Positions 1-64,000 of a stretch of DNA of 64,000 bases are shown piece after piece. This DNA is from Propionicimonas paludicola (lineage in GTDB: Bacteria > Actinomycetota > Actinomycetes > Propionibacteriales > Propionibacteriaceae): the NCBI RefSeq assembly GCF_002563675.1, contig NZ_PDJC01000001.1, positions 806,001 to 870,000 on the forward strand. The letters are read 5' to 3'. Positions within the stretch are counted from its first letter, which is position 1, and every line of letters begins with the position of its first letter. A program made the translations under genes and the position numbers. The notes beneath the pieces are model-generated. The model saw only the letters and a program-made list of their open reading frames with translations, did not search any database and was not told the DNA's origin.

Positions 1-1
1 C

Positions 2-313
2 ACGGCCGACTACTCCGGCTCCGGCCAGTCGTCCAAGGTCACCGTGACGCCCACCCGGATCAGCGTGAAGGCCGGCAAGGTGAGCAACGCCCGCGACCTT
101 CCCGACGGGGCCTGGACCGGGCTGACCACAGCCGTGCGGGCACTGGCTGGCGCTTCGGCCACCAAGGACTGCAAGGACGGCCAGGTGATCGTGATCCAGG
201 CCTATGCCGGCGAGAAGGTCCAGCAGAGCATCCGAGCCACCAGCTGCGAGGCCGGTGACTCGATGGCGAAGGCACAGGCGGCTCTGGACACCTTGCTCAG
301 CTACGTCCGCTGA
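2..313 (+). CDS. C-terminal end of an exported or lipoprotein-like protein (5' truncated by window)
   Basis: The reading frame is open from base 2 to the TGA at 311-313, giving about 103 residues without a start codon that needs to be used; the GTG at 44 is internal to the frame. The fragment starts with a Ser/Gly/Thr-rich stretch typical of an extracytoplasmic linker, followed by a small globular segment with two cysteines (in KDCKDG and TSCEAG) that could form a disulfide. I do not recognise the family. The gene ends one base before the convergent TauE-like gene. An envelope location is inferred from linker composition only. Confidence 0.6.
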   Translation, partial: TADYSGSGQSSKVTVTPTRISVKAGKVSNARDLPDGAWTGLTTAVRALAGASATKDCKDGQVIVIQAYAGEKVQQSIRATSCEAGDSMAKAQAALDTLLSYVR

Positions 314-314
314 C

Positions 315-1124
315 TCAGCCGAAGAGGGCCACACCCCAGGTGTCCCAGCAGAGCTTGGCGATCAGGGCACCGGAGACCACCAGGAAGGCCGCCCGGACGA
401 AGCTCGAGCCTCGTGAGATCGCGGTCCGCGCACCCAAATAGCCGCCGGCCAAGTTCGCGGCGGCGAGCAGCAGGCCCAGTCGCCACAGCACCCAGCCATG
501 CGGGACGAAGTAGGCCAGTGCGCCGAGGTTGGTGGCCACATTGACCACCTTGGCCTTCGCGCTGGCCTGCAAGAAGTCGAGGCCGAGCAGGCCGACCAAG
601 GCGAACACCAGGAAGGCCCCGGTGCCCGGGCCGATCAGACCGTCATAGCCGCCGATCACCACGCCGATAGCCAGGCCAATAGGCACCTGGTGAGCGCGGA
701 CGGGGACGTGGACCGCGGTTCGTCCAAGATCGGGACGGGCCGCCGTGAACGCCGCGACGGCGACCAGCGCAACCACCACGATCGGCTTGATCACGGCCAC
801 CGGAAGCAAGGCGGCCAATGCGGCGCCCGCTGCGCTGCCGATCAGCGCTGCGGCGGCCATCGGCAGGATGCTGCGCAGCTCGGTGCGGGTGCGACGCCGA
901 TAGGTGATGGCACTGGTGGTGGTCCCGAAGATCGAGGCGAACTTGTTGGTGGCCAGTGCCGAGATCGGGCTGATCCCCGGAATCAGCAACAGCACCGGCA
1001 GCTGGACCAGCCCGCCGCCGCCGATCACGGCGTCCACCCAGCCGGCCGCGAAGGCGGCCAGGACGATCAGGATCAGGACCGTCCAGGTGATGCCCTCGAT
1101 CCCGAACAGGCTGTAGGGATCCAT
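315..1124 (-). CDS. TauE/SafE-family membrane exporter (putative sulfite/organosulfonate permease)
   Basis: A 269-residue polytopic membrane protein with about eight hydrophobic helices. The N-terminal repeat contains the family hallmark of a helix followed by a glycine run (DAVIGGGGLVQLPVLLL), and the second half repeats it as GGYDGLIGPGTGAFLVF. This duplicated glycine-rich loop is typical of TauE/SafE (DUF81) proteins that move sulfite, sulfoacetate or related anions. The ATG at 1124 is preceded by an AGGAG a few bases upstream. No sulfur-metabolism gene is adjacent, so the substrate is open. It is convergent with the fragment at the left edge. Confidence 0.85.
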   Translation of the reverse strand: MDPYSLFGIEGITWTVLILIVLAAFAAGWVDAVIGGGGLVQLPVLLLIPGISPISALATNKFASIFGTTTSAITYRRRTRTELRSILPMAAAALIGSAAGAALAALLPVAVIKPIVVVALVAVAAFTAARPDLGRTAVHVPVRAHQVPIGLAIGVVIGGYDGLIGPGTGAFLVFALVGLLGLDFLQASAKAKVVNVATNLGALAYFVPHGWVLWRLGLLLAAANLAGGYLGARTAISRGSSFVRAAFLVVSGALIAKLCWDTWGVALFG

Positions 1125-1188
1125 CAGGCTCCTGGCTCGGTTGCAGGGGCGAGCCTAGCGGCCGCGCCGACCGCGCCGCGGGCCCGGC

Positions 1189-3249
1189 TCAGCGCTTGAC
1201 CGAATGGCTGCTTGAGGTGGCCGACGTGGTCGTGTAGCCGGGCTTGCTCACGGTGACCCGCACCGAGATCTTCTTGCCGCGATCCTTCGAGGTCAGCTTG
1301 TACTTGGACTTCGTGGCACCGCTGATCGACTTGCCGTTGCGCAGCCACCGGTAGCTGTAGCTGGACGGGCTGGGGGACCAGGTGCCCTTGCTGGCCGACA
1401 CGGTCTTGCCAGCCCGAAAGGTTCCGGTTGCGGTAGGAGACTTCGACTTGCTCAGAATGCCAGGGCCTACTGCGGACGTAGGACTGCTCTCACTTGACCA
1501 GGAGTAGCCGGCGAGCTTCCCGGTCACTCGCACTTGGATGACTGCATTTGCGTCGGCGGCAGTCAAGGTAAGTGTTGGCCCTGAGGCGATCGGTGCGCCG
1601 TTTCGGGACCACTCGTAGCCGTAGGCCGCAGAGACGATGGACCTCGCCGCGCTGGCAGAGAGAGTGCTACCTACTCGCGGGGTCCCGGTGATTGTGAAGG
1701 TGCCGGTTGGCTCGGTCGAGGCGGTCTCGGCGGACTGGATGTTGGAACTCAGAGTCGCGACGGCGGTGTTCGCCTGAGCGATGCCTGATCCGCAAGCCGA
1801 CTTCGAGCATCCCGCCTTGGCTGTCGCTCTGAGGATCTCTGTGACTTGTGATGTGAGGAGAGTTGGTTCAACGGACTTGAGAAGTGCGGCGATCGCGGCC
1901 ACGTGAGGGGCGGCCATCGATGTGCCGCTCATGTAGCTGTAGCCGGCGTAGGTGGCGGTGGTGCTGCCACGGTTGATGGTCGACAGGATGCCATCGCCGG
2001 GTGCCGAGATGGTCAGCTCGGTCGGGCCGCCGTAGTTGCTGTAGCTGGCGAGTTGCCCTGCGCTGTTGGTCGACCCCACTGAGATGACATTTCTGCAGTT
2101 GGCGGGGCTGTACTTCCGTGCGGCTGCGCTCGAGTTGCCAGCCGCCACAACTACGATCACGCCCTTAGCTGTTGCGTCGTCGATCGCCGACTGCATAGGG
2201 CCTCCGCAGGGCGAGGGGTCAGTGTTCCCGAGCGAGAGGTTCAGTACCTGGGCTGGACGGCTGTTCGTCGGCAGTCCCTTTACGGGCAGTCCGGCTCCCC
2301 ACAGGATGGCGGCAATCACGTCGGTCTCGGAGCCGCCGCCCCGGCCAAGGGCGCGCAACGGCTCTACCTTCGCATCGGGGGCCACCCCAGCCACCCCTGC
2401 GCCGTTGCCCGTCAGTGCGGCGATGATGCCGCTCACGTGAGTGCCATGCCAGGAAGATGTGTGTTGGCCTAGTCGGTCGGTGTAGAAGTCACCGGTGTCG
2501 GTCGGATCACTGTCGCGCCCGTTGCCGTCCCCGGCGAATGCCGGGTCGCTGATGAAGTCGTAGCCCGCGATCACATTGCCGCCGATGACGCTCGTGTCAG
2601 ATCCGGTGAGATCTGGGTGAGCAGTGATCCCGGTGTCGATCACGCCGACAACTGTGTTGGCCCCGGTCGATATGGGCCACGCGCTCTCAGCATGAGTGCC
2701 GTAGATGCCGGCATTCGTCACGTTCCAGAGATAGTTGTAGTAGATGTCGTTGGTCATGGTCGGACGGAACCAGCGGGCGGTGTCGGCGGCGCGGACGCCC
2801 TTTGCGTCGCTGACTTGGCTCTCAACCTGGGCCGATTCTGCGGCTGTGAGCGTCGTGTCCAGCGTTACTGCAACCATCGAGTCGGTGATCGGCGCGACCT
2901 TAGTCACCCGCGCATCGGCGACCTGGTCGGCCACTTTCGCGACCGCGGCCTGGGCCGCCTCGGCCGGATCGGACTGCGCCTTGTCGAAGGTGACGATGAT
3001 GGTCTTGGTCGCCGGCTCGGACGGGTCGGTCGCGGTCGGTGCGGCCGCGGACGGGCTCGGGTCGAGGGCCGGCAGATCGGTGGGCTCAGGGGTCGCGGTG
3101 GCGACCGGAGAGCCCGACTCGGAGGCGCTGGGTGAGGCCGAAGGGGTGTCGGGAACAGTGTCGTCGGCGGTGGCCGAGCTGATGCTGAGCGGGAGAATCA
3201 CCAAGCTCAGCGCCGCAATCGCGGCCGTGCCAACGCGCCAGGACAACAC
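1189..3249 (-). CDS. Secreted subtilisin-like serine protease (S8) with C-terminal Ig-like repeats
   Basis: With the GTG at 3249 (AGAAGGGAG just upstream; TTG at 3246 is equally possible) the protein has 686 residues. A hydrophobic signal peptide ending near ATADD is followed by a Pro/Ser/Thr linker and an inhibitor-like propeptide to about residue 165. The S8 catalytic triad is visible: Asp in VIDTGITAHPDL (about 205), His in SSWHGTHVSG (about 268) and Ser in MSGTSMAAPHV (about 444). The C-terminus carries two repeats of about 75-80 residues of the type GT-x-RVG-x-TL...YRW-x-RNG...GKKI-x-VRVT, which recur in the large protein at the right edge. The enzyme probably acts outside the cell or on the surface. 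The family and triad are clear; the substrate is unknown. Confidence 0.92.
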   Translation of the reverse strand: MLSWRVGTAAIAALSLVILPLSISSATADDTVPDTPSASPSASESGSPVATATPEPTDLPALDPSPSAAAPTATDPSEPATKTIIVTFDKAQSDPAEAAQAAVAKVADQVADARVTKVAPITDSMVAVTLDTTLTAAESAQVESQVSDAKGVRAADTARWFRPTMTNDIYYNYLWNVTNAGIYGTHAESAWPISTGANTVVGVIDTGITAHPDLTGSDTSVIGGNVIAGYDFISDPAFAGDGNGRDSDPTDTGDFYTDRLGQHTSSWHGTHVSGIIAALTGNGAGVAGVAPDAKVEPLRALGRGGGSETDVIAAILWGAGLPVKGLPTNSRPAQVLNLSLGNTDPSPCGGPMQSAIDDATAKGVIVVVAAGNSSAAARKYSPANCRNVISVGSTNSAGQLASYSNYGGPTELTISAPGDGILSTINRGSTTATYAGYSYMSGTSMAAPHVAAIAALLKSVEPTLLTSQVTEILRATAKAGCSKSACGSGIAQANTAVATLSSNIQSAETASTEPTGTFTITGTPRVGSTLSASAARSIVSAAYGYEWSRNGAPIASGPTLTLTAADANAVIQVRVTGKLAGYSWSSESSPTSAVGPGILSKSKSPTATGTFRAGKTVSASKGTWSPSPSSYSYRWLRNGKSISGATKSKYKLTSKDRGKKISVRVTVSKPGYTTTSATSSSHSVKR

Positions 3250-3369
3250 GGGCTCCCTTCTAGGTCCACGGCGATCGTCGCACGCGCACCTATGAAGACC
3301 CTGCAAGCAGTGGGGTTGTCCGCAGTAATGCTCTAGGTCGGAGTGAGATTTACCGAAGCCAGGGCGGGA

Positions 3370-4311
3370 TCAGGCCGGCGCCCACTCCCAGCCGATGCCA
3401 TAAGCCAGGCCGGGGTAGGGCCGAGTGAAGCTGGTCTTGACCTGGCTCGAGGTGGACAGGTCGAGCTCGCGCACTTCGTCGCCGATGCCGGCCATGTCGG
3501 AGGAGATCACGCCGTCCATCACCCAGGCCCGGCTGGCCACCGAGGGCGTCCCGAAGTCGACGTTCACCTTCAGCGAGTGGGCCGGACGCAGCGGCGCCAG
3601 CGCCATGAACGGGTTCAGCGCGCGAGCCTTGGGGACGTGCACCTGGAGTTTGGTCTGCCGGATCTCGCCGCGCGCCAGATCGCCGGGCAGTTCCAGGGTC
3701 ACCCGCCACAGGGTCTTCGACGGCCGCAGCACCTCGACCACCCGAAGCCCTTCGATGGCCGTGAAGGTCAGATCGGTGTCCGGCTCCAACTGGCCCGGAA
3801 TGCCGAATGCCTCGTGGATCTGCTTGGGTCGATCGGTCAAGGAGCGGACGGTTCTGGTCAACGTCAAGGTGGCGTCCTCGGCGAGCGCCAGGTCCAACTC
3901 GTGGTCCTCCCAGCACCACCCGTGATCGTTGAACGGCCCCCGAGTGTCGGCGTGAGCGACGGCGAGCGCCTCGCCGAGGAGTTGCTCGGCCGTCCGCAGT
4001 CGTCGGCGGAGCACTCGCGGGCTGCGATCGAGCACACGCTCGGCGACCGCCAGGCGCTGCTCGAGGAATGGCTCGTCAGAACTCACTCCTGAGGCCATCA
4101 GGATCAGATAGCGAAGATCCCTGGGGAACGCCTGGGTGTTTTCGTCGAGCAACTTGATCAAGGCCGCGCGGGCCTCATCGTCATTTGTCGAGGGATCGAT
4201 TCCCAAGATGCGTTGCAGTTCAGCACCCAGCCAATGCTGGATGTCTGGACGCCGGATTCCACGGCCACGATGCAACTCGCGCAGCTCAGCGCTGATCGCA
4301 ACCTCGTCCAT
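3370..4311 (-). CDS. Uncharacterised actinobacterial protein with an N-terminal helical domain
   Basis: I use the ATG at 4311, giving 313 residues and placing a GAG just upstream; an earlier start at 4371 would add 20 residues of unlikely sequence. The first ~45 residues (ELRELHRGRGIRRPDIQHWLG) resemble a helical segment found at the start of many uncharacterised actinobacterial cytoplasmic proteins. The rest has mixed alpha/beta composition with no signal peptide, transmembrane helix or catalytic motif that I recognise. The C-terminal half contains evenly spaced beta-strand-like segments. The gene is monocistronic, head-to-head with the iorA operon. No function is assigned. Confidence 0.7.
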   Translation of the reverse strand: MDEVAISAELRELHRGRGIRRPDIQHWLGAELQRILGIDPSTNDDEARAALIKLLDENTQAFPRDLRYLILMASGVSSDEPFLEQRLAVAERVLDRSPRVLRRRLRTAEQLLGEALAVAHADTRGPFNDHGWCWEDHELDLALAEDATLTLTRTVRSLTDRPKQIHEAFGIPGQLEPDTDLTFTAIEGLRVVEVLRPSKTLWRVTLELPGDLARGEIRQTKLQVHVPKARALNPFMALAPLRPAHSLKVNVDFGTPSVASRAWVMDGVISSDMAGIGDEVRELDLSTSSQVKTSFTRPYPGLAYGIGWEWAPA

Positions 4312-4776
4312 GGCTCGAATTGTGCCCTGAAAAGGCCCTCTAGCGCGACCGAGCACGCCAGCCGAGCGCAACTAGCGGGGCCGGGGCCGGTCACTTCATT
4401 GTCAGTTTGGCCGCCCAGCTAGGCCGAGCACGCAACTGTGGGCATCATCACGCTAGGAGAAAGGGGCTCCGCGTTGGTGCTGCGCACGAGCATCTGATCC
4501 TTTTTTCGGTGGTCGAGGAAGTGGGGTGAACACATGATCATCATCACAATTCACTTCGCTGGACTCGCCAACTGACTTCCCACTCCCAGGGAGGCTGTCC
4601 CCACAGGGGGGTTGACCGCAGGCCGAAGCGGTCAGTTCGGGGGCGGAGCACTGCGGCTGTGGGGCGGACTGTCCGTCGGCCCCACAGCCGGCTCGGAGTC
4701 CACGAGCAGAACCCATGCTGAGACGTCGGTCCCACTCTGCGAAACTACGCAACGTAGTAGTAGAGAGGACGCGACG
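4312..4776. other. Divergent intergenic region and structured leader before iorA
   Basis: 465 bp between two divergent genes with no convincing ORF. On the plus strand it contains a perfect 12-bp stem (4654-4665 with 4679-4690, 13-base loop), a 6-bp stem (GACCGC/GCGGTC around 4614-4633) and a perfect inverted repeat CTACG-CAA-CGTAG at 4745-4757, just before the AGAGAGGA ribosome binding site of iorA. The last repeat is placed like an operator; the long stem could be a transcription or translation control element. Confidence 0.5.
4654..4690 (+). promoter_or_regulatory. Perfect 12-bp stem-loop in the iorA leader
   Basis: CGGCTGTGGGGC at 4654-4665 is exactly complementary to GCCCCACAGCCG at 4679-4690. 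No run of T follows, so it is not a canonical rho-independent terminator. It lies about 90 bp before the iorA start. Confidence 0.5.
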
Positions 4777-6462
4777 GTGCATACGCGACTGCTTTCCGGC
4801 AATGAGGCCGTGGCTCTGGGCGCCTGGGAGGCCGGGGTTGCCGTCGGCTGTGGGTATCCGGGGACTCCATCCACCGAGATTCTTGAGGCCTTGGCCGGCA
4901 AACCCGGGGTCTACACCGAATGGTCGGTGAACGAGAAGGTGGCCCTCGAGGTCGGGGTCGGTGCCGCACTGGCCGGTGGCCGGACGCTGGTCACCATGAA
5001 GCATGTCGGGGTGAATGTGGCCGCCGATCCGCTGTTCACCGCGAGCTACACCGGGGTCCGAGCCGGTCTGGTGATCGTGACGGCCGACGATCCGGAGCTG
5101 CACTCGTCCCAGAACGAACAGGACAATCGCAACTACGCGATCGCGGCCAAGGTGCCGATGCTCGAGCCGTCCGACTCGCAGGAAGCTCGGGAGTTCACCA
5201 GACTCGCGTTCGAGCTGTCCGAGACCTTCGACACTCCGGTCTTTCTGCGGATGACTACCCGGCTCTCCCACTCCAAGAGCCTGATCGAGCCGTTCGCCGG
5301 GGATGCTCCGCAACGTACCGAGGCGCCGCTGGCGCCTGGCTTCGAGCCAGACCCGCGCAAGTACGTGATGATCCCCGGGCACGCCCGGGCCCGTCGGGTT
5401 GCCGTCGAGGACCGCATGCAGCGGCTCATCGAGGCGGCAGAGGATCATCCGGCCAACCGGATCGAGTGGCCGGACGGGTTGCCGGCCGACGCCATCGCCG
5501 AGTTCGGAGTGATCACCTCCGGCATCCCGTACAGCTACGTGAAGGAAGTCGCGCCGCAGGCTCCGGTGCTGAAGCTCGGCCTGGTCCATCCGTTGCCGCG
5601 GCGGTTGCTGGCCGAGTTCGCGGCGCGGGTGCGATGGCTCTACGTGGTCGAAGAGCTCGACCCGGTGATCGAGACCCAGCTCAAGGCGTGGGGGATCGAC
5701 TGTGTGGGGCGCGAGGCGTTCTCCGGGATCGGTGAGTTCAGCCCGACCATCGTGGCCCGCGGCCTGGGCCGTCCGCTGCCGGCACCGACGCTGAGCCCGC
5801 AACTGGAGGTGACGGTGCGACGTCCGGGCTTGTGCCCGGGCTGCCCCCATGATCACGTGTTCACCGAGTTGCGTCGCCTGGGGTTCATCGTCTCCGGCGA
5901 CATCGGCTGCTACTCCCTCGGCGTACTGCCTCCCTACAACGCCATGGACACCCTGCTCGATATGGGCGCCTCACTGACCATGGCCCAAGGCATGGATCTG
6001 GTCGTGCCGCCCGAACAGAAGGGACGGATCGCTGCCGTCATCGGCGACTCCACCTTCGCTCACTCCGGGATCACCGGACTGCTGAATGCGGTCTGGAACG
6101 GCCGCGACGGTCTCTACGTCGTGCTCGACAACGGCACCACGGCCATGACCGGAATGCAGCCCAACCCGCTCAGCGGCGAACGAATGGGACGATCCGACGC
6201 ACCATCCCTCGACTACGCCTTGCTGGCCAAGGCCATGCACATCCCCGACGATCGGCTGGCCATGGTGGACGCCTACGACACCGCGACCATCTCGGCGGCG
6301 CTGGAGCACCTGGCCGGCCAGTCCGGCGTCCGGCTGCTCGTGGTGCTGGGGCTGTGCCTGATCGAGGGCCAAAAGCTGAAGCGGATCGAGAAGCTCGACC
6401 TGAAGAAGACGGTCCGCCGCGAACTCGTCCGTACCCATCCGCTGGGAGGCCAGCATGAGTGA
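4777..6462 (+). CDS. iorA: Indolepyruvate:ferredoxin oxidoreductase alpha-type subunit, without C-terminal ferredoxin domain
   Basis: 561 residues from the GTG at 4777, chosen because AGAGAGGA lies 7-8 bases upstream and the protein then begins at the conserved LLSGNEAVALGAWEAGV. The N-terminal half is the 2-oxoacid oxidoreductase domain with the GYPGTPSTEI motif; the C-terminal half is the thiamine diphosphate domain with CPGCPHDHVF, DIGCYSLG and GDSTFAHSGITG. With IorB it would oxidatively decarboxylate aryl or branched 2-keto acids to acyl-CoA. The usual C-terminal part with two CxxCxxCxxxC iron-sulfur motifs is absent: the last ~70 residues contain one cysteine. An external electron carrier must dock elsewhere. 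It overlaps iorB by 8 bp. Confidence 0.88.
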   Translation: MHTRLLSGNEAVALGAWEAGVAVGCGYPGTPSTEILEALAGKPGVYTEWSVNEKVALEVGVGAALAGGRTLVTMKHVGVNVAADPLFTASYTGVRAGLVIVTADDPELHSSQNEQDNRNYAIAAKVPMLEPSDSQEAREFTRLAFELSETFDTPVFLRMTTRLSHSKSLIEPFAGDAPQRTEAPLAPGFEPDPRKYVMIPGHARARRVAVEDRMQRLIEAAEDHPANRIEWPDGLPADAIAEFGVITSGIPYSYVKEVAPQAPVLKLGLVHPLPRRLLAEFAARVRWLYVVEELDPVIETQLKAWGIDCVGREAFSGIGEFSPTIVARGLGRPLPAPTLSPQLEVTVRRPGLCPGCPHDHVFTELRRLGFIVSGDIGCYSLGVLPPYNAMDTLLDMGASLTMAQGMDLVVPPEQKGRIAAVIGDSTFAHSGITGLLNAVWNGRDGLYVVLDNGTTAMTGMQPNPLSGERMGRSDAPSLDYALLAKAMHIPDDRLAMVDAYDTATISAALEHLAGQSGVRLLVVLGLCLIEGQKLKRIEKLDLKKTVRRELVRTHPLGGQHE

Positions 6463-7051
6463 GGTCTTCAACGCGCTGCTGGTCGGCGTCGGCGGCCAGG
6501 GGATCGTGCTGTCCAGCGACATCCTGGCCGAGGCGGCTGCACTCAGTGGGCTGGATGTGAAGAAGTCCGAGATCCACGGCATGTCGCGGCGCGGTGGACC
6601 GGTGTTCAGCCACGTCCGCTTCGGTGCGGTGGTGCATTCGCCGGTGATCCCGACCGGGGCGGCCGACCTGATCTTGGCGATGGAGCCGATGGAACTGCTC
6701 CGTTGGGCACCCTGGGCGGGTCCGGGCGCGGCGGCCTGCTACCTGGCGGCACCCATCCTTCCGGTGGGGGTGGAGGAGTACCCCGAAGGGCTGGCGGACG
6801 AACTGGCGCGGCTGTTCCCGCGGCTGGTTCGGATCGAGTTGGCCTCGATTCGCCGCAGCGTGCCGCTGAAGGTGCGCAACACCGCTCTGCTGGGTGCGGC
6901 CTCGGTGTTCCTTCCGCTGGAGCTGGACAGCTTCGCTGCGGCCATCACCGTTCTCGCCCCGCGAGGCAGCGCGGAGGCCAATCAGGCCGCCTTCGACACC
7001 GGCCGCGCTCTTGCCGAAGCCCAGTTGAAGGAGCCGGCGGATGTGGAATGA
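6455..7051 (+). CDS. iorB: Indolepyruvate oxidoreductase beta-type subunit
   Basis: 198 residues, close to the family length. The N-terminus shows the gamma-domain signature of 2-oxoacid:ferredoxin oxidoreductases (LLVGVGGQGIVLSSDILAEAA), followed by the conserved EIHGMSRRGGPVFSHVRFG segment that forms the interface and CoA-side pocket. It is translationally coupled: its ATG lies inside the last codons of iorA, and its stop lies 11 bp inside the next gene. The partner of IorA in converting arylpyruvates (from Phe, Tyr, Trp transamination) to aryl-acetyl-CoA. Confidence 0.88.
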   Translation: MSEVFNALLVGVGGQGIVLSSDILAEAAALSGLDVKKSEIHGMSRRGGPVFSHVRFGAVVHSPVIPTGAADLILAMEPMELLRWAPWAGPGAAACYLAAPILPVGVEEYPEGLADELARLFPRLVRIELASIRRSVPLKVRNTALLGAASVFLPLELDSFAAAITVLAPRGSAEANQAAFDTGRALAEAQLKEPADVE

Positions 7052-8348
7052 GGCTGCGCAGACCATGCCGGTCGACCAGTTGCGAGCCCTGCAGCTCAGC
7101 CGGCTGAAGTCCTTGTTGGCGCTGGTGCACGACCGGGTCGACTTCTACCGGCATCGGCTGGACGACGCGGGAGTGGTCCCCTCCGAGGTGACCAGCCTGG
7201 ACGACCTGGCCCAGGTCCCGTTCACCTCCAAGTACGACATGCGCGAGGTGTTCCCGTTCGGGCTGTTCGCGGTGCCGGCCGAAGAGATCGTCGAAGTGCA
7301 CATGTCCTCGGGGACTACCGGCAAGCCGGTGGTCGGCGGCTACACCCGAGCCGATCTCGACCTGTGGCAAGAGGTGATGGCCCGCACCCTGGACGCCGGC
7401 GGCCTGCACGCCGGGGACGTGATCCAGGTGGCCTACGGCTACGGGCTGTTCACCGGGGGACTGGGCGGCCACTACGGCGGCACCCGGCTCGGTGCCATGA
7501 CCCTGCCGATGTCGTCGGGCAACACTTTCCGGCAGCTCAACACCATGGCCGACTTCGGCACCACAGCGCTGCTGTGCACCCCGTCCTATGCGCTGTTCAT
7601 CGCCGAGCAGGCCCGTGAGCAAGGGGTCGACCTGGCGTCCGGGCCGTTGCGGGCCGGGTTCTTCGGGGCTGAACCGTGGTCGGCGGAAATGCGGTCCGAC
7701 ATCGAGACCAAGCTCGGCATCAAGGCCTACGACATCTACGGCCTGACCGAGCTGATCGGTCCCGGGGTGGCTGCGGAGTGCACCGAGCAGAATGGGCTGC
7801 ACATCTTCGAGGACCACTTCTACCCCGAGATCGTGGACTCCGAGACCGGGGCGGTGCTGCCGGCCGGCGAGAAGGGCGAGCTGGTGCTGACCACGCTCAC
7901 CCGCACCGGGACGCCGGTGCTGCGCTACCGCACCCGCGACATCACCTACCTGATCGACGAGCCCTGCCCGTGCGGACGCACGTCGCGGCGGATCCATCGG
8001 CTGATGGGCCGCAATGACGACATGCTGATCATCCGCGGGGTCAACGTCTTCCCCCAGCAAGTCGAAGAGGTGTTGCTGCGGATCGAGGGGGTCGAGCCCT
8101 ACTACCGGATCGTGGTCGACCGGGACGGCTCGATGGACACCCTCGAGGTGGAGGTCGAGATGACCGAAGGGCTGTTCTCCGACGAGGTCCGCACGGTGCT
8201 GGCCCTGGAGCGCCGGATCGAGCACGAGCTGCGGCTGGCGCTCGGCATTCAGGCCGTGGTCAAGTTGGTGAACCCGAAGACCATCGAGCGCAGCGAAGGC
8301 AAGGCCAAACGGATCGTCGACCGGCGAGCCGTCACCACGAGCATCTAG
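7041..8348 (+). CDS. paaK: Phenylacetate-CoA ligase family adenylate-forming enzyme
   Basis: 435 residues, typical for PaaK. The phosphate-binding loop SSGTTGKPVVGGYT, the ATP/acid site YGLTELIGPG, a CPCG motif and the C-terminal hinge MGRNDDMLIIRGVNVFP are all present. The enzyme activates aryl acids with ATP and CoA, or in reverse makes ATP from acyl-CoA. With IorAB making aryl-acetyl-CoA, the pair could conserve energy from aromatic amino acids (ATP from the thioester) or handle the free acids. The start overlaps the end of iorB by 11 bp, so the three genes form one operon. Confidence 0.9.
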   Translation: MWNEAAQTMPVDQLRALQLSRLKSLLALVHDRVDFYRHRLDDAGVVPSEVTSLDDLAQVPFTSKYDMREVFPFGLFAVPAEEIVEVHMSSGTTGKPVVGGYTRADLDLWQEVMARTLDAGGLHAGDVIQVAYGYGLFTGGLGGHYGGTRLGAMTLPMSSGNTFRQLNTMADFGTTALLCTPSYALFIAEQAREQGVDLASGPLRAGFFGAEPWSAEMRSDIETKLGIKAYDIYGLTELIGPGVAAECTEQNGLHIFEDHFYPEIVDSETGAVLPAGEKGELVLTTLTRTGTPVLRYRTRDITYLIDEPCPCGRTSRRIHRLMGRNDDMLIIRGVNVFPQQVEEVLLRIEGVEPYYRIVVDRDGSMDTLEVEVEMTEGLFSDEVRTVLALERRIEHELRLALGIQAVVKLVNPKTIERSEGKAKRIVDRRAVTTSI

Positions 8349-8360
8349 GCAGGAACAGAC

Positions 8361-8762
8361 ATGATTCTTCGCCAGGTTTCGGTGTTTCTGGAGAGCGAAC
8401 AGGGACGGTTGGCGCCGGTGGTCCGCCACCTGGCCGATCGTGGGGTGAACCTGCGGGCATTGATGCTGGCCGAGACCGACCGGTTCGGCATCGTCCGCTT
8501 CATCGCCGACGATGCGGACGCCGCCCTGGCCGCGGTCCAGGAACTCGGCGTCACCGCCCGGATCTCGGAGGTCTTCGGGGTCGAGGTCTCGGACCGTCCC
8601 GGCGGCCTGGCCGACCTGCTCACCCTGCTCGATCGGGCACGGGTCAGCGTGGAGTACCTCTACGCCGAGCTGGCCGAGATCGACGGACGGGCACTTCTGG
8701 TGCTCAAGCTGACCCCACCCGAGGTGGCTCAGCAGGTGCTCGCCGAGGCCGGCCTGGGCTGA
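8361..8762 (+). CDS. Tandem ACT-domain protein
   Basis: 133 residues made of two ACT-like halves: QVSVFLESEQGRLAPVVRHLADRGVNLRAL and EVFGVEVSDRPGGLADLLTLLDRARVSVEYLYAE, each with the beta-alpha-beta ligand motif and the glycine-rich turn. ACT domains bind amino acids. Small tandem ACT genes often follow paaK/iorAB, where they probably sense the aromatic amino acid or modulate the ligase. The ATG lies 12 bp after paaK with AGGAACAG upstream; it is the last gene of the operon. Confidence 0.85.
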   Translation: MILRQVSVFLESEQGRLAPVVRHLADRGVNLRALMLAETDRFGIVRFIADDADAALAAVQELGVTARISEVFGVEVSDRPGGLADLLTLLDRARVSVEYLYAELAEIDGRALLVLKLTPPEVAQQVLAEAGLG

Positions 8763-8819
8763 GCCGCTCGGCCTGCGGCCCGACTCGCTCCGGCCGGGTC
8801 CGGCTGCCAGGATGAGGAC

Positions 8820-10199
8820 ATGATCGCTGACGAACTCGAAGCCCGGCTGCGCGCCGCCGTCGCCGCAGCCATGCCGCAGGCCATCGCCGAACTCACCGAG
8901 TTGGTGGCCATTCCGTCGATCTCCTGGCCGGCCTTCGACCAGGCGCCGATGCGGGCCAGCGCCGAGGCGATCCGTGCGCTGGCCGACCAGACTGGGGTCT
9001 TCGATGACGTGGCCATCCGTACCGCCCGGATCCCGGGCACCGATGAGGATGGGCAGCCGGCCGTCCTGGGCGTTCGGGATGCGGCCGGTCGGCGGGTCCT
9101 GCTCTACGCCCACCACGACGTCCAGCCGGTCGGCGACGAAGCCATCTGGCTCACCTCACCGTTCGTGGCCACCGAGCGCGACGGACGCCTCTACGGTCGC
9201 GGCACCGCCGACGACAAGGCCGGAGTGCTCACCCATCTGACCGCCCTGAAGGTGGTCCGCGAGGTGCTCGGCGATGACTTCGGATTGGGTGTAAGCCTGT
9301 TCGTCGAAGGCGAGGAGGAGTACGGCTCGCGCTCCTTCGGGCAGTTCCTGATCGACAATCGCGACGCGCTGGCCGCCGACCTGATCGTGGTGGCCGACTC
9401 CGGCAACTGGGACTCCGACACCCCGGGCCTCACCGTTGCGCTGCGCGGCAACGCCCGGTTCACCCTGCGGGTGCGGACGCTGACCCACGCCCTGCACTCG
9501 GGCATGTTCGGCGGCGCCGTGCCGGACGCCATGCTGGCCACCATCAAGCTGCTCAACAGCCTGTGGGACGAGACCGGTGCGGTCGCCGTGCCGGGCCTGC
9601 GCTCCCGGGACGGTGTGGTGCCCGAGTACGACGAGCAGCGGCTGCGCGAGGAGACCGATCTGCCGACGACCAGCACCCCCATCGGTACCGGGCCGATCCT
9701 GGATCGGATCTGGAACCGTCCGTCGATCACGGTGACCGGGATCGACCACGCCACCACCGCGGCGGCGTCCAACACGCTCAGCCCGGAGGTCACCGTGGTG
9801 ATCAGCGCCCGGGTGGCTCCGGGCCAGGACGCCGTCGAGGCCTACCAGGCCATCAAGGCTCACCTGGAGGCCCACGCACCGTTCGGGGCGCAGCTGGAGT
9901 TCAGCGAAGTCGACTGCGGCCAGGGCTTCGAAGCCCAGCCGGGCTGGGCCACCGAGCTCGGCCTGGAGGCGCTGGAGAAGGGCTATGGCGTCGCTCCGGT
10001 GGAGCTGGGCGTCGGTGGTTCGATCCCGTTCATCTCTGAGTTGGCCGCCGAGTTCCCGGACGCGGGGATCCTGGTCACCGCCGTCCTCGACCCGCAGGGA
10101 TCGCCGCACAGCCCCAACGAGTCGCTGCACCTGGCCACCTTCGAGCATGCGGTGCTGGCCGAGGCGATCCTGTTGGCGTCGTTGGCCACCTCGGCCTAA
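8820..10199 (+). CDS. M20-family metallopeptidase (dipeptidase-like)
   Basis: 459 residues, cytoplasmic, no signal peptide. The metal ligands of M20 peptidases are visible: LLYAHHDVQPVG (His and Asp), YGRGTADDKAGVL (Asp), FVEGEEEYGS (catalytic Glu and metal Glu), VVADSGNW (Asp) and the terminal SPHSPNE (His). A dimerisation domain lies between about 190 and 310. Members hydrolyse di- and tripeptides or N-acyl amino acids. The ATG at 8820 follows GAGGAC. It starts 57 bp after the ACT gene and may be co-transcribed, which would fit a role in feeding amino acids to the preceding operon. Confidence 0.9.
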   Translation: MIADELEARLRAAVAAAMPQAIAELTELVAIPSISWPAFDQAPMRASAEAIRALADQTGVFDDVAIRTARIPGTDEDGQPAVLGVRDAAGRRVLLYAHHDVQPVGDEAIWLTSPFVATERDGRLYGRGTADDKAGVLTHLTALKVVREVLGDDFGLGVSLFVEGEEEYGSRSFGQFLIDNRDALAADLIVVADSGNWDSDTPGLTVALRGNARFTLRVRTLTHALHSGMFGGAVPDAMLATIKLLNSLWDETGAVAVPGLRSRDGVVPEYDEQRLREETDLPTTSTPIGTGPILDRIWNRPSITVTGIDHATTAAASNTLSPEVTVVISARVAPGQDAVEAYQAIKAHLEAHAPFGAQLEFSEVDCGQGFEAQPGWATELGLEALEKGYGVAPVELGVGGSIPFISELAAEFPDAGILVTAVLDPQGSPHSPNESLHLATFEHAVLAEAILLASLATSA

Positions 10200-10326
10200 G
10201 TACATCGACCCGGGCGTCGGGCCCACCGGCTGGCGTGGACGGGCTGCCGGGTACACTCCAAATAGCGATCGGCATCCGCCCTTGGCTTCCAGGCCGAGGA
10301 TCGGCCGTGCAGCGAGTGGGTGCCCA

Positions 10327-11430
10327 GTGACCGCGCTTCCCTCTACCGCCATCAGTCCCGGACGACCGGGGCCCGGCTATCAGGATCAGACCTCTTTCCC
10401 GGTTCTGGCTAGGGCTTTCATTGAAGTCTCCGATCAGGCCCGGACCGAGGGCCTGCTGGGGCGGACCCGCTGGTTCTATCTCGTCGTGGGTGGCGCGGTG
10501 GGTGCCGGACTGCTCGGCGCACTGACCGGACTGGTGCTGCTGGGCGACACCTGGTGGCAGCTGCTGATCGCGGCCGCGCTCGGCGTCGTCCTCACCCAAG
10601 TGGCCTTCCTGGCCCATGAAGCCGCGCATCGCCAGATCCTGATGACCGGGCCGGGCAACGACCGGCTGGCCCGGCTGCTCGCGGCCGGTGTGGTCGGAAT
10701 CAGCTACTCCTGGTGGGACTCCAAGCACTCCCGGCACCACGCCAACCCGAACCGGGTCGGCCGCGATCCCGACATCGAGGCCGACACCATCTCCTTCCTC
10801 GACGAAGAGGCGGCCACCGCCACCGGCTTCCGGCGGTTGCTGGTGCGCCGACAGGGCTGGCTGTTCTTCCCGCTGCTCACCCTGGAGGGGCTCAACCTGC
10901 ACTTCCAGGGCCTCAAGCACCTCATGCAGCGCGGCGAGGTGCGCGGACGGTGGCTGGAGCTGGGCCTGATCGCCGGGCGCTTCGTGATCCTGCTGGGGCT
11001 GGTCTTCTGGCTACTGCCGATCGGGATCGCCTTCAGCTTCCTGGCCGTCCAGCTGGCCGTCTTCGGCGTCTACATGGGGGCGTCCTTCGCGCCCAACCAC
11101 AAGGGGATGCCGGTGATCGACCGGGCGGCGAAGCTCGACTTCTTCACCAAGCAGGTGCGCACCTCACGCAACATCGCCGGCGGCTGGTGGGCCACCTGGC
11201 TGATGGGTGGGTTGAACTACCAGATCGAACATCACCTGTTCCCGAACATGCCCCGGCCGCATTTGGCCCGGGCCCGGGTGATCGTCAAGGCCCAGTGCGA
11301 GCGCCTCGACGTCCCCTACACCGAGACCAGCTTGTGGCGCTCGTATGCGATCGTGATCGGCTACTTGAACCGGGTCGGGCTGGCTGCCCGAGACCCGTTC
11401 GAGTGCCCGATGCACGCACTGCGCCGGTAA
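10327..11430 (+). CDS. Membrane fatty acid desaturase (front-end / linoleoyl-CoA desaturase type)
   Basis: 367 residues from the GTG at 10327. Three histidine boxes of membrane di-iron desaturases are present: HEAAH (about 97), HSRHH (about 137) and QIEHH near 300, the last with the QxxHH form of front-end and DesA3-like enzymes. Four or five membrane helices separate them. It introduces a double bond in an acyl chain using O2 and an electron donor; no ferredoxin or reductase gene is adjacent. The gene ends only 4 bp from the convergent GH130 gene. The ribosome binding site is weak, so the exact start is uncertain. Confidence 0.88.
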   Translation: MTALPSTAISPGRPGPGYQDQTSFPVLARAFIEVSDQARTEGLLGRTRWFYLVVGGAVGAGLLGALTGLVLLGDTWWQLLIAAALGVVLTQVAFLAHEAAHRQILMTGPGNDRLARLLAAGVVGISYSWWDSKHSRHHANPNRVGRDPDIEADTISFLDEEAATATGFRRLLVRRQGWLFFPLLTLEGLNLHFQGLKHLMQRGEVRGRWLELGLIAGRFVILLGLVFWLLPIGIAFSFLAVQLAVFGVYMGASFAPNHKGMPVIDRAAKLDFFTKQVRTSRNIAGGWWATWLMGGLNYQIEHHLFPNMPRPHLARARVIVKAQCERLDVPYTETSLWRSYAIVIGYLNRVGLAARDPFECPMHALRR

Positions 11431-11434
11431 CGGC

Positions 11435-12895
11435 TCAGCGCCCGCGCATGGCGCCGAGCAGGGCGTCCAGTTCGACCCGGGCGACTCGGATCCGGTCGTC
11501 GGCGATCCCGTACGGCAGCCACAGGGTGCCCTCGTGAACGATGCCGCCGCAGCTGTAGGCCACATTCGGCACGTAGCCGTTGCGCCGCTCGCCTTCGGTC
11601 TCCAGCAGTGGCTGGGGCAGGGTCGCCAGCACCCGGCTGGGGTCGTCCAGGTCGAGCAGGATGGCTCCGATGCAGTAGTTGCGCATCGGCCCCACACCGT
11701 GGGTCAGGACCAGCCAACCGGCCTCGACTTCGATCGGGGGGCCGCAGTTGCCGCTCTGCACGGCGTCCCAGAGATACTCCGGCCGGTACACCGGCTCCTC
11801 GGCCGACCAGTCCAGCCCATCGGGAGAGCTGGTCAGGCCGATCGACTCCCCGTCGCCGCGACCCAGGGCGAGCAGTCGCCCGCCGACCGGACGCGGGAAC
11901 ATCGCCATCCCCTTGGCCTGGCTGGCCGGTCCGGTCAGCCGGTGGACTCCGAAGGTCCGGAAGTCCTCGGTGACGAGCAACCGGTTGGCGATGGCGTGGC
12001 CGTTGTAGGCGGTGTAGGTGCCGAGGTACTGGGATCGTCCGTCCGCGTCGGTGAACCGGACGAAGCGGGCGTCCTCGACGCCGCGGCTCTCCTCGTCGGC
12101 GACCGGCAGCAGCACTCGCTGGCTGAGCCGGCTGTCCTCGTCGAAGACGGCCTGGTAGCTGGAGCCGGCAATGAGCCGGATCAGTTCCAGCTGGGCGCGG
12201 GCGTCCGGCTGGCGCAGTAGCGGCTCGCGCAGCTGCTGGACGGCCTCCTCGATGGCCGAGCTGCCGAAGGTGTCCGGCAACGACTGGGCGATCGCTCGGG
12301 CAAGTTCGTCGGTGTGACCCGAGTGCTCGACGGCCCGCAGGAAGTGGTCCTTTGTCCACTGGCCATCGCCGATGGTCGCCAACTCCAGCGGACGGATCCG
12401 CGGGGCGAACTCCCAGCTGTGCCCGGGGCCGATCACGGCTTCGGCGAACTGGATGGACGACAGGTGGAACTCTCCGATCGAGCGCAGGGAAAGGAGCACC
12501 CGCAGCTGGCCGGGTTCCAGGCCGCTCTGGTCGGGATGCGGCACCGCGCTGGGGTTGCACAAGGCGGTTCCCTCGACCCCGAACTCTGCGGTGAACACCG
12601 AGCCCACCAGGATGGCCAACTCGGGGCTCAGCTCGATCGCGGTGAGTGAGCGGACCATGGCGGCGTTGCGTCCCAGGATTGCCGGGAGGTCGTCGTGGCG
12701 GTTGCCGAAGCGCTCGATCACCGCGGCGGCCGCAGCGGCCACCTCGGTCTCTGGGGTAGCCAGTACCCGTTCGAGAACCGCTTCGGTGCGCGAGCTGCCC
12801 CCAGGAGTGCTGCCGCCGGGAAGGAACAGCCGAGCCACCACGCGGGACGGATCGGGATCCAACTGGGCGCCGGAGTCGTGAGCCAGCGTCCTCAT
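11435..12895 (-). CDS. GH130-family glycosidase/phosphorylase (mannosyl-phosphorylase-like)
   Basis: 486 residues, cytoplasmic. The central region folds as a five-bladed propeller by motif: GVEDARFVRF (general acid Asp region), YNGHAIANRLLV, SGNCGPPIEVEAGWLVLTHG and the C-terminal YVPNVAYSCGG with PYGIADD. These are typical of GH130 enzymes that phosphorolyse or hydrolyse beta-1,2- or beta-1,4-mannosides. The first ~170 residues are an additional helical region. The ATG at 12895 overlaps the stop of the upstream gene (ATGA), so it is the last of a coupled three-gene set with a glycosyltransferase. Mannoside as substrate is a family inference. Confidence 0.85.
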   Translation of the reverse strand: MRTLAHDSGAQLDPDPSRVVARLFLPGGSTPGGSSRTEAVLERVLATPETEVAAAAAAVIERFGNRHDDLPAILGRNAAMVRSLTAIELSPELAILVGSVFTAEFGVEGTALCNPSAVPHPDQSGLEPGQLRVLLSLRSIGEFHLSSIQFAEAVIGPGHSWEFAPRIRPLELATIGDGQWTKDHFLRAVEHSGHTDELARAIAQSLPDTFGSSAIEEAVQQLREPLLRQPDARAQLELIRLIAGSSYQAVFDEDSRLSQRVLLPVADEESRGVEDARFVRFTDADGRSQYLGTYTAYNGHAIANRLLVTEDFRTFGVHRLTGPASQAKGMAMFPRPVGGRLLALGRGDGESIGLTSSPDGLDWSAEEPVYRPEYLWDAVQSGNCGPPIEVEAGWLVLTHGVGPMRNYCIGAILLDLDDPSRVLATLPQPLLETEGERRNGYVPNVAYSCGGIVHEGTLWLPYGIADDRIRVARVELDALLGAMRGR

Positions 12896-13923
12896 CGGCG
12901 GACCGCGGTGATGGCGATCGCGCACTGCAGGGTGCTCAAGGCGGCCAGCGTGGACTCGGCGCCACAGTTGCTGTTGTGGCCGAACTGCTCCAGGCCGTCG
13001 TGGCCGGCGCCGTCCCCGGGCTCGTACATCACCGAGTGTGAGTCGTTCTCGCCGATGAACCATCCCCAGGCCAGTCGCACGCCGTGTACCCAGGACAGAT
13101 CACCGGTCACTTCGAAGGCATGCAGGCAGGCATTGGCGATGGCCGCGGCCTCGATCGGCTGCTGGTCCCACAAGGGGCGACGGTCCTCGGGGCCGCGACC
13201 GCCGGTGCCGGCCAGCGAGAGTCGGCCACCGACCCCGGTCTCGAGCCGGAGCAGGGTTCGCAGCATGGTCAGGCCGTGGCGCACGGTGACCGGCTGCCGT
13301 AGCCGGATCCCGCCGAGGATCAGGGCATCGCACAGTGCGCCATTGGCGTAGCGCAGCCGAGGTTCGGGCCAGTCCCATTCGGTGCCGGGCCGGCGGGGGA
13401 TCAGGTCCAGGCAGTCGGCGAGGAGCACTCGCACCGAGTCGTTCTCCGGGTTGACCCGCAGGAGGTCACAGGCGCCGATGGCGGCGAAGGCGGCCGAGCG
13501 GACGTGCGGCGAGCGAGTCTTGGCCGCCCGGGTGAAAGCGCGGATGGCCCGGGTCTGGGAGCCGGCCGTTCGGGCGAAGCGAGCTGCCGATCCCAGGCCG
13601 CCCAGGGCGCGTCCCCACCAGTCGCCCAGGCCGGGTTCGTCGGTCCATTTCCCCTCGCTGGACATCCGATTGTGGACCAGTCCGTCGCTGACCACGGCGT
13701 GGTCGAGGAAAGCCAGGTAGGTCCCGCTCAGCCGGTCGAGCTGCGGGTTGCCGGAGGCATGTGGGATCACCACCGAGAGCGCCCGACTGACGTCGTCGGT
13801 GCAGTAGCCGAGCTCGACCCGCGGGACCTTGCCGCGGGCGTGTTCGAAGATGCCGTGCCGATCCGACAGTGCCAGCACATGGTCGAAGCAGGGGACCGGA
13901 AGCCGATGGGCCGGGCCGCTCAT
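12892..13923 (-). CDS. Helical (hairpin-type) glycosidase-like protein
   Basis: 343 residues from the ATG at 13923, which overlaps the stop of the glycosyltransferase by ATGA. The protein has repeated amphipathic helices typical of an alpha/alpha barrel (YCTDDVSRALSVV, DWWGRALGGLGSAARFA, and a terminal EQFGHNSNCGAESTLAAL). Such proteins occur beside GH130 and GT4 genes in actinobacteria and cyanobacteria, often annotated only as glycosyltransferase-associated. No catalytic residues can be assigned with confidence. Co-translation implies action on the same sugar polymer as its neighbours. Confidence 0.7.
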   Translation of the reverse strand: MSGPAHRLPVPCFDHVLALSDRHGIFEHARGKVPRVELGYCTDDVSRALSVVIPHASGNPQLDRLSGTYLAFLDHAVVSDGLVHNRMSSEGKWTDEPGLGDWWGRALGGLGSAARFARTAGSQTRAIRAFTRAAKTRSPHVRSAAFAAIGACDLLRVNPENDSVRVLLADCLDLIPRRPGTEWDWPEPRLRYANGALCDALILGGIRLRQPVTVRHGLTMLRTLLRLETGVGGRLSLAGTGGRGPEDRRPLWDQQPIEAAAIANACLHAFEVTGDLSWVHGVRLAWGWFIGENDSHSVMYEPGDGAGHDGLEQFGHNSNCGAESTLAALSTLQCAIAITAVRR

Positions 13924-15098
13924 GCGGAGATGCTGGTTCGGGCCGGACCGGCCACCAGTGCCCGGTACCGATCGGCGACGTTGGCCCAGCTGTTTCGCTC
14001 GGCCTCGGTGCTGGCCCGGGTCTGCGCCGCTGCGGCGTAGCTCGGGTTGCTCAGCACCTCTCGGATGGTGGCGGCGATCTCGCTGGGGTTCTGGTGCTCG
14101 ACGAGGAGCCCACGTCCATCGGACAACAACTCGACCGCGTGCGGGAACCGGGTGGCAATCACCACCTTGCCGGCGGCGACGGCTTCGGTCAGCACTCCTG
14201 AGGTCGACTGGTCGATCGAGTCGTACGGCAGCAGGACCAGGTCGGCGCTTGCGACGGCGTCCGCCAGCTCCTCGCTGGCCTGGTAGCGTCCGTCGATTTC
14301 GACATCGTCGCTCACTCCCAGCATTGCGGCCAGGTCGAGCAGACCCGACCGATAGCGGTCGCCCTGTTCGCGCAGCACCTTGGGGTGGGTTTGGCCGAGC
14401 ACCCGGTAGCGGACGTGGGGGCTCAGGTCGCGCAGCTCGGCCAGCGCCCGGATGCCCCACTCGATGCCCTTGCCCGGGCCGAGGAGGCCCCAGGTCAGGA
14501 CGGTCGGACGATCGCAGTCCACTGCCTCCGGGCCGGCCAGCCAGGGGTCGACGCCGTGTGGGATCAGCTGGATCCGTTCAGCCGGGATCGCGTAGTCGGA
14601 AACGAGGAGGGCCTGGGCTCGGTGGGTCATCACCACCACGGTGTCCACGAAGTTGCAGGCCAGCATCAGCACCTCGCGCTGATGCTGGGTCGGCTCGGCC
14701 AACACGGTGTGCAGCACGATGATGCTCGGTGTGCGCAGTCTGGCCAGCAGGTCGAGCACCTGATCACCGTCGGGTCCGCCATAGATGCCGTACTCATGCT
14801 GGACGATGGCGACATCGCACCGGTTGAGCTGGGCTGCGGCCTGTGCCGTGCTCTGTGGGTTGTCCGGATGCAGGGTGCCGGCCAGCCGAATCCGCGGTCC
14901 GGGCAGCGAAGGCCCAGCCGGGACCAGATCATCGACTCGGACCACCACGCAGGTGTCGGAGCCGTTGGCGGAGATCGCGTTGACGAGGGCAGCGGTGAAG
15001 GTGGCCAGGCCACATCTGGTCGGAGGGTAGGTGCTCAGAAATCCATAGGTTGTCACGGGCCTGGTCCGTCCATCCGGATCGATGACTCTGCAGCGCAT
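13920..15098 (-). CDS. GT4-family glycosyltransferase
   Basis: 392 residues. The N-terminal Rossmann domain begins at TYGFLSTYPPTRCGLATF, and the C-terminal domain carries the GT-B donor site: LTWGLLGPGKGIEWGIRAL, DVEIDGRYQASEELADAVASADLVLLPYD, and the E-x7-E-like STSGVLTEAVAAGKVVIATRFPH. It probably transfers mannose or a related hexose from a nucleotide donor. The ATG at 15098 has no clear ribosome binding site; the GTG at 15056 would start directly at the conserved fold and may be the true start. First gene of a coupled set with the next two on the minus strand. Confidence 0.85.
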   Translation of the reverse strand: MRCRVIDPDGRTRPVTTYGFLSTYPPTRCGLATFTAALVNAISANGSDTCVVVRVDDLVPAGPSLPGPRIRLAGTLHPDNPQSTAQAAAQLNRCDVAIVQHEYGIYGGPDGDQVLDLLARLRTPSIIVLHTVLAEPTQHQREVLMLACNFVDTVVVMTHRAQALLVSDYAIPAERIQLIPHGVDPWLAGPEAVDCDRPTVLTWGLLGPGKGIEWGIRALAELRDLSPHVRYRVLGQTHPKVLREQGDRYRSGLLDLAAMLGVSDDVEIDGRYQASEELADAVASADLVLLPYDSIDQSTSGVLTEAVAAGKVVIATRFPHAVELLSDGRGLLVEHQNPSEIAATIREVLSNPSYAAAAQTRASTEAERNSWANVADRYRALVAGPARTSISA

Positions 15099-15440
15099 CG
15101 GTCAGAGTCGGGACGTCTGCCGGCTGGCACCTCCCGGGAGACCGCAATCGGCGATCCGGTGGACGCTGCTGCGCTCCTGCAGGGGCAGGGCTCGGTCGGC
15201 GTCCTTGTGCCCAGTCTAGCTGGCGGGGTCCACCCGGCCGGCCGGACCGGTGGCGCCGGGGTCACTCGTCCGGGCGTCACCCCTGGGCATGACCGTCACG
15301 ACAGTATCCGGATGGGGGACAGAATTCCTCGTTGTCACTGGATATCGTGGCTAGCAGGAAAGCCGATCCGATGTTGATGGCCACGCCAGTGACCGTCTCC
15401 GGACCGGCTGTTCAACGGTCCAGGGGGAGGACAACAACGT

Positions 15441-16211
15441 ATGTTCGGCTTTGGGGTGCGCTCGCAACGCGGCGTGACAACAGTGGAGTATCTGGTCATC
15501 GTGGCCGGAATTTCGATGATCGCCGTGCTGGGGGCGGGGCGGGTCGGGCTTGGGGTGTCGTCCAACCTGTGTGAGGCCGGCAAGTCGCTCGGTTCGTCCG
15601 CGCAGTGCGTGAAGCCGGCGGCGGTACCTTCGGCGTCCCCGACCTCGACCCCGGTCGACATCGGCGGCGGGACCGGCGGCTCGGGGACGGGTGGCTCGGG
15701 GTCCGGCGGCTCGAGTGAGCCCACCGCAACGTCCACCTCAAGCAGCGGCACCGGCGGCGGTGCCGGTGGCGGTACCGGTGGAGCGGCGGCTACACCGACC
15801 CCGACCCCGACGAACTCGCCCGGATCGATGACCTACAACACCGCAGTCATCGACCAGGACGCGATCCTGTCCGACCTCTCGGTCCGGTTCAACCTGGGTT
15901 GGTTCCCGAGTGACTGGAACCAGGTCAGCTATCCGACCACCATGACCATGGACGTGACCTGGAGCCCGGCCTTGGCCGTGGACAAGGTGATCGCCGGCTC
16001 GGACGGCACCTGGACCTACACCCTGATCGAGCCCGGCAAGATGCGGCTGACCCGCACCGGCAGCTTCGATACCAGCGGCTTCCAGCCGGAGCCGGAGATC
16101 CTCTTGGTCAAGCCGGCTACTCGCCAGTCGGTTCAGGTCTCGTTCAGTGCCAGCGCCCCGAACAGCCCGACGCTGACCCGGACGGCCTCCACGACCTCGA
16201 TCCCGTACTGA
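15441..16211 (+). CDS. Flp/TadE-like pilin N-terminus fused to a Gly/Thr linker and C-terminal domain
   Basis: 256 residues. The start (RSQRGVTTVEYLVIVAGISMIAVLGAG) is that of a Flp-type prepilin: a short basic leader, Gly, then Thr-Val-Glu-Tyr and a hydrophobic helix, so cleavage after the Gly is likely. Flp pilins are usually 50-80 residues; here the helix is followed by two cysteines, a long Gly/Ser/Thr/Pro linker (about 60-135) and a ~120-residue beta-rich domain. No tad/cpa pilus assembly genes are in the window. It may be a pseudopilin or a surface protein that uses the pilin helix as anchor. Convergent with the LtaS-like gene. Confidence 0.7.
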   Translation: MFGFGVRSQRGVTTVEYLVIVAGISMIAVLGAGRVGLGVSSNLCEAGKSLGSSAQCVKPAAVPSASPTSTPVDIGGGTGGSGTGGSGSGGSSEPTATSTSSSGTGGGAGGGTGGAAATPTPTPTNSPGSMTYNTAVIDQDAILSDLSVRFNLGWFPSDWNQVSYPTTMTMDVTWSPALAVDKVIAGSDGTWTYTLIEPGKMRLTRTGSFDTSGFQPEPEILLVKPATRQSVQVSFSASAPNSPTLTRTASTTSIPY

Positions 16212-16224
16212 TCGACAGGCTCGG

Positions 16225-17706
16225 CTACTTCTTCCAGAGCTGCTGGTACAGATCCTTGGACGGGGCATTGAGCAGGTTGGCGTAGTCGGACGCCGACAGC
16301 TGCAGCATGGTGTCGTCCAGCGGGCGATCGCCGATCAGCGAGACGCCCAGGCCGGCGCGCCCGTCCGGGCTGCCCAGCCCGAGGAGATCGAGGGTCGTGG
16401 GCAGCAGGCTGAGCTGGTCGGCTCGTTCCCGGTTGAAGCTGACCGTCCCGTCCGGGCTCCACACCCGGAGGATCACCGTGCGGTCCTGCTGGGCGTCGAG
16501 TTCGGCCTTGAAGAAGCCGCCCTCAGCGGTGGCCTTGAGATGATCACCGGTCACCACGACCACGGTGTCGTCGAGGAAGTGGTTGTCCCGCAGGTAGTCG
16601 ATGACCCGGCCGACGGCCCGCATCGAGCACTGGATCGCGGTAGCCATGGCAAGCTCATCACCGGTGGTGCAGGTCGGATAGACACCGCCCGGCTCGTGGG
16701 TGTCGAGGGTGAGCATTGTCAGGTTGAACGGGCGTCCGGCCTCGCGCAACCGGCGCAGCTGGTCGATGGTGTAGCCGGCGAGCTGGTGATCCGACAGCCC
16801 CCACACCGAGATGTTCTCGCGAGGCTCGTCGGCCGCCTCCCAGTGCTCCAAGCCATAGACGAAGTCGTAGCCGTGGTCGTGCAGGAAGGTGCCCTTGCCG
16901 GCGAAGGCGGTGTTCGCGCCGCCCACGAAGACGCTGGTGTAGCCGGAGTCGTGCAGGACGTCTCCCAGGCAGCGGGCGCCCGGAAGGTAGTGCTCGACCT
17001 CCTCGCCGAAGACGTTGTGGTTCACCTCCGGGGTGAGCAGCTCGCTCTTCACCGGGACGCCGCACTGGGTGCCGATCAGGCCAGCCATCGTCCAGCCGCC
17101 GCCGGGGAACTGCTGCAGTCCCTGGTACGCCGACCAGCCAACTGTGGCCTGGTCGAGATCGGCGAGCAGGTTCTTGCCGAACAGGTGGGCGTCGGCGTAG
17201 GTGTTCTCGCCGGACTCCAGGTAGATCGTCACCAGGTTGCGCGGGTGCGGTTGCGTCCGCTGGGCCTGCGGGACCACGTAGTAGGAGGAGAAGCTGGCGT
17301 CACCGAGCAGGGCGGACGCATACTGCGGCAGGCCAGTCACGGTGAACAGGATGGCCAGGGCCACGCCGAGGCTCAGCGCGCCGGGCAGAACCGGATGCCG
17401 TCGGAATCGGCGGGACGGTTGAGACTGCGCGGCGGGCCTTCTCCAGCTGACGAGCGCAGCCATTACCGCCAGCACCGACAGTGGAGCCACCACACAGACC
17501 AGGACGGCTTCGCTGAACAGGGTGGAGTTGCCGGCCCGCTCGCCACGAAGGTTCAGCAGGGTCTGATCGAAAGTGATTTCGCCGAAGCGGTAGCGGATCC
17601 AGCCGGCCAGTGCGAGCAGTACCGAGGCGGCACCAAACAGTGCCCAGCGGGTGGCTCGCACCCACTGGGATCCTCGCTTGTGTTCGCTGGTTCCCATTTC
17701 GGCCAT
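16225..17706 (-). CDS. LTA synthase/MdoB-like membrane sulfatase-fold phosphoglycerol transferase
   Basis: 493 residues: three to four N-terminal membrane helices (to about 155) and an extracellular alkaline-phosphatase-fold domain. The nucleophile motif IYLESGENTYAD supplies Glu and Thr, THEPGG and VVTGDHLK the remaining metal ligands. The family transfers phosphoglycerol from phosphatidylglycerol to teichoic acid or periplasmic glucan; the same fold also includes phosphoethanolamine transferases and sulfatases. An envelope polymer role fits the surrounding surface genes. ATG codons at 17706 and 17697 are both possible starts and neither has a strong ribosome binding site. Confidence 0.82.
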   Translation of the reverse strand: MAEMGTSEHKRGSQWVRATRWALFGAASVLLALAGWIRYRFGEITFDQTLLNLRGERAGNSTLFSEAVLVCVVAPLSVLAVMAALVSWRRPAAQSQPSRRFRRHPVLPGALSLGVALAILFTVTGLPQYASALLGDASFSSYYVVPQAQRTQPHPRNLVTIYLESGENTYADAHLFGKNLLADLDQATVGWSAYQGLQQFPGGGWTMAGLIGTQCGVPVKSELLTPEVNHNVFGEEVEHYLPGARCLGDVLHDSGYTSVFVGGANTAFAGKGTFLHDHGYDFVYGLEHWEAADEPRENISVWGLSDHQLAGYTIDQLRRLREAGRPFNLTMLTLDTHEPGGVYPTCTTGDELAMATAIQCSMRAVGRVIDYLRDNHFLDDTVVVVTGDHLKATAEGGFFKAELDAQQDRTVILRVWSPDGTVSFNRERADQLSLLPTTLDLLGLGSPDGRAGLGVSLIGDRPLDDTMLQLSASDYANLLNAPSKDLYQQLWKK

Positions 17707-18403
17707 CTAGGCTATCAAGCTCTGACCAGGCATCTTGCCTGCGCCCGCCGGAGCGCGGCCGGCCGTTGCGCGGCGCGTAGGGACGGACTGGCTTCCTGCC
17801 CCGACCGAGGGAATCGACCGGGACAGGCGCGGCGATCAGCCAAGGGGGTGCAGCTAACCGCGGGGTCGGTGGGTAGGAAAACTCGTGCGCCAGCTGGGTG
17901 GGTTGTCAGGCTCGCCTCGGGGGGTGCGATCACTGACCGGATACCGGCCCAGATTATCGACGTTGCACCGCCGACCTCAAAATCCACCATACACCCAGTT
18001 CAGGCGAAAATCGACACTCGCGTCGAAATTATCGCATGCGGTTGATGATCTCACGCTCATTTCCGAGCAAAAACGCTTAGTGTTCGCAGACTCTCAGCAT
18101 TGGGTCTTCGCCGGGTCAGCTGCTCCCGGAGTGAGGGAGCGAGTGCCCGCTCCCTTGCGGCTATGACAAGGGGAGATGGCGACGCACTGGATGCGGGGTG
18201 GGCTGACGTGGCGCCGAATCGGGATCTTGCGCGGCTTTTGGCGGCCCGATAAGGGCGTTGCTGGCGTGATTTTGAGGCGCGAAAATAGTGGCGGAGTCCG
18301 AGAATAGGTAGATTCGAACAGATGGGCTACTCTGAAAATGATCGAGAGATCCCTCTGAGGCCGCACCCCCCGCGGAATTCAGAGGAAATTCACGGGAGCA
18401 CCC
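17707..18403. other. 697-bp divergent intergenic region
   Basis: No ORF with coding character is seen. The middle part (about 17940-18110) is noticeably richer in A/T than its surroundings and probably holds the promoters of the two divergent genes. Close to the plus-strand gene there is a hairpin at 18352-18385. I found no match to known riboswitch cores by eye. Confidence 0.5.
18352..18385 (+). promoter_or_regulatory. Stem-loop directly before the DUF3494 gene ribosome binding site
   Basis: CCTCTGA at 18352-18358 pairs with TCAGAGG at 18379-18385, with an inner CCGC/GCGG stem around a C-rich loop. It ends about 8 bases before the GGGAG ribosome binding site and could modulate translation or mRNA stability. 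Confidence 0.4.
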
Positions 18404-19474
18404 ATGCGCCGCTATACCGACCGCAACTCACCACCACGTCCACGGCTCTGGGTTCGGCGCCGACTGCTACTGTCCGGCCTCCTGCTTGCTGCGCTGACGG
18501 ACTTCGGGGCACTTCCACCGGCGTCTGCGGTGGGTACCACCGTCGGTCTGGGGACCGCAGGGTCCTACTCGGTGCTGGGTGGTGAGACAGTGACCAACAC
18601 CGGTCCCACCGAGTTGAGTGGGGACCTGGGTGTGGCTCCCGGCACCGAGATCGTCGGGTTCCCGCCGGGCGACGTGGGCGGGGCGACCCATGCCGGCGAT
18701 GCCGAGGCGGGTCAGGCGAAGTCCGACCTCACTACGGCGTACAACAACGCCGCTGGGCAGGCATCCGACGAGTCTGTTGGTGCCGAGCTCGGCGGGCGCA
18801 CGTTGACTCCGGGGGTCTACACCGCGTCCAGCGCCACCCAGATCACCGGCACCCTGACCCTGGACGCCCAAGGCGATCCCGGTGCGGTGTTCATCTTCCA
18901 GGTCGGCTCGGACCTCACTGCCGCCTCCAACAGCCAGGTTCTCCTGCTCAATGACGCGCAGAGCTGTCATGTGTTCTGGCAGGTCAGCCGCTCGGCCACC
19001 ATCGGAACCTCTGCCGACTTCGTCGGGACGATCATGGCGCTCACCTCGATCACCGTAGACAGCGGTGCTGACGTCCAGGGTCGTGCGCTTGCTCGCAATG
19101 GAGCCGTCACCTTGGACAACAACCGGTTCACCAACGTGACCTGCGCGACGACATCAACCTCCAGCCCGACCCCGACGGACACCGCGACCTCATCGCCGAC
19201 CTCATCACCGACGTCCACCGGATCCCCGACGGCGTCACCGACGCAGAGCGACACCTCGACCGCCTCACCCACGACCTCCGACTCGGCCAGCCCGACGTCG
19301 TCCGCCAGTTCGCCGACGGCGGTCGTCCCAGTCGAGACATCAGAGGCTGCAGCAGTGGGTGACCTGGCCTTCACCGGTGGTGGCCCCTCCGGACCACTGA
19401 TCGTGGTTGGGTTGGCCGCCAGCCTGTTGGGTGTGGCCCTCGTGGTCGCCGCACGTAGGCGTCGAGTCAGCTGA
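18404..19474 (+). CDS. DUF3494 ice-binding-like surface protein with LAFTG sorting signal
   Basis: 356 residues from the ATG at 18404 (GGGAG upstream). A signal peptide ends near PPASA-VGTT. Residues about 45-245 show the DUF3494 pattern: GTAGSYSVLGGETVTNTG, LGVAPGTEIVGFPPG, TLDAQGDPGAVFIFQ, FWQVSRSATIGTSADFVG and RALARNGAVTLDNN. This beta-helix fold is best known from ice-binding proteins but is also found in non-psychrophilic adhesin-like proteins. A Thr/Ser/Pro wall-spanning region precedes LAFTGGG, a hydrophobic helix and an RRRR tail: a sortase signal of the LAxTG kind. The protein is thus predicted to be covalently anchored to the wall. Confidence 0.87.
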   Translation: MRRYTDRNSPPRPRLWVRRRLLLSGLLLAALTDFGALPPASAVGTTVGLGTAGSYSVLGGETVTNTGPTELSGDLGVAPGTEIVGFPPGDVGGATHAGDAEAGQAKSDLTTAYNNAAGQASDESVGAELGGRTLTPGVYTASSATQITGTLTLDAQGDPGAVFIFQVGSDLTAASNSQVLLLNDAQSCHVFWQVSRSATIGTSADFVGTIMALTSITVDSGADVQGRALARNGAVTLDNNRFTNVTCATTSTSSPTPTDTATSSPTSSPTSTGSPTASPTQSDTSTASPTTSDSASPTSSASSPTAVVPVETSEAAAVGDLAFTGGGPSGPLIVVGLAASLLGVALVVAARRRRVS

Positions 19475-19525
19475 TCGTGAGTCGGTCAGTGGGTGCGCCT
19501 GCCTGAAGACCGACTACGCAGAGAT

Positions 19526-19558
19526 CTGGCCATCGGGGTACGCCCCCGGTGGCCAGAA
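19526..19558. terminator. Bidirectional hairpin between convergent genes
   Basis: TCTGGCCA (19526-19533) pairs with TGGCCAGA (19551-19558) around an inner GGGG/CCCC stem. No T run follows on either strand, so termination is likely but not of the canonical U-tract type. Confidence 0.55.
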
Positions 19559-19584
19559 CTCACTTCACCAGTGGTGGCTGCTGG

Positions 19585-19812
19585 TCAGGCGCGCTTCCAG
19601 TGCCACTTGCCGCTGGGGTAGCGCACGCACTTGAGCTTCCCGAACTTCTTGGTCTTGGTCCAGTCACCGTGGTGCTTCTTCGCGCAGAACTGACCGGGCT
19701 TGGCGGAGGGCTTGCTCACCTGGGCAGCCTGAGCCACCGGAGCCGGGGCGGCTCCGACCAGGCCGAGGGACAGCACAGCGCCGGTGATAACGGACGCGAT
19801 CAGCTTCTTCAT
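19585..19812 (-). CDS. Small cationic secreted protein
   Basis: 75 residues. GAGGAG lies 8 bases before the ATG. A clear signal peptide (KKLIASVITGAVLSLGLVG, cleaved near AQAAQ) precedes a ~45-residue mature part that is very basic, with two cysteines spaced 19 apart (GQFCAKKHHGDW ... LKCVRYPSG) and a final KWHWKRA. The pattern suggests one disulfide and a beta-hairpin rich in Lys, Trp and Tyr. It could bind anionic cell-wall polymers or act against other cells, but no function is demonstrated. Convergent with the LAFTG protein gene. Confidence 0.72.
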   Translation of the reverse strand: MKKLIASVITGAVLSLGLVGAAPAPVAQAAQVSKPSAKPGQFCAKKHHGDWTKTKKFGKLKCVRYPSGKWHWKRA

Positions 19813-20008
19813 CGAAGCAACTCCTCATCAATGGGTGGTCAGACCATTGTCGGGTCGGGCGGCGTCCGTGCCCTTGTCGAGACGGGGAACTGGCCGCAAA
19901 TTGGCCACCGGAGCGGCAGTACGGTGCTTGCCGAGTTCTGCCTAGGCGGCTCGCCAGCGGGGTGCGGCACGCGGTTACCTTGCGGTGGCCGCCGAGTCAG
20001 GAGAATGC

Positions 20009-20986
20009 ATGCCCACGATCCCGCTGATCATCGATACCGACACTGCGCAGGATGACTGCATTGCCATCTTGGCCGGCTTGCTGGACCCGGTGGCCGACCT
20101 GCGAGCCATCACCATGGTGGCCGGCAACGTTGGCTTCGAGCAGCAGGTGGCCAATGCGCACCTCACCTTGAACGTTGCTGGACGCCTGGGCACGGTGCCC
20201 ATCCATCGCGGCTGCACCCAGCCGCTGCTGCGGCACTGGGAGTCGGCCGAGGACGTCCACGGTGACGGCTCCGGCGGGCTCTCGATCCCGTCCGACTCGC
20301 TGGTGGAGGCCGACGAGCACGCCGTGCAGGCCCTGCTGCGGCTGACCGCCGAGGCGCCCGGTGAGCTCAGCATCGTGGCGATCGGCCCGCTCACCAATCT
20401 GGCCGCGGCCATCGTGCTCGACCGGGGCTTCGCCTCACGGGTGAAGACGCTGGTGATCATGGGTGGCTCGAACAACGCCCGCGGCAACATCACCGCGAGT
20501 GCAGAGTTCAACTTCTACGTCGATCCCGAGGCTGCGCAGGTCGTCCTGCAGGCAGGCTTCGGCGACCTGCGGATCGTCCCCTGGGCGCCGTTGACGTTGA
20601 GCGACGCCACCTTCCCGCGCGCCGATTACGACCGGCTCGGAGCGCTGGGGACGCCGCTGGCCGGCTTCTATCACCGGATGTGCGCGGCCACCATTGACTA
20701 CGACGAGTCGGTCGGGATCGACGGCTCCACCCACCCAGACTCGCTCTCGGTCGCCGTCCTGTTGCACCCCGAACTGGTCACTGCCGAGTCCGGCTATCGG
20801 GTGGACGTCGAGACCGCCTCCGAACTGAACCGAGGGATGTCGGTGATGGCCTGGGAGAAGTTCGACCTGCCGGTGAACGCGCAGGTGATCGAGGCCGTCG
20901 ACGGTGCGGCGTTCTATGAGTATCTGGGTGGGATCCTGGCGACGCCGACAACGCCGAACCTGCCGGTCTCGGGCTTGTCGAGCTGA
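20009..20986 (+). CDS. Nucleoside hydrolase (inosine-uridine preferring family)
   Basis: 325 residues from the ATG at 20009, which has CAGGAGA 5 bases upstream; a GTG at 19985 would bypass it. The N-terminal calcium-binding motif is IIDTDTAQDDCIAIL, with TAQ in place of the usual PGx but all the Asp residues kept. Further family elements are VAGNVGFEQQVANA, VAIGPLTNLAAAI, VIMGGSNNARGNITASAEFNFYVDPEAA and the late substrate region. It cleaves the N-glycosidic bond of nucleosides in purine/pyrimidine salvage. Monocistronic. Confidence 0.9.
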   Translation: MPTIPLIIDTDTAQDDCIAILAGLLDPVADLRAITMVAGNVGFEQQVANAHLTLNVAGRLGTVPIHRGCTQPLLRHWESAEDVHGDGSGGLSIPSDSLVEADEHAVQALLRLTAEAPGELSIVAIGPLTNLAAAIVLDRGFASRVKTLVIMGGSNNARGNITASAEFNFYVDPEAAQVVLQAGFGDLRIVPWAPLTLSDATFPRADYDRLGALGTPLAGFYHRMCAATIDYDESVGIDGSTHPDSLSVAVLLHPELVTAESGYRVDVETASELNRGMSVMAWEKFDLPVNAQVIEAVDGAAFYEYLGGILATPTTPNLPVSGLSS

Positions 20987-21037
20987 CTTCCAGGCCCGAT
21001 CTCTGGATTGCCTCCAAAAATACGTAATAATGGAGCA

Positions 21038-21544
21038 ATGGATGAAGACAGGTCTGTTGCTCTCCAGCTGGCGGAACTGACCCGGCGAATCGAGGCTCTC
21101 GAGGCAGGGCGCACCTCGCCGGACTCTCCGGGTGCCGGCGACGCCGGAAGGTTCTGGGTCCTCGAAGGGCTCAAGCAGCGCACTGAGTCCGGCGTCGTCT
21201 ACGCCGGCGCGGTTGAGACCGCGGCCGGGCCAGTGGAGTGGCAGATCGGGCTGGGTTTCGAGCAGCTGATGGATCGCGACTGGGGGCAGGCCGCCGCCTC
21301 CCTATCCGCGCTGGGCAACCGCTCCCGGCTGCGGATCCTGCAAGCAGTGCTGGCCGGCGCCAATGCGGTCGCCGATCTCTCCAGTGCGGAAGGGATGGGC
21401 ACGACCGGCCAGCTCTATCACCACCTCAACCAACTCGTGGCCCACGGCTGGCTACAGGCCTCGGGGCGGGGCCACTACGGCATCCCGGCCGAGCGGGTGG
21501 TGCCGCTGCTGGTGATCCTTGCCGCCACCAGGGGTGCGTCGTGA
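21038..21544 (+). CDS. ArsR-like winged-helix regulator
   Basis: 168 residues from the ATG at 21038 (TGGAG just upstream). The first ~35 residues look like a short coiled coil (ALQLAELTRRIEALEAG); the C-terminal part is an ArsR-type winged helix (LSALGNRSRLRILQAVLAGANAVADL, TTGQLYHHLNQLVAHGWLQASG). No metal-binding cysteine cluster is seen, so the signal is probably not a thiophilic metal. A TACGTA-centred A/T-rich sequence at about 21015-21030 may be promoter or operator. The stop overlaps the GTG of the next gene, making it the regulator of a three-gene operon. Confidence 0.8.
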   Translation: MDEDRSVALQLAELTRRIEALEAGRTSPDSPGAGDAGRFWVLEGLKQRTESGVVYAGAVETAAGPVEWQIGLGFEQLMDRDWGQAAASLSALGNRSRLRILQAVLAGANAVADLSSAEGMGTTGQLYHHLNQLVAHGWLQASGRGHYGIPAERVVPLLVILAATRGAS

Positions 21545-22599
21545 GCCGGTTCGGACGCGTGGAGCTGGTCGCCGCGGTCGCTGCGGCGGCGACGGCGCTG
21601 GCGGGGGTACTGACGATTCCACGGCCGCCGCAGCTGTCGACCTCGGTGACCGGTGACCCGGAGTTGGCCGAGGCGGTGCGGGCGCAGCTGGCGCGGCTTC
21701 CCGGGGCCAGGGATCAGCTCAGTGTGGCTGTGATCGACGGCGCCGAGGTGAAGAAGGTGAGCTTCGGCTCGTCCGCGACCACGGCCTACGAGATCGGATC
21801 GATCACCAAGACCGTGACTGGCGCGCTCCTGGCGCAGGCCATCGAGCGTGGCGAGGTCACCGAGGCCACACAGCTGGGGGAACTGCTCGACCTGGGTGAC
21901 TCGCCGGCCGCCTCGGTGCCGCTGGTGGAGCTGGCCACTCACTCCAGCGGGTTGCCCCGGCTGGCACCCTCGGCGCGGCAGTGGTGGAAGGCCATCATCG
22001 CGAGCATCCGTGCCACAGATCCGTACGGCGGGAGCGTCGACGAACTCCGGGACGAGGCGCGGCATGCCGAAGTCGGCGCTCGGGAGTTCGAGTACTCCAA
22101 CTTCGGCTTCGCGCTGCTCGGGCAGGCGCTGGCAGTGGCGGCCAAGACCGACTACCCCTCGCTGGTCACCGAGCGGGTGTTCACGCCGCTGGGGATGCGG
22201 GACAGCTCCACTCCGACCTCGCCGACCGAGCTGAAAGAGGGTGCGCTCACCGGGTACACCGCCTCCGGTCGTCCGGCCAGCCCGTGGACGCTGGGCGCCT
22301 CGGCGCCGGCCGGCAGCATCCGTTCCACCCTGGACGACCTGGTCCGCTACGCAGTGGCTCATCGTGACCGAACGCTGCCGTTCACCTCAGCCGCCGACCC
22401 ACGAACGCCGATCGCCGAAGGGCAGCAGATCGGCTTCGCCTGGATCACCACCGGCGAGGTCTGCTGGCACAACGGAGGCACCGGAGGCTTCTCCAGCTGG
22501 CTGGGCTTCAACCGCACCACCGGACGAGCCGTGGTCGTGCTGAGCAACACGGCGGCATCGGTCGATGAGCTCGGCTGGGCCTTGATGGAGGTGAAGTGA
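21541..22599 (+). CDS. Beta-lactamase/transpeptidase-like serine hydrolase
   Basis: 352 residues from the GTG at 21541, overlapping the regulator stop (GTGA). One N-terminal membrane helix (VELVAAVAAAATALAGVL) exports the domain. The class C / DD-peptidase catalytic elements are present: SITK (Ser-x-x-Lys, about residue 83), YSN (Tyr-x-Asn, about 184) and HNGGTGG near 305. It may cleave D-amino-acid peptides, esters or beta-lactams. Being co-expressed with an ArsR-like regulator and a small membrane protein, it might form a cell-wall response unit. Substrate unknown. Confidence 0.85.
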   Translation: MSRFGRVELVAAVAAAATALAGVLTIPRPPQLSTSVTGDPELAEAVRAQLARLPGARDQLSVAVIDGAEVKKVSFGSSATTAYEIGSITKTVTGALLAQAIERGEVTEATQLGELLDLGDSPAASVPLVELATHSSGLPRLAPSARQWWKAIIASIRATDPYGGSVDELRDEARHAEVGAREFEYSNFGFALLGQALAVAAKTDYPSLVTERVFTPLGMRDSSTPTSPTELKEGALTGYTASGRPASPWTLGASAPAGSIRSTLDDLVRYAVAHRDRTLPFTSAADPRTPIAEGQQIGFAWITTGEVCWHNGGTGGFSSWLGFNRTTGRAVVVLSNTAASVDELGWALMEVK

Positions 22600-22949
22600 T
22601 GGAGTACTTCACCGGGCTGGTGGCTGTCGGAGTGGTGGCCCTCTTCATCGTTCGGGCTGGCTCGCGCAGCCCGCGCTGGGCGGGCGCCAGTCGGCTCGAA
22701 CTGATCAACGATGGGCTGAACAGCATCGTGGTGATGACCGTGGCCTGGTTGCTCACGCCGTGGGCCTCGATCGGTCCGCTGTGGTGGCTGGTGCTGGTCG
22801 GGGGGCTTGCCGTTGGCGTGGCCGCCGCAGTCTTGCGGTGGACGAGAGTGCCCTGGCTGCGTCCGGATCGCCCGCGTTGGCGTGGTGTCGGCGGAACGGT
22901 GATCTCCGTGTCCGTGGCCGCCGGTGTGGCCCTGCTGGCCTTCGGCTGA
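22599..22949 (+). CDS. Small polytopic membrane protein
   Basis: 116 residues; the ATG at 22599 shares its A with the stop of the previous gene. Four hydrophobic segments are seen (about 4-21, 42-58, 62-83 and 97-115). No family is recognised. It is the last gene of the ArsR / hydrolase operon and could be a sensor, a partner or an immunity-like component of the hydrolase. Confidence 0.65.
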   Translation: MEYFTGLVAVGVVALFIVRAGSRSPRWAGASRLELINDGLNSIVVMTVAWLLTPWASIGPLWWLVLVGGLAVGVAAAVLRWTRVPWLRPDRPRWRGVGGTVISVSVAAGVALLAFG

Positions 22950-23133
22950 GCGGCCAGTGGCTCTTCCGGCGGGGGATCGCCCGGCGGCACGCGCCGTCCT
23001 GGCACTTCCAATCTATAGCTCACCCCCGGTCTTGCCGCAAGGCCCCCCATTGGCCGCACAATGGTCCGCCTGAGGCAGCGTTGTTCCTAGTCAACCCCGA
23101 CTAGGTGGCCGCTGCCGTGAAGGTGGGGTGGCG

Positions 23134-25290
23134 ATGGTTGAGGCAACCGCAGATGTGTTCGATCTCCCGCCGCGACGAGCCGAGAAGGCCGACGAGCGGC
23201 TGATCGGGGACGATCGGAGGCACTTCGCCGCCGTGGCGGCCTGCATCGATCGGCGGATCGCCCAGACGTCGGCTCGACTGGCCGAACTGCTGGCCGAAGC
23301 CAGCAGGCGCGGGCGAGGCGCGATGGATCGCGATCTGGAGATCCATCGGCTGAGCGCTCAGCTGCGCACCATGCGTCGCTACGGCCTGGACATCTGTCTG
23401 GGCCGGATGGTCGACAGCGACGGCACCGTCACCTACATCGGACGGCTGGGGCTTCTCGATGCCGACGACCAGGTTCTCCTGGTCGACTGGCGGGTACCGG
23501 CCGCCGAGCCGTTCTTCGCTGCCACTGCAGCCCAGCCGATGGGCTTGGTCAGCCGTCGCCGCTACCGCTGGACGAATGGACGCATCCGCGACTACTGGGA
23601 CGAGTTGCTCGGCGCGGGTGGGCACGGGCAACTGGCGCTGGACCAGGACTCTGCCTTCATCGCCAGTCTGGCCGCCGGCCGCTCTGCGCGGATGCGCGAC
23701 GTCCTCAGCACGATCCAGGCCGACCAGGATGCGATCATCCGGGCCGGATCTTCGGGTGCGTTGGTGGTCGAGGGTGGCCCGGGCACCGGCAAGACCGTGG
23801 TTGCCCTGCACCGGGCGGCCTACCTGCTCTACGCCGACCCCCGGCTGCAGGGTCACCGCGGCGGCGTTCTGGTGGTCGGCCCGCACCAGCCGTATCTGGG
23901 CTACGTCGCCGACGTCCTGCCCAGCCTCGGTGAGGATGGCGTCCGGACCTGCACCATCAGCGACCTGGTGGCCGAAGGTGCGACGGCCGCCGATGAGGCC
24001 GACGCGCGCGTTGCGGAGCTGAAGGGCGATCCGCGGATGCTGGCCGCTATCGAGCCGGCCGTCCGGCTCTACGAGGAGCCGCCGACCGGCGCCATGCTGG
24101 TCGAGACCGACTGGTTCGACGTCCGGGTGTCGGCGGACGACTGGGCCGAGGCGTTCGAGAGCGCCGAGCCGGGGACGTCCCACAACCAGGCCCGCGATGA
24201 GGTGTGGGCCGCGCTGATCGAGGTCCTGGCCGACAAGGTCGAGGTGGACGATCTGGAGCCCGAGGCCGTGCAGCGCATTCTGCGCGGGGATGCCGAGCTT
24301 CGCGAGGCGTTCGGGCGGGCCTGGCCGATCCTGGATGGCGCCGAGCTGGTCGGCGATCTGTGGTCGGTGAAGGCCTACCTGCGTCGCTGCGCGCCCTGGC
24401 TGTCGGAGGCTGAGGTCCAGCTGCTTCAGCGCCGGCAGCCCGATCAGTGGACGAGCTCCGACCTGCCGCTGCTGGATCTGGCCCGGCGGCGGGTCGGAGA
24501 TCCGCAGGAATCGGCCCGGGCCCGGCGCCGGGAGCGGATCCTGGCTGAGCAGAGCCAGTACCGCGACGACCTGGTGGAGTATCTGCTGGCCAACGACGAC
24601 GACCCGGAGAGTCCGCTGCAGCTGCTGCGGCGAGACAGCCTGCGGGATGCCCTGATCGATGAGGACGCCGCGCCGTCGGCGGGCTCCGACCAGCTTGCCG
24701 GGCCGTTCGCCCACATCATCGTCGATGAGGCGCAGGAACTGACTGATGCCGAATGGCTGATGCTGATCGACCGCTGCCCGTCCCGCAGCTTCACGATCGT
24801 CGGGGACCGAGCCCAGGCGCGGCGTGGCTTCTCCGGGACCTGGACCGACCGGCTCACCGGGCTGGGCTTCACCGAGCTGCACCACGCGGAGTTGCACATC
24901 AACTACCGGACGCCGGCCGAGGTGATGGGGCTGGCCGAGCCGGTGATCCGTGCCGTGCTGCCCGATGCCAACGTGCCGATCTCGATTCGGCGCACCGGGG
25001 CCGCAGTCCGCCGCGGACGCCCGAGTGAGGCGGCCGGGATCGTGACGGAATGGCTCGAGACCCATGACGAGGGCATCGTCTGCGTCATCGGCCAAACCGA
25101 CGTTGTCGAGTCCGAACGCGTCCGGGTGCTCACCCCGGCCACGGCGAAGGGCCTGGAGTTCGATCTGGTGGTTCTGATCGGGGCTCACGACCCGGCCGCG
25201 TCCGTGACCGAGGCTGTCGACCGCTACGTCTCCATGACGAGGGCCACCAGCGAACTGGTGATCCTGGATCTCCCTGAACCGTCACGGTAG
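23134..25290 (+). CDS. helD: HelD-like UvrD/Rep-superfamily ATPase (RNA polymerase recycling factor)
   Basis: 718 residues from the ATG at 23134, 7 bases after AAGGTGG; a GTG at 23128 is also in frame. The order is typical of HelD: N-terminal coiled coil (about 25-85) that enters the RNA polymerase channel, a domain with YIGRLGL and VDWRVPAAEPFF, Walker A GGPGTGKTVVALHR, a long insertion, Walker B HIIVDEAQEL, GDRAQARRGF, and the C-terminal motifs TPATAKGLEFDLVVL and YVSMTRATSELVIL. HelD removes stalled RNA polymerase from DNA, and some actinobacterial members protect against rifamycins. It stands alone, convergent with the methyltransferase gene. Confidence 0.88.
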   Translation: MVEATADVFDLPPRRAEKADERLIGDDRRHFAAVAACIDRRIAQTSARLAELLAEASRRGRGAMDRDLEIHRLSAQLRTMRRYGLDICLGRMVDSDGTVTYIGRLGLLDADDQVLLVDWRVPAAEPFFAATAAQPMGLVSRRRYRWTNGRIRDYWDELLGAGGHGQLALDQDSAFIASLAAGRSARMRDVLSTIQADQDAIIRAGSSGALVVEGGPGTGKTVVALHRAAYLLYADPRLQGHRGGVLVVGPHQPYLGYVADVLPSLGEDGVRTCTISDLVAEGATAADEADARVAELKGDPRMLAAIEPAVRLYEEPPTGAMLVETDWFDVRVSADDWAEAFESAEPGTSHNQARDEVWAALIEVLADKVEVDDLEPEAVQRILRGDAELREAFGRAWPILDGAELVGDLWSVKAYLRRCAPWLSEAEVQLLQRRQPDQWTSSDLPLLDLARRRVGDPQESARARRRERILAEQSQYRDDLVEYLLANDDDPESPLQLLRRDSLRDALIDEDAAPSAGSDQLAGPFAHIIVDEAQELTDAEWLMLIDRCPSRSFTIVGDRAQARRGFSGTWTDRLTGLGFTELHHAELHINYRTPAEVMGLAEPVIRAVLPDANVPISIRRTGAAVRRGRPSEAAGIVTEWLETHDEGIVCVIGQTDVVESERVRVLTPATAKGLEFDLVVLIGAHDPAASVTEAVDRYVSMTRATSELVILDLPEPSR

Positions 25291-25335
25291 GGCTCGGTAA
25301 CCCGGCCGGTGACCGCGAGCCCGGTCCCTCTGTCA

Positions 25336-25368
25336 CGCTCAGTCGGCCGAACCATGGCCGACTGAGCG
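25336..25368. terminator. Perfect 13-bp hairpin between convergent helD and methyltransferase genes
   Basis: CGCTCAGTCGGCC (25336-25348) is exactly complementary to GGCCGACTGAGCG (25356-25368), with a 7-base loop. It sits midway between two converging genes and is likely a shared terminator, though it lacks a T run. Confidence 0.65.
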
Positions 25369-25383
25369 CAGCGAGGGTTCCGC

Positions 25384-26139
25384 CTAGCGGATCGCGGCCA
25401 CCACGTAGTCGTCGAGGTACTGCCACACGGTGCCGACCTCACCGAAGCCGGCGCTGCGCAGTGCCTCCAGGTGGTAGCCCAGGGTGACCTTCGGGGGCGG
25501 GGCGTCGTGCCCCTGCCAGCACAGCTCGCGCTGGGCGGCGGCCTCGACGTAGCCGGGACGCCCGGCCGCCAGCGCCCACCAGGCGTCCCAACTGTCGGCA
25601 CCGGTGGCGAAGGCCTGCTCCTGTTGCTGCTGGTCGTCGCGTTCGGCCAGCTGGCTGAGCAGCGGCAGGGTGGCGGCGTCGTACTGCAGGTGATCGCCGT
25701 TCAGGAACACTCCGCCCGGGCGGATCAGTCCGGCCAGCTCGAAGTAGACCCGAGCCAGCACGCCCGGGGCCAGCCAGTGCAGCGCGGTGCTCGAGACGAC
25801 GGCGTCGAAGGTTCCCAGGTGGTCCAGCCACGCCGGATCGTCCAGGTCGGCGAGCTGGAACTGCGCCTGCGGGTCGGAGGCGAAGACGTCGGTCCCGATC
25901 GCGATCAGCAACGGATCCTTGTCCACCGAGACCACGGTCGAGCCGGGCAGCCGGAGCCGGATCCGCGCGGTCAGCGACCCCGGCCCACAGGCCAGGTCGA
26001 GTACCCGCGGGTTCGGCCCGACGAGTTCCTCCACCACGTTTGCGATGGCATCGAAACGCTGGTTGCGATGGCGGATGTAGGCCGACTGTTGCCGGTCCCA
26101 ACGCTCCAGCAGTTCCTCTGGGCGGATATCGGTGGTCAT
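25384..26139 (-). CDS. Class I SAM-dependent methyltransferase
   Basis: 251 residues. The SAM-binding signature is clear: VVEELVGPNPRVLDLACGPGSLTARI (motif I), VVSVDKDPLLIAIG (acidic ribose-binding turn) and FDAVVSSTALHWL (motif II/post II). The rest resembles Methyltransf_11/25-type small-molecule methylases. Its ATG overlaps the stop of the ABC ATPase (ATGA), so it is co-translated with the importer. It may modify the imported corrinoid, chelate or a related metabolite, but the substrate cannot be read from the sequence. Confidence 0.83.
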   Translation of the reverse strand: MTTDIRPEELLERWDRQQSAYIRHRNQRFDAIANVVEELVGPNPRVLDLACGPGSLTARIRLRLPGSTVVSVDKDPLLIAIGTDVFASDPQAQFQLADLDDPAWLDHLGTFDAVVSSTALHWLAPGVLARVYFELAGLIRPGGVFLNGDHLQYDAATLPLLSQLAERDDQQQQEQAFATGADSWDAWWALAAGRPGYVEAAAQRELCWQGHDAPPPKVTLGYHLEALRSAGFGEVGTVWQYLDDYVVAAIR

Positions 26140-26933
26140 GCGGTCTTCCTTTCGGAGTCGGATAGATGGGGTAGTGGTCTTTCGCTGAGGACGAGGTGGG
26201 GACGCCCGTTGGCCCGGATCAGGACGTCGACCGACACCCGGTACACCGGCTCCAGATGGGCGGCCGTGAGCACCTCGGACGGCGTCCCGCAGGCCACCGA
26301 CCGTCCGCCGTCCAGCAGCAGGACGGTGTCGCAGTAGGTGGCGGCCAGGTTCAGGTCGTGCAGCACGATCACGACGGTTGAGCCGAGTTCGCGGACGGTG
26401 GTCAGCACCTCGTGTTGATGGCGGATGTCCAGGTGGTTGGTCGGCTCATCGAGCAGGATGTGCTCGGCCTCCTGGGCCACGGCCCGGGCGATCAGGGCCC
26501 GCTGTGCCTCGCCGCCGGAGACCTGGCTGGCCGGACGTTCGGCCAGCTCGGCGACGCCGACGCGCCCCAGTGCGTCCGCGCAGGCCTGGTAGTCCCGCGC
26601 CGACGGGCACTGGAGCATCCGCCGGTGTGGAATCCGGCCCAGCATCACGCTGTCGGCGATGCTGAGCCCGGACTCCGAGTTCTCGCCCTGGGTGACCACC
26701 GCAACCTGACGGGCGATCACTCGTCGGGCCAAGGAGTCGAGGGGCTGGCCATTGATCCGCACCACGCCGGCCTGAGGGCTGAGGGCTCCGTAGAGCAGCC
26801 GGAGCAGAGTGGTCTTGCCGCTCCCGTTCGGCCCGACGACGCCCCACACTGAGCCGTCGGGCACGGTGAAGGAGAGCGGTTCGATGATCCGCCTGCCTTG
26901 CCTGGAGAAGGCCAGCCCCTCGACCTGGATCAC
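26136..26933 (-). CDS. FecE/BtuD-type ABC transporter ATP-binding protein
   Basis: 265 residues. Walker A GPNGSGKTTLLRLL, Q-loop VTQGEN, signature QVSGGEAQRALIARA, Walker B HILLDEPTNHLDI and the H-loop VVIVLHDLNLAATY are all present. The sequence is typical of the FepC/BtuD subgroup that energises siderophore, heme or cobalamin importers. The stop overlaps the methyltransferase start and its own start overlaps the end of the binding-protein gene by 4 bp. With the riboswitch upstream of the permease, cobalamin is the best guess for the cargo. Confidence 0.9.
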   Translation of the reverse strand: MIQVEGLAFSRQGRRIIEPLSFTVPDGSVWGVVGPNGSGKTTLLRLLYGALSPQAGVVRINGQPLDSLARRVIARQVAVVTQGENSESGLSIADSVMLGRIPHRRMLQCPSARDYQACADALGRVGVAELAERPASQVSGGEAQRALIARAVAQEAEHILLDEPTNHLDIRHQHEVLTTVRELGSTVVIVLHDLNLAATYCDTVLLLDGGRSVACGTPSEVLTAAHLEPVYRVSVDVLIRANGRPHLVLSERPLPHLSDSERKTA

Positions 26934-27937
26934 TGCAGGGTGGCGAGCAACTCAGCCAGCTTGCTCACGCCCTGGATCGACAGCGGGGTCGGCGGATCGG
27001 TGAACGGGAACTGCAGGGCGATCACCCGGTGGTTCTTCACCGCGCTGAGCGCCTTCACCCCGTTGACGCCCTCGAAGTTCTTCACAGCCGTCTCAGGGCT
27101 GCCGTCGGAGTAGAGCAGGACGACCGTCTTCGGGTCCTTCTGCAGCAGATCCTCCAGGTTCACCTCGAACACCCGCTCCTTGGAGCCGGCGTACACGTTC
27201 TCCAGGCCGGCAGCGGCGAAGATCGGGGTCACCATGCTCGGGGCGCCGTAGGGGTACAGGGCTCCGCCGCCGGTCGGGACGTACAGGGCGACCGCGCTGC
27301 CCTGGCTGGCGGACGGAGTGGCGACCTGGGCCTTCAACTCGCTGATCCGCTGGCCGGCCAGCTCGGACTTGCCGAGCAGGGCGCCGAAGGCGGTCAGCTG
27401 GTCGTAGACCCAGTCGAAGGAGGCCGTCCCCTGCGGAGAGTTGGCCGAGTCCGCGCAGTAAGCCGGCGGGGAGTAGGCGGCGATCCCGGAGGCGGCCAGC
27501 GCCTCCGCGTCCACGGCACCCTGCGGGGCCAGGACGAGGTCGGGAGCAGCGGCCTGGATCGCCTCGGTGGAGATCACCGATCCGCCGGTCGCATTGGTCT
27601 CGGTCTTGGTGAGCGGGATCTTGGCCAGGGCGGTGGTGACCTTGTCGGAGTAGACCCCGGCGGTGAGGTCGGCGGTTCGGGCCACGACCAGGTCGACGGC
27701 GTCCAGGGAGTCGAGCAGGGCCACATCGTCGTTGTTCACCAGGAAGATCCGCTTCGGGGCGGCCTTCAGGACGACGTCGCGCCCGCAGTTCTTGACGGTG
27801 ACCGGGAATGCGGCGGCCGCGGTGCTGGCCGCCGGTGCGGCGCTGGTGGCGGGGCTGACCGGCTGGCTGGCGCAGCCGGCCAGCAACAGGCCTCCTGCCG
27901 CGAGGCTCGCCAGGAGCCGGAGAGTCGGGTTCTTCAC
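26930..27937 (-). CDS. ABC transporter periplasmic-type binding lipoprotein (FepB/BtuF-like)
   Basis: 335 residues from the GTG at 27937, which has AAGGAA about 7 bases upstream. A lipoprotein signal (LLASLAAGGLLLAGCASQ) predicts lipidation at the Cys. The mature part has two Rossmann-like lobes joined by a long helix, as in class III binding proteins: RIFLVNNDDVALLDSLDAVDLVV, AIQAAAPDLVLAPQG, YVPTGGGALYPYGAPSMV and DPKTVVLLYSDGSPE. It delivers the ligand to the FecCD-type permease. Located between permease and ATPase genes of the same operon. Confidence 0.87.
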   Translation of the reverse strand: MKNPTLRLLASLAAGGLLLAGCASQPVSPATSAAPAASTAAAAFPVTVKNCGRDVVLKAAPKRIFLVNNDDVALLDSLDAVDLVVARTADLTAGVYSDKVTTALAKIPLTKTETNATGGSVISTEAIQAAAPDLVLAPQGAVDAEALAASGIAAYSPPAYCADSANSPQGTASFDWVYDQLTAFGALLGKSELAGQRISELKAQVATPSASQGSAVALYVPTGGGALYPYGAPSMVTPIFAAAGLENVYAGSKERVFEVNLEDLLQKDPKTVVLLYSDGSPETAVKNFEGVNGVKALSAVKNHRVIALQFPFTDPPTPLSIQGVSKLAELLATLQ

Positions 27938-27991
27938 GGGTGGTTTCCTTCTTTCTTGTTCGGTTGGCAATGTCGATGGGGGCCGGGTGGC

Positions 27992-29098
27992 TCAGCGGAC
28001 GGTGTGTGGGCGGTTCTCTCGCTGGCGGGCCAGGACGAGCAGGAAGGGAGCTCCGATCACGCCGGTGACGACGCCGATCGGGAGCTCTTGGGGGACGAAC
28101 AGCATCCGTGCGGCGATATCGGTGGCGATCAGGAAGCCGGCGCCGAGCAGTCCGCTGGCCGGGATCAACAGGCGGTGCCGGGCACCCACCAGATAGCGGG
28201 CGAAGTGCGGCACCACGAGGCCTACGAAGCCGATGCTGCCCGCATTGGCCACGATGATGCCCACGGCCAGCGAGACCACCAGCATGATCGCCAGCCGAGC
28301 CCGGTCGGGTCGTACGCCGACGGCGAGAGCGACGTCATCGCCGGCCGAGATGGCGTCCAGCTGCGGACCGAGCGCGGTCAGGGCGGCGCCGGCCAGGACG
28401 GCGGTGAACAGGCCGAGCAGGGCTACCGGCCAATGAATGGTGGCCAGCGAGCCGAGCATCCAGAACATGATCGAGCGGCTGGCTTCGGCGGAGTCGGCGG
28501 CGAAGGTCAGGAAGCTGGTTGCCGCGGAGAATGCATAGCCGACGGCCATGCCGGCCATCACCAGGCGTAATGGCCCGGACGCTCCCGACCCGCCGCCGAT
28601 CGCCAGCACCATGAGGGTGGCGAGGGCCGCACCGGCGAAGGCCGAGCCGGACAGCAGGCCAATGCCGGCCCCGGAGCCGGCGAACAGGACGATCGCGGTC
28701 GCGGCACCGGTGGAGGCACCGGAGTTGATGCCGAGCAGGTAGGGGTCGGCCAGCGGGTTGCGGACCAGGGCCTGCAGGGCGGCGCCGGCCATCGCCAAGG
28801 TGGCGCCGGCGCCGACAGCCATCACGACTCTGGGCAGCCGAGTGATCCAGACAATGGTGTCGCTGGTGTGGCTCCAGGTGGCGTCCGCGGGGACGCCGAT
28901 CAGGTGTTGGCCGAGGATCTGCGCCACTGTGGCGAAGTCGATCATGGCGGGGCCGGTGCCCACGCTGACCACAGTGAGGGCGAGGGTGAGTCCGGCCAGG
29001 GCGATCAGCGGCAGTGCCGCCCGCCGATGGCGGTGCCGGAGGTGGTCTCCGGTGCTCAGGTGATGACGATCAGAGCGGACGTGCTCAGCGGTGACCAC
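27992..29098 (-). CDS. FecCD/BtuC-type ABC permease
   Basis: 368 residues from the GTG at 29098. This start is supported by GGGGAGGG at 29113-29106, 7 bases upstream. About ten membrane helices; family motifs include RLPRVVMAVGAGATLAMAGAALQALVRNPLADPYLLGINSGAS and GSIGFVGLVVPHFARYLVG (shown here only as landmarks; the last part contacts the ATPase). First gene of the importer operon, directly behind a cobalamin riboswitch whose last hairpin covers its ribosome binding site. This makes corrinoid uptake the most likely role, although the family also includes siderophore and heme permeases. Confidence 0.85.
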   Translation of the reverse strand: MVTAEHVRSDRHHLSTGDHLRHRHRRAALPLIALAGLTLALTVVSVGTGPAMIDFATVAQILGQHLIGVPADATWSHTSDTIVWITRLPRVVMAVGAGATLAMAGAALQALVRNPLADPYLLGINSGASTGAATAIVLFAGSGAGIGLLSGSAFAGAALATLMVLAIGGGSGASGPLRLVMAGMAVGYAFSAATSFLTFAADSAEASRSIMFWMLGSLATIHWPVALLGLFTAVLAGAALTALGPQLDAISAGDDVALAVGVRPDRARLAIMLVVSLAVGIIVANAGSIGFVGLVVPHFARYLVGARHRLLIPASGLLGAGFLIATDIAARMLFVPQELPIGVVTGVIGAPFLLVLARQRENRPHTVR

Positions 29099-29105
29099 GA
29101 GCGGA

Positions 29106-29285
29106 CCCTCCCCGCTGCAACCAGGGGAGGGGGAACCCACCACCCTGTGTTCGCGACAGCGTGTAGTGACGTGCGAATCACTAGAAGTTCGGTCCGACTC
29201 ATCGACGATTGTCGATCTACGGTTGCGCGACAGTGCCGGGTTCTGACCGGCTTCTTGCTTCCAGTGCGAATTGCCTAACCAGGCG
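29106..29285 (-). ncRNA. Cobalamin riboswitch with SD-sequestering hairpin
   Basis: Read on the minus strand, the leader contains GGAAGCAAGAAGCCGG, then AACCCGGCACUG, the strongly conserved UCGCGCAACCGUA, and GAUGAGUCGGACCGAAC, in the order and spacing of the B12-aptamer core. Downstream, CCCUCCCC (29131-29124) pairs exactly with GGGGAGGG (29113-29106), which is the ribosome binding site of the permease GTG at 29098. This is a translational expression platform: ligand binding would expose or hide the site. The core match is strong by eye; exact ends are approximate. Confidence 0.85.
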
Positions 29286-29406
29286 AATGTAGCGCGATCA
29301 GCCGGGTGGTCCTTCGGCTGATCAAGAGCTGAGAGTGAAGGGCCCGGCCGCCGGTCGGTGACCGACGGCCGGGGTCTCAGGGAGCGGGGCACACCCGGAC
29401 ACTACA

Positions 29407-29426
29407 TGAAAATGATTCTCATTTCA
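29407..29426 (-). promoter_or_regulatory. Fur/Zur-like operator upstream of the importer operon
   Basis: TGAAAATGATTCTCATTTCA is a near-perfect palindrome with the TGAnAATGAT...TCATT arrangement of Fur-family boxes, closest to actinobacterial Zur sites. It lies about 140 bp upstream of the riboswitch core, where the promoter should be, after the end of ohr. Iron or zinc as the co-repressor cannot be decided. Confidence 0.65.
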
Positions 29427-29462
29427 CCAAGGTTCGGCACGGCATCGTCCGGTGGGACGTGT

Positions 29463-29879
29463 TCAGGCCAGGGAGAGGGTGACCTCGATGTTGCCGCGAG
29501 TGGCATTGGAGTACGGGCAGACCTGGTGGGCCTTCTCGAGCAGTTCCTGGGCCAGGGTCGGCTCGACGTTCGGCAGGTTCACCTCGAGGGCGACGGCAAG
29601 GCCGAAGCCGCCGTTGTCCAGGGAGCCGATCGATACGTCCGCGACCACCTCGGAGTCGGTCACATCGGCGTTGGTGCCGCGAGCGACGCTGCGCAGTGCG
29701 GAGTGGAAGCAGGCCGCATAGCCGGCGGCGAAGAGCAGTTCGGGGTTCGGCGCGCCACCGGGGCCGCCGAGTTCGGGCGGCATCCGGACGTCGAAGTCGA
29801 CGAGTCCGTCCTGGGTGGAGACGTGGCCATTGCGCCCGTCGCCGGTGGCGAGGGCTGATGCGGTGTACAGAGGCTTCAT
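29463..29879 (-). CDS. ohr: Organic hydroperoxide resistance protein (Ohr/OsmC family)
   Basis: 138 residues, the typical Ohr length. The two redox cysteines lie in GYAACFHSALRSV (about residue 59) and HQVCPYSNATRGN (about 123), and the N-terminus has the MKPLYTASALATGDGRNG pattern. The enzyme reduces organic hydroperoxides using lipoylated proteins or thiols. It is divergent from ohrR, with only 30 bp between the annotated starts and a palindromic operator in that gap. Confidence 0.92.
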   Translation of the reverse strand: MKPLYTASALATGDGRNGHVSTQDGLVDFDVRMPPELGGPGGAPNPELLFAAGYAACFHSALRSVARGTNADVTDSEVVADVSIGSLDNGGFGLAVALEVNLPNVEPTLAQELLEKAHQVCPYSNATRGNIEVTLSLA

Positions 29880-29896
29880 GTCTGCCACTGTATGTG

Positions 29897-29913
29897 GCAC
29901 AATCAAGTTGTGC
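29897..29913. promoter_or_regulatory. Palindromic OhrR-type operator between ohr and ohrR
   Basis: GCACAA-(5)-TTGTGC is a perfect 6+6 inverted repeat in the divergent gap. Its position next to a MarR-type regulator gene and its target suggests an autoregulatory site covering both promoters. Confidence 0.65.
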
Positions 29914-30398
29914 AAAAGATAAACTCGAAGGAGTCGGCCGACTCTGATCGGCTTCTGCTTGACCGGCAGCTGTGCTTTCCGCTGTATGCGGCCAGCCGCG
30001 CGGTCACTGCCCGATACGGGCCGCTGCTGTCCGAGCTTGGCCTGACCTACCCGCAGTACCTGGTGATGCTGGTGCTGTGGGAGCAGTCGCCGGTGAGCGT
30101 CGGTGAGCTGGGCGAGCGCCTTCGGCTGGACTCCGGGACGCTCAGTCCGCTGCTGAAGCGGCTGCAGGCGGCCGGTCTGGTGGATCGGCGCCGTGATGTC
30201 GAGGACGAGCGGCGCGTGCTGGTCGCGCTCACCCCGGCCGGTGTGAGCCTCCGAGAACGGGCTCGCCACGTTCCGGCGGCGATCGCTGCGGCACTCGGCC
30301 TGGACGAGGACAGTTACGTCCAGCTGCAGGCGCAGCTATCCGAGTTGCTGTGTCGCCTTGCCCCGGCCAATGAGTCGCAGGGTGCCCCTATTTCGTAG
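29910..30398 (+). CDS. ohrR: OhrR-type MarR-family repressor
   Basis: 162 residues from the GTG at 29910; an in-frame ATG at 29892 would put the operator inside the gene. The organic-peroxide-sensing Cys sits in LDRQLCFPLYAASRAV, and LTYPQYLVMLVLWEQ and the winged helix (LRLDSGTLSPLLKRLQAAGLVDRRR, DERRVLVALT) match OhrR. Oxidation of the Cys should release the operator and induce ohr. No ribosome binding site precedes the GTG, so a leaderless transcript is possible. Confidence 0.88.
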   Translation: MQKINSKESADSDRLLLDRQLCFPLYAASRAVTARYGPLLSELGLTYPQYLVMLVLWEQSPVSVGELGERLRLDSGTLSPLLKRLQAAGLVDRRRDVEDERRVLVALTPAGVSLRERARHVPAAIAAALGLDEDSYVQLQAQLSELLCRLAPANESQGAPIS

Positions 30399-30461
30399 AT
30401 GGGCATAAACCCGCGGCTGTGGGGGCTAGGACTGAGGTACGCACAGTCCGAGAGAAGGATC

Positions 30462-32183
30462 ATGACCACAGTTGCCAAGAACATCGTCGACACCCTCGTC
30501 GCCAGCGGCGTGAAGCGCGTCTACGGAATCCCCGGAGACTCGCTCAACGGCTTCACCGACGCGCTGCGCGGTTCGGGAATCGAATGGGTTCACGTTCGGC
30601 ACGAAGAGGCAGCGGCCTTCGCGGCCAGTGCTGAAGCGGCCCTGACCGGCGAGCTGGCGGTCTGTGTCGGCAGTTGCGGGCCGGGTAACCTGCATCTGAT
30701 CAATGGCTTGTTCGATGCGCAGCGCTCCCGAGTGCCGGTGCTGGCCATCGCTGCGCACATCCCCACTTCGGAGATCGGCAGCGACTACTTCCAGGAGACC
30801 CATCCCCAGGAACTGTTCCGGGAGTGCTCGGTCTACTGCGAGTATGCGGCCTCGCCGATCCAGATGCCCCGAATGCTGCGGACGGCCATGCAGGCCGCCG
30901 TCGAGCAGCGCGGAGTCGGCGTGCTGGTGATTCCCGGTGACGTAGCCCTGGCCGACGCGGTGGACACCACCGTCACCACCGTGCGGGCCAGCCGTCCGCG
31001 GGTCGTGCCGGCTGAGTCCGAGCTGAAGGAGGCTGCGGACCTGCTGGGCGCGGCCAAGAAGGTGACCATCTTGGCCGGGGCCGGCGTCGAGGGTGCCCAC
31101 TCCCAGCTGATCGAACTGGCCGACAGGCTCGGGGCGCCGATCGTCCACACGCTGCGCAGCAAGCAGTTCGTCGAGTACGACAACCCCTTCGACGTGGGAA
31201 TGACCGGGTTGCTGGGCTTCGCGTCCGGCTACCGGGCGCTGGCCAACTGCGACACCCTGCTGATGCTCGGCACCGACTTTCCCTACCGTCCATTCCTGCC
31301 CGAGCAGGCCACGGTGATCCAGGTCGACCTGCGTGGTGAGCGCCTCGGGCGGCGCGTGCCGCTGAGGCTCGGCATGGTCGGCGACGTCGGTGAGACGCTG
31401 ACCGCGCTGCTGCCGCTCCTGGAGCGCAAGGCCGACCGCGCCCACCTGGACGACTCGCTGGCCCACTACCGCAAGACCCGGACCAAGCTGGACGACCTCG
31501 CCACGCCGCGGAAGGCTGCGGCAGCGCTGCACCCGCAGTACATCGCGAAGGTGATCGACGACCTGGCCAGCGACGATGCCGTGTTCATCCCCGATGTCGG
31601 CTCGCCGGTGATCTGGGCGGCCCGCTATCTGAAGATGAACGGCAAGCGGCGGCTGATCGGCTCCTTCCTGCATGGCTCGATGGCCAATGCCCTGCCGCAA
31701 GCGGTCGGGGTGGCCTCAGCCTTCCCGGGACGTCAGGTGGTGGCACTGTCCGGGGATGGTGGTGTGGAGATGCTGCTGGGGGAGTTGCTCACCCTCACCC
31801 AGAACAAGCTGCCGGTGAAGCTGGTGGTCTTCAACAACTCCTCGCTCAACTTCGTGGAGTTGGAGATGAAGGCCTCGGGCTTCGTCAGCGACACCACTGA
31901 ACTGAGCAACCCCGATCTTGCGGCGATCGCTACCGCCGTCGGGATGCTGGGGATCACGGTCACCCGCTCGAAGGATCTGCCGGGCGCACTGGCTCAGGCC
32001 TTCGCCTATGACGGGCCGGCCCTGATCGATGTGGTCACCGAACGTCAGGAGCTCACCATTCCGCCGTCGATCAAGCTCGATCAGGCCAAGGGCTTCGCGC
32101 TGTACGCGATGCGCACTCTGCTGTCCGGCCGGGGAGACGAGTTGCTCGATCTGACGAAGGTGAATCTGCGTCAGGTGTTCTAG
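30462..32183 (+). CDS. poxB: Thiamine-dependent pyruvate oxidase/dehydrogenase (quinone type)
   Basis: 573 residues from the ATG at 30462 (GAGAAGGA upstream). The order is typical of the acetolactate synthase/pyruvate oxidase family: N-terminal PYR domain with YGIPGDSLNGF and RHEEAAAFAASAEA (catalytic Glu), a central FAD-binding domain, and the C-terminal PP domain with DVGSPVIWAARYL, LSGDGGVEMLLGELLTL and VVFNNSSLNFVELEMK (Mg/ThDP motif). It converts pyruvate to acetate and CO2, passing electrons to quinone. With Pfl in the same region it gives an alternative route from pyruvate. Acetolactate synthase is less likely because of the FNNSSLNFVELEMK segment. Confidence 0.87.
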   Translation: MTTVAKNIVDTLVASGVKRVYGIPGDSLNGFTDALRGSGIEWVHVRHEEAAAFAASAEAALTGELAVCVGSCGPGNLHLINGLFDAQRSRVPVLAIAAHIPTSEIGSDYFQETHPQELFRECSVYCEYAASPIQMPRMLRTAMQAAVEQRGVGVLVIPGDVALADAVDTTVTTVRASRPRVVPAESELKEAADLLGAAKKVTILAGAGVEGAHSQLIELADRLGAPIVHTLRSKQFVEYDNPFDVGMTGLLGFASGYRALANCDTLLMLGTDFPYRPFLPEQATVIQVDLRGERLGRRVPLRLGMVGDVGETLTALLPLLERKADRAHLDDSLAHYRKTRTKLDDLATPRKAAAALHPQYIAKVIDDLASDDAVFIPDVGSPVIWAARYLKMNGKRRLIGSFLHGSMANALPQAVGVASAFPGRQVVALSGDGGVEMLLGELLTLTQNKLPVKLVVFNNSSLNFVELEMKASGFVSDTTELSNPDLAAIATAVGMLGITVTRSKDLPGALAQAFAYDGPALIDVVTERQELTIPPSIKLDQAKGFALYAMRTLLSGRGDELLDLTKVNLRQVF

Positions 32184-32244
32184 GCGATGGCCGGACGATC
32201 TCGGCGAGACTCCCCTTGAGTGCCGGCGCTACGATAGTTAACGA

Positions 32245-32258
32245 CATATCGCAATATG
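32245..32258. promoter_or_regulatory. CATAT-CGCA-ATATG inverted repeat before padR
   Basis: A perfect 5+5 inverted repeat just upstream of AAGGAGGT, in the position of a PadR autoregulatory site; a TAGTTAAC sequence at 32235-32242 adds A/T-rich promoter character. Confidence 0.5.
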
Positions 32259-32275
32259 ACTCAAGGAGGTCTGCT

Positions 32276-32833
32276 ATGTCGCATCCGCACAGCAATCCGT
32301 TCGGCGCGGACCCGTCCGCGTTCCTGCGTGGGCTGGCCGATTGGGGCCGTCATGCCGGCTCGATGGGCGCCCACTTCGGCCCGCACGGCCGGGCTCGCCG
32401 CGGCGACACCCGGGCCGCGATCCTGAAGGTGCTCGCCGAGAGCCCGATGCACGGCTACCAGATCATCCAGGAGCTCAAGCAGCGCAGCGGTGGCGTCTGG
32501 ACGCCCAGTGCCGGCTCGATCTACCCGACCCTGCAGCTGCTCTCCGACGAGGGCCTGGTCAGCGCCGAGGAGTCCGGCGGCAAGAAGGTCTTCTCGCTCA
32601 CCGACGCCGGTCGGGCCGCGGTGGACGAGCTGGCCGAAGAGCCGGCTCCGTGGGACGTGGCCGCTGCCGTCGGTGACTGCAACGGTCTGCTCGGCCTACG
32701 GGAGGCCGGCGGACGGTTGGCGTCCGCGGTGATGCAGGTCGGACGCTCCGGTGATCGGACCAAGATCGACGAAGCCGCCGAGATCCTGAACGCTGCCCGC
32801 AAGCAGGTCTACGCCTTGTTGGCCGAGGACTGA
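32276..32833 (+). CDS. PadR-family transcriptional regulator
   Basis: 185 residues from the ATG at 32276, with a perfect AAGGAGGT 5 bases upstream. A Gly/His-rich N-terminal extension precedes the PadR winged helix (RAAILKVLAESPMHGYQIIQELKQ, GSIYPTLQLLSDEGLVSAEESGGKKVFSLTDAG, cited as landmarks), and a C-terminal helical dimerisation region follows. PadR proteins are ligand-responsive repressors. It ends 7 bp before the UbiB-like kinase gene, so it probably controls that gene and itself. Confidence 0.88.
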   Translation: MSHPHSNPFGADPSAFLRGLADWGRHAGSMGAHFGPHGRARRGDTRAAILKVLAESPMHGYQIIQELKQRSGGVWTPSAGSIYPTLQLLSDEGLVSAEESGGKKVFSLTDAGRAAVDELAEEPAPWDVAAAVGDCNGLLGLREAGGRLASAVMQVGRSGDRTKIDEAAEILNAARKQVYALLAED

Positions 32834-32840
32834 TCGTCCG

Positions 32841-34517
32841 ATGACCACCGCGCAGCTGCGAGCCCGCTACCGCCGAATCGTCACCTTCTTCGGCGTCCTC
32901 ACGGCCGGGTTCATCTACTGGGAGTTGATCCTGCCCAAGCTCGGGCTGGGCTCCTTGTCGAACCGCACCCGGGCCGAGCGGAACCGGCGGGCCGCAGCGC
33001 GCTTTCGGACCCTGGCCATCGGCATGGGCGGCCTGCTGATCAAGAGCGGGCAGTTCCTCTCGGCGCGGCTGGACGTCCTGCCCGCCGAGATCACCAGCGA
33101 GCTTTCCGGGCTTCAGGATGAAGTGCCGCCGGCGCCCTACGACCAGATCAAGGCTCTGGCCGAGGCCGAGTTCGGGCGTCCACTCAGTGAGGTGTTCGCC
33201 AGCTTCGAGGCCGAGCCGTTGGCGGCCGCGTCCCTGGGCCAGGCTCACCGGGCCGTGCTCAAGGCCGACGACGCGGCCGAGACCGGCTTCGCCGACGTGG
33301 TGGTGAAGGTGCAGCGTCCCTCGATCGACAAGATCGTCGAGACCGACCTGGCCGCACTGCGCCGGGTGGGGCAGTGGCTCACCCGGTACAAGCCGGTCAG
33401 CAGTCGGGTGGACGTTCCGGCGCTGGTGGAGGAGTTCGCCACCACGTCGCTGGAGGAGATCGACTACCTGGGTGAGGCCCGCAATGCCGAACACTTCCGT
33501 GAGGCATTTGCCGAGGACGAGCTGATTCTGGTTCCCGAGGTCGCCTGGGAGCGGACCACCAAGCGGGTGCTCACCTTGGAGGACGTCTCGGCCATCCGGA
33601 TCGGCGACTACGACGCCATCACCGCGGCCGGCATCGACCGGGGCAAGGTGGCCGAGAAGCTGGTGGCCAGCTATCTGCAGCAGATCTTCGACGACGGCGT
33701 GTTCCACGCCGACCCGCACCCGGGGAACTTGTTCGTCACGCCGCTGCCCGAGCCGGGGGAGTTCCAGCTCACCTTCATCGACTTCGGCATGGTCGGACGG
33801 GTGCCCGAGGGTCTGCGGGACGCGCTGCGCGAGGCGCTGATCGCCGTGGCCACTCAGGATGCCCCGCGCCTGGTCGCCGCCTTCAGCTCGCTGGACGTTC
33901 TGCTGCCGACCGCCGACACCAAGCTGCTCGAGCTGGCCGCCGCGCAGGTCTTCGACCGCTTCGGCGGAATGAGCATGGGTGACCTGCGGGAGATCAGCCA
34001 TGAAGAGATGATGAGCTTCGGCCTGCAGTTCCGCGAACTGATGGTCAGCATGCCGTTCCAGCTGCCGGAGAACCTGTTGATGCTGGGCCGCAGCCTGGCC
34101 ATCCTTTCGGGAATGTGCACCGGCCTGGACCCGTCCTTCAACCTGTGGGCCACGTTGGCGCCCTACACCGCCAAGCTGGTCGGCGACGAGGGTGGTGGCT
34201 TCTCCTGGCAGACCATCACCAGCGAGGGCGGCAAGATCCTGCAGACCTTGGTGGCGCTGCCGGCTCGGGCCGATCGCGTGCTGACCACTGTCGAGCGCGG
34301 TGAGCTGGCGGTTCGCACGCCGATCCTCGACCTGCGCATCCGCCGGCTCGATCGGACCATGAACAAGATGACCTACGCGGTCGTGTTTGCCGCGCTGCTG
34401 CTGGCCGGTGCCCTGTTGTGGACGCCCGCGCCGGTGCTGGCCCAGGTGCTGATGTGGGGTTCGATCCTGCCGCTGCTAGCGGTGTTGCTCGGCGGACGCC
34501 GGCACCCGCCGGCCTGA
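32841..34517 (+). CDS. UbiB/ABC1 (AarF)-family atypical kinase-like membrane protein
   Basis: 558 residues. The family KxGQ motif appears as LLIKSGQFLSARLDVLP (about 65); an Ala-rich nucleotide loop EPLAAASLGQAHRAVL, VVVKVQRP, EEIDYLGEARNAEHF, DGVFHADPHPGNLF (catalytic region) and FIDFGMVG (metal Asp) follow. Two hydrophobic helices at the C-terminus anchor it to the membrane. UbiB-like proteins act in isoprenoid-quinone or lipid trafficking by ATPase activity. It is in an operon with padR, and poxB, a quinone-using enzyme, is just upstream. Confidence 0.9.
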   Translation: MTTAQLRARYRRIVTFFGVLTAGFIYWELILPKLGLGSLSNRTRAERNRRAAARFRTLAIGMGGLLIKSGQFLSARLDVLPAEITSELSGLQDEVPPAPYDQIKALAEAEFGRPLSEVFASFEAEPLAAASLGQAHRAVLKADDAAETGFADVVVKVQRPSIDKIVETDLAALRRVGQWLTRYKPVSSRVDVPALVEEFATTSLEEIDYLGEARNAEHFREAFAEDELILVPEVAWERTTKRVLTLEDVSAIRIGDYDAITAAGIDRGKVAEKLVASYLQQIFDDGVFHADPHPGNLFVTPLPEPGEFQLTFIDFGMVGRVPEGLRDALREALIAVATQDAPRLVAAFSSLDVLLPTADTKLLELAAAQVFDRFGGMSMGDLREISHEEMMSFGLQFRELMVSMPFQLPENLLMLGRSLAILSGMCTGLDPSFNLWATLAPYTAKLVGDEGGGFSWQTITSEGGKILQTLVALPARADRVLTTVERGELAVRTPILDLRIRRLDRTMNKMTYAVVFAALLLAGALLWTPAPVLAQVLMWGSILPLLAVLLGGRRHPPA

Positions 34518-34519
34518 GT

Positions 34520-35668
34520 TCAGGCGGTGGGGGCCAGTCCCAACACGAACCGTTCGATGGCTCGGACGGCCGCGCCGCGGCACCACAGTTCGTCATCGGC
34601 CTTGCTGATCACGATGTTCAGCGGGGTCGCTTTGGGGTGGCGACGTTCGGTGATCCCGGCCTGCAGCGCCTCGGCGGCCACCTCGGCCAGCAGGGCGCCC
34701 TCGCCGCCGATGATGACCAGCTGGGGGAGGATCAGGTTCGCGATGTCGGCGATCAACAGCCCTAGTGAGCGGCCTGCGGCGTCCACCACGCGGCGAGGTC
34801 CGGGGGTGCCGGTGGCGGCGAGTTCGAGCGCCTTGGCGTAGTCGATCTCGGAGTTCATGGTCTGCGAGGCGGCCGTGGCGATGCTCGGCATGGCCAGCAT
34901 GGCGTGGGCGCAGCCGCGGTGACCCTCGGGGCACAGCGGGCCCAGCGGGTCCAGCGGCCAGTGGCCGATCAGGCCGAGCCCGGCGTCGACGGAGTTGATC
35001 ACCTCACGGTTGGCCACGGCGCCGTAGCCGACGCCGGCACCGATGGTGACCACGGCGAACCGGTCCAGCCCGGCGCCGTCGCCGAACCAGTTCTCGAACT
35101 CGGTCAGGGAGGTCAGGTCGTTGTCGATCGCTACGGGGACGTTCAGTCGGCGGGTCACCAGGTCGGCCAGTGGGACGTCGTGCCAGCGCAGGAACGGGGC
35201 CGAGACGACGATGCCTTGGGCGTCCACCCGTCCGCCCAGCCCGATCCCGATCCCGGAGATGGGGACGTCGCCGGCCAGCCGCTCGGCGAACTCACCGATC
35301 TGATCGGCGACTTCTTCGGCTTGGGTCGAGCGCAGCGGCTCGGAGGCGAAGGCGGCGGCGTCCGAGCGCAGGTTGGTGCGCACCCCGAACAGCTCGCTGC
35401 CGGTCAGCTTCAGGCCGATGAAGTGATGCGACTCCGCCACGATCCGCAGCGGACGGGTGCCGCGTCCGGGGTTGCCGGTGGGCTGTTCGGCTCCGTCGGC
35501 GATCAGGCCGTCGCTGATCAGCTCGGAGGCCAGCCGGGTCAAGGTGCCTGCCGACAATCCGAGCCGCCGGGCCACGTCGGTGCGAGGCAGGGGACCGTAA
35601 CGCAGGATCTCCAGGGCGACGGCCTGGGGCGCACCGGCCAATGGCCAGGGTGAGGGTGCGACGCGCAT
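34520..35668 (-). CDS. ROK-family transcriptional repressor
   Basis: 382 residues from the ATG at 35668 (AAGGAG upstream). An N-terminal winged helix (LPRTDVARRLGLSAGTLTRLASELISDGL) is followed by a ROK sugar-kinase-like domain: GIGIGLGGRVDAQG, PVAIDNDLTSLTEFENWFG, TIGAGVGYGAV and the zinc-binding GHWPLDPLGPLCPEGHRGCAH. This combination is typical of NagC/XylR-type repressors that sense a sugar. It is divergent from the oligosaccharide ABC operon and most likely controls it. The catalytic DND segment is kept, so kinase activity cannot be excluded. Confidence 0.88.
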   Translation of the reverse strand: MRVAPSPWPLAGAPQAVALEILRYGPLPRTDVARRLGLSAGTLTRLASELISDGLIADGAEQPTGNPGRGTRPLRIVAESHHFIGLKLTGSELFGVRTNLRSDAAAFASEPLRSTQAEEVADQIGEFAERLAGDVPISGIGIGLGGRVDAQGIVVSAPFLRWHDVPLADLVTRRLNVPVAIDNDLTSLTEFENWFGDGAGLDRFAVVTIGAGVGYGAVANREVINSVDAGLGLIGHWPLDPLGPLCPEGHRGCAHAMLAMPSIATAASQTMNSEIDYAKALELAATGTPGPRRVVDAAGRSLGLLIADIANLILPQLVIIGGEGALLAEVAAEALQAGITERRHPKATPLNIVISKADDELWCRGAAVRAIERFVLGLAPTA

Positions 35669-35708
35669 GTCCTGCTCCTTCTGAGGTGCGAATGATTCTA
35701 TAGTCGAA

Positions 35709-35773
35709 GCAACAACGTTGCCAAGCTGTGATCTTTGCCCCACTTGACGGATAGTTGATTCCATCGCAGAATC
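35709..35773. promoter_or_regulatory. Two inverted repeats in the ROK/ABC divergent promoter region
   Basis: GCAAC-AAC-GTTGC at 35709-35721 and GATTC-(7)-GAATC at 35757-35773 are perfect inverted repeats in the 151-bp gap between the ROK gene and the sugar-binding protein gene. Either could be the repressor operator. Confidence 0.5.
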
Positions 35774-35819
35774 AAACCGGCGCGACCGAGCGTTGCGCCC
35801 TGACCGATTGGAGACCGCA

Positions 35820-37112
35820 ATGAAGCACGCTCGACTACTCGGTGCGGTTGCTGCTGTGATGGCCCTGACTTTGGCCGGCTGCGGGACGGGCACTGCTGCC
35901 CCGTCCGCGTCCGGCTCTGCTCCCAATGCCTCTGCTCCCGCGGAGAAGGTCAGCTTGACCTTCTGGGGCACCTACGGCAACGGCGGCAACAGCTCTCAGA
36001 CCAAGGCGTTGGCGCCGCTGATCGACTCGTTCGAGAAGGCCAACCCCGACATCACCATCAACTACGTCGATATGCCTTATGACCAGCTCAAGCAGACCCT
36101 GACCACGGCCGCAGCCGGCGGCGAGCTGCCCGATCTGCTCCGCTCGGACATCGGCTGGATCGCCCAGTACGGCAAGCTCGGCGCGTTCGCGCCTCTGGAC
36201 CAGACAATGCCGGACTTCAAGACCTTCGCCGACGCCGTGTACCCCGGCACCCTGGCCGCCAATGCCTGGAACGGCCACTACTACGGCCTGCCGCTGGACA
36301 CCAACACCCGCGTCCTGGTCACCTCGCCCGAGGCGCTGAAGGCTGCCGGGCTGAGCAAGCCGCCGGCCACCTTCGCCGAGTTCACGGCCATGGCCGACAA
36401 GCTCAAGGGCACCAAGATCAAGGCCTTCGCCGACGGTGGTCTGGGGCAGTGGAACATCATGCCGTGGATCTGGTCCGGCGGCGGTGCGCTCACCGACGAC
36501 GCGGTCACCAAGGCCAGCGGCTACCTGGACTCGCCGAAGTCGGTAGCGGCCGTGCAGATGCTGGTCGACCTGTACAAGGCCGGACAGATCCCCAACCTGA
36601 TCACCGGTAACCAGGGCGCCACCGGCACCTCGGACGGCCTGCCGGGCGGCAACTACGCGTCCATCCTGGACGGGCCGTGGATGGTCGACATCTGGAAGCA
36701 GCAGTACCCGAAGTTCGCGCCGAACTACTCCCCGGTCCCGGCCGGTGACGGCGGCTCGGTGTCGGTGATCGGCGGCGAGAGCATCGTGATGAGCACCTCG
36801 ACCAAGCACGCCGAGGCTGCCCTGAAGTTCATCCGGTTCACCCAGAGCGAGGAGTTCCAGCTCGCCATGGCCGCCACCGGACAGATGCCGGTGGTCGAGG
36901 CCACGGGCACCAAGGCCGCCACCCAGTTCCCGTACCTGGCGCCGTTCGCCGAGCAGCTGAAGACCGCGAAGTCCCGGCTGAATATCCCGGAGGCCGCCAA
37001 GGTTGACACCATCTTGAACAATCACCTCACCGAGGCGTTCAAGGGGACGGCGACGGTCCAGGCAGCACTGACGGCTGCCGCTGCGGAGATCGACCCGCTG
37101 CTGGCCAAGTAG
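35820..37112 (+). CDS. Sugar ABC transporter binding lipoprotein
   Basis: 430 residues from the ATG at 35820 (TTGGAGA upstream). A lipobox LTLAGCG predicts lipidation. The body is a class I (MalE-like) extracellular binding protein: VSLTFWGTYGNGG, LIDSFEKANPDITINYVDMPYDQL, GELPDLLRSDIGWIAQYGKLGAF and a closing GESIVMSTSTKHAEAALKFI region. It probably captures isomalto-oligosaccharides, given the GH66 and GH13 genes at the end of the operon. First gene of a five-gene operon divergent from the ROK regulator. Confidence 0.9.
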   Translation: MKHARLLGAVAAVMALTLAGCGTGTAAPSASGSAPNASAPAEKVSLTFWGTYGNGGNSSQTKALAPLIDSFEKANPDITINYVDMPYDQLKQTLTTAAAGGELPDLLRSDIGWIAQYGKLGAFAPLDQTMPDFKTFADAVYPGTLAANAWNGHYYGLPLDTNTRVLVTSPEALKAAGLSKPPATFAEFTAMADKLKGTKIKAFADGGLGQWNIMPWIWSGGGALTDDAVTKASGYLDSPKSVAAVQMLVDLYKAGQIPNLITGNQGATGTSDGLPGGNYASILDGPWMVDIWKQQYPKFAPNYSPVPAGDGGSVSVIGGESIVMSTSTKHAEAALKFIRFTQSEEFQLAMAATGQMPVVEATGTKAATQFPYLAPFAEQLKTAKSRLNIPEAAKVDTILNNHLTEAFKGTATVQAALTAAAAEIDPLLAK

Positions 37113-37140
37113 GGCCACAGCGATTCGGAGAGGAAAGTAC

Positions 37141-38049
37141 ATGACCAGACGTGAGGCGGCCCCGGCCGCCGGGGGCGCCTCACGCCAGGCCCTGACCCCA
37201 TGGTTGTTCCTGGCACCGGGACTGGTGTTGTTCCTGGTGGCGATCATCTACCCGATCCTGAATGCGGCTCAGATGTCGCTGTACGACTGGAATGTCCTGT
37301 CGGCGGCCTCGTCGAAGTTCATCGGGTTCGACAACTACGTCCGCGCCTTCCACGACCCGATCTTCTGGACGGCGCTGGCCAACTCGGGGGCCTACATGGT
37401 CCTCACCGTCCCGCCCCAGATCATTCTGGGGCTGGGGCTGGCCCTGCTGCTGAAGGCGAAGTCCCCTGCTCAGCCGGTCTACCGGGTGCTGTTCTACCTG
37501 CCGGTGGTGACCAGTTGGGTGGTGGTCTCGCTGCTGTTCAAGTACCTGTTCGCCGATCAGGGCCTGATCAACTGGCTGATGGACCCGTCGATGGCCTCGC
37601 CGATCTCGTGGCTGTCCAGCCGCTGGGCCGCCATGATCGCGATCGCCGCCCTGGGCATCTGGAAGGGCATCGGCTGGTCGATGATGATCTTCCTGGCCGC
37701 CCTGCAAGGTATTCCGGCCGCGCTCGAAGAGGCTGCCACCATGGACGGCGCCAACCGCTGGCAGCGGTTCCGGGTGGTCAGCCTCCCGGCGATCTGGCCG
37801 GCCATGGCCTTCGTCCTGGTGATGCTGGTGATCGGCGGCTTCAACGTCTTCATCTCGGTGCTGCTGATGACCGGCGGTGGGCCGGCTCAAGCCACCGAGG
37901 TGGTGCTCACCTATTTGTACTCGGTCGCCTTCGGTGACCTCGACTTCGGCTACGGCTCGGCCATCGCCGTGCTGCTGACTTTGGTGGTGTTCGTGCTGGC
38001 CATGATCCAGTTGCGGGTCTACCGCACCGACGAGGAGGTGTCCGAATGA
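37141..38049 (+). CDS. Sugar ABC transporter permease (MalF/UgpA-like)
   Basis: 302 residues with six membrane helices. The ATPase-contacting EAA motif is EEAATMDGANRWQRFRVVSLPAIWP. Usual for CUT1 importers: FLAPGLVLFLVAIIYPILNA at the start and FNVFISVLLMTGGGP late. It follows the binding-protein gene by 28 bp with GAGAGGAAAG upstream, and overlaps the next permease by 4 bp. No ATPase gene is in the operon, so a shared MsmK/MsiK-type ATPase encoded elsewhere is expected. Confidence 0.9.
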   Translation: MTRREAAPAAGGASRQALTPWLFLAPGLVLFLVAIIYPILNAAQMSLYDWNVLSAASSKFIGFDNYVRAFHDPIFWTALANSGAYMVLTVPPQIILGLGLALLLKAKSPAQPVYRVLFYLPVVTSWVVVSLLFKYLFADQGLINWLMDPSMASPISWLSSRWAAMIAIAALGIWKGIGWSMMIFLAALQGIPAALEEAATMDGANRWQRFRVVSLPAIWPAMAFVLVMLVIGGFNVFISVLLMTGGGPAQATEVVLTYLYSVAFGDLDFGYGSAIAVLLTLVVFVLAMIQLRVYRTDEEVSE

Positions 38050-38891
38050 GCAGCTCTCGGACCGTCCGCAAGGGTGCGGCAGCCGTCGTCCGTCACGCCT
38101 TCCTGATCGTGGCGGCCGCGGTGATGGTGACGCCGTTCCTCTACATGATCTCGACCAGCTTCAAGTCGCAGGCCTATGTGCTGACCGTGCCGCCGCAGTT
38201 CATCCCGAACCCGGCCACCCTCGACAACTACGTCCAGGTCTGGAACACCCAGAACTTCGGACGCTACTTCGCCAACTCGCTGCTGGTGGCGGTCACGTCC
38301 ACGTTCTTGTCGGTGCTGCTCAGCGCCATGATGGCCTACGCCTTCGCCCGCTTCGAGTTCCGCGGCAAGAAGCTGCTGTTCCGGGTGGTCCTGCTCGGCC
38401 TGATGGTGCCGACCATGATGCTGATCATTCCGCAGTTCATCCTGGCCAAGGGCTTCGGGATGCTCGACTCCTACCTGGGCCTGATCGTGTTCTACGTGGC
38501 CGGCAACCTGTCGCTGAACACCTATCTGCTGCGCAGCTTCTTCGTCTCGATCCCGAATGAGCTCGACCAAGCCATGCAGGTGGACGGTGCCGGCCCATGG
38601 ACCCGGTTCGTCCGGCTGATCCTGCCGCTGTCGACCCCGGCGCTGGCCACCACCACGATCTTCACCTTCCTGGCCACCTGGGACGAGTTCGCTTGGGCGG
38701 CCACGATCATCCGCGACACCGAGCTGCGCACGCTGCCGATCGCGATCCGGCTGTTCCAGGGTGCCAATGCCACCCAGTGGGGGCTGGTGTTCGCGGCCTC
38801 GCTGATCGCCATCATTCCGGTGATCGCGGTCTTCCTGATCTTCCAGCGGTACTTTGTGCAGGGCCTCACGGCAGGAGCAATCAAGGGATGA
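38046..38891 (+). CDS. Sugar ABC transporter permease (MalG/UgpE-like)
   Basis: 281 residues with six membrane helices. The EAA loop is ELDQAMQVDGAGPWTRFVRLILP, and the end FQRYFVQGLTAGAIKG is typical of MalG-type subunits. Its ATG overlaps the first permease stop, and its stop overlaps the GH66 ATG, so translation is coupled throughout. Forms the heterodimeric channel with the preceding gene product. Confidence 0.9.
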   Translation: MSSSRTVRKGAAAVVRHAFLIVAAAVMVTPFLYMISTSFKSQAYVLTVPPQFIPNPATLDNYVQVWNTQNFGRYFANSLLVAVTSTFLSVLLSAMMAYAFARFEFRGKKLLFRVVLLGLMVPTMMLIIPQFILAKGFGMLDSYLGLIVFYVAGNLSLNTYLLRSFFVSIPNELDQAMQVDGAGPWTRFVRLILPLSTPALATTTIFTFLATWDEFAWAATIIRDTELRTLPIAIRLFQGANATQWGLVFAASLIAIIPVIAVFLIFQRYFVQGLTAGAIKG

Positions 38892-40486
38892 GTACGTCAA
38901 TGTGGGGTCCCGAACTCCTGCCGGCCAAGGCTGCCTTCGCCGCCGGTGAGGACGTGCTGCTCGAACTGCGCGGGCTGCCCGAGGCTGCGTCTGTTGCCGT
39001 GTGGAGCGGTGGTGAGCAGGTCGCCCGGGCGATCGCCGCGGACGGCTGGGTGCGGTTCGCCGGGTTGCCGGGCGGACGCTACGGCGCCGAGGTGTGGGAC
39101 GCCTCCGGAGTGCTGGCCCGGACCGCGTTCGCGGTCGGGGCCCAGGACATGCGCTACGGCTTCGTGGTCGACTACCGGCCCGGACGCGATGTGGCCGAGG
39201 TGGTCGACTTTGCGCGCCGGCTGCACCTGACCGACGTCCAGTTCTACGACTGGGCCTATCGGCATGCCGACCTCAACGGCGGCGGTGAGCTCTACGCGGA
39301 CGCGCTGGGCCAGCCGGTGAGCCTGGATACCGTCCGCGCTCTGGTGGACGGCCTGGCTGCCGCTGGTGCCCGCAGCCTGGGCTACGCGGCGGTCTATGGA
39401 GTCGGCGATGCCGAACTCGACGTGTGGGCCGACCAGGTGTTGCGCCAGGCGGACGGGCAGCCGTGGGGCCTGGGCGACTTCCTGACCATCGTCGACCCGT
39501 CCGATGTGACCTGGCTGGAGCACTTCGCGAGCGAGCTGCAGGAGGCCACCGCACGGCTGGGCTTCACCGGCTACCACCTGGACCAGTACGGCTACCCCAA
39601 GCGCGCCCGGCGCAGCGACGGGGCCCTGGTCGATCTGGCCGAGGCCTTCGCCACCATGATCGCGGCCGTGCGCCAGGCGCTGCCCGAGGCGCGGCTGGTG
39701 TTCAACCAGGTGAACGACTTCCCGACCTGGCGGACCGGCGGCAGCCCGCAAGATGCGGTCTACGTCGAGGTGTGGCCGCCGCACACCACCTTGGCCGACC
39801 TTTCCCGGTTGACCACGGCGAGCCGCCGCCACGGCAAGCCGGTGGTGATCAGCGCCTACCTCAAGCCCTACGAGCTCCCCGATCAGGACGCCGCCGATGC
39901 CGCGGCCCGGCTGACCATGGCCACGGTCTTCTCCCACGGCGGCAGCCATCTGCTGGTCGGGGAGGCCGATCGGATCCTGACCGACCCGTACTACGTCCGC
40001 AACCATCCGATGCGGCCCGAAACCGGCGCCATGCTGCGTCGCTGGTACGACTTCCTGGTCGAGCACGGCGACTACCTGACCGACCCGGGGCTGGTCGAGG
40101 TGACCGGGGCCTATGCCGATGCGTACAACGGCGATCTCGAGGTGGCCTTCGACGGTGTCGAGATTGGCTGGAACCCGGAGCCGGGGAAGATCTGGCGCCG
40201 GATCACCCGGCGCGGCGACGACCTGATCGTCCATCTGATCAACCTGATCGGCCAGGACGACACCGAATGGGATGCGCCCAAGCGTCCGGCCACGGAGGTG
40301 GCCGAGGGAGTGCTGCGGGTGCGTCCGATCTCGGCGGCGGGCTGCCGGGTGCTGGTCGCTGATCCGGACGGCGCCGGACGACTGATCGAACTGCCGCTGC
40401 GGGCCGTGGACGGCCTGCTCGAGGCGGACCTGCCGAGCCTGCACAGCTGGCAGCTGATTGTGGTGAAAGAGAACAATGCGAACTGA
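38888..40486 (+). CDS. GH66-family alpha-1,6-glucan hydrolase/transferase (dextranase or cycloisomaltooligosaccharide type)
   Basis: 532 residues. An N-terminal beta domain (to about 85) precedes a TIM barrel that starts at MRYGFVVDYRP and carries VQFYDWAYRHA, GFTGYHLDQYGYPK (nucleophile Asp) and DAVYVEVWPPH (acid/base Glu). A C-terminal beta domain ends the protein. GH66 enzymes cut dextran or make cyclic isomaltooligosaccharides. No signal peptide is visible, although well-known members are secreted; the site of action should be the cytoplasm, on imported oligosaccharides. Overlaps both neighbours by a few bases. Confidence 0.87.
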   Translation: MSTSMWGPELLPAKAAFAAGEDVLLELRGLPEAASVAVWSGGEQVARAIAADGWVRFAGLPGGRYGAEVWDASGVLARTAFAVGAQDMRYGFVVDYRPGRDVAEVVDFARRLHLTDVQFYDWAYRHADLNGGGELYADALGQPVSLDTVRALVDGLAAAGARSLGYAAVYGVGDAELDVWADQVLRQADGQPWGLGDFLTIVDPSDVTWLEHFASELQEATARLGFTGYHLDQYGYPKRARRSDGALVDLAEAFATMIAAVRQALPEARLVFNQVNDFPTWRTGGSPQDAVYVEVWPPHTTLADLSRLTTASRRHGKPVVISAYLKPYELPDQDAADAAARLTMATVFSHGGSHLLVGEADRILTDPYYVRNHPMRPETGAMLRRWYDFLVEHGDYLTDPGLVEVTGAYADAYNGDLEVAFDGVEIGWNPEPGKIWRRITRRGDDLIVHLINLIGQDDTEWDAPKRPATEVAEGVLRVRPISAAGCRVLVADPDGAGRLIELPLRAVDGLLEADLPSLHSWQLIVVKENNAN

Positions 40487-42137
40487 CCAATGGTGGCGCT
40501 CGGCCGTCATCTACCAGATCTACCCCCGCTCGTTCGCCGACTCCGACGGCGACGGCATCGGTGACCTGCGCGGCATCATCGGGAAGCTCGATTACCTGGC
40601 TGACTTGGGCATTGACGCGGTCTGGCTGTCCCCGGTGTACCCCTCGCCCGGTGCGGACGCCGGCTACGACGTGGCCGACTACCGGGGCATCGACCCGCTG
40701 TTCGGGACCGAGTCCGACTTCGACGAACTGATCGCCGGCCTGCATGCCCGCGGCATCCGGCTGGTGATGGACGTGGTGTTCAACCACACGTCCATCGAGC
40801 ACCCGTGGTTCGTCGAGGCGAGTGCCTCCCGGGACGCGGCCAAGCGGGATTGGTATCTGTGGCGTGACGCCCGTCCGGGCTGTGTGGCCGGGCAGCCGGG
40901 GGCCGAGCCGAACAACTGGGAGTCGATCTTCGGAGGCCCGGCTTGGACCTTCCATGAGGCCACCGGCCAGTACTACCTGAACCTGTTCACCCCCGAGCAG
41001 CCCGACCTGAACTGGGAGAACCCCCTGGTCAGGGCCGAGTTGGCCGAGGTGCTGCGGTTCTGGCTGGGCCGTGGCGTCGATGGTTTCCGGATGGACGTGA
41101 TCAACTTCGTCTCCAAGGATCCGCGCTACCCCGACGGACGGGTCGGCTCGTCCGGGCTGGGCGACGGGTACCCCTACTTCTCCAACGGGCCGCGGATCCA
41201 CGAGTTCCTGGCCGAGATGCGCGGCGCGGTCGGCCCGGACGTCCTGCTGATCGCGGAGGCGCCCGGCGTGACCGTCCGCGACGGCGAGCTGTACACCGAT
41301 CCGGCCCGCGGCGAGGTGGACATGCTGTTCCAGTTCGAGCACGTGGGCCTGGACAGTGGCGAGACCAAGTGGGATCCGCGTCCGCTGCAGCTGGCCGAGC
41401 TGGTCGAGAATCTGCGCCGCTGGCAGCTCGAGATCGGGGACGGCTGGAACGCGCTGTACTGGTCGAACCACGACCAGCCGCGGGTGGTCTCGCGGTTCGG
41501 CGACCCGGCGTACTGGCGGGAGTCGGCCACCGCGCTGGCCACCCTGCTGCACCTGCTGCGCGGCACCCCGTTCGTCTACCAGGGCGAGGAGCTCGGCACC
41601 ACCAACTTCGGCTTCACCAGCCCGGATCAGTGCCAGGACATCGAGGCGCTGAACGCCTACTCAGCGCTGCTTTCGCGGGGCCTGACCCCGGCCGAGGCGA
41701 TCGCCCGAGTGGCTCCGGTGAGCCGGGACAACGCCCGGATCCCGATCGCCTGGGACGCCAGCCCGTCCGGCGGCTTCACCACGGGGACGGCCTGGCTGCC
41801 GCTGCACCCCGAGCGTGGGCTGTTCAACGCTGCCGCGGAGGCGGACGACCCGAACTCGGTGCTGGCCTACTACCGCCGGCTCATCGCTCTGCGGCACGCT
41901 GAACCGGCGATCTCGCTGGGCCGGCTGGACACCCTGGAACTGGTCGGCGACAGCGTCGTCCGGCTGGTGCGGGTGGGGGAGGGTTCGACGATCGAGGCCC
42001 TGATCAACCTGTCGAGCACCCCTCAGCAAGTCGCCGCCGATGGCGGGACGGTCGTGCTCTCGAACCTGCCGGTTTCCGCCGACTGGCTCAGCCTGGCGCC
42101 CTGGCAGGCCGTTGTGCTGCGCCGCCTGGGCGGCTGA
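40476..42137 (+). CDS. GH13 alpha-glucosidase (oligo-1,6-glucosidase-like)
   Basis: 553 residues, cytoplasmic. GH13 conserved regions are visible: DVVFNHTS (I), GFRMDVINF (II, nucleophile Asp), LLIAEAPG (III, acid/base Glu) and YWSNHDQPR (IV). The start WWRSAVIYQIYPRSFADSDGDGIGDLRGI is that of the oligo-1,6-glucosidase/alpha-glucosidase subgroup (shown as landmark). It would release glucose from the isomalto-oligosaccharides produced by the GH66 enzyme. The ATG lies 11 bp inside the GH66 gene; last gene of the operon. Confidence 0.92.
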   Translation: MRTDQWWRSAVIYQIYPRSFADSDGDGIGDLRGIIGKLDYLADLGIDAVWLSPVYPSPGADAGYDVADYRGIDPLFGTESDFDELIAGLHARGIRLVMDVVFNHTSIEHPWFVEASASRDAAKRDWYLWRDARPGCVAGQPGAEPNNWESIFGGPAWTFHEATGQYYLNLFTPEQPDLNWENPLVRAELAEVLRFWLGRGVDGFRMDVINFVSKDPRYPDGRVGSSGLGDGYPYFSNGPRIHEFLAEMRGAVGPDVLLIAEAPGVTVRDGELYTDPARGEVDMLFQFEHVGLDSGETKWDPRPLQLAELVENLRRWQLEIGDGWNALYWSNHDQPRVVSRFGDPAYWRESATALATLLHLLRGTPFVYQGEELGTTNFGFTSPDQCQDIEALNAYSALLSRGLTPAEAIARVAPVSRDNARIPIAWDASPSGGFTTGTAWLPLHPERGLFNAAAEADDPNSVLAYYRRLIALRHAEPAISLGRLDTLELVGDSVVRLVRVGEGSTIEALINLSSTPQQVAADGGTVVLSNLPVSADWLSLAPWQAVVLRRLGG

Positions 42138-42304
42138 GCCCAGTTCGACGCCTCGGGCCGGCGGTTCAGTTGGCGTCCGGCGAGCGGTGGCTGTCCTTCG
42201 ACGGCCGCCGCACTCGCCAGGTGAAGAATTGACCGTCCGTCCGTACCGCTGCTAGCGTCGATCACGTAGTCAGCCGCACCTGCCTCATGAAAGGAGGCCG
42301 TGAA

Positions 42305-42367
42305 ATGTCACCCACTGTCGATGGGCCCTTCGCGTCCGTCCATTCATTCGAGGCTCCCGCGCTCTGA
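42305..42367 (+). CDS. 20-codon leader peptide before the RIO-like kinase gene
   Basis: An ATG at 42305 with a perfect AAGGAGG 7 bases upstream opens a frame of 20 codons ending in TGA at 42365-42367. The peptide is neutral to slightly acidic (SPTVDGPFASVHSFEAPAL after Met), without repeats of one amino acid. It ends 15 bases before a hairpin that covers the ribosome binding site of the following gene. The strong initiation signal for so short a frame suggests a regulatory leader rather than a functional protein. Confidence 0.55.
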   Translation: MSPTVDGPFASVHSFEAPAL

Positions 42368-42381
42368 CCTCTACCTGTTAC

Positions 42382-42408
42382 GGGTGCCTCCTCCTTCCAG
42401 GAGAACCC
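42382..42408 (+). promoter_or_regulatory. Hairpin occluding the ribosome binding site of the RIO-like kinase
   Basis: CTCCT (42391-42395) can pair with AGGAG (42399-42403), and GGGT (42382-42385) with ACCC (42405-42408), closing a small stem over the AGGAGA that precedes the TTG start at 42410. Confidence 0.5.
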
Positions 42409-42409
42409 C

Positions 42410-43276
42410 TTGTCAGACATCAGTCCAGCCATCTCGTGGGATGAGCTTTCCTATCGCGCGCTCGGTGAAGACCTCGCCGAGCATCAACGTTGGTCCACCT
42501 GGGACACCGTCGAACGGTTGTGCCGGGGACCGCAGCCATGGCCGCAGTGGGTCGTCACCAGTTCGGCAGCGATCGACACCGATCTCGGCGTCCTGAAGAC
42601 GGGCAAGGAGGCCGACGTGTTCCTGCTGGAGCGGGCAGTTCCTGGTGATCCGGACGCCCGCTGCCTGCTGGCCGCCAAGCGCTATCGGTCGGCCGAGCAC
42701 CGGCTGTTCCGCCGCGACGACGCCTACACCCAGGGTCGCCGGGTCCGAAACAGCCGCGATGCGCGGGCCATGGCCACCAAGACCAACTTCGGACGGTCCG
42801 TCGAGGCCGATCTGTGGGCGAGGTCGGAGTGGTCGGGGCTCGTCCGCCTCTACGAGGCCGGAGTGCCGGTGCCGTATCCGGTGCAGGTCGACGGCCGCGA
42901 GATCCTGATGGAGTTCATCGCCGACTCGGCGTCCGGGCCGACGGTTGCCGCTCCCCGGCTGCACCAGGTGCGTCCCGGCTTGGCCGCCCTCGCCCGACTG
43001 TTCGAGCAACTGCGCGACGCGCTGCGGACGATGGCCAGCCTCGGTCTGGTGCACGGTGACCTGAGCCCGTACAACACCTTGGTGGCCGACGCCGACAGCG
43101 CCGAGCCGCGGTTGGTGATCATCGACGTGCCGCAGCTGGTCGATTTGGCCGCGAACCCGCACGCAGTCGAGTTCCTGCTGCGCGACTGCACGAACATGGC
43201 GACCTGGTTCAGTGCCAAGGGCTATCCGGTGGACGCCGACGAGCTGCTCGCCGACCTGCTGGGTTACGCCTGGTGA
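42410..43276 (+). CDS. RIO1-like serine protein kinase
   Basis: 288 residues from the TTG at 42410 (AGGAGA 6 bases upstream). RIO kinase features: a flexible ATP loop GVLKTGKEADVFLLE, an invariant Lys in LLAAKRYR, EFIADS hinge, catalytic loop LVHGDLSPYNTLV (HGDxxxxN) and metal motif VIIDVPQLVDL (IDxxQ). The canonical RIO order is complete. In archaea and eukaryotes RIO1 acts in small-subunit maturation; bacterial members are poorly characterised. Monocistronic, with an apparent leader-peptide control upstream. Confidence 0.88.
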   Translation: MSDISPAISWDELSYRALGEDLAEHQRWSTWDTVERLCRGPQPWPQWVVTSSAAIDTDLGVLKTGKEADVFLLERAVPGDPDARCLLAAKRYRSAEHRLFRRDDAYTQGRRVRNSRDARAMATKTNFGRSVEADLWARSEWSGLVRLYEAGVPVPYPVQVDGREILMEFIADSASGPTVAAPRLHQVRPGLAALARLFEQLRDALRTMASLGLVHGDLSPYNTLVADADSAEPRLVIIDVPQLVDLAANPHAVEFLLRDCTNMATWFSAKGYPVDADELLADLLGYAW

Positions 43277-43348
43277 GGATCGACTCGAAAGGTGGTTCCG
43301 AGTCGCTGTTAGGCTCGGGCCACCTTGTCCGCTGATCATTGGAGCGCA

Positions 43349-43858
43349 GTGCTGGAGTTCGAGCTGACGACCGAAGACTTCGTGGCCTTCAGCATCTATG
43401 GCGCCCTCAGCGCGCCCGCGGTGCAGAAGCGGAGTGCGCGGCTTCGGATAGGAGCGAGTGCGGCGATGTTCGTCGGTCTCGGCCTGGCCGCTGGTCTCCA
43501 GGACGGCTGGCTCTACGGGCTGGTGGCCGGCCTGATCGCTGCCGCGGTGTTCTGGCTGATCTGGCCCCCGTTGTGGGCGTGGTCGACCAAGCGAAACGTG
43601 ATGCGCCTGGCTGAGTCTGGCGGTCTCGGGAAGCCCGGACCCTGTCGGATCTGGATCGACCAGTACGGCGTGCACGACGCTACCCCGGACGGCACCTCGA
43701 CGGTCTCGTGGCGGGGTATCGACCGCGTGGAGGAGACTCCGTCGCACGCCTTCATCTTCGTCGGGCCGATCCAGGCCTACGTCATTCCCAAGCGGATCGG
43801 GGGCTCGGCTGTGGCCGACTTCCTGGCCGCGGTGAGGGCCGGCCTGGCCACGGCGTGA
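43349..43858 (+). CDS. YcxB-like membrane protein
   Basis: 169 residues from the GTG at 43349 (TTGGAG upstream; a TTG at 43325 is less well placed). The start (EFELTTEDFVAFSIYGA) and the C-terminal domain (IWIDQYGVHDATPDGTSTVSWRGIDRVEETPSHAFIF, landmark) follow the YcxB pattern: two central membrane helices and a PH-like beta domain ending YVIPKRI. Function unknown. Convergent with a very small minus-strand ORF. Confidence 0.78.
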   Translation: MLEFELTTEDFVAFSIYGALSAPAVQKRSARLRIGASAAMFVGLGLAAGLQDGWLYGLVAGLIAAAVFWLIWPPLWAWSTKRNVMRLAESGGLGKPGPCRIWIDQYGVHDATPDGTSTVSWRGIDRVEETPSHAFIFVGPIQAYVIPKRIGGSAVADFLAAVRAGLATA

Positions 43859-43930
43859 CGGGCCGCGCTGGTGCTCCTCGGGGCGTCGAAGCAGCGCGCC
43901 TCGCTCGACGGTGCGGACGGACGGCCGCGA

Positions 43931-44092
43931 TCAGCGGTGCGCGCGGACCCGCACCTGTGCGGGCTGGATCACGCCGAGACGGATCATCAGGACGAGCAGC
44001 TGGTAGTTCAGGCTGCGGCGCGCCGATCGGAGCAATCGCGGTAGTCGGGCTGGTGTGGCCCACGGGACCTCGGGGTTCGCGTTCTGCCTCAT
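43931..44092 (-). CDS. Possible 53-residue basic protein
   Basis: An ATG at 44092 opens a 53-codon frame ending in TGA at 43933-43931. It reads like a real protein, with a basic first half rich in Pro and Arg and an amphipathic helix-like second part (SLNYQLLVLMIRLGVIQPAQ). There is no obvious ribosome binding site, and the neighbouring frames are also open, so the call is tentative. No family is recognised. Confidence 0.35.
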   Translation of the reverse strand: MRQNANPEVPWATPARLPRLLRSARRSLNYQLLVLMIRLGVIQPAQVRVRAHR

Positions 44093-44213
44093 AAGCCCGA
44101 GTCTCGGGCTGCCATCTGTGACCGGGCTGAGGCTGAGCTAAGGCTTGCCCTTGGCGTCCGTATCGGGCACGGCTCGACCTGCCCGCCAGGTCTGCGCCAT
44201 CGCGCGGGTTCGA

Positions 44214-44333
44214 TCAACTTGGTGGGGCGTCCGTCGGATCGGAAGGCTTTGCCGGCAGTCCGGACGCCCACATTTCGATCGCCGTGTACACCAAGACAAA
44301 GAAGAACCAGGGCCAGACGATCACGTGAGGCAT
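44214..44333 (-). CDS. Possible 39-residue single-span membrane peptide
   Basis: From the ATG at 44333, a hydrophobic N-terminal helix (IVWPWFFFVLVYTAIEMWA) and a short Pro/Asp-rich tail. Its start overlaps the end of the next-upstream small membrane gene by 13 bp, suggesting coupling. No family recognised. Confidence 0.45.
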   Translation of the reverse strand: MPHVIVWPWFFFVLVYTAIEMWASGLPAKPSDPTDAPPS

Positions 44334-44569
44334 GGCAGAATGCTCGCCGCTCCGAGCACAAGGGCGAACTCGAAGAGCAGGAAGATCACCACGAGCACCG
44401 CCCAATCGAGCTTCCAATTGTCGCGCCAGTTCAGACCCGCTGGACGGCGCGGTTGGGTGGAGGCCATTCGCGCAACCATCTGGGATGTGAGACTTCCTCG
44501 GACGGCGAAGACCAGCAGGAAGACAGGGACGATCTGCGCGAGCAGTTCGCATGTTTGAGGACCGACCAT
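44321..44569 (-). CDS. Small two-helix membrane protein
   Basis: 82 residues from the ATG at 44569 (GAGGAC upstream). Two hydrophobic segments (AQIVPVFLLVFAV and LDWAVLVVIFLLFEFALVL) flank a basic loop (ARMASTQPRRPAGLNWRDNWK). It lies just upstream on the minus strand of the 39-residue membrane peptide and downstream of mutY. No family recognised; the hydrophobic pattern makes it more convincing than other short frames here. Confidence 0.5.
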   Translation of the reverse strand: MVGPQTCELLAQIVPVFLLVFAVRGSLTSQMVARMASTQPRRPAGLNWRDNWKLDWAVLVVIFLLFEFALVLGAASILPCLT

Positions 44570-44611
44570 GTCCTCACGGTAGGAGTCGGCTCTGACAGCC
44601 GGTGTGCTGGC

Positions 44612-45478
44612 TCAGCGGGGGAGCTCAAGGACGTCCCCGCGTGCGCGGACCAGGCCGTCGGCCAGCAGGGTGGCGATGGCTCGCTCGCGTTGATCGGCGT
44701 CCGGCCAATCGGGGACGATGCTTGCCTGCGGCAGCGCGTTGTCGGCGGCCTGGCGCAGGGCCCGCATCACGGCACCACGAGCCTGGCGGTCGCTGCCTTC
44801 GTAGGTGGCTTGGCGTCGGCGGGTGTCGCCGGTGTCGGGCCTTCCGGCGGCCAGCCACTGGCACTGGTCTGCGATCGGACAGGCCTCGCAGCGCGGGTTG
44901 CGGGCGGTGCAGATCAGCGCGCCGAGCTCCATGGTGGCGGCGTTGAAGGCGGCGGCATCGTCCGGTTCGTCGGGCAGCAGGGCATCCATCTCGACCAGGT
45001 CGCGGGGCGAGGCTGGCCCGGGCTGGCTGCGTCCGTGTTGGGCGCGGGCGATCACCCGACGCGTGTTGATGTCGACCACCGGCTCCCGCTGCCCGTAGGC
45101 GAAGACCGCCACGGCCCGCGCGGTGTAGTCGCCGATGCCGGTGAGGCTGAGCAGCTCGTCCACGTCGGACGGCACCTGTCCGCCGAAGCGATCCCGGATC
45201 TCGACCGCGGCCCGGTGCAGCCACAGCGCCCGGCGCGGATAGCCCAGGTTCGCCCACTGAGTGAGCGCCTCAGCCGCAGGCTCGTCGGCCAGCGCGGACG
45301 GGGTTGGCCACCGCTCCAGCCACGCCTGAAGGTGCGGGATCACCCGGTTCACCGGGGTCTGCTGCAGCATGAACTCGCTGACCAGCACGCCCCACGCGCT
45401 GAACCCGTCCTGCCGCCACGGCAGTTCGCGCGCATTGGCGGCGTACCACTCGATGAGCGCCGGGGCGAGGTTGGGCAC
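44612..45478 (-). CDS. mutY: A/G-specific adenine DNA glycosylase
   Basis: 288 residues from the GTG at 45478, typical of actinobacterial MutY, which lack part of the C-terminal MutT-like domain. The catalytic Glu is in VSEFMLQQTPV, the helix-hairpin-helix in LLSLTGIGDYTARAVAVFA, the catalytic Asp in VVDINTRRVIAR, and the 4Fe-4S cluster in CTARNPRCEACPIADQC (C-x6-C-x2-C-x5-C). It removes A opposite 8-oxoguanine. The 5' part of the gene and its start are repeated in truncated form at 47.5 kb. No ribosome binding site is evident, so the mRNA may be leaderless. Confidence 0.92.
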   Translation of the reverse strand: MPNLAPALIEWYAANARELPWRQDGFSAWGVLVSEFMLQQTPVNRVIPHLQAWLERWPTPSALADEPAAEALTQWANLGYPRRALWLHRAAVEIRDRFGGQVPSDVDELLSLTGIGDYTARAVAVFAYGQREPVVDINTRRVIARAQHGRSQPGPASPRDLVEMDALLPDEPDDAAAFNAATMELGALICTARNPRCEACPIADQCQWLAAGRPDTGDTRRRQATYEGSDRQARGAVMRALRQAADNALPQASIVPDWPDADQRERAIATLLADGLVRARGDVLELPR

Positions 45479-45492
45479 GGGGGAAGTGTAGG
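45277..45492. repeat. Direct repeat copy A (5' part of mutY)
   Basis: About 216 bp that align without any gap to 47486-47701 (constant offset of 2,209 bp), in the same orientation. The copy lies over the start and first ~65 codons of the intact mutY. Confidence 0.85.
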
Positions 45493-45801
45493 CAACGGTA
45501 CGGCGGGGCGGCGTCGGTGGTGGTGCCGCAGGTTGGGGGCGTGGGGCTGAGCGCACACCGCCATGCTGGTGACCCTGGAGGTTCCTGGTGGATTGGAGGT
45601 TCAATTGTCGGCAGCGCATAATCCCGAACCGTCGGCTGCTCTCGGGGCGCAGCCTGTTTCGCATTTTCGGAAAGGAGTTGCGTCAGGAAGGCCTTTCATG
45701 TGAGCGGCGTCCTTTATGGCCGTCCACGACCTGTTGCAAGACGCGCGCATTCATCCGTAAATGCGCTCCGGACGTCCACGAATTGCCTGTCGTTGGCCAA
45801 C
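45493..45801. other. Intergenic region between mutY start and HNH gene end
   Basis: About 310 bp with no convincing gene. It is less G/C-rich near 45590-45800. Only very short frames with start codons are present, and no clear promoter for mutY can be singled out. Confidence 0.4.
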
Positions 45802-47148
45802 TCATGCGCGCATCGGGGTGAGGAAGCGGGTGTGGGTGCGTGGCCGCTGGGTGGGGTCGGCGCGCCGGGGCGGGATGATCTCCGCTCGGCCGTCGGCTCG
45901 CAGTCGTACCTGCCAGCGATCGGCGGTCGGGTCGTGGCCCGGTTCGATGATGCCGTGGTGGTGCGCACAGACCAGGACGAGGTTTTCGAGTGACGTACTT
46001 CCGCCTGCCCACCAGGGGGTGATGTGGTGGGCGTGGCAGTCCTGAGGCGGCTTGTCGCAGCCGGGGAACACGCATCCGCCGTCGCGGAGTTCGAGGGCTG
46101 CTCTGATCGGGGTGGTGACGAGGCGTTGGGTGCGTCCGACGTCGAGGATTTCGGATGGGCTGCCAAGTACTGCGGGTAACACATCCGCGTCGCATAGCAG
46201 TCGCCGCAGGACGCTGGCCGGCACCGGCTCGTTGCTGCCGATCAGGTGTCCGGTGAGCAGCCCGTTGTCCGCGGCGGTTTTGGCGAGTTTGTCGTAGGAC
46301 AGGGCGATCACGATGCGGGGCCGGTCGCCGCCGTTGGTCGGAGCGAGTGCCTCCTGGCAGTGCCGGTTGACCATCGTGACCAGCGCGTCGGCTCGGCGCA
46401 TGGTGGGGGTGACAAGCTCTGCGAGTGGATCTCGGGCTTCGAGGGAGGCGCGTTTGTCGGCTGCGGCGTAGGCGTCGATGATCCGAATGAACGGTTCAGC
46501 ATCGGCTACTGGCAGGCTGCCACGGATGTGGACGTTGCCGTGTCCGTCGCCGAAGAACTCCAGATAGCGGCGGGCACGAGCTGCCCGCTCCTGCCGCTCA
46601 AGCCTGGCAGCTTCGAGAGTGTCGGCGGTGTCGGGGGCGAGTACTTCGACTAGGTGTGTGGTGAGCCGGCGCAGGGCGGCAGCGTCGTGGCTGGCCGCGA
46701 AGCCAACCATCATTTCTTGGCCTTGGACGAGGGTGGCCTGGTCGAACTCTCGGGGCAGGTCGGCGAGCACCGACGTGATCGCCTCAGCCTGCGAAGGCAA
46801 CACCGCCCCTGCGGCAGCCGCGGCTCCAACAATCTGGAACTGGGCGAGTCCTTGTCCGGCTTTGACGAGTCGTCTGGCCTCGCGCGGGGTGAGTTGGGCC
46901 GCGTCAGTGAGCCAGGTTGTGGTCGAGGTGCAGTACTCCCGACAGGCCGCCTCCGTCGCTTCGATCCGGGCGGCGAGTTGCTGCTGCCAAGCCTGGAGCC
47001 GGGCATCCAGCCGCAGCGCGTCCAACAGCTGGGCGAGCTGTTCGGCATCGGACGGCAGCCGCAGCCGATCATCGGTGAGAGCATCGAGAGCAGCACCAAT
47101 AACGGCAAACAACTGGCCATCAGTCAGCTCAGTGAAGCTCTCATCCAT
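45802..47148 (-). CDS. DUF222/13E12-family HNH endonuclease
   Basis: 448 residues. The first ~330 residues are the helical DUF222 (13E12 repeat) domain; the C-terminal HNH nuclease is seen as VFPGCDKPPQDCHAHHITPWW followed by GGSTSLENLVLVCAHHH, giving the His-Asn-His metal site with two zinc-binding cysteines. These genes are multicopy and mobile-like in actinobacteria (REP13E12 of mycobacteria), although a transposition mechanism is not established. Here it is bracketed by two copies of the mutY 5' region. Confidence 0.9.
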   Translation of the reverse strand: MDESFTELTDGQLFAVIGAALDALTDDRLRLPSDAEQLAQLLDALRLDARLQAWQQQLAARIEATEAACREYCTSTTTWLTDAAQLTPREARRLVKAGQGLAQFQIVGAAAAAGAVLPSQAEAITSVLADLPREFDQATLVQGQEMMVGFAASHDAAALRRLTTHLVEVLAPDTADTLEAARLERQERAARARRYLEFFGDGHGNVHIRGSLPVADAEPFIRIIDAYAAADKRASLEARDPLAELVTPTMRRADALVTMVNRHCQEALAPTNGGDRPRIVIALSYDKLAKTAADNGLLTGHLIGSNEPVPASVLRRLLCDADVLPAVLGSPSEILDVGRTQRLVTTPIRAALELRDGGCVFPGCDKPPQDCHAHHITPWWAGGSTSLENLVLVCAHHHGIIEPGHDPTADRWQVRLRADGRAEIIPPRRADPTQRPRTHTRFLTPMRA

Positions 47149-47528
47149 AACCCCACACTAAACCGCACCACTGACAGTTTTGTCGGCCTCTCCGCCCGTT
47201 AGTGGAGTTCCAGAAAAGTCGTACAGATGGTTACTGGGGAGACGATTCCGAATTAAGGAGATACGTGCTCCGGAGATGACCGCACGCGTACTTTTCGCAG
47301 CAGGGCAGACGGACCGACCGATGCGCAGATTGCTGGGATCTGCCTCGTCGGCGGTCGCAGGTTGGACACCCGCAACGTCCGCGGCTCCGAGGCGGTCGCC
47401 GGCGTGAGCGCGGTGGACCCCTTGGCCTGATCTGCTGCGTGCCGATGTGATCGGCTTCGACAGGCTTAGCCAACGAGTCGGGCTTCAGGCTCATCAACCG
47501 GCGCGGACGGAGTTGGCCACCGCTCCAG
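47149..47528. other. Intergenic region between HNH gene and mutY remnant
   Basis: 380 bp without a convincing gene. It includes one copy of the GCTTCGACAGGCTTAGCC palindrome-type element at about 47454-47471, immediately left of the direct-repeat boundary. Confidence 0.4.
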
Positions 47529-47701
47529 TCACGCGCGAGATCGCGTGACCACCCGGCTCACCGGCGTCTGCTGCAGCATGAACTCGCTGACCAGGACGCC
47601 CCACGCGCTGAACCCGTGCTGCCGCCACGGGAGAATGCGTGCATTGGCGGCGTAACACTCGATGAGCGCCGGGGTGAGACGGATCACTCGTGGAGTGTAG
47701 G
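47486..47701. repeat. Direct repeat copy B (truncated mutY 5' region)
   Basis: Gapless match to 45277-45492. Base changes include the Trp codon TGG to TGA that ends the frame at 47529. The match stops just after the start-codon-proximal GTGTAG on one side and at a palindrome element on the other. Confidence 0.85.
47529..47687 (-). pseudogene. Truncated mutY copy (first 52 codons)
   Basis: GTG at 47687 corresponds exactly to the mutY start. The frame encodes LTPALIECYAANARILPWRQ and GVLVSEFMLQQTPV, matching intact MutY including the catalytic Glu, then ends at an internal TGA where MutY has Trp. All of the helix-hairpin-helix, Asp and Fe-S parts are missing, so no active glycosylase can be made. 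Confidence 0.85.
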
Positions 47702-48341
47702 GTGCGAGGGAGGCCCGGCCTCCTGTTACTCAACCCCGATGCCAGCGCGGCGAGTTCGGCGTTGGCGGCGTCAGTGATGTCACGCGCCGCCTTCAGCGGG
47801 CAGACACTCATCGCCAGGAGTCCGCCGCTCTCGGTTCGCCAGGTCCGGAGCATGTTGGTGGTCTGGCTGCCATGCGCGCCAGCTTGAGGACCGGGCTGAT
47901 TGCAGGCGGTGACAGGGCAAGTGGGGAGGGGGCCGGGTTCCACCCCGACCCCCTCGCGGCGACATCGCACTCTGGACTCACCTCCACCCGGACACTCTTC
48001 CCGGATGCCAGTGCAGAGCGACTGTCCTCGACCTGGCAGGCTCGGACTCAGTGCCGCCTGCATGAGGCTGTAGGCTTCGGACGAGCTAGGACACCTACCC
48101 CTAACTCGAAGACGAGGCCGCGACCTCTCTGCCGCACAGGCTACTCCTTACCCAGAGCAGTATCCAGGCCTGGCTACGGTATCTGCTTCGCGTTGAGTCG
48201 AAATGAGAGGTTATCTCGAACATAGTAGTATGCTTAAGTCGATGTAGCTGAGAGGTTGTTGCAATGTTGCTCGGCCCCTAGATGCGCTAACTAAGAAGGA
48301 CTCATCAATTACCTGGCAAAGCGGACGCAGGAGGTGGCATC
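47688..48341. other. 654-bp region at the left side of the accessory cargo
   Basis: No gene with coding character is supported. A minus-strand stretch around 47720-47880 encodes protein-like sequence (TNMLRTWRTESGGLLAMSV) and may be the remnant of a lost gene. From about 48160 to 48320 the DNA becomes clearly A/T-richer than the flanks, consistent with foreign origin and with a promoter for the next gene. No tRNA fragment or attachment-site repeat was recognised. Confidence 0.45.
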
Positions 48342-49217
48342 GTGACAAGGGTTGAAGACGTGCTTGCGGGTTGGGCGCGACCCGCCTCGAGACCTCAAGC
48401 GCCGGTCCAGTACCGAGAGCTGAAGATCATCGAGCCGACGCTAACCGAAGGGTCGGCGGAGGTCGTTCGGGCGTTGTCCGAGAGCAGTGGAAAGCGAGTC
48501 GATACACCGGTTCGTAACTCGTTCGTTCGTTCGGTCGATGGCCAGCTGCCGCCCTTGGCAGCTCTTGCCTCTCGCGGGGGTAAGGGTGGGTCTGCGGTGG
48601 CAATGAAGCTCTATTTGGCGCTCATATGGAGGTGCTCGCGGGAGCCATTCGTCACTCAGGCGCCAAACCGAACCTGGGCACAGCTTCTTGACCTCCCCGA
48701 CCCGAGCCGTCGAGGGGCTCGCAGAGTCAAGGACGCTCTCGCCACTCTCCATGAGTTGGGGCTCGTGGGGCTGACGCCTGTTCGGGGGCTGCCTACCATC
48801 GTGGCGTTGCTGAGCGAGGACGGGCGAGGCCGTGCGTACACGGTGCCCTCCGATGCATACCGGCAGGCCAGGTCGCAGAGGACGCGCGAGCGCCATCAGT
48901 ACTTCAAGGTGCCCCAGCCGCTATGGGTGAGCGGCCATATGCAAGGCCTTAGTGCTGCGGGCGTCGTTATGCTCCTGATACTTCTGGAGGAGTCGCGTGA
49001 GGCCGGCACGGCTCAGTGGTGGAGCGTAGATACATTCACCCGAAGGTTTGGAGTGAGCAAGGATGTCCGCGCGCGTGGAACGAAGGAACTGGTGGCGCGG
49101 CAGCTCCTGACTGTGCGAAGAATGAGTCTTCCCCCATCGCCGGGCACCTCCAACCCGTTTGGTCAAGATTTGGTGCGTAACACCTATGAACTCATCGGTG
49201 AGGCGACGCCCACATAG
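48342..49217 (+). CDS. Tandem winged-helix-like protein of unknown function
   Basis: 291 residues from the GTG at 48342 with AGGAGG 7 bases upstream. Two regions look like winged helices: about 85-165 (KLYLALIWRCSREPFVTQ ... RRVKDALATLHELGLVGL) and about 190-285 (YFKVPQPLWVSGHMQGLSAAG ... FGVSKDVRARGTKELVARQLL). Such double winged-helix layouts occur in plasmid initiators and in DNA-binding proteins of accessory regions. No catalytic motif is seen. Codon use is less G/C-biased than in the neighbours, suggesting transfer. It converges on the TIR gene. Confidence 0.6.
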   Translation: MTRVEDVLAGWARPASRPQAPVQYRELKIIEPTLTEGSAEVVRALSESSGKRVDTPVRNSFVRSVDGQLPPLAALASRGGKGGSAVAMKLYLALIWRCSREPFVTQAPNRTWAQLLDLPDPSRRGARRVKDALATLHELGLVGLTPVRGLPTIVALLSEDGRGRAYTVPSDAYRQARSQRTRERHQYFKVPQPLWVSGHMQGLSAAGVVMLLILLEESREAGTAQWWSVDTFTRRFGVSKDVRARGTKELVARQLLTVRRMSLPPSPGTSNPFGQDLVRNTYELIGEATPT

Positions 49218-49411
49218 GTGAGGTGTCTTCCGACTGCGCCAGCACATCTGTTACGCGACGCTTGTCAGCTAGCCTGGCTCAAAAGGCCGGATGGCCATTC
49301 CGTTGCGGTGCGTAAACGCAAAGATGCATCAACCAGTGTGCCGGGTGTCTACTTGGGTGTTTGGTGGGCTGCGCGTCGTGGAGGCAAGGTTGCGCCGGGG
49401 ACGTCGTCTCG

Positions 49412-50743
49412 TCAGGCCGCCCATGCCTGAATGAGCTGAATGCTATCAGTTACGCGCGTCAACCCTCGTCGCGCGGGGACGAGTGACTTGCGGAGTGGAA
49501 CGGAGAACAACTCTGCGGGTCTCATTGAATCCAAAAGCCCTATCAACTGATCACGTACCTCGGTCAGGTCTGACAGTGGCGCAACCATGTCAGTGTATGC
49601 CTTAGATAGCCCCGTGGACTCCGGTGCTGATCCAACAATGTAACGGAGTCTTTGCATCGCAGAGTCGAGTTCTGCTGTCGCTGTGAACATTTGCTGGCCC
49701 GCGCTTTCAACTTCCTTGGCTGGTCCTCCAAACGCGTGGGCCGCCCGCATGGACCACAGCTGAATCTCCTTCGCAGAAGCGGTGGGGGGCAACGCTCCGA
49801 CGCTTCTCGCACCGTTGCCCAGTGCTTCTATGGCAGGTGCCATCGCTTCCGCCGCCGTGGTCATAGTGGCGAAGCCGGCGTTCATGAGTTCCATTATCTC
49901 GAAGAGCCCGAGCGACTCGTCGTCCTCTTCATCCTCGTCCGCCGTCTCGCTGTCGGTCATTGCGCCGCCAAGTTGATCCGGGGACAGTGTGGCGAGCCGG
50001 CTTTCGGCAGCTTGGTAGGACTGAACGAAGCGGTCTGCCAACCGAGCCATCGTGCGCTTCCACTCGGACGAACCTCGGTCAGAGAGCACCGCCTCCTCGA
50101 TGTTCTCCCACTGGCGCTCGGCTGAGACTCTCACAATCTGATCCGGCGAGTCATCGTGAAAAACGACGGGCGCCTTCAAGACCAACACGGGTAGGAGGAG
50201 TTCGGTGACCCCCAGCGTCCGGGCGTTCGAGTAAAATCGGTTAAACTCCATTCGGCAATTGGGGCTGTCGAGGTAGGCGGCGCTGAGGAGGGGGATGAAT
50301 ACTGTTGCACCCAGAATTTCGCTTGTGAGGCGCTCTTTCCAGATATCGCCCCACTGTATGTCGTCCTGGTCAACGAATGCGCGTACTTGCCGCCCCACCT
50401 TAGCGTAAACCAGGTGGGAAAGAAGTTCCTTGAATGGTCGAACCATGTTGAACGCGGCATCGTCGGCACGAGCGTAACTCAGGAACACCTTGATTCCCTC
50501 ATCAATCGCGATGGGCGCTGCAACTCGATCGGGCTGCAGGGGTTGGGGGGTCACGTTTCGTGTCTGCTGGCTCACCGGCAATTGGCGGGTGTTTCCGCGC
50601 CCCTTCTTGTGGCTGCTGGACAATGCGCGCCTGCTCTCGCTCGCTGTTGATGGAATCTTACGCAATGAAGGCGGACAATCTCGAGGGCTGGGCGGTTTCC
50701 CATCCTTCGGCCGGGGTTGGCGAGAGGAGCTCTCGGTGGTCAT
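49412..50743 (-). CDS. TIR-domain protein with coiled C-terminal region (putative defence effector)
   Basis: 443 residues from the ATG at 50743. Residues 1-80 are basic, Ser/Pro-rich and probably disordered. The TIR domain starts at IKVFLSYARADD (84-95), continues with RAFVDQDDIQWGDIWKERL and has the catalytic-type Glu in PNCRMEFNRF (about 166), the arrangement of NAD-cleaving bacterial TIRs. The second half holds an acidic stretch (SETADEDEEDDES) and long helices that may sense or oligomerise. No cyclase, argonaute or other partner is adjacent. The less G/C-rich composition and the DUF222 neighbourhood support acquisition. NADase activity and defence are inferred from the family. Confidence 0.82.
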   Translation of the reverse strand: MTTESSSRQPRPKDGKPPSPRDCPPSLRKIPSTASESRRALSSSHKKGRGNTRQLPVSQQTRNVTPQPLQPDRVAAPIAIDEGIKVFLSYARADDAAFNMVRPFKELLSHLVYAKVGRQVRAFVDQDDIQWGDIWKERLTSEILGATVFIPLLSAAYLDSPNCRMEFNRFYSNARTLGVTELLLPVLVLKAPVVFHDDSPDQIVRVSAERQWENIEEAVLSDRGSSEWKRTMARLADRFVQSYQAAESRLATLSPDQLGGAMTDSETADEDEEDDESLGLFEIMELMNAGFATMTTAAEAMAPAIEALGNGARSVGALPPTASAKEIQLWSMRAAHAFGGPAKEVESAGQQMFTATAELDSAMQRLRYIVGSAPESTGLSKAYTDMVAPLSDLTEVRDQLIGLLDSMRPAELFSVPLRKSLVPARRGLTRVTDSIQLIQAWAA

Positions 50744-51338
50744 CTGATCCCGCCCTATCGACGTGGGCTGGCAGAGCGTGCAGCTGCTGGCAGCGGGGCG
50801 TCCCAGCCGACGCTGGAGACGAGGAAGCGTGGCATCCTGGCCATGAGCGATGAAGTGTTCCGCGTTGATCGGGTCCAGGTGGCACGGGATCGCGCGCCAC
50901 GGAGGCCGCGGTCGAGTTGAGGTATCTCGAGATGGGTCCCTCGAGTCGGGAGCGCAGGACGCAGGGGCTCTCATGTATCGCGAGCCGCGGAAGTGGCGTT
51001 TTCGAGGATCACTGTGGGCAGGTGGCGTCGGCAGGCGCAGTCAGGGGGCTTGCGCAAGCGCTCGGCGGCGCTGGGTCTGCCATCACAGCTCGTCACCCGC
51101 CAGAGACCGGATCTGTCGGCGGAGATGGGGGGTGTGCTGCTCGCTGCGGTCTCGCTCCAGGCCTTTCGCGGCACCAAGAAGTCGGCGGGCGCTTGCGTGG
51201 GTGCACCATGTGGACGGCTCTCCTTGAGGCGTTGTAGTCCGAGAGGGAAGTGGTCACGACGGGCCCGTGTCTGGCGTGTGTGCCGAGCTCAGCGGCAGTG
51301 GGGAGGCCAGTTTCTGGCTGGCCAAGACCGGCACAGGG
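50744..51338. other. 595-bp region without a supported gene
   Basis: Between the TIR gene start and the end of the Mrr-propeller gene. Several overlapping frames are open, one of them (about 50993-51352, plus) with an Arg-rich product, but none has a ribosome binding site together with coherent protein character. It could hold decayed genes. Confidence 0.4.
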
Positions 51339-52889
51339 TCATTCGAGGCTGACTGTCTGTACCGCGTTGGTGTTGGCGTCGACAACGAAGGCGGTGCGGG
51401 TCGCGGGATCGACCGCCACGGATTGCGCATCGATGGCGAGGTCGATCGAGCGTGACTTCGCGGTCATGAGGTTCTGCTCGCGCAGCTGCGAGCCCTGGAC
51501 GACATAGAGGCGCTGCCGCTTGGAGTCCACGGCGATGCCTCCTGGCCCGGCGTACTTGGTGGCGGATTGCCTGAGAGACCTCGAGTCGAAGCTGTAGAGG
51601 ACTCCCGCAGAGTTGTTGGCGTAGATCTTATGTTCGTCCGTGTCGACCGTGATCAACGCACCCGCGTAAGCCTTCAGGTCGGACAGCCGGCGACCCGAAG
51701 CGATGGCGTAGGTGCGAATGGTTCCGTCTTCGTGGCTGATGAAGAGCCGTCCAGCCGATTTGTCTACGGCGATGTCTAGCACCTCGTGTCCGGCCGCGAA
51801 GGTCGCGATCGTTGCCTTGGTCTTGAGGCTGATCGCGTAGACCTTCTTGCCATCCCGGTCCGCGACGTACAGTGTGGACCCTCCGATGGCGACGCTGACC
51901 GGCTTTCCGGGGGTGTCGATCGTGTCCACGACAGACCTCGTCGCAATGTCGATCACTGACACATCGCCACTGACGTAGTTGGCTGTGTAGAGCCGTTTGC
52001 TGCTGGAGTCGAGAGCGACATCTAGCGGCTGCTCGCCGAGGCCTGCGATGCCGAACGCAGCCTTCGTCGACGGGGATGCCCCCAGGATGGGCAGCACAGA
52101 TCGCGTGGGTGAGGTCGTAGCGGCGCCGACCATGCTGCCTAGCACGATGACACCGATCGGCAACAACATGAGGACGCCGAGCATTGCCGCGACGAGGCCG
52201 AGTGCGGCCTGGCGTTGACCGCGACGCCGGCGAGCACGCTGGCGATGGGTAGGGGGCAGCTGCGTCCCTAGCGCTGCTTCGCGGGTGCCGCGGCACCCTG
52301 GGAAGCGGACGCAGCCCCAGAAGAGTGCCCCGGTCTGAGGGCCGCGCCGGGCCCGGCGCAACAGCATCGGCGACAGACACACAGGGCAGGCTGGTGCGCC
52401 GGACGACGCGGCTGGAGGCGGTGTGGACGGCGCGGGCTCTGTGGCCCCTGTCTGGAGGCAGGCGTTGCCGGTTGCCAAGAGCGACAGAACTGCGGGGCCG
52501 TCGAGCAGCTCGGTGCCGCTTTGGCGGGCGAACTCGACAGCCTCTCGGCTGAAGGTGCCTGAGGTGACGACGATGCCCCGGGTCGCACGGTTGGCGACGA
52601 CGAGCCCGAACAGCTCCCGAACGATCGGTGCGCCGACCTGCCACGCCTTCCAGTGCTTGCACTGCACGAAGATGCGTTCATCTCCACGACTGAGAATCAG
52701 ATCAATGCCGCCGTCCGCGCCAGGTGATGTCGGCAGAACTGTGAAGCCTTGGGCGCGGTACGCGGCACCGACGAGCTCTTCGAACTGGCGCCAGTCGAGC
52801 TGGCGCAGCAAGTCCAGACCGGCGGTGGTCGGGGCACCCACGCCCGAGACGGGCGCACTGCGGGTGCCGCCAGCTTCTTGGTCGGTCAC
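51339..52889 (-). CDS. Mrr-type nuclease - C4 zinc finger - transmembrane - beta-propeller fusion
   Basis: 516 residues from the GTG at 52889. Residues 28-140 are an Mrr_cat domain with the PD-(D/E)xK residues: LDWRQFEELVGAAYRAQGF, GADGGIDLIL (Asp63) and FVQCKHW (Gln76, Lys78). Residues 168-199 form a topoisomerase-type C4 zinc finger (CPVC ... GCVRFPGC). A basic stretch (RQRARRRRGQRQ) and one membrane helix (229-252) follow. Residues 280-516 are YVTN-type propeller repeats (RLYTANYVSGDVSVIDIATR, LYVADRDGKKVYAI, RLYVVQGSQL). Positive-inside charge puts the nuclease in the cytoplasm and the propeller outside. The start overlaps a small ORF stop (GTGA). Confidence 0.85.
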   Translation of the reverse strand: MTDQEAGGTRSAPVSGVGAPTTAGLDLLRQLDWRQFEELVGAAYRAQGFTVLPTSPGADGGIDLILSRGDERIFVQCKHWKAWQVGAPIVRELFGLVVANRATRGIVVTSGTFSREAVEFARQSGTELLDGPAVLSLLATGNACLQTGATEPAPSTPPPAASSGAPACPVCLSPMLLRRARRGPQTGALFWGCVRFPGCRGTREAALGTQLPPTHRQRARRRRGQRQAALGLVAAMLGVLMLLPIGVIVLGSMVGAATTSPTRSVLPILGASPSTKAAFGIAGLGEQPLDVALDSSSKRLYTANYVSGDVSVIDIATRSVVDTIDTPGKPVSVAIGGSTLYVADRDGKKVYAISLKTKATIATFAAGHEVLDIAVDKSAGRLFISHEDGTIRTYAIASGRRLSDLKAYAGALITVDTDEHKIYANNSAGVLYSFDSRSLRQSATKYAGPGGIAVDSKRQRLYVVQGSQLREQNLMTAKSRSIDLAIDAQSVAVDPATRTAFVVDANTNAVQTVSLE

Positions 52890-53116
52890 GGGGCACCGCC
52901 CATCGAACCCGTGCGACAGCCAGCGCGGGGGCGGGTGATACTCATGATCTCCTTGGGGTCGGCCCTTCCATCTTGCCGCTTGGGCAGTGGTTGTGCAGTC
53001 GCCCGTAGGGGAGCGTTTTGTACGACTTCGCCGCCGAGCTTGGAGTTGAAGCCCTGCTGTTGGCAGCGTTCGTGTTCGGCGAAGCTGAGCCCGAGATCGG
53101 ACTTGTCGAAGCGCAC
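52886..53116 (-). CDS. Small ORF translationally coupled to the Mrr-propeller gene
   Basis: From a GTG at 53116, 76 residues ending in the TGA whose bases overlap the GTG of the next gene (GTGA at 52889-52886). The N-terminal part (FDKSDLGLSFAEHERCQQQG) looks like structured protein; the rest is basic and Pro-rich. It begins 19 bp after the erythromycin-esterase-like gene. No ribosome binding site is visible and the frame is also open further upstream, so the start is uncertain. No family recognised. Confidence 0.45.
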   Translation of the reverse strand: MRFDKSDLGLSFAEHERCQQQGFNSKLGGEVVQNAPLRATAQPLPKRQDGRADPKEIMSITRPRAGCRTGSMGGAP

Positions 53117-53135
53117 GACAACAGTGCCCGCAGGT

Positions 53136-54374
53136 TCAGCCGGCCATCGTGACCGGGGTGGAGTCTTCGACGTAGATGACGGCGTCCCACGCCTGGGCGG
53201 GAACAACCTGGACGCTGTGCAGGGGCGGCAGGAACGCGTACCAGCCGACGAACTGCTCGCCTGCGCTCGCCATCAGGGTGGGGCTCTGGACGACGTCGGC
53301 GTTCGGACCCCGAGCGTCCGCCAACTCCAGGTAGCCGACTGACGTGCCAGCGAACATGCCGCGGTAGGCGGAGTCGACGGTGAACGAGAACTCCTCGCGG
53401 CGGTCGCGGTCACCGGAGAGGAAGCGGACGTGGTGGGCGTCGGTGCCGATCACCCGGTAGCTGTCGCCATAGGCCGCTGCGGCCAACAAGCCCAGCGTCG
53501 GGGAACCGGCAGCCGTTGCCTGGCCGGCCCGGTCTACGTGGCCGTCGTGGGCGAACAGGAGAGTGTGGGACCGTCCGGTTCGGGCTCCGCGGTCGACCAG
53601 CCAGCGCAGGTTGTCGAACATGAGGCGGTCTCGGGCCGGGCCGCTCCAGTTTGCGGCCAGCGTCCGATCCTGCAGCAGCACCTGGGTCGCATGCAGAGCG
53701 TCGCTGGCCGCCTCGGTGCCGTCGTCGGCGGCCGTGATCGCCGCTGCCAGCTCGTTGATGGCTGCAGGTACCTCGGCGGCGACCTCGTTGCCGAGCCTGG
53801 TCTGGTCGGTCAAGCTGCTGAGGCGCTTGGCCAAGGTGCGAGCCTTCTCGGGCTCGCGGGTGGCCAGCCAGTTGAGAGCCAGCGCCTTGTCCGCATCGGG
53901 ACGCTGGACGTCCACCCCGACGAAACGCACCCGCTGCTCCTCGTTGCGGCCGACGTTGTAATTGCGAGCCCAGCTCAGCAGCTCGGCCATCTCGCGGGTG
54001 CGGCTGATCGCGTAGCCGAAGCGGTGCAGGGCCTCCTCGACGGTGCCCGAGCCGCCTTGCACCCACGCATCGACGGCCGCGACGCAGCCGAAGTCCTCTT
54101 CCAAGGCCACGGTGGTGAAGCCGGCACCGACCGTGCGCTGGAGGAGGTCGAGGCGCAGGGTCTGGAACTCATGCGTCCCGTGCGTTGCCTCCCCGAGGGC
54201 GAGGACGGTGGCCGAGGTCATCCGCTCAGACAGCGTGGCCTGAGCGAACTCGACGGCCTGAGGCACGCCGACCGGACGGCTCGTCCAGGCAGACCAGCCA
54301 ACGACTGCGGTAGCCAGACAGAGGACTGCGGCTAGTGCAATGAACCAGCGGCGATGAGTGAGCGGCTTGCGCAT
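53136..54374 (-). CDS. Exported erythromycin-esterase-like hydrolase
   Basis: 412 residues from the ATG at 54374 (AGGGAGA about 7 bases upstream). An N-terminal hydrophobic segment (WFIALAAVLCLATAVVGW) predicts export or anchoring. The rest is the erythromycin esterase (Ere/EreA-like) fold: VLALGEATHGTHEFQTLRLDLL, VALEEDFGCVAAVDAWVQG, VRFVGVDVQRPD and LLFAHDGHVDRAG hold the conserved His and Glu residues. Known members open macrolide lactones; most chromosomal relatives have no proven substrate. An exported version next to an ABC exporter and a two-component system suggests a response to an external compound. Confidence 0.85.
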   Translation of the reverse strand: MRKPLTHRRWFIALAAVLCLATAVVGWSAWTSRPVGVPQAVEFAQATLSERMTSATVLALGEATHGTHEFQTLRLDLLQRTVGAGFTTVALEEDFGCVAAVDAWVQGGSGTVEEALHRFGYAISRTREMAELLSWARNYNVGRNEEQRVRFVGVDVQRPDADKALALNWLATREPEKARTLAKRLSSLTDQTRLGNEVAAEVPAAINELAAAITAADDGTEAASDALHATQVLLQDRTLAANWSGPARDRLMFDNLRWLVDRGARTGRSHTLLFAHDGHVDRAGQATAAGSPTLGLLAAAAYGDSYRVIGTDAHHVRFLSGDRDRREEFSFTVDSAYRGMFAGTSVGYLELADARGPNADVVQSPTLMASAGEQFVGWYAFLPPLHSVQVVPAQAWDAVIYVEDSTPVTMAG

Positions 54375-54409
54375 GACGGTTCTCCCTTGTGGCGGTGTGG
54401 TGGACGGGT

Positions 54410-55180
54410 TCAACTGAGGTCACCGCGGAGCAGCCGAACCGTCCCGATCACGCCGGGCACCACCACCCAGACGAGCACGGAGGTAGCCAGTTTGGCGATC
54501 GCCGGACCCATCGGTTCGACCAGCAGTGCGGCGGCGGCACCCTGGTCGAGGTAGTCGAGTACTGCGGTGGACGCCGGGCTGGCCGTCGACACCATGGACG
54601 AGACCATCGGCCAGACCAGCAGAATCACCAGGGGAGCGGGCGCGTTGCGGACGGCCAACCCGAAGGCGAGGCCCGCGCAGGCCATCAGTGCGCTCGTGGC
54701 CGTGAACACCGCTAGCCGAGGCAGATCCATGGTCCAAGGCAGGTGGCGGCCGGTCATCAGCGGCGCCACCTGCATGACCAGGGCGGCCGCGATCACCGAC
54801 AGGACGGTCAGCGCCAGCGTCATCACCAGGATCACAGCGACCTTGGCAGCCAGCACCTCGCCGCGCCTCGGGTTCAGAGTGAAGGTGACCGCGGCCGTCC
54901 GGGTGGTGAACTCCGAGGTGATGAGCAAAACGGCCATCACCATCAAGACGATTCCGCCGGGGGTTCCGGCCAGCCGGGCGATCTGGCCGAAGTCGGTGTG
55001 CGGGCCTGCGGTCAGGGCGGCCCCGCCGCCGAAGACTCCGGCCAGGACGGCGGCGGACGCGAGGAGCGCCAATGCCGCGCGGGTGTTCACAAGCTTGCGG
55101 AACTCCACAGCGAAGGTGCGCAGCATCCTCGGCAGTTGGGCGCTTCTGGACGTAGTGGTGGCGAGTGCGGGTGTGGTCAT
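54410..55180 (-). CDS. ABC-2-type transporter permease
   Basis: 256 residues with six membrane helices. The start (RMLRTFAVEFRKLVNTRAALALLASAAVL, landmark) and an early EFTTRTAAVTFTLNPRR loop are typical of ABC-2 permeases linked to peptide-antibiotic and lantibiotic resistance exporters. It follows the ATPase by 19 bp and precedes the esterase-like gene by 35 bp. Probably exports or extrudes a membrane-active compound. Confidence 0.85.
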   Translation of the reverse strand: MTTPALATTTSRSAQLPRMLRTFAVEFRKLVNTRAALALLASAAVLAGVFGGGAALTAGPHTDFGQIARLAGTPGGIVLMVMAVLLITSEFTTRTAAVTFTLNPRRGEVLAAKVAVILVMTLALTVLSVIAAALVMQVAPLMTGRHLPWTMDLPRLAVFTATSALMACAGLAFGLAVRNAPAPLVILLVWPMVSSMVSTASPASTAVLDYLDQGAAAALLVEPMGPAIAKLATSVLVWVVVPGVIGTVRLLRGDLS

Positions 55181-55199
55181 GTCGGCTTCTTTCGGACGA

Positions 55200-55904
55200 T
55201 CAGGCAGCGCGGTCGGAGTCGGAGGTGAGGTGGAAGTAGGCCGCCTCGAGGTCGCGCTCGGAGGACCAGCTGTCCAAGGTCCCGGCGATGCGGCCGGCGC
55301 TGATCACGACAACTCGCTCGGCCAGCCGGCTGACCTCGGAGAGCAGATGGCTGCTGAGCAGGACGGTGCCACCGCGGGCAGCGCGGGAGCGGAGCAACTC
55401 CGCGAGCCAGCGTTGGCCTTGCGGATCCAGGCCGTTGGCCGGTTCGTCCAGGATCAGAACAGGCGGATCTCCCAGCAGCGCCTGGGCCAGGCCGAGCCGC
55501 TGCCGCATGCCCAGCGAGTACGTGCCGACTCGGCGACGGGCCTCTGCCGTCGTCAGGCCGACCTCGGCCAGGACGATGTCGATCCTGGACCTCGAGCAGC
55601 CGATCATCAGGCAGGCCATCCGCAGCGTCTCCAGGCCAGTCCGTCCGGGGTGGAAGTTGCCCGCGTCCAACAGGGCTCCAGCGACACGTCCGGGCTCGGC
55701 CAAGCTGGAGTAGGTCTGCGCGCCGATGGTGGCTTCGCCGGCGTCCGGACGGACCAGGCCGAGCAGCATCCGCAGGCTGGTCGACTTCCCGGACCCGTTC
55801 GGGCCGAGGAAGCCGGTCACCGCCCCCGGACGGGCTTCGAACGACACATCGTCCAAGGCGAGGGTGGCGCCGAAGCGCTTGGTCACGTGGCTGAGGCTGA
55901 TCAT
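55200..55904 (-). CDS. ABC transporter ATP-binding protein
   Basis: 234 residues from the ATG at 55904, just before the conserved ISLSHVTKRFG. Walker A GPNGSGKSTSLRMLLGL, signature TYSLGMRQRLGLAQAL, Walker B VLILDEPANGLDPQG and the SSHLLSE switch are complete. It is of the drug/antibiotic-export DrrA/BcrA-like subgroup. First gene of the minus-strand series, divergent from the sensor kinase gene, which probably controls it. Confidence 0.9.
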   Translation of the reverse strand: MISLSHVTKRFGATLALDDVSFEARPGAVTGFLGPNGSGKSTSLRMLLGLVRPDAGEATIGAQTYSSLAEPGRVAGALLDAGNFHPGRTGLETLRMACLMIGCSRSRIDIVLAEVGLTTAEARRRVGTYSLGMRQRLGLAQALLGDPPVLILDEPANGLDPQGQRWLAELLRSRAARGGTVLLSSHLLSEVSRLAERVVVISAGRIAGTLDSWSSERDLEAAYFHLTSDSDRAA

Positions 55905-56028
55905 GGGTTCAGCACAACTCAGCCAGGTGGGTCGCGTCATCGGGCGATCGGCCAGCCCGGTCGTAGCCATTCGGACCGACGGCCATAGCCGAAGGTCGCT
56001 AACCAGCCCGGTCGCAGACCCATAGCCT

Positions 56029-57207
56029 GTGGAGGTGACCGATATCGCCGACCTCAGAAGTGAGGACAGCTCGCGCCCGTGGCCCGCCGTCGCGTGGACA
56101 GTTGCGGTCCTGGGATGGCTGTACTACATGACCCCGGTCTTCGCCGGACGCGTGGACGGACCGTCCGCGCCGGCGCGGATCGCGCTCATCGCGCTCCCGG
56201 GTGTCATCGCCGTGGCGGCTCTGGCCTGGCGCCATCGCCGGCCGTGGGGAGTTGCTCTGCTGATCATGGTCACGCTGTTGCTGTCACCGGCCGGGCTGGG
56301 TGCGGCCCTGGTGATTCAGGAGCGGCTCGCTCGCAACGGTGACCGCCGATGGGCCACTCCGCTGGCCGGCGTGGGGATGGTCGTGGCCACCCTCGTCCGG
56401 CTTCTGGTGAGCCCGGACGTCGGGCCGTGGCGGATGGCCTCGACGGTGGAACTGTCGCTCTGCGTCATCGGGGTGGTGCTGGCGATGCTGATCGGGTTGC
56501 TGCGCACAAGTCAGGTCGAGCTCCAGGAGCAGCGCCTGTCCGCCGAGCTGGCCCGCGCCGACGCGGAGGTGGCTCGGCTGCGGGAGGCGCGGCTCGCTGA
56601 GCGAGAGCTGATCGCCCGTGAGATGCACGATGTCGTCGCCCACCGGATCTCGCTGGTGGCGATGCATGCCGGTGCGCTCGGCTATCGCGACGATCTGCTC
56701 GGTGATGAAGCCCGCGAGACGGTGAGCCTGATTCAGGCCAATGCGAAGGCTGCCCTGAGTGAGCTGCGGGCAATGCTGACCACGCTGCGTGGCCCGGGGG
56801 AGGCGCCGGCCGAGCCGCAGCCCACCTTGGCCGAGCTCGATGCCTTGCTGGCAGATGCCGAAGCCGCTGGCCAGAAGGTCACCCTGTCGAAGGTGGGTGA
56901 CTTCGGGGCGGTTCCGCAGCGGGTCTCGCGGCACACCTTCCGGATCGTGCAGGAAGGGCTGACCAATGCGCGCAAGCATGCGCCAGGGGTGCCGGTATCG
57001 GCTGCGGTAGAGGTCGGCAGCAGCGCGGTACGGGTACGGATCAGCAACCCATTGGCCGACTTGGCCCCGACGGCGCCCGGGGCGGGCCTCGGCCTGCTCG
57101 GGGTTGCCGAGCGAGTAGCGCTGGTCGGCGGTAGCGTGACCTACGGAGCGGTGGACGGAGAGGGTTTCGTCCTGGAAGCCGAGCTGCCGATCAAGGAGCC
57201 GATGTGA
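56029..57207 (+). CDS. NarL/DesK-type sensor histidine kinase
   Basis: 392 residues from the GTG at 56029; a second GTG at 56035 is also possible. Five or six N-terminal membrane helices without a large extracellular domain (to about 155), a short coiled coil and the HisKA_3 box REMHDVVAHRISLVAMHAG (phospho-His). The ATPase part has FRIVQEGLTNARKHAPG and GAGLGLLGVAERV. The topology suggests sensing within the membrane or through the neighbouring ABC transporter. Its stop overlaps the response regulator start. Confidence 0.9.
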   Translation: MEVTDIADLRSEDSSRPWPAVAWTVAVLGWLYYMTPVFAGRVDGPSAPARIALIALPGVIAVAALAWRHRRPWGVALLIMVTLLLSPAGLGAALVIQERLARNGDRRWATPLAGVGMVVATLVRLLVSPDVGPWRMASTVELSLCVIGVVLAMLIGLLRTSQVELQEQRLSAELARADAEVARLREARLAERELIAREMHDVVAHRISLVAMHAGALGYRDDLLGDEARETVSLIQANAKAALSELRAMLTTLRGPGEAPAEPQPTLAELDALLADAEAAGQKVTLSKVGDFGAVPQRVSRHTFRIVQEGLTNARKHAPGVPVSAAVEVGSSAVRVRISNPLADLAPTAPGAGLGLLGVAERVALVGGSVTYGAVDGEGFVLEAELPIKEPM

Positions 57208-57854
57208 TCCGTGTCGCCATCGTCGACGACGACGCCATGGTGCTCACCGGACTTCGGATGATCTTCGGCGGGCCGGTCGACATCGAGGTGGTCGGCCAGG
57301 CCGGCGACGGGGCGTCCGCGCTCGCTGTGCTCGACCAACTCGAGGTGGACGTCCTGCTGCTCGACATCCGGATGCCCGGCATGGACGGCTTGGCCACCCT
57401 GGCCGCGCTCGCAGAGCGTCCGCGCCGCCCGAAGGTGATCGTGTTGACCACCTTCAACACCGACGACTACGTCTTGCGGGCGCTCGCCCTGGGGGCTGAG
57501 GGGTTCTTGCTGAAGGACGCCGACCCGGAACGACTGGTCGATGCCGTGCGCCGCGTGCATGCCGGCGAGCCGATGCTGGCCCCGGAGGTCACCTCGGCTC
57601 TGATCGCTGTGGCCACGAAGGCACCGCAGGCGAACACCGTGGCCTCTACCGAGCTCAACAGCCTCACTCCGCGGGAGCGGGAGGTGGCCGTGCTGGTGGC
57701 ACGAGGGATGACCAACTCGCAGATCGCCACCCGCTTGCAGATGAGTCTTGCCACTGTGAAAGCCAATCTGACCAGGGTGTTCACCAAGCTCGGTGTCGAC
57801 AACCGGGTGTCGGTGGCCATGGTGGTCCGAGACAGCGAGGCCCGCCCAGGCTGA
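57204..57854 (+). CDS. LuxR/NarL-family response regulator
   Basis: 216 residues from the GTG at 57204, overlapping the kinase stop (GTGA). The receiver domain has VAIVDDDAMV, the phospho-Asp in LLLDIRMPGMDG and the switch Lys in FLLKDADPE. The C-terminal HTH is LTPREREVAVLVARGMTNSQIATRLQMSLATVKANL (landmark). It most likely activates the divergent ABC/esterase series. The gene ends next to a palindrome cluster. Confidence 0.92.
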   Translation: MIRVAIVDDDAMVLTGLRMIFGGPVDIEVVGQAGDGASALAVLDQLEVDVLLLDIRMPGMDGLATLAALAERPRRPKVIVLTTFNTDDYVLRALALGAEGFLLKDADPERLVDAVRRVHAGEPMLAPEVTSALIAVATKAPQANTVASTELNSLTPREREVAVLVARGMTNSQIATRLQMSLATVKANLTRVFTKLGVDNRVSVAMVVRDSEARPG

Positions 57855-57887
57855 GTGAGCGGCTTCGCCAGGATCAGCCGCCGGGGG

Positions 57888-57985
57888 CTTCGACAGGCTC
57901 AGCCATCGGGGTTCCTGGGTTGGTCGTCCCGATCCCTGAGCTTGTCGAAGGGATTGATCGCTGGCGTCGACAGGCTCAGCCAGCG
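57888..57985. repeat. Cluster of CTTCGACAGGCTCAGCC palindromic elements
   Basis: Copies at 57888-57904 and 57967-57981 and an inverted copy (CCCTGAGCTTGTCGAAG) at 57934-57950; the last is enclosed by a perfect CGCTGGC/GCCAGCG stem (57959-57985). It fills the gap between two convergent genes. A related copy lies at 47454-47471 and a partial one near 16213. They behave like REP-type intergenic palindromes and may also terminate transcription. Confidence 0.75.
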
Positions 57986-57992
57986 ACAAGGC

Positions 57993-58868
57993 TCAGAAGG
58001 TGGTCAGCCCCCGGCTGCGAAACACGGCCCGAGCACTCTCGACCTCGGCGGCGGTCGGGGTGCGATTGCCTGCCAGCGCGTAGTCGAGGCCGAGTTCGTC
58101 CCACTTCGTGGTGCCGAGCTGGTGGAACGGCAGCACCTCGACGCGGGAGACGCTGCCGAACGACGCGGCGTGGTCGGCGACTCGCTCGACGGTGGCCGGG
58201 TCGTCCGTCAGGCCCGGAACCAGGACGAAGCGAACCCAGATCTCGATGCCGAGGGCGGCGACTCGGCGTCCGAACTCCAGGGTGGGCTCAAGCGACCGGC
58301 CGGTGACCTGGCGGTAGGTGGCCTCGTCGCCAGCCTTGATGTCCAGCAGGACGAGGTCGACGTCGGCCAGCATGGCGTCGTCGGCGTTGCGCCCCAGGTA
58401 GCCGGACGTGTCGATGGCGGTGTGGACGCCGAGCTGCTTGGCTCCGCGCAGGATGCGTCGGGCGAACGCTGGCTGGGCCAGCACCTCGCCGCCGGACAAG
58501 GTGATGCCGCCGCCGGTTGCGCGGAAGATGGCGCGATAGCGACCGATCCGCGCGAGCAGGTCGTCGGCGAACACGGGGACGCCGCCGCGGGCGCTCATCG
58601 TGTCCGGGTTGTGGCAGTACAGGCAGCGCAGCGGGCAGCCGGCGAGGAACGTGGTCATCCGCGTCCCCGGCCCGTCCACGGCCGTCACCAGCTCCCAGGA
58701 GTGCACCGAACCCACCTCGCCGCTGCGCTGGGCGGCGAGCAGCTCGCTGCGCTCAAGGTGCAGCGCGGTGGGCAGCCCGGCCAGGCGTCCGGCCTCCGGC
58801 GCCCGCACAGGTCGGAGCGCCGCCCCGGGCTCATACCCCGGGGCGACCTCCAACAGGGTCGAGGCCAC
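57993..58868 (-). CDS. pflA: Pyruvate formate-lyase activating enzyme (radical SAM)
   Basis: 291 residues from the GTG at 58868. The radical SAM cluster motif is CPLRCLYCHNP (CxxxCxxC), followed by GGITLSGGEVLAQ and the substrate-binding part VDLVLLDIKAG and VPGLTDDPATV. It generates the glycyl radical in PflB. About 50 residues precede the usual start of the family (GSVHSWELVTAVDGPGTRM), so either the real start is later or there is an extension. It follows pflB on the minus strand with 2 bp between, making an anaerobic operon. Confidence 0.92.
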   Translation of the reverse strand: MASTLLEVAPGYEPGAALRPVRAPEAGRLAGLPTALHLERSELLAAQRSGEVGSVHSWELVTAVDGPGTRMTTFLAGCPLRCLYCHNPDTMSARGGVPVFADDLLARIGRYRAIFRATGGGITLSGGEVLAQPAFARRILRGAKQLGVHTAIDTSGYLGRNADDAMLADVDLVLLDIKAGDEATYRQVTGRSLEPTLEFGRRVAALGIEIWVRFVLVPGLTDDPATVERVADHAASFGSVSRVEVLPFHQLGTTKWDELGLDYALAGNRTPTAAEVESARAVFRSRGLTTF

Positions 58869-58870
58869 GC

Positions 58871-61141
58871 TCAGACGGCCTCGTGGAACGTGCGGGACAG
58901 CACGTCGAGCTGCTGCTCGCGGGTCAGCTTGGTGAAGTTCACCGCGTAGCCGGAGACCCGGATGGTGAGCTGCGGGTACTTGTCCGGGTTCTCCATGGCG
59001 TCGAGGAGGGTCTCCCGGTTCAGCACGTTGATGTTGGCGTGGTACAGGCCCTCGCCGAAGCCGGCGTCGAGGATGCCGACCAGGTTGCTGATCCGCTCCT
59101 CGCCAGTGCGGCCCAGCGCGTCCGGCGTGATCGTGTTGGTCAGCGAGATGCCGTCCAGCGCGTCGTCGTAGGAGAGCTTGCCGACGCTGAGCATCGAGGC
59201 CAGCATGCCGTGGCTGTCGGCGCCGTTCTCCGGGTTGGCTCCCGGTGCGAACGGGGTGCCGGCCTTGTGCCCGCAGGGGAACGCGCCGGTGGCCTTGCCG
59301 TAGACGACATTGGACGTGATGGTCAGCACCGACTGGGTGGGGACGGCGTCCCGGTACATCCGGATGCTGCGGATCTTGTCCATCACGGTCTTCACGACCA
59401 GGGACGCGAGCTCGTCGGCGCGATCATCGTCGTTGCCGTACAGCGGGAACTCGCCTTCGGTGCGGTAGTCGACGACCAGCCCGGTCTCGTCGCGGACGGG
59501 GGTCACCCGCGCGTACTTGATGGCCGACAGTGAGTCGGCCACGATCGACAGCCCGGCGATGCCGCAGCCCATGGTGCGGACGACCTCGTCGTCATGGAGG
59601 GCCATTTCCATGGCCTCGTAGGCGTACTTGTCGTGGCTGTAGTGGATGATGTTCAGCGCCTCGACGTAGGTCTCGACGGCCCAGGTGAGCATCTGGTCGT
59701 ACTTGGCCCAGACGGTGTCGAAGTCGAGCGGGCCGTCGCCCTCGATGGCGTCGTGATCAGGCACGATCCGCTTGCCCGACACCTCGTCGCGGCCGCCGTT
59801 GATGGCGTAGAGGAAGGTCTTGGCCGCGTTCAGCCTGGCGCCGAAGAACTGCATCTGCTTGCCGATCGCCATCGGCGAGACGCAGCAGGCGATGCCGGTG
59901 TCGTCGCCCCAGTGGCCACGAATCTCGGCGTCGTCGGTGTACTGGATCGCCGAGGTCTCGATCGAGATCAGCGAGCAGAAGTCCTTGTAGCCGGCCGGCA
60001 GCTTGGCGTCCCAGTAGACCGTGATGTTCGGCTCCGGGGCAGGGCCGAGGTTGCGCAGGGTCTGCAGCAGCCGGAAGGAGGTCTTGGTGACCAGGGTGCG
60101 GCCGTCGTCGGCGAAGCCGCCGTCGGACCAGGTCGCCCAGTACGGGTCGCCGGAGAAGATCTGGTCGTAGTCGATGGTGCGCAGGAATCGGACGATGCGC
60201 AGCTTGGTCACCAGCGCGTCGATGACCTCCTGGGCATCGGACTCGGTGATCATGCCGGCGGCGAGATCGCGCTCGGCGTAGACGTCGAAGAAGCCGGACA
60301 GGCGGCCGATGCTCATGGCGGCGCCGTCCTGGCTCTTCACCGAACCCAGGTAGGCGAAGTACGTCCACTGGACGGCCTCGACGAAGGTGGCAGCCGGACG
60401 TCCGAGGTCGAACCCGTACTCCTCGCCGAGGTTCTTGAGCTTGCGCAGAGCCTTGATCTGCTCGGCGTGCTCCTCGCGGTAGCGCGCCCAGTTCTCGCTG
60501 AACGGCTGGTCGTTGATCGAATCCATGTCGGCCTGCTTGGCCTCGATGAGCCGGTCGATGCCGTAGAGCGCGACGCGGCGGTAGTCGCCGATGATCCGGC
60601 CGCGGCCGTAGGCGTCCGGCAGGCCAGTGACGAGGTGTGCGCTACGGGCGGCGCGGATGCGCGGGGTGTAGATCTCGAAGACAGCCTCGTTGTGCGTCTT
60701 GCGGTACTTGGTGAAGACCTCCTTGAGCCGCAGGTCGGGCTCGAGCCCGGCCTCGCGGATCGCGGTCTCGACCATCCGCCAGCCACCGGCCGGCATCATC
60801 GGACGCTTCAGCGGGACGTCGGTCTGGAGGCCGACGATGACGTTGTCCTCGTCGCAGATGTAGCCGGCCGGGAAGGCGTCCACGTCGGCCGGGATGTGGG
60901 TCTCGACGTCGTAGACGCGCTTGGCGCGCTCGACGGAGAGGTAGTCACGCTGCAGGGTCTCCCAGACCGTCAGGGTGCGCTCGGTGGGGCCGGCCAGGAA
61001 GGCGGCATCCCCGGTGTAGGGCGTGTAGTTCGCCAAAATGAAGTCGCGGACGTCGATGCGCTCGGTCCAGGGGCCGGTGGTGAACCCCTCCCACGCGTCG
61101 TCCCGGTACAGCGATGGGCGAGTGTCCACTTCGGCGGTCAT
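58871..61141 (-). CDS. pflB: Formate C-acetyltransferase (pyruvate formate-lyase)
   Basis: 756 residues from the ATG at 61141 (AAGGAG 5 bases upstream), the normal size. The active-site cysteine pair is in [12 protein letters not shown] and the glycyl radical site is RVSGYAVNF close to the C-terminus. The enzyme converts pyruvate and CoA to acetyl-CoA and formate without oxygen. Together with PflA it shows a mixed-acid or formate-producing fermentation. No formate transporter or dehydrogenase is in the window. No clear Rex or FNR palindrome was found upstream. Confidence 0.95.
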
Positions 61142-61372
61142 ACAGCTCCTTCTGCGCACGCGCGCGGGTTACGCGCGCGAGCTTGGTTGGGGATGCCACC
61201 AGGTCGGCGGTTAGCCAACGGCGGCGAGCAGGCCAAAGGCCTTGCGAGAGGCAAGTCTAGAACAATTGCGACTATTGGTAGGACCAACCGGTTGCGTCTG
61301 AGACGTTCACATGAGGCACGGCGTCCCCGGAGGCGGGGCCAGCGTCGTGGCCCCGGATCGAGACGGCCTCGG

Positions 61373-61446
61373 TGGGGCGGGCGGGGCTCGAACCCGCGAC
61401 CCAGGGATTATGAGTCCCCTGCTCTGACCGGCTGAGCTACCGCCCC
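61373..61446 (-). tRNA. tRNA-Met (anticodon CAT)
   Basis: On the minus strand, acceptor GGGGCGG pairs with CCGCCCC; D arm GCTC/GAGC; anticodon stem GGGGA/TCCCT with loop CTCATAA; T arm GCGGG-TTCGAGC-CCCGC; discriminator A. 74 nt, the terminal CCA is not fully encoded. The three G-C pairs expected of an initiator stem are not cleanly present, so an elongator (or Ile2 type with modified C) is more likely. Confidence 0.9.
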
Positions 61447-61615
61447 CAGTGTCGTCCGCGAGTCACGGTATCGGGCGGCTCGCTCGAGCGACAAACGATG
61501 GACGGGTGTGGCGGGCGTGAGTCCGTCCGGAACCTCTCGAGGCGGAAGGACGGGGGAGTGGACATGTGGCGCCGTCCGCCTGGATGACATCGGTCCCACA
61601 ACGCCACATAGGTGT

Positions 61616-61642
61616 TTGACAGGCCGAATCCCAGTGTATACA
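61616..61642 (+). promoter_or_regulatory. Sigma-70-like promoter for the secreted protein gene
   Basis: TTGACA at 61616-61621 and TATACA at 61637-61642, spaced 15 bp (slightly short). It implies a transcript leader of nearly 290 nt. Confidence 0.55.
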
Positions 61643-61652
61643 GTCGTGCGCA

Positions 61653-61825
61653 GCGGGAAACCTCCCGCGTTCCAGGTCGACGAAAGGTGCCTCGTGGCGC
61701 GGTATGAAGTTCCGGTAACCGCCCACCGATGTATGGCGGCACCACTGCGGCTGAGCTGACCTCAGCGGCCGCGGGCTGTCCTCGATGCGACAGCCCAACT
61801 GACCTGTGAGTTGACTCCAACTCAC
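61653..61825 (+). ncRNA. Candidate structured RNA leader with consecutive perfect hairpins
   Basis: Perfect stems: GCGGGA/TCCCGC (61653-61668), GCTGAG/CTCAGC (61750-61766), GGGCTGTC/GACAGCCC (61773-61796) and GTGAGTTG/CAACTCAC (61806-61825); a further pairing (GGT/ACC with GC extensions) spans about 61696-61723. None matches a riboswitch that I recognise. Confidence 0.5.
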
Positions 61826-61934
61826 CAAGACGCCGACGCGTGCCCGTCCGAGGCGCGCTCTTTGAACGCAACTCCATCGAGTGCGGCTTTGCCGCGCCCT
61901 TGCGACGCCTTGTCGCGCACCCAGAAAGGCAATC

Positions 61935-64000
61935 ATGAGTTCGGCACGAACCCTGAACCCACTGCGCAGAGCGGCCGCCATCGGCCTCTCCTTCGCAGTG
62001 GCCGCGACCACGATCGTGGCCACGTCGGTGCTATCCACCAGCACCGCGCGGGCCGCAGACCCGGTCTACCCCTGGTCGAAGGTGGCCAGCACCGGCGACT
62101 ACCTCGCCGACGCCTACACCGGTCTGGCCTCCGGTCACGTCTTCGAGAATGTGACCACCGACCGGCTGCTCGACATCTTGTCCAGCAACGGCAACTACTA
62201 CATCGCCTTCGCCGGCCCCGAGCACTCGGCCAGCCAGGCGCTGCTGCCGGTGATCGATGCTGCCGCGCGGGCCAAGGGGATCACCAAGATCTACCACTTC
62301 GATCCCTACGTGGACGGCTACCAGCTCGACTCCACCCTGAAGAACGGGATCACCGACGTCACCGGCGGCACCTCGGTGAACTTCGGCGGCACCGCCAAGA
62401 TCAGTGACGTCTGGAAGCTGATCACCCAGCTGTTGCCGGCCAGCACGGTCGCCTCCGGCGGTGTCTTGGAGAACTACGCCGGTAACACCGCGGTGCTGCT
62501 GAACGTGAACATCACCGACCGCAAGAACGTCGACACCGGCAAGACCGTCACTAAGCTCGCCGAGCTCAAGGACGCCGACGTTGCCGCCTTCAACGCCGAC
62601 ACCGGCGGGGTCAAGACGGACGCCACCGCGGCGCTGAACACCGCCTTCACCGGCAAGACCTCCGCGGTCCGCAGCCAGTTCGAGTTCTTCTCTCGGCTCT
62701 ACAACGCCAGCGCCACCAAGACCGAGGGTTCGACCCCGTCCGCCGACCGGTTCGGCACGGCGGTGAGCATCTTCGATCCGGCCGACTACCCGAACCCGGG
62801 CGACTTCGTGCTGAAGGCCATCGACGTCAAGGAGCTGTACAACCTGCTCAACTCCACCGGCGAGTTCCCGATCCTGTTCGCTGGCCAGGGCTGCCACAAC
62901 ACCCAGGCGATCATCGGGTCGGTGGCCAAGCGGGCCAAGGAACTGCATCTTCCTGTGGTCTACGTGGTCGACTTCGCACTGGACTCGAACGTGAAGTTCG
63001 GCACCGGTGACCTGATTGACACCGCCTCGGCCAACAGCGCCACCGGTGGCCTGTGGATCCGTTCCGGCAATGCCACGCTGGCCACCACCGCGCCCTATCG
63101 CTACGGCTACTCCTACCTCTACGGCAAGCTCGCGGAGTACTTCGGTCCGAACTGGATCACCGAGAACTCGTCGAAGAAGAGCAACTCGGTGGCCTACTAC
63201 CCCAACGCTGTGCTCGGTGAGACCTCGACGACCAACCCGTTCGCTGTCGGTTTCGATCCGGCCACTCAGAAGGCCAACGCAACTCGGCTCCAGGTGCCGA
63301 CCATCGTCCGCTACAACAAGGACGCCGTGGGTGGCCCGATCGTGGGCCACTGGCTGCACAAGGACAAGGTCGCGGACGGAGCCGACCAGACCTACACCGA
63401 GTACATGCTCGAGCTTTCCTGGGTTCGTCAGACCGATCTTGCCAAGGCCGACTCATCCCGTTCGGCCGGTCGTGACGGCCTGACCAAGGCCGAGTTCGGA
63501 GCCGAGGCCGTGGCCTCGCTGGATCGTGTGCTGACCCACAACGGCACTGTCATCCACGAGTTCACCAACGCTCCGGCGCCCTGGATCGAGGGGACGGCGG
63601 CAGTCGGCCAGAAGCTGGTCGCCAACCTGGAGTCCTACTGGAGCCAGTCACCGAACCTCGTCTATCAGTGGCGGGCCAACAACGTGGACATCGCCGGTGC
63701 GAACACCGACAGCTACACGATCACCCCGGCCGATGCCGGCAAGAAGATCACGGTGACCCTGACCGCATCTCGTCCGGACTACCGGACCACGACCACCGTG
63801 TCCGACCCGACCGATCCGGTCGCGTCCATTCCGTTCACCACCGCTCCGGTCCCGACGATCTCGGGAGCGGCGCAGGTCGGCTCGACCCTGACCGCCAACC
63901 CGGGCACCTGGGAGCCGACTGCCAGCCTCGCCTACAGCTGGAAGGCCAATGGCGTTGCGATCAAGGGGGCGACCGCGGCCAGCTACAAGCTGACGGCGGC
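61935..64000 (+). CDS. Large secreted protein with thioredoxin-like segments and Ig-like repeats (3' truncated by window)
   Basis: 688 codons from the ATG at 61935 (AGAAAGG upstream) to the window edge. A signal peptide ends near STARAADP. Two segments resemble thioredoxin folds without a CxxC: NYYIAFAGPEHSAS (about 78-91) and FPILFAGQGCHNTQAIIG (about 310-327), each followed by a helix and a second strand. From about 555 the sequence changes to Ig-like repeats (LVYQWRANNVDIAGA ... GKKITVTLTASRPDY, then a second started copy) homologous to those of the subtilase at 1.2-3.2 kb. Secreted or surface location is firm; function is unknown. Confidence 0.82.
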   Translation, partial: MSSARTLNPLRRAAAIGLSFAVAATTIVATSVLSTSTARAADPVYPWSKVASTGDYLADAYTGLASGHVFENVTTDRLLDILSSNGNYYIAFAGPEHSASQALLPVIDAAARAKGITKIYHFDPYVDGYQLDSTLKNGITDVTGGTSVNFGGTAKISDVWKLITQLLPASTVASGGVLENYAGNTAVLLNVNITDRKNVDTGKTVTKLAELKDADVAAFNADTGGVKTDATAALNTAFTGKTSAVRSQFEFFSRLYNASATKTEGSTPSADRFGTAVSIFDPADYPNPGDFVLKAIDVKELYNLLNSTGEFPILFAGQGCHNTQAIIGSVAKRAKELHLPVVYVVDFALDSNVKFGTGDLIDTASANSATGGLWIRSGNATLATTAPYRYGYSYLYGKLAEYFGPNWITENSSKKSNSVAYYPNAVLGETSTTNPFAVGFDPATQKANATRLQVPTIVRYNKDAVGGPIVGHWLHKDKVADGADQTYTEYMLELSWVRQTDLAKADSSRSAGRDGLTKAEFGAEAVASLDRVLTHNGTVIHEFTNAPAPWIEGTAAVGQKLVANLESYWSQSPNLVYQWRANNVDIAGANTDSYTITPADAGKKITVTLTASRPDYRTTTTVSDPTDPVASIPFTTAPVPTISGAAQVGSTLTANPGTWEPTASLAYSWKANGVAIKGATAASYKLTA

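Follow-up and report, generated by a model that had tools for sequence, protein, structure and literature searches.

The gene at 51339-52889 of the window (the whole 64,000-nucleotide stretch of DNA that was analysed) was found to encode a single protein that combines an Mrr-type nuclease domain, a zinc ribbon, one membrane helix and a beta-propeller. Sequence comparisons and structural models support a layout in which the nuclease and ribbon would be held on the inner face of the membrane by one helix, with a receptor-type propeller on the outer face. The explanation preferred here, tentatively and with slightly less than even confidence, is that the protein would be a membrane-tethered Mrr-type nuclease guarding DNA entry in the manner of SNIPE and Shield, equipped with an outer domain for docking or sensing.

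Domain architecture and predicted topology

A sequence-only reading of this stretch had proposed a single protein with a nuclease, a zinc finger, a helix and a propeller but had named no strand. Such a protein was indeed encoded by an unbroken frame of 516 codons on the minus strand (no internal stops, product of 516 amino acids), while frame 1 of the plus strand across 51339-52889 contained many stops. One full-length copy of the gene was present in the host genome. The features of the gene were as follows.

51339..52889, minus strand: whole gene, 516 codons plus stop, GTG start
52476..52808, minus strand: Mrr_cat PD-(D/Q)xK nuclease domain, residues 28-138 (PF04471 and fold model)
52656..52703, minus strand: catalytic motif, D63 to Q76-x-K78 (sequence, alignments)
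52281..52388, minus strand: C4 Zn ribbon of the topoisomerase type, residues 168-203 (PF01396 below cut-off, four cysteines)
52209..52247, minus strand: Arg-rich juxtamembrane stretch, about residues 215-227 (Lys/Arg count)
52134..52205, minus strand: predicted transmembrane helix, about residues 229-252, N side in (hydropathy, model)
51342..52067, minus strand: predicted external beta-propeller, six-bladed type, residues 275-516 (TIGR02276, 1l0q, structural model)

The residues that had been singled out as catalytic, D63 and Q76-x-K78, and the cysteines of the proposed C4 finger, C168, C171, C193 and C199, were all present exactly where they had been placed. Mrr_cat (PF04471) matched residues 28-138 with an E-value of 2.9e-30 and 105.2 bits against a Pfam cut-off of 21, and D63, Q76 and K78 were invariant in the 12 rows of one alignment (A6) and the 16 rows of another (A5), both of which leave out dead homologues. 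The match of Zn_ribbon_Top1 (PF01396) to residues 168-203 was under the cut-off (E 4.3e-6, 26.9 bits against 32); the corresponding region of the homologue from genome G025 gave 34.2 bits with the same family (cut-off 32). All four cysteines were invariant in A6, an alignment of Mrr-Zn-ribbon proteins that leaves out rows without the ribbon, and this invariance applies to ribbon-bearing rows. A profile of the cytoplasmic part matched 1y88 (E 2e-4) and a stretch of DNA topoisomerase 3-alpha (E 2.8e-4), and the same part modelled alone (pLDDT 80.6) resembled AF1548 (1y88; Z 14.7, rmsd 2.4, 111 residues), MspJI (Z 12.1, rmsd 3.1, 129 residues) and AspBHI (Z 11.2, rmsd 3.3, 129 residues).

The Arg-rich stretch and the one transmembrane helix (229-252) of the earlier reading were likewise borne out. 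Hydropathy of the window protein peaked at residues 232-250 (value 2.82), seven Lys or Arg residues were counted in the 20 residues ahead of the helix compared with one in the 20 behind it, and a helix at 215-240 appeared, with lower confidence, in the AlphaFold model. In all nine Mrr-propeller fusions found in the survey described below, four to seven Lys or Arg residues occurred in the 20 residues preceding the helix and zero to two in the 20 following it. Given the positive-inside rule, which is established knowledge, the presence of Lys and Arg before and hardly after the helix predicts an N-in/C-out topology, with the nuclease on the cytoplasmic side and the propeller external.

The YVTN-type repeats that had been read up to the end of the protein were evident from a match of TIGR02276 (NCBIfam) to residues 298-335, which at 37.4 bits was above the cut-off of 27.85, and from modelled beta-strands that extended from about residue 280 to the C-terminus. 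The archaeal surface-layer propeller 1l0q matched in sequence (E 6.5e-15, best stretch 285-375), and the propeller model resembled the NHL propeller of human TRIM2 (Z 29.6) as well as the outer domain of PknD, 1rwi (Z 27.2, rmsd 2.2, 229 residues, 20% identity). Mean pLDDT of the full protein, modelled by AlphaFold from an 18-row alignment, was 82.7, with values below 50 for segments 1-16, 146-162 (a linker) and 242-277. As modelled, the propeller belongs to the type found as the outer domain of PknD, an actinobacterial receptor kinase.

Distribution, anchoring and decay among relatives

The family survey covered 198 genomes, of which 17 matched at 1e-15 and 30 belong to the genus of the window. 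Nine Mrr-propeller fusions were noted among the 198 at the thresholds used, which more divergent fusions may have escaped, and the catalytic D-QxK was intact in six of these nine. Within the genus, where many genomes are incomplete, Mrr-propeller proteins occurred in 8 of 30 genomes and the complete domain order in five, i.e., the window's own (G000), G004, G005, G010 and G025. A search for the architecture in relatives, as proposed earlier, returned the complete order from four further genus genomes together with a ribbon-less form from a second genus, of which one genome (G162) encodes an Mrr domain with intact D and QCK, a helix and a propeller; judged from this fusion, the Zn ribbon is outside the minimal unit. 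A fusion error is excluded because four other genus genomes encode the identical full order, and a frameshift or chimeric assembly is ruled out by the recurrence of this order in other assemblies. Nor did homologues consistently lack one part, as five genomes carry all parts. The domain parts, their order and their conservation are read from the sequence itself; topology and folds are predictions.

Beyond the family, 296 genomes drawn from the class and searched at 1e-15 gave, besides the window's own, one match, to the propeller only. Among plasmid records, 365 of 72,556 matched, none of them spanning 80% of the query; the Mrr-Zn-ribbon part was covered among the matches listed (15 plasmid rows), and with a second query likewise no plasmid record covered 80%. 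Two of 50,697 phage records matched, over query residues 10-203 and 35-137 and without the propeller, and IMG/VR yielded one locus matching residues 166-212.

Anchoring of Mrr relatives was assigned by a hydropathy threshold, in a set that includes some near-duplicate rows and for which E-values refer to a small set of open reading frames. Thus, among 29 fetched rows with an Mrr match of 2e-15 or better, the predicted helix was N-terminal to Mrr in 14, C-terminal in 12, unsure in one in which a contig end cuts the sequence, and missing from two (the G018 copy and a Methylothermaceae row). Thirteen of these rows came from the genus itself; the other 16 comprised 14 with an N-terminal helix, one with a C-terminal helix (G162) and one with none. 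In contrast with these rows, 17 of 19 with weaker Mrr matches had no helix. Seven N-terminally anchored rows contained four to nine Lys or Arg residues in the 25 residues past the last helix, and the counts for both layouts thus predict a nuclease on the inside whether the anchor is N- or C-terminal. A third layout within the genus ran from Mrr and Zn ribbon through a long Pro-rich linker to a C-terminal helix, beyond which no outer domain followed (G007, G008 and G025; cut in G004). Since anchoring is common among close Mrr relatives, membrane attachment appears as a family habit to which the outer propeller has been added as a new part. The relatives with altered layouts were as follows.

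L061 6548-8017, L062 6611-8068, L058 6650-8530 and L059 2-1843 (end missing): Pro-rich-linker sister proteins (sequence)
L053 6827-8338, L054 6757-8355 and L055 6892-8400: dead-nuclease propeller homologues without Zn ribbon (sequence)
L056 6342-7702: decayed copy (G021), in which the pieces of Zn ribbon, membrane region and propeller occupy different frames; no Mrr domain was seen upstream of them

Ordinary Mrr_cat-Zn_ribbon proteins, both chromosomal and plasmid-borne, resemble the window protein in nuclease and ribbon (approximately 32-44% identity over the aligned cytoplasmic part of membrane-anchored ones), but most are anchored N-terminally and have no outer domain. One Mrr-Zn-ribbon protein with several N-terminal helices was noted between lepB and traA on a mobilizable Providencia plasmid (L091 5461-6531); this protein matched 421 of 72,556 plasmid records, 129 of them over at least 80% of its length, and 201 of the 421 were typed conjugative.

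In a tree of 23 rows, one of them badly cut and with long branches meeting, a single clade of the nine fusions was rejected (p-AU 0.0008), as was a single clade of the eight from the genus (p-AU 0.015), and the Pro-rich-linker sisters and the G018 copy fell among the genus fusions. The nine-fusion clade was allowed (p-AU 0.11) in a tree of 19 rows that had been re-cut, with four long or divergent rows omitted. No claim of convergence, i.e., of two fusion origins, is made, since rejection of the single clade vanished in the 19-row tree.

Loss of catalytic residues was evident in three genomes, G007, G008 and G022, in which the Mrr region, helix and propeller were kept, the Zn ribbon was gone and the changed residues were Q76 and K78 (G007, G008) or D63 and K78 (G022); G018 carried a dead Mrr copy without a propeller. 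A helix and propeller, with the Mrr domain out of view, were also noted at L060 1-984 (G005, at a contig end) and L057 6097-7155 (G021). A protein consisting of the Zn ribbon only, with an N-terminus like that of the Pro-rich-linker sisters, was encoded at L065 7039-7650 (G000:C1, ~137 kb) and L066 6683-7162, and is perhaps a relative that lost Mrr.

Values of dN/dS, obtained with a Nei-Gojobori script, are rough for the pairs G004/G025 and G010/G005, for which dS of the regions was high (0.68-1.50). In G004/G025, dN/dS was 0.11 (Mrr), 0.08 (Zn ribbon), 0.38 (propeller) and 0.64 (membrane region), and in G010/G005 the corresponding values were 0.05, 0.10, 0.26 and 0.54, indicating tighter constraint on the nuclease and ribbon than on the propeller and membrane region. 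For the close dead-nuclease pair G007/G008, dN/dS was 0.07 for Mrr (3 nonsynonymous and 13 synonymous changes) and 0.15 for the propeller (14 nonsynonymous and 28 synonymous). From this one pair, the dead form is apparently under purifying selection, and the low values suggest that it is probably still a working protein without cutting. That dead homologues retain helix and propeller further suggests a role independent of cutting for the outer part and perhaps for binding of DNA.

Genomic neighbourhood

A shared locus, with an acyltransferase near the gene and an enoyl-CoA hydratase within about 6 kb, was noted in six relatives, two with an intact nuclease (G004, G025) and four with a dead one (G007, G008, G022, G018). 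Several of these loci also carry a SLAC1-type channel and a ligase, which we take to be PaaK-like. In the window, the flanks of this locus, at 4.6-8.8 and 32.2-34.5 kb, are separated by about 23 kb, and the gene follows 17 kb further along in unchanged relative orientation. The stretch of about 23 kb at approximately 8.8-32.2 kb thus separates flanks that are only about 5 kb apart in G025. The G025 acyltransferase had no match at E 0.01 in the window's genome, in a search run without a positive control.

The adjoining genes in the window encode a TIR protein (49412-50974, minus strand; PF13676, E 6.1e-12) and an erythromycin-esterase-like protein. GC content was 0.60-0.61 in kilobases 49-51, the TIR stretch, compared with 0.64-0.69 across the gene, and the TIR gene is possibly a separate defence gene. 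An operon of the two genes was unsupported, given a gap of at least 364 bases, the lower GC content of the TIR stretch and the failure of the TIR protein to match any open reading frame of the fetched relative loci. The interval from 50.5 to 53.3 kb contained no promoter-like match and, on the minus strand, no terminator-like one, and Rfam gave no match between 44 and 56 kb. Pfam matches of ten window neighbours were to DUF222-HNH, TIR, erythromycin esterase, two ABC-transporter parts (one under the cut-off), two permeases, YcxB and a pyruvate-formate-lyase-like protein, with one neighbour unmatched. Surroundings of the gene in G010 and G005 differed from those in other relatives; ten open reading frames there included a transporter and a HATPase/STAS-like protein, while eight, some of them perhaps non-genes, had no match. 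A defence-island setting was not found in either group of ten.

Possible functions and relation to known systems

If the protein guards DNA entry, the Zn ribbon would bind DNA, the tether would keep the nuclease off the chromosome and place it where foreign DNA enters, the propeller would dock on or sense an envelope component or incoming particle, and incoming DNA would be cut during entry. The mode would be that of SNIPE and Shield with another nuclease, plus an outer domain missing from both. Such a role is favoured by the topology predicted for nine of nine fusions, the intact D-QxK of six, the anchoring common in close relatives, the constraint on nuclease and ribbon and the precedents of SNIPE, Shield, Zorya and a family described in 2005. 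Against it are the dead homologues (three of eight in the genus), the G018 copy, the decay in G021, the metabolic neighbourhood in six relatives and the narrow range, i.e., nine fusions among 198 family genomes at the thresholds used, none further at 1e-15 in the class draw and no plasmid record covering 80% of either query. Confidence in an entry guard was kept short of even because the dead homologues argue for a role without cutting. The sequence-only reading had inferred an outer sensor linked to a DNA-cutting domain. The domains that it named and the order of these are supported, as are an N-in/C-out topology, by prediction, and conservation in other genomes, but a plain mechanism in which the outer sensor fires the cutter is weakened by the loss of catalytic residues and Zn ribbon from three of eight genus proteins and by the metabolic neighbourhood in six relatives. 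It is doubtful that the protein is a receptor nuclease in which ligand binding by the outer propeller controls the inner DNA cutter through one helix, so that an outside signal, such as phage adsorption, a wall fragment or a DNA-uptake machine, would license local cleavage.

A receptor that acts through DNA binding instead of cutting, with the inner Mrr-like and ribbon parts tethering or signalling and the propeller reporting the state of the envelope, would explain why G007, G008 and G022 retain helix and propeller despite changed catalytic residues, and would fit the low dN/dS of the dead pair (0.07 for Mrr, 0.15 for the propeller). The window protein also exceeds the Pfam cut-off for an inactive NACHT-associated REase family (29.7 bits against 27), and Kiwa, which binds incoming DNA without cutting it (PMC12904381), offers a parallel. 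Nevertheless, this alternative is unlikely: D63, Q76 and K78 are kept in the window protein and five other fusions, the 105.2 bits for Mrr_cat are far above the score for the inactive family, and the dead copies, in which the Zn ribbon is missing as well, may serve a separate purpose. Improbable to a similar degree is a membrane-anchored, type IV-like restriction enzyme whose propeller is a mere anchor or cell-wall scaffold and senses nothing. The dead homologues, by keeping helix and propeller, suggest a role proper to the outer part, and no modified-base recognition domain was found in the window protein with Pfam or PADLOC, although the nuclease model resembles the modification-dependent MspJI and AspBHI, PADLOC mREase_IV matched residues 58-139 (E 5.3e-11; nuclease part only), the sister proteins are anchored without an outer domain and the propeller evolves faster than the nuclease. 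Housekeeping of DNA at the membrane rather than defence, whether the protein handles strands that enter by transformation or conjugation, scavenges DNA or takes part in repair, would suit the shared metabolic neighbourhood and the position of the Providencia relative with N-terminal helices between lepB and traA. However, presence in 8 of 30 genus genomes (many incomplete) and decay in another are unlike a housekeeping gene, and this role is decidedly improbable.

Nucleases that are held at the membrane and cut DNA as it enters have been described as a class only recently, and the present architecture would extend that class with an Mrr nuclease and an external receptor-like module. It would also offer a one-protein system for asking whether an outside signal controls DNA cutting, with the dead-nuclease homologues of sister species as natural controls; a receptor nuclease, if real, would be the nuclease counterpart of a receptor kinase. 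No Mrr-transmembrane-propeller protein was described among the matches listed in the literature searched, which left subscription journals largely outside, or found in the available parts of PMC7159879 and PMC13092281.

SNIPE is a membrane-bound nuclease that cuts lambda DNA while it is being injected and turns toxic once its helix is removed (PMC13190303). It resembles the window protein as one protein with a single membrane helix and a cytoplasmic nuclease, and has diverse targeting parts among its homologues, but differs in having DUF4041 and GIY-YIG and an N-terminus outside, whereas the window protein is predicted to have Mrr and Zn ribbon inside and, C-terminal to the helix, a whole propeller outside. 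Neither DUF4041 nor GIY-YIG was among Pfam matches of the window protein to E 10; a nuclease held by the membrane on its inner side, as in SNIPE, is present in the window protein by prediction only. ShdA of Shield (PMC10270631) is likewise attached to the membrane and has its nuclease domain, of restriction-endonuclease-like fold, in the cytoplasm, but it has an RmuC domain and an N-terminal helix, and the text consulted describes no outer domain for it. Zorya is proposed to sense the wall and includes the Mrr-like ZorD (PMC11890865). The likeness (PMC11890865, PMC12904381) lies in an Mrr-like nuclease and a partner membrane complex that reaches the cell wall; the difference is that ZorD is a SWI2/SNF2 helicase-nuclease recruited by ZorA/ZorB whereas the window system is one protein without a helicase. 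The window protein matched the ZorD profile (E 6.2e-8) at model positions 945-1062 of 1071 only, the ZorD helicase part was absent from it, and Pfam detected no ZorA or ZorB among the ten neighbouring proteins. Since it lacks the defining domains of SNIPE and Zorya, the window protein is a member of neither.

An analysis from 2005 (PMC1189080) predicted that guarding the cell against foreign DNA is the role of a PD-(D/E)XK family with a membrane helix. MspJI and AspBHI share the fold of the catalytic domain, but in contrast with them the window protein has a membrane helix and a propeller and no modified-base reader was found in it. PknD (PMC3322341) has the same succession of cytoplasmic catalytic domain, membrane helix and six-bladed outer propeller, and differs in having a kinase instead of a nuclease and Zn ribbon. 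No Ser/Thr kinase domain was matched in the window protein by Pfam, and an outer propeller after a single helix, as in PknD, is predicted for it. Thus, what sets the window protein apart is a receptor-type outer domain in a PknD-like layout.
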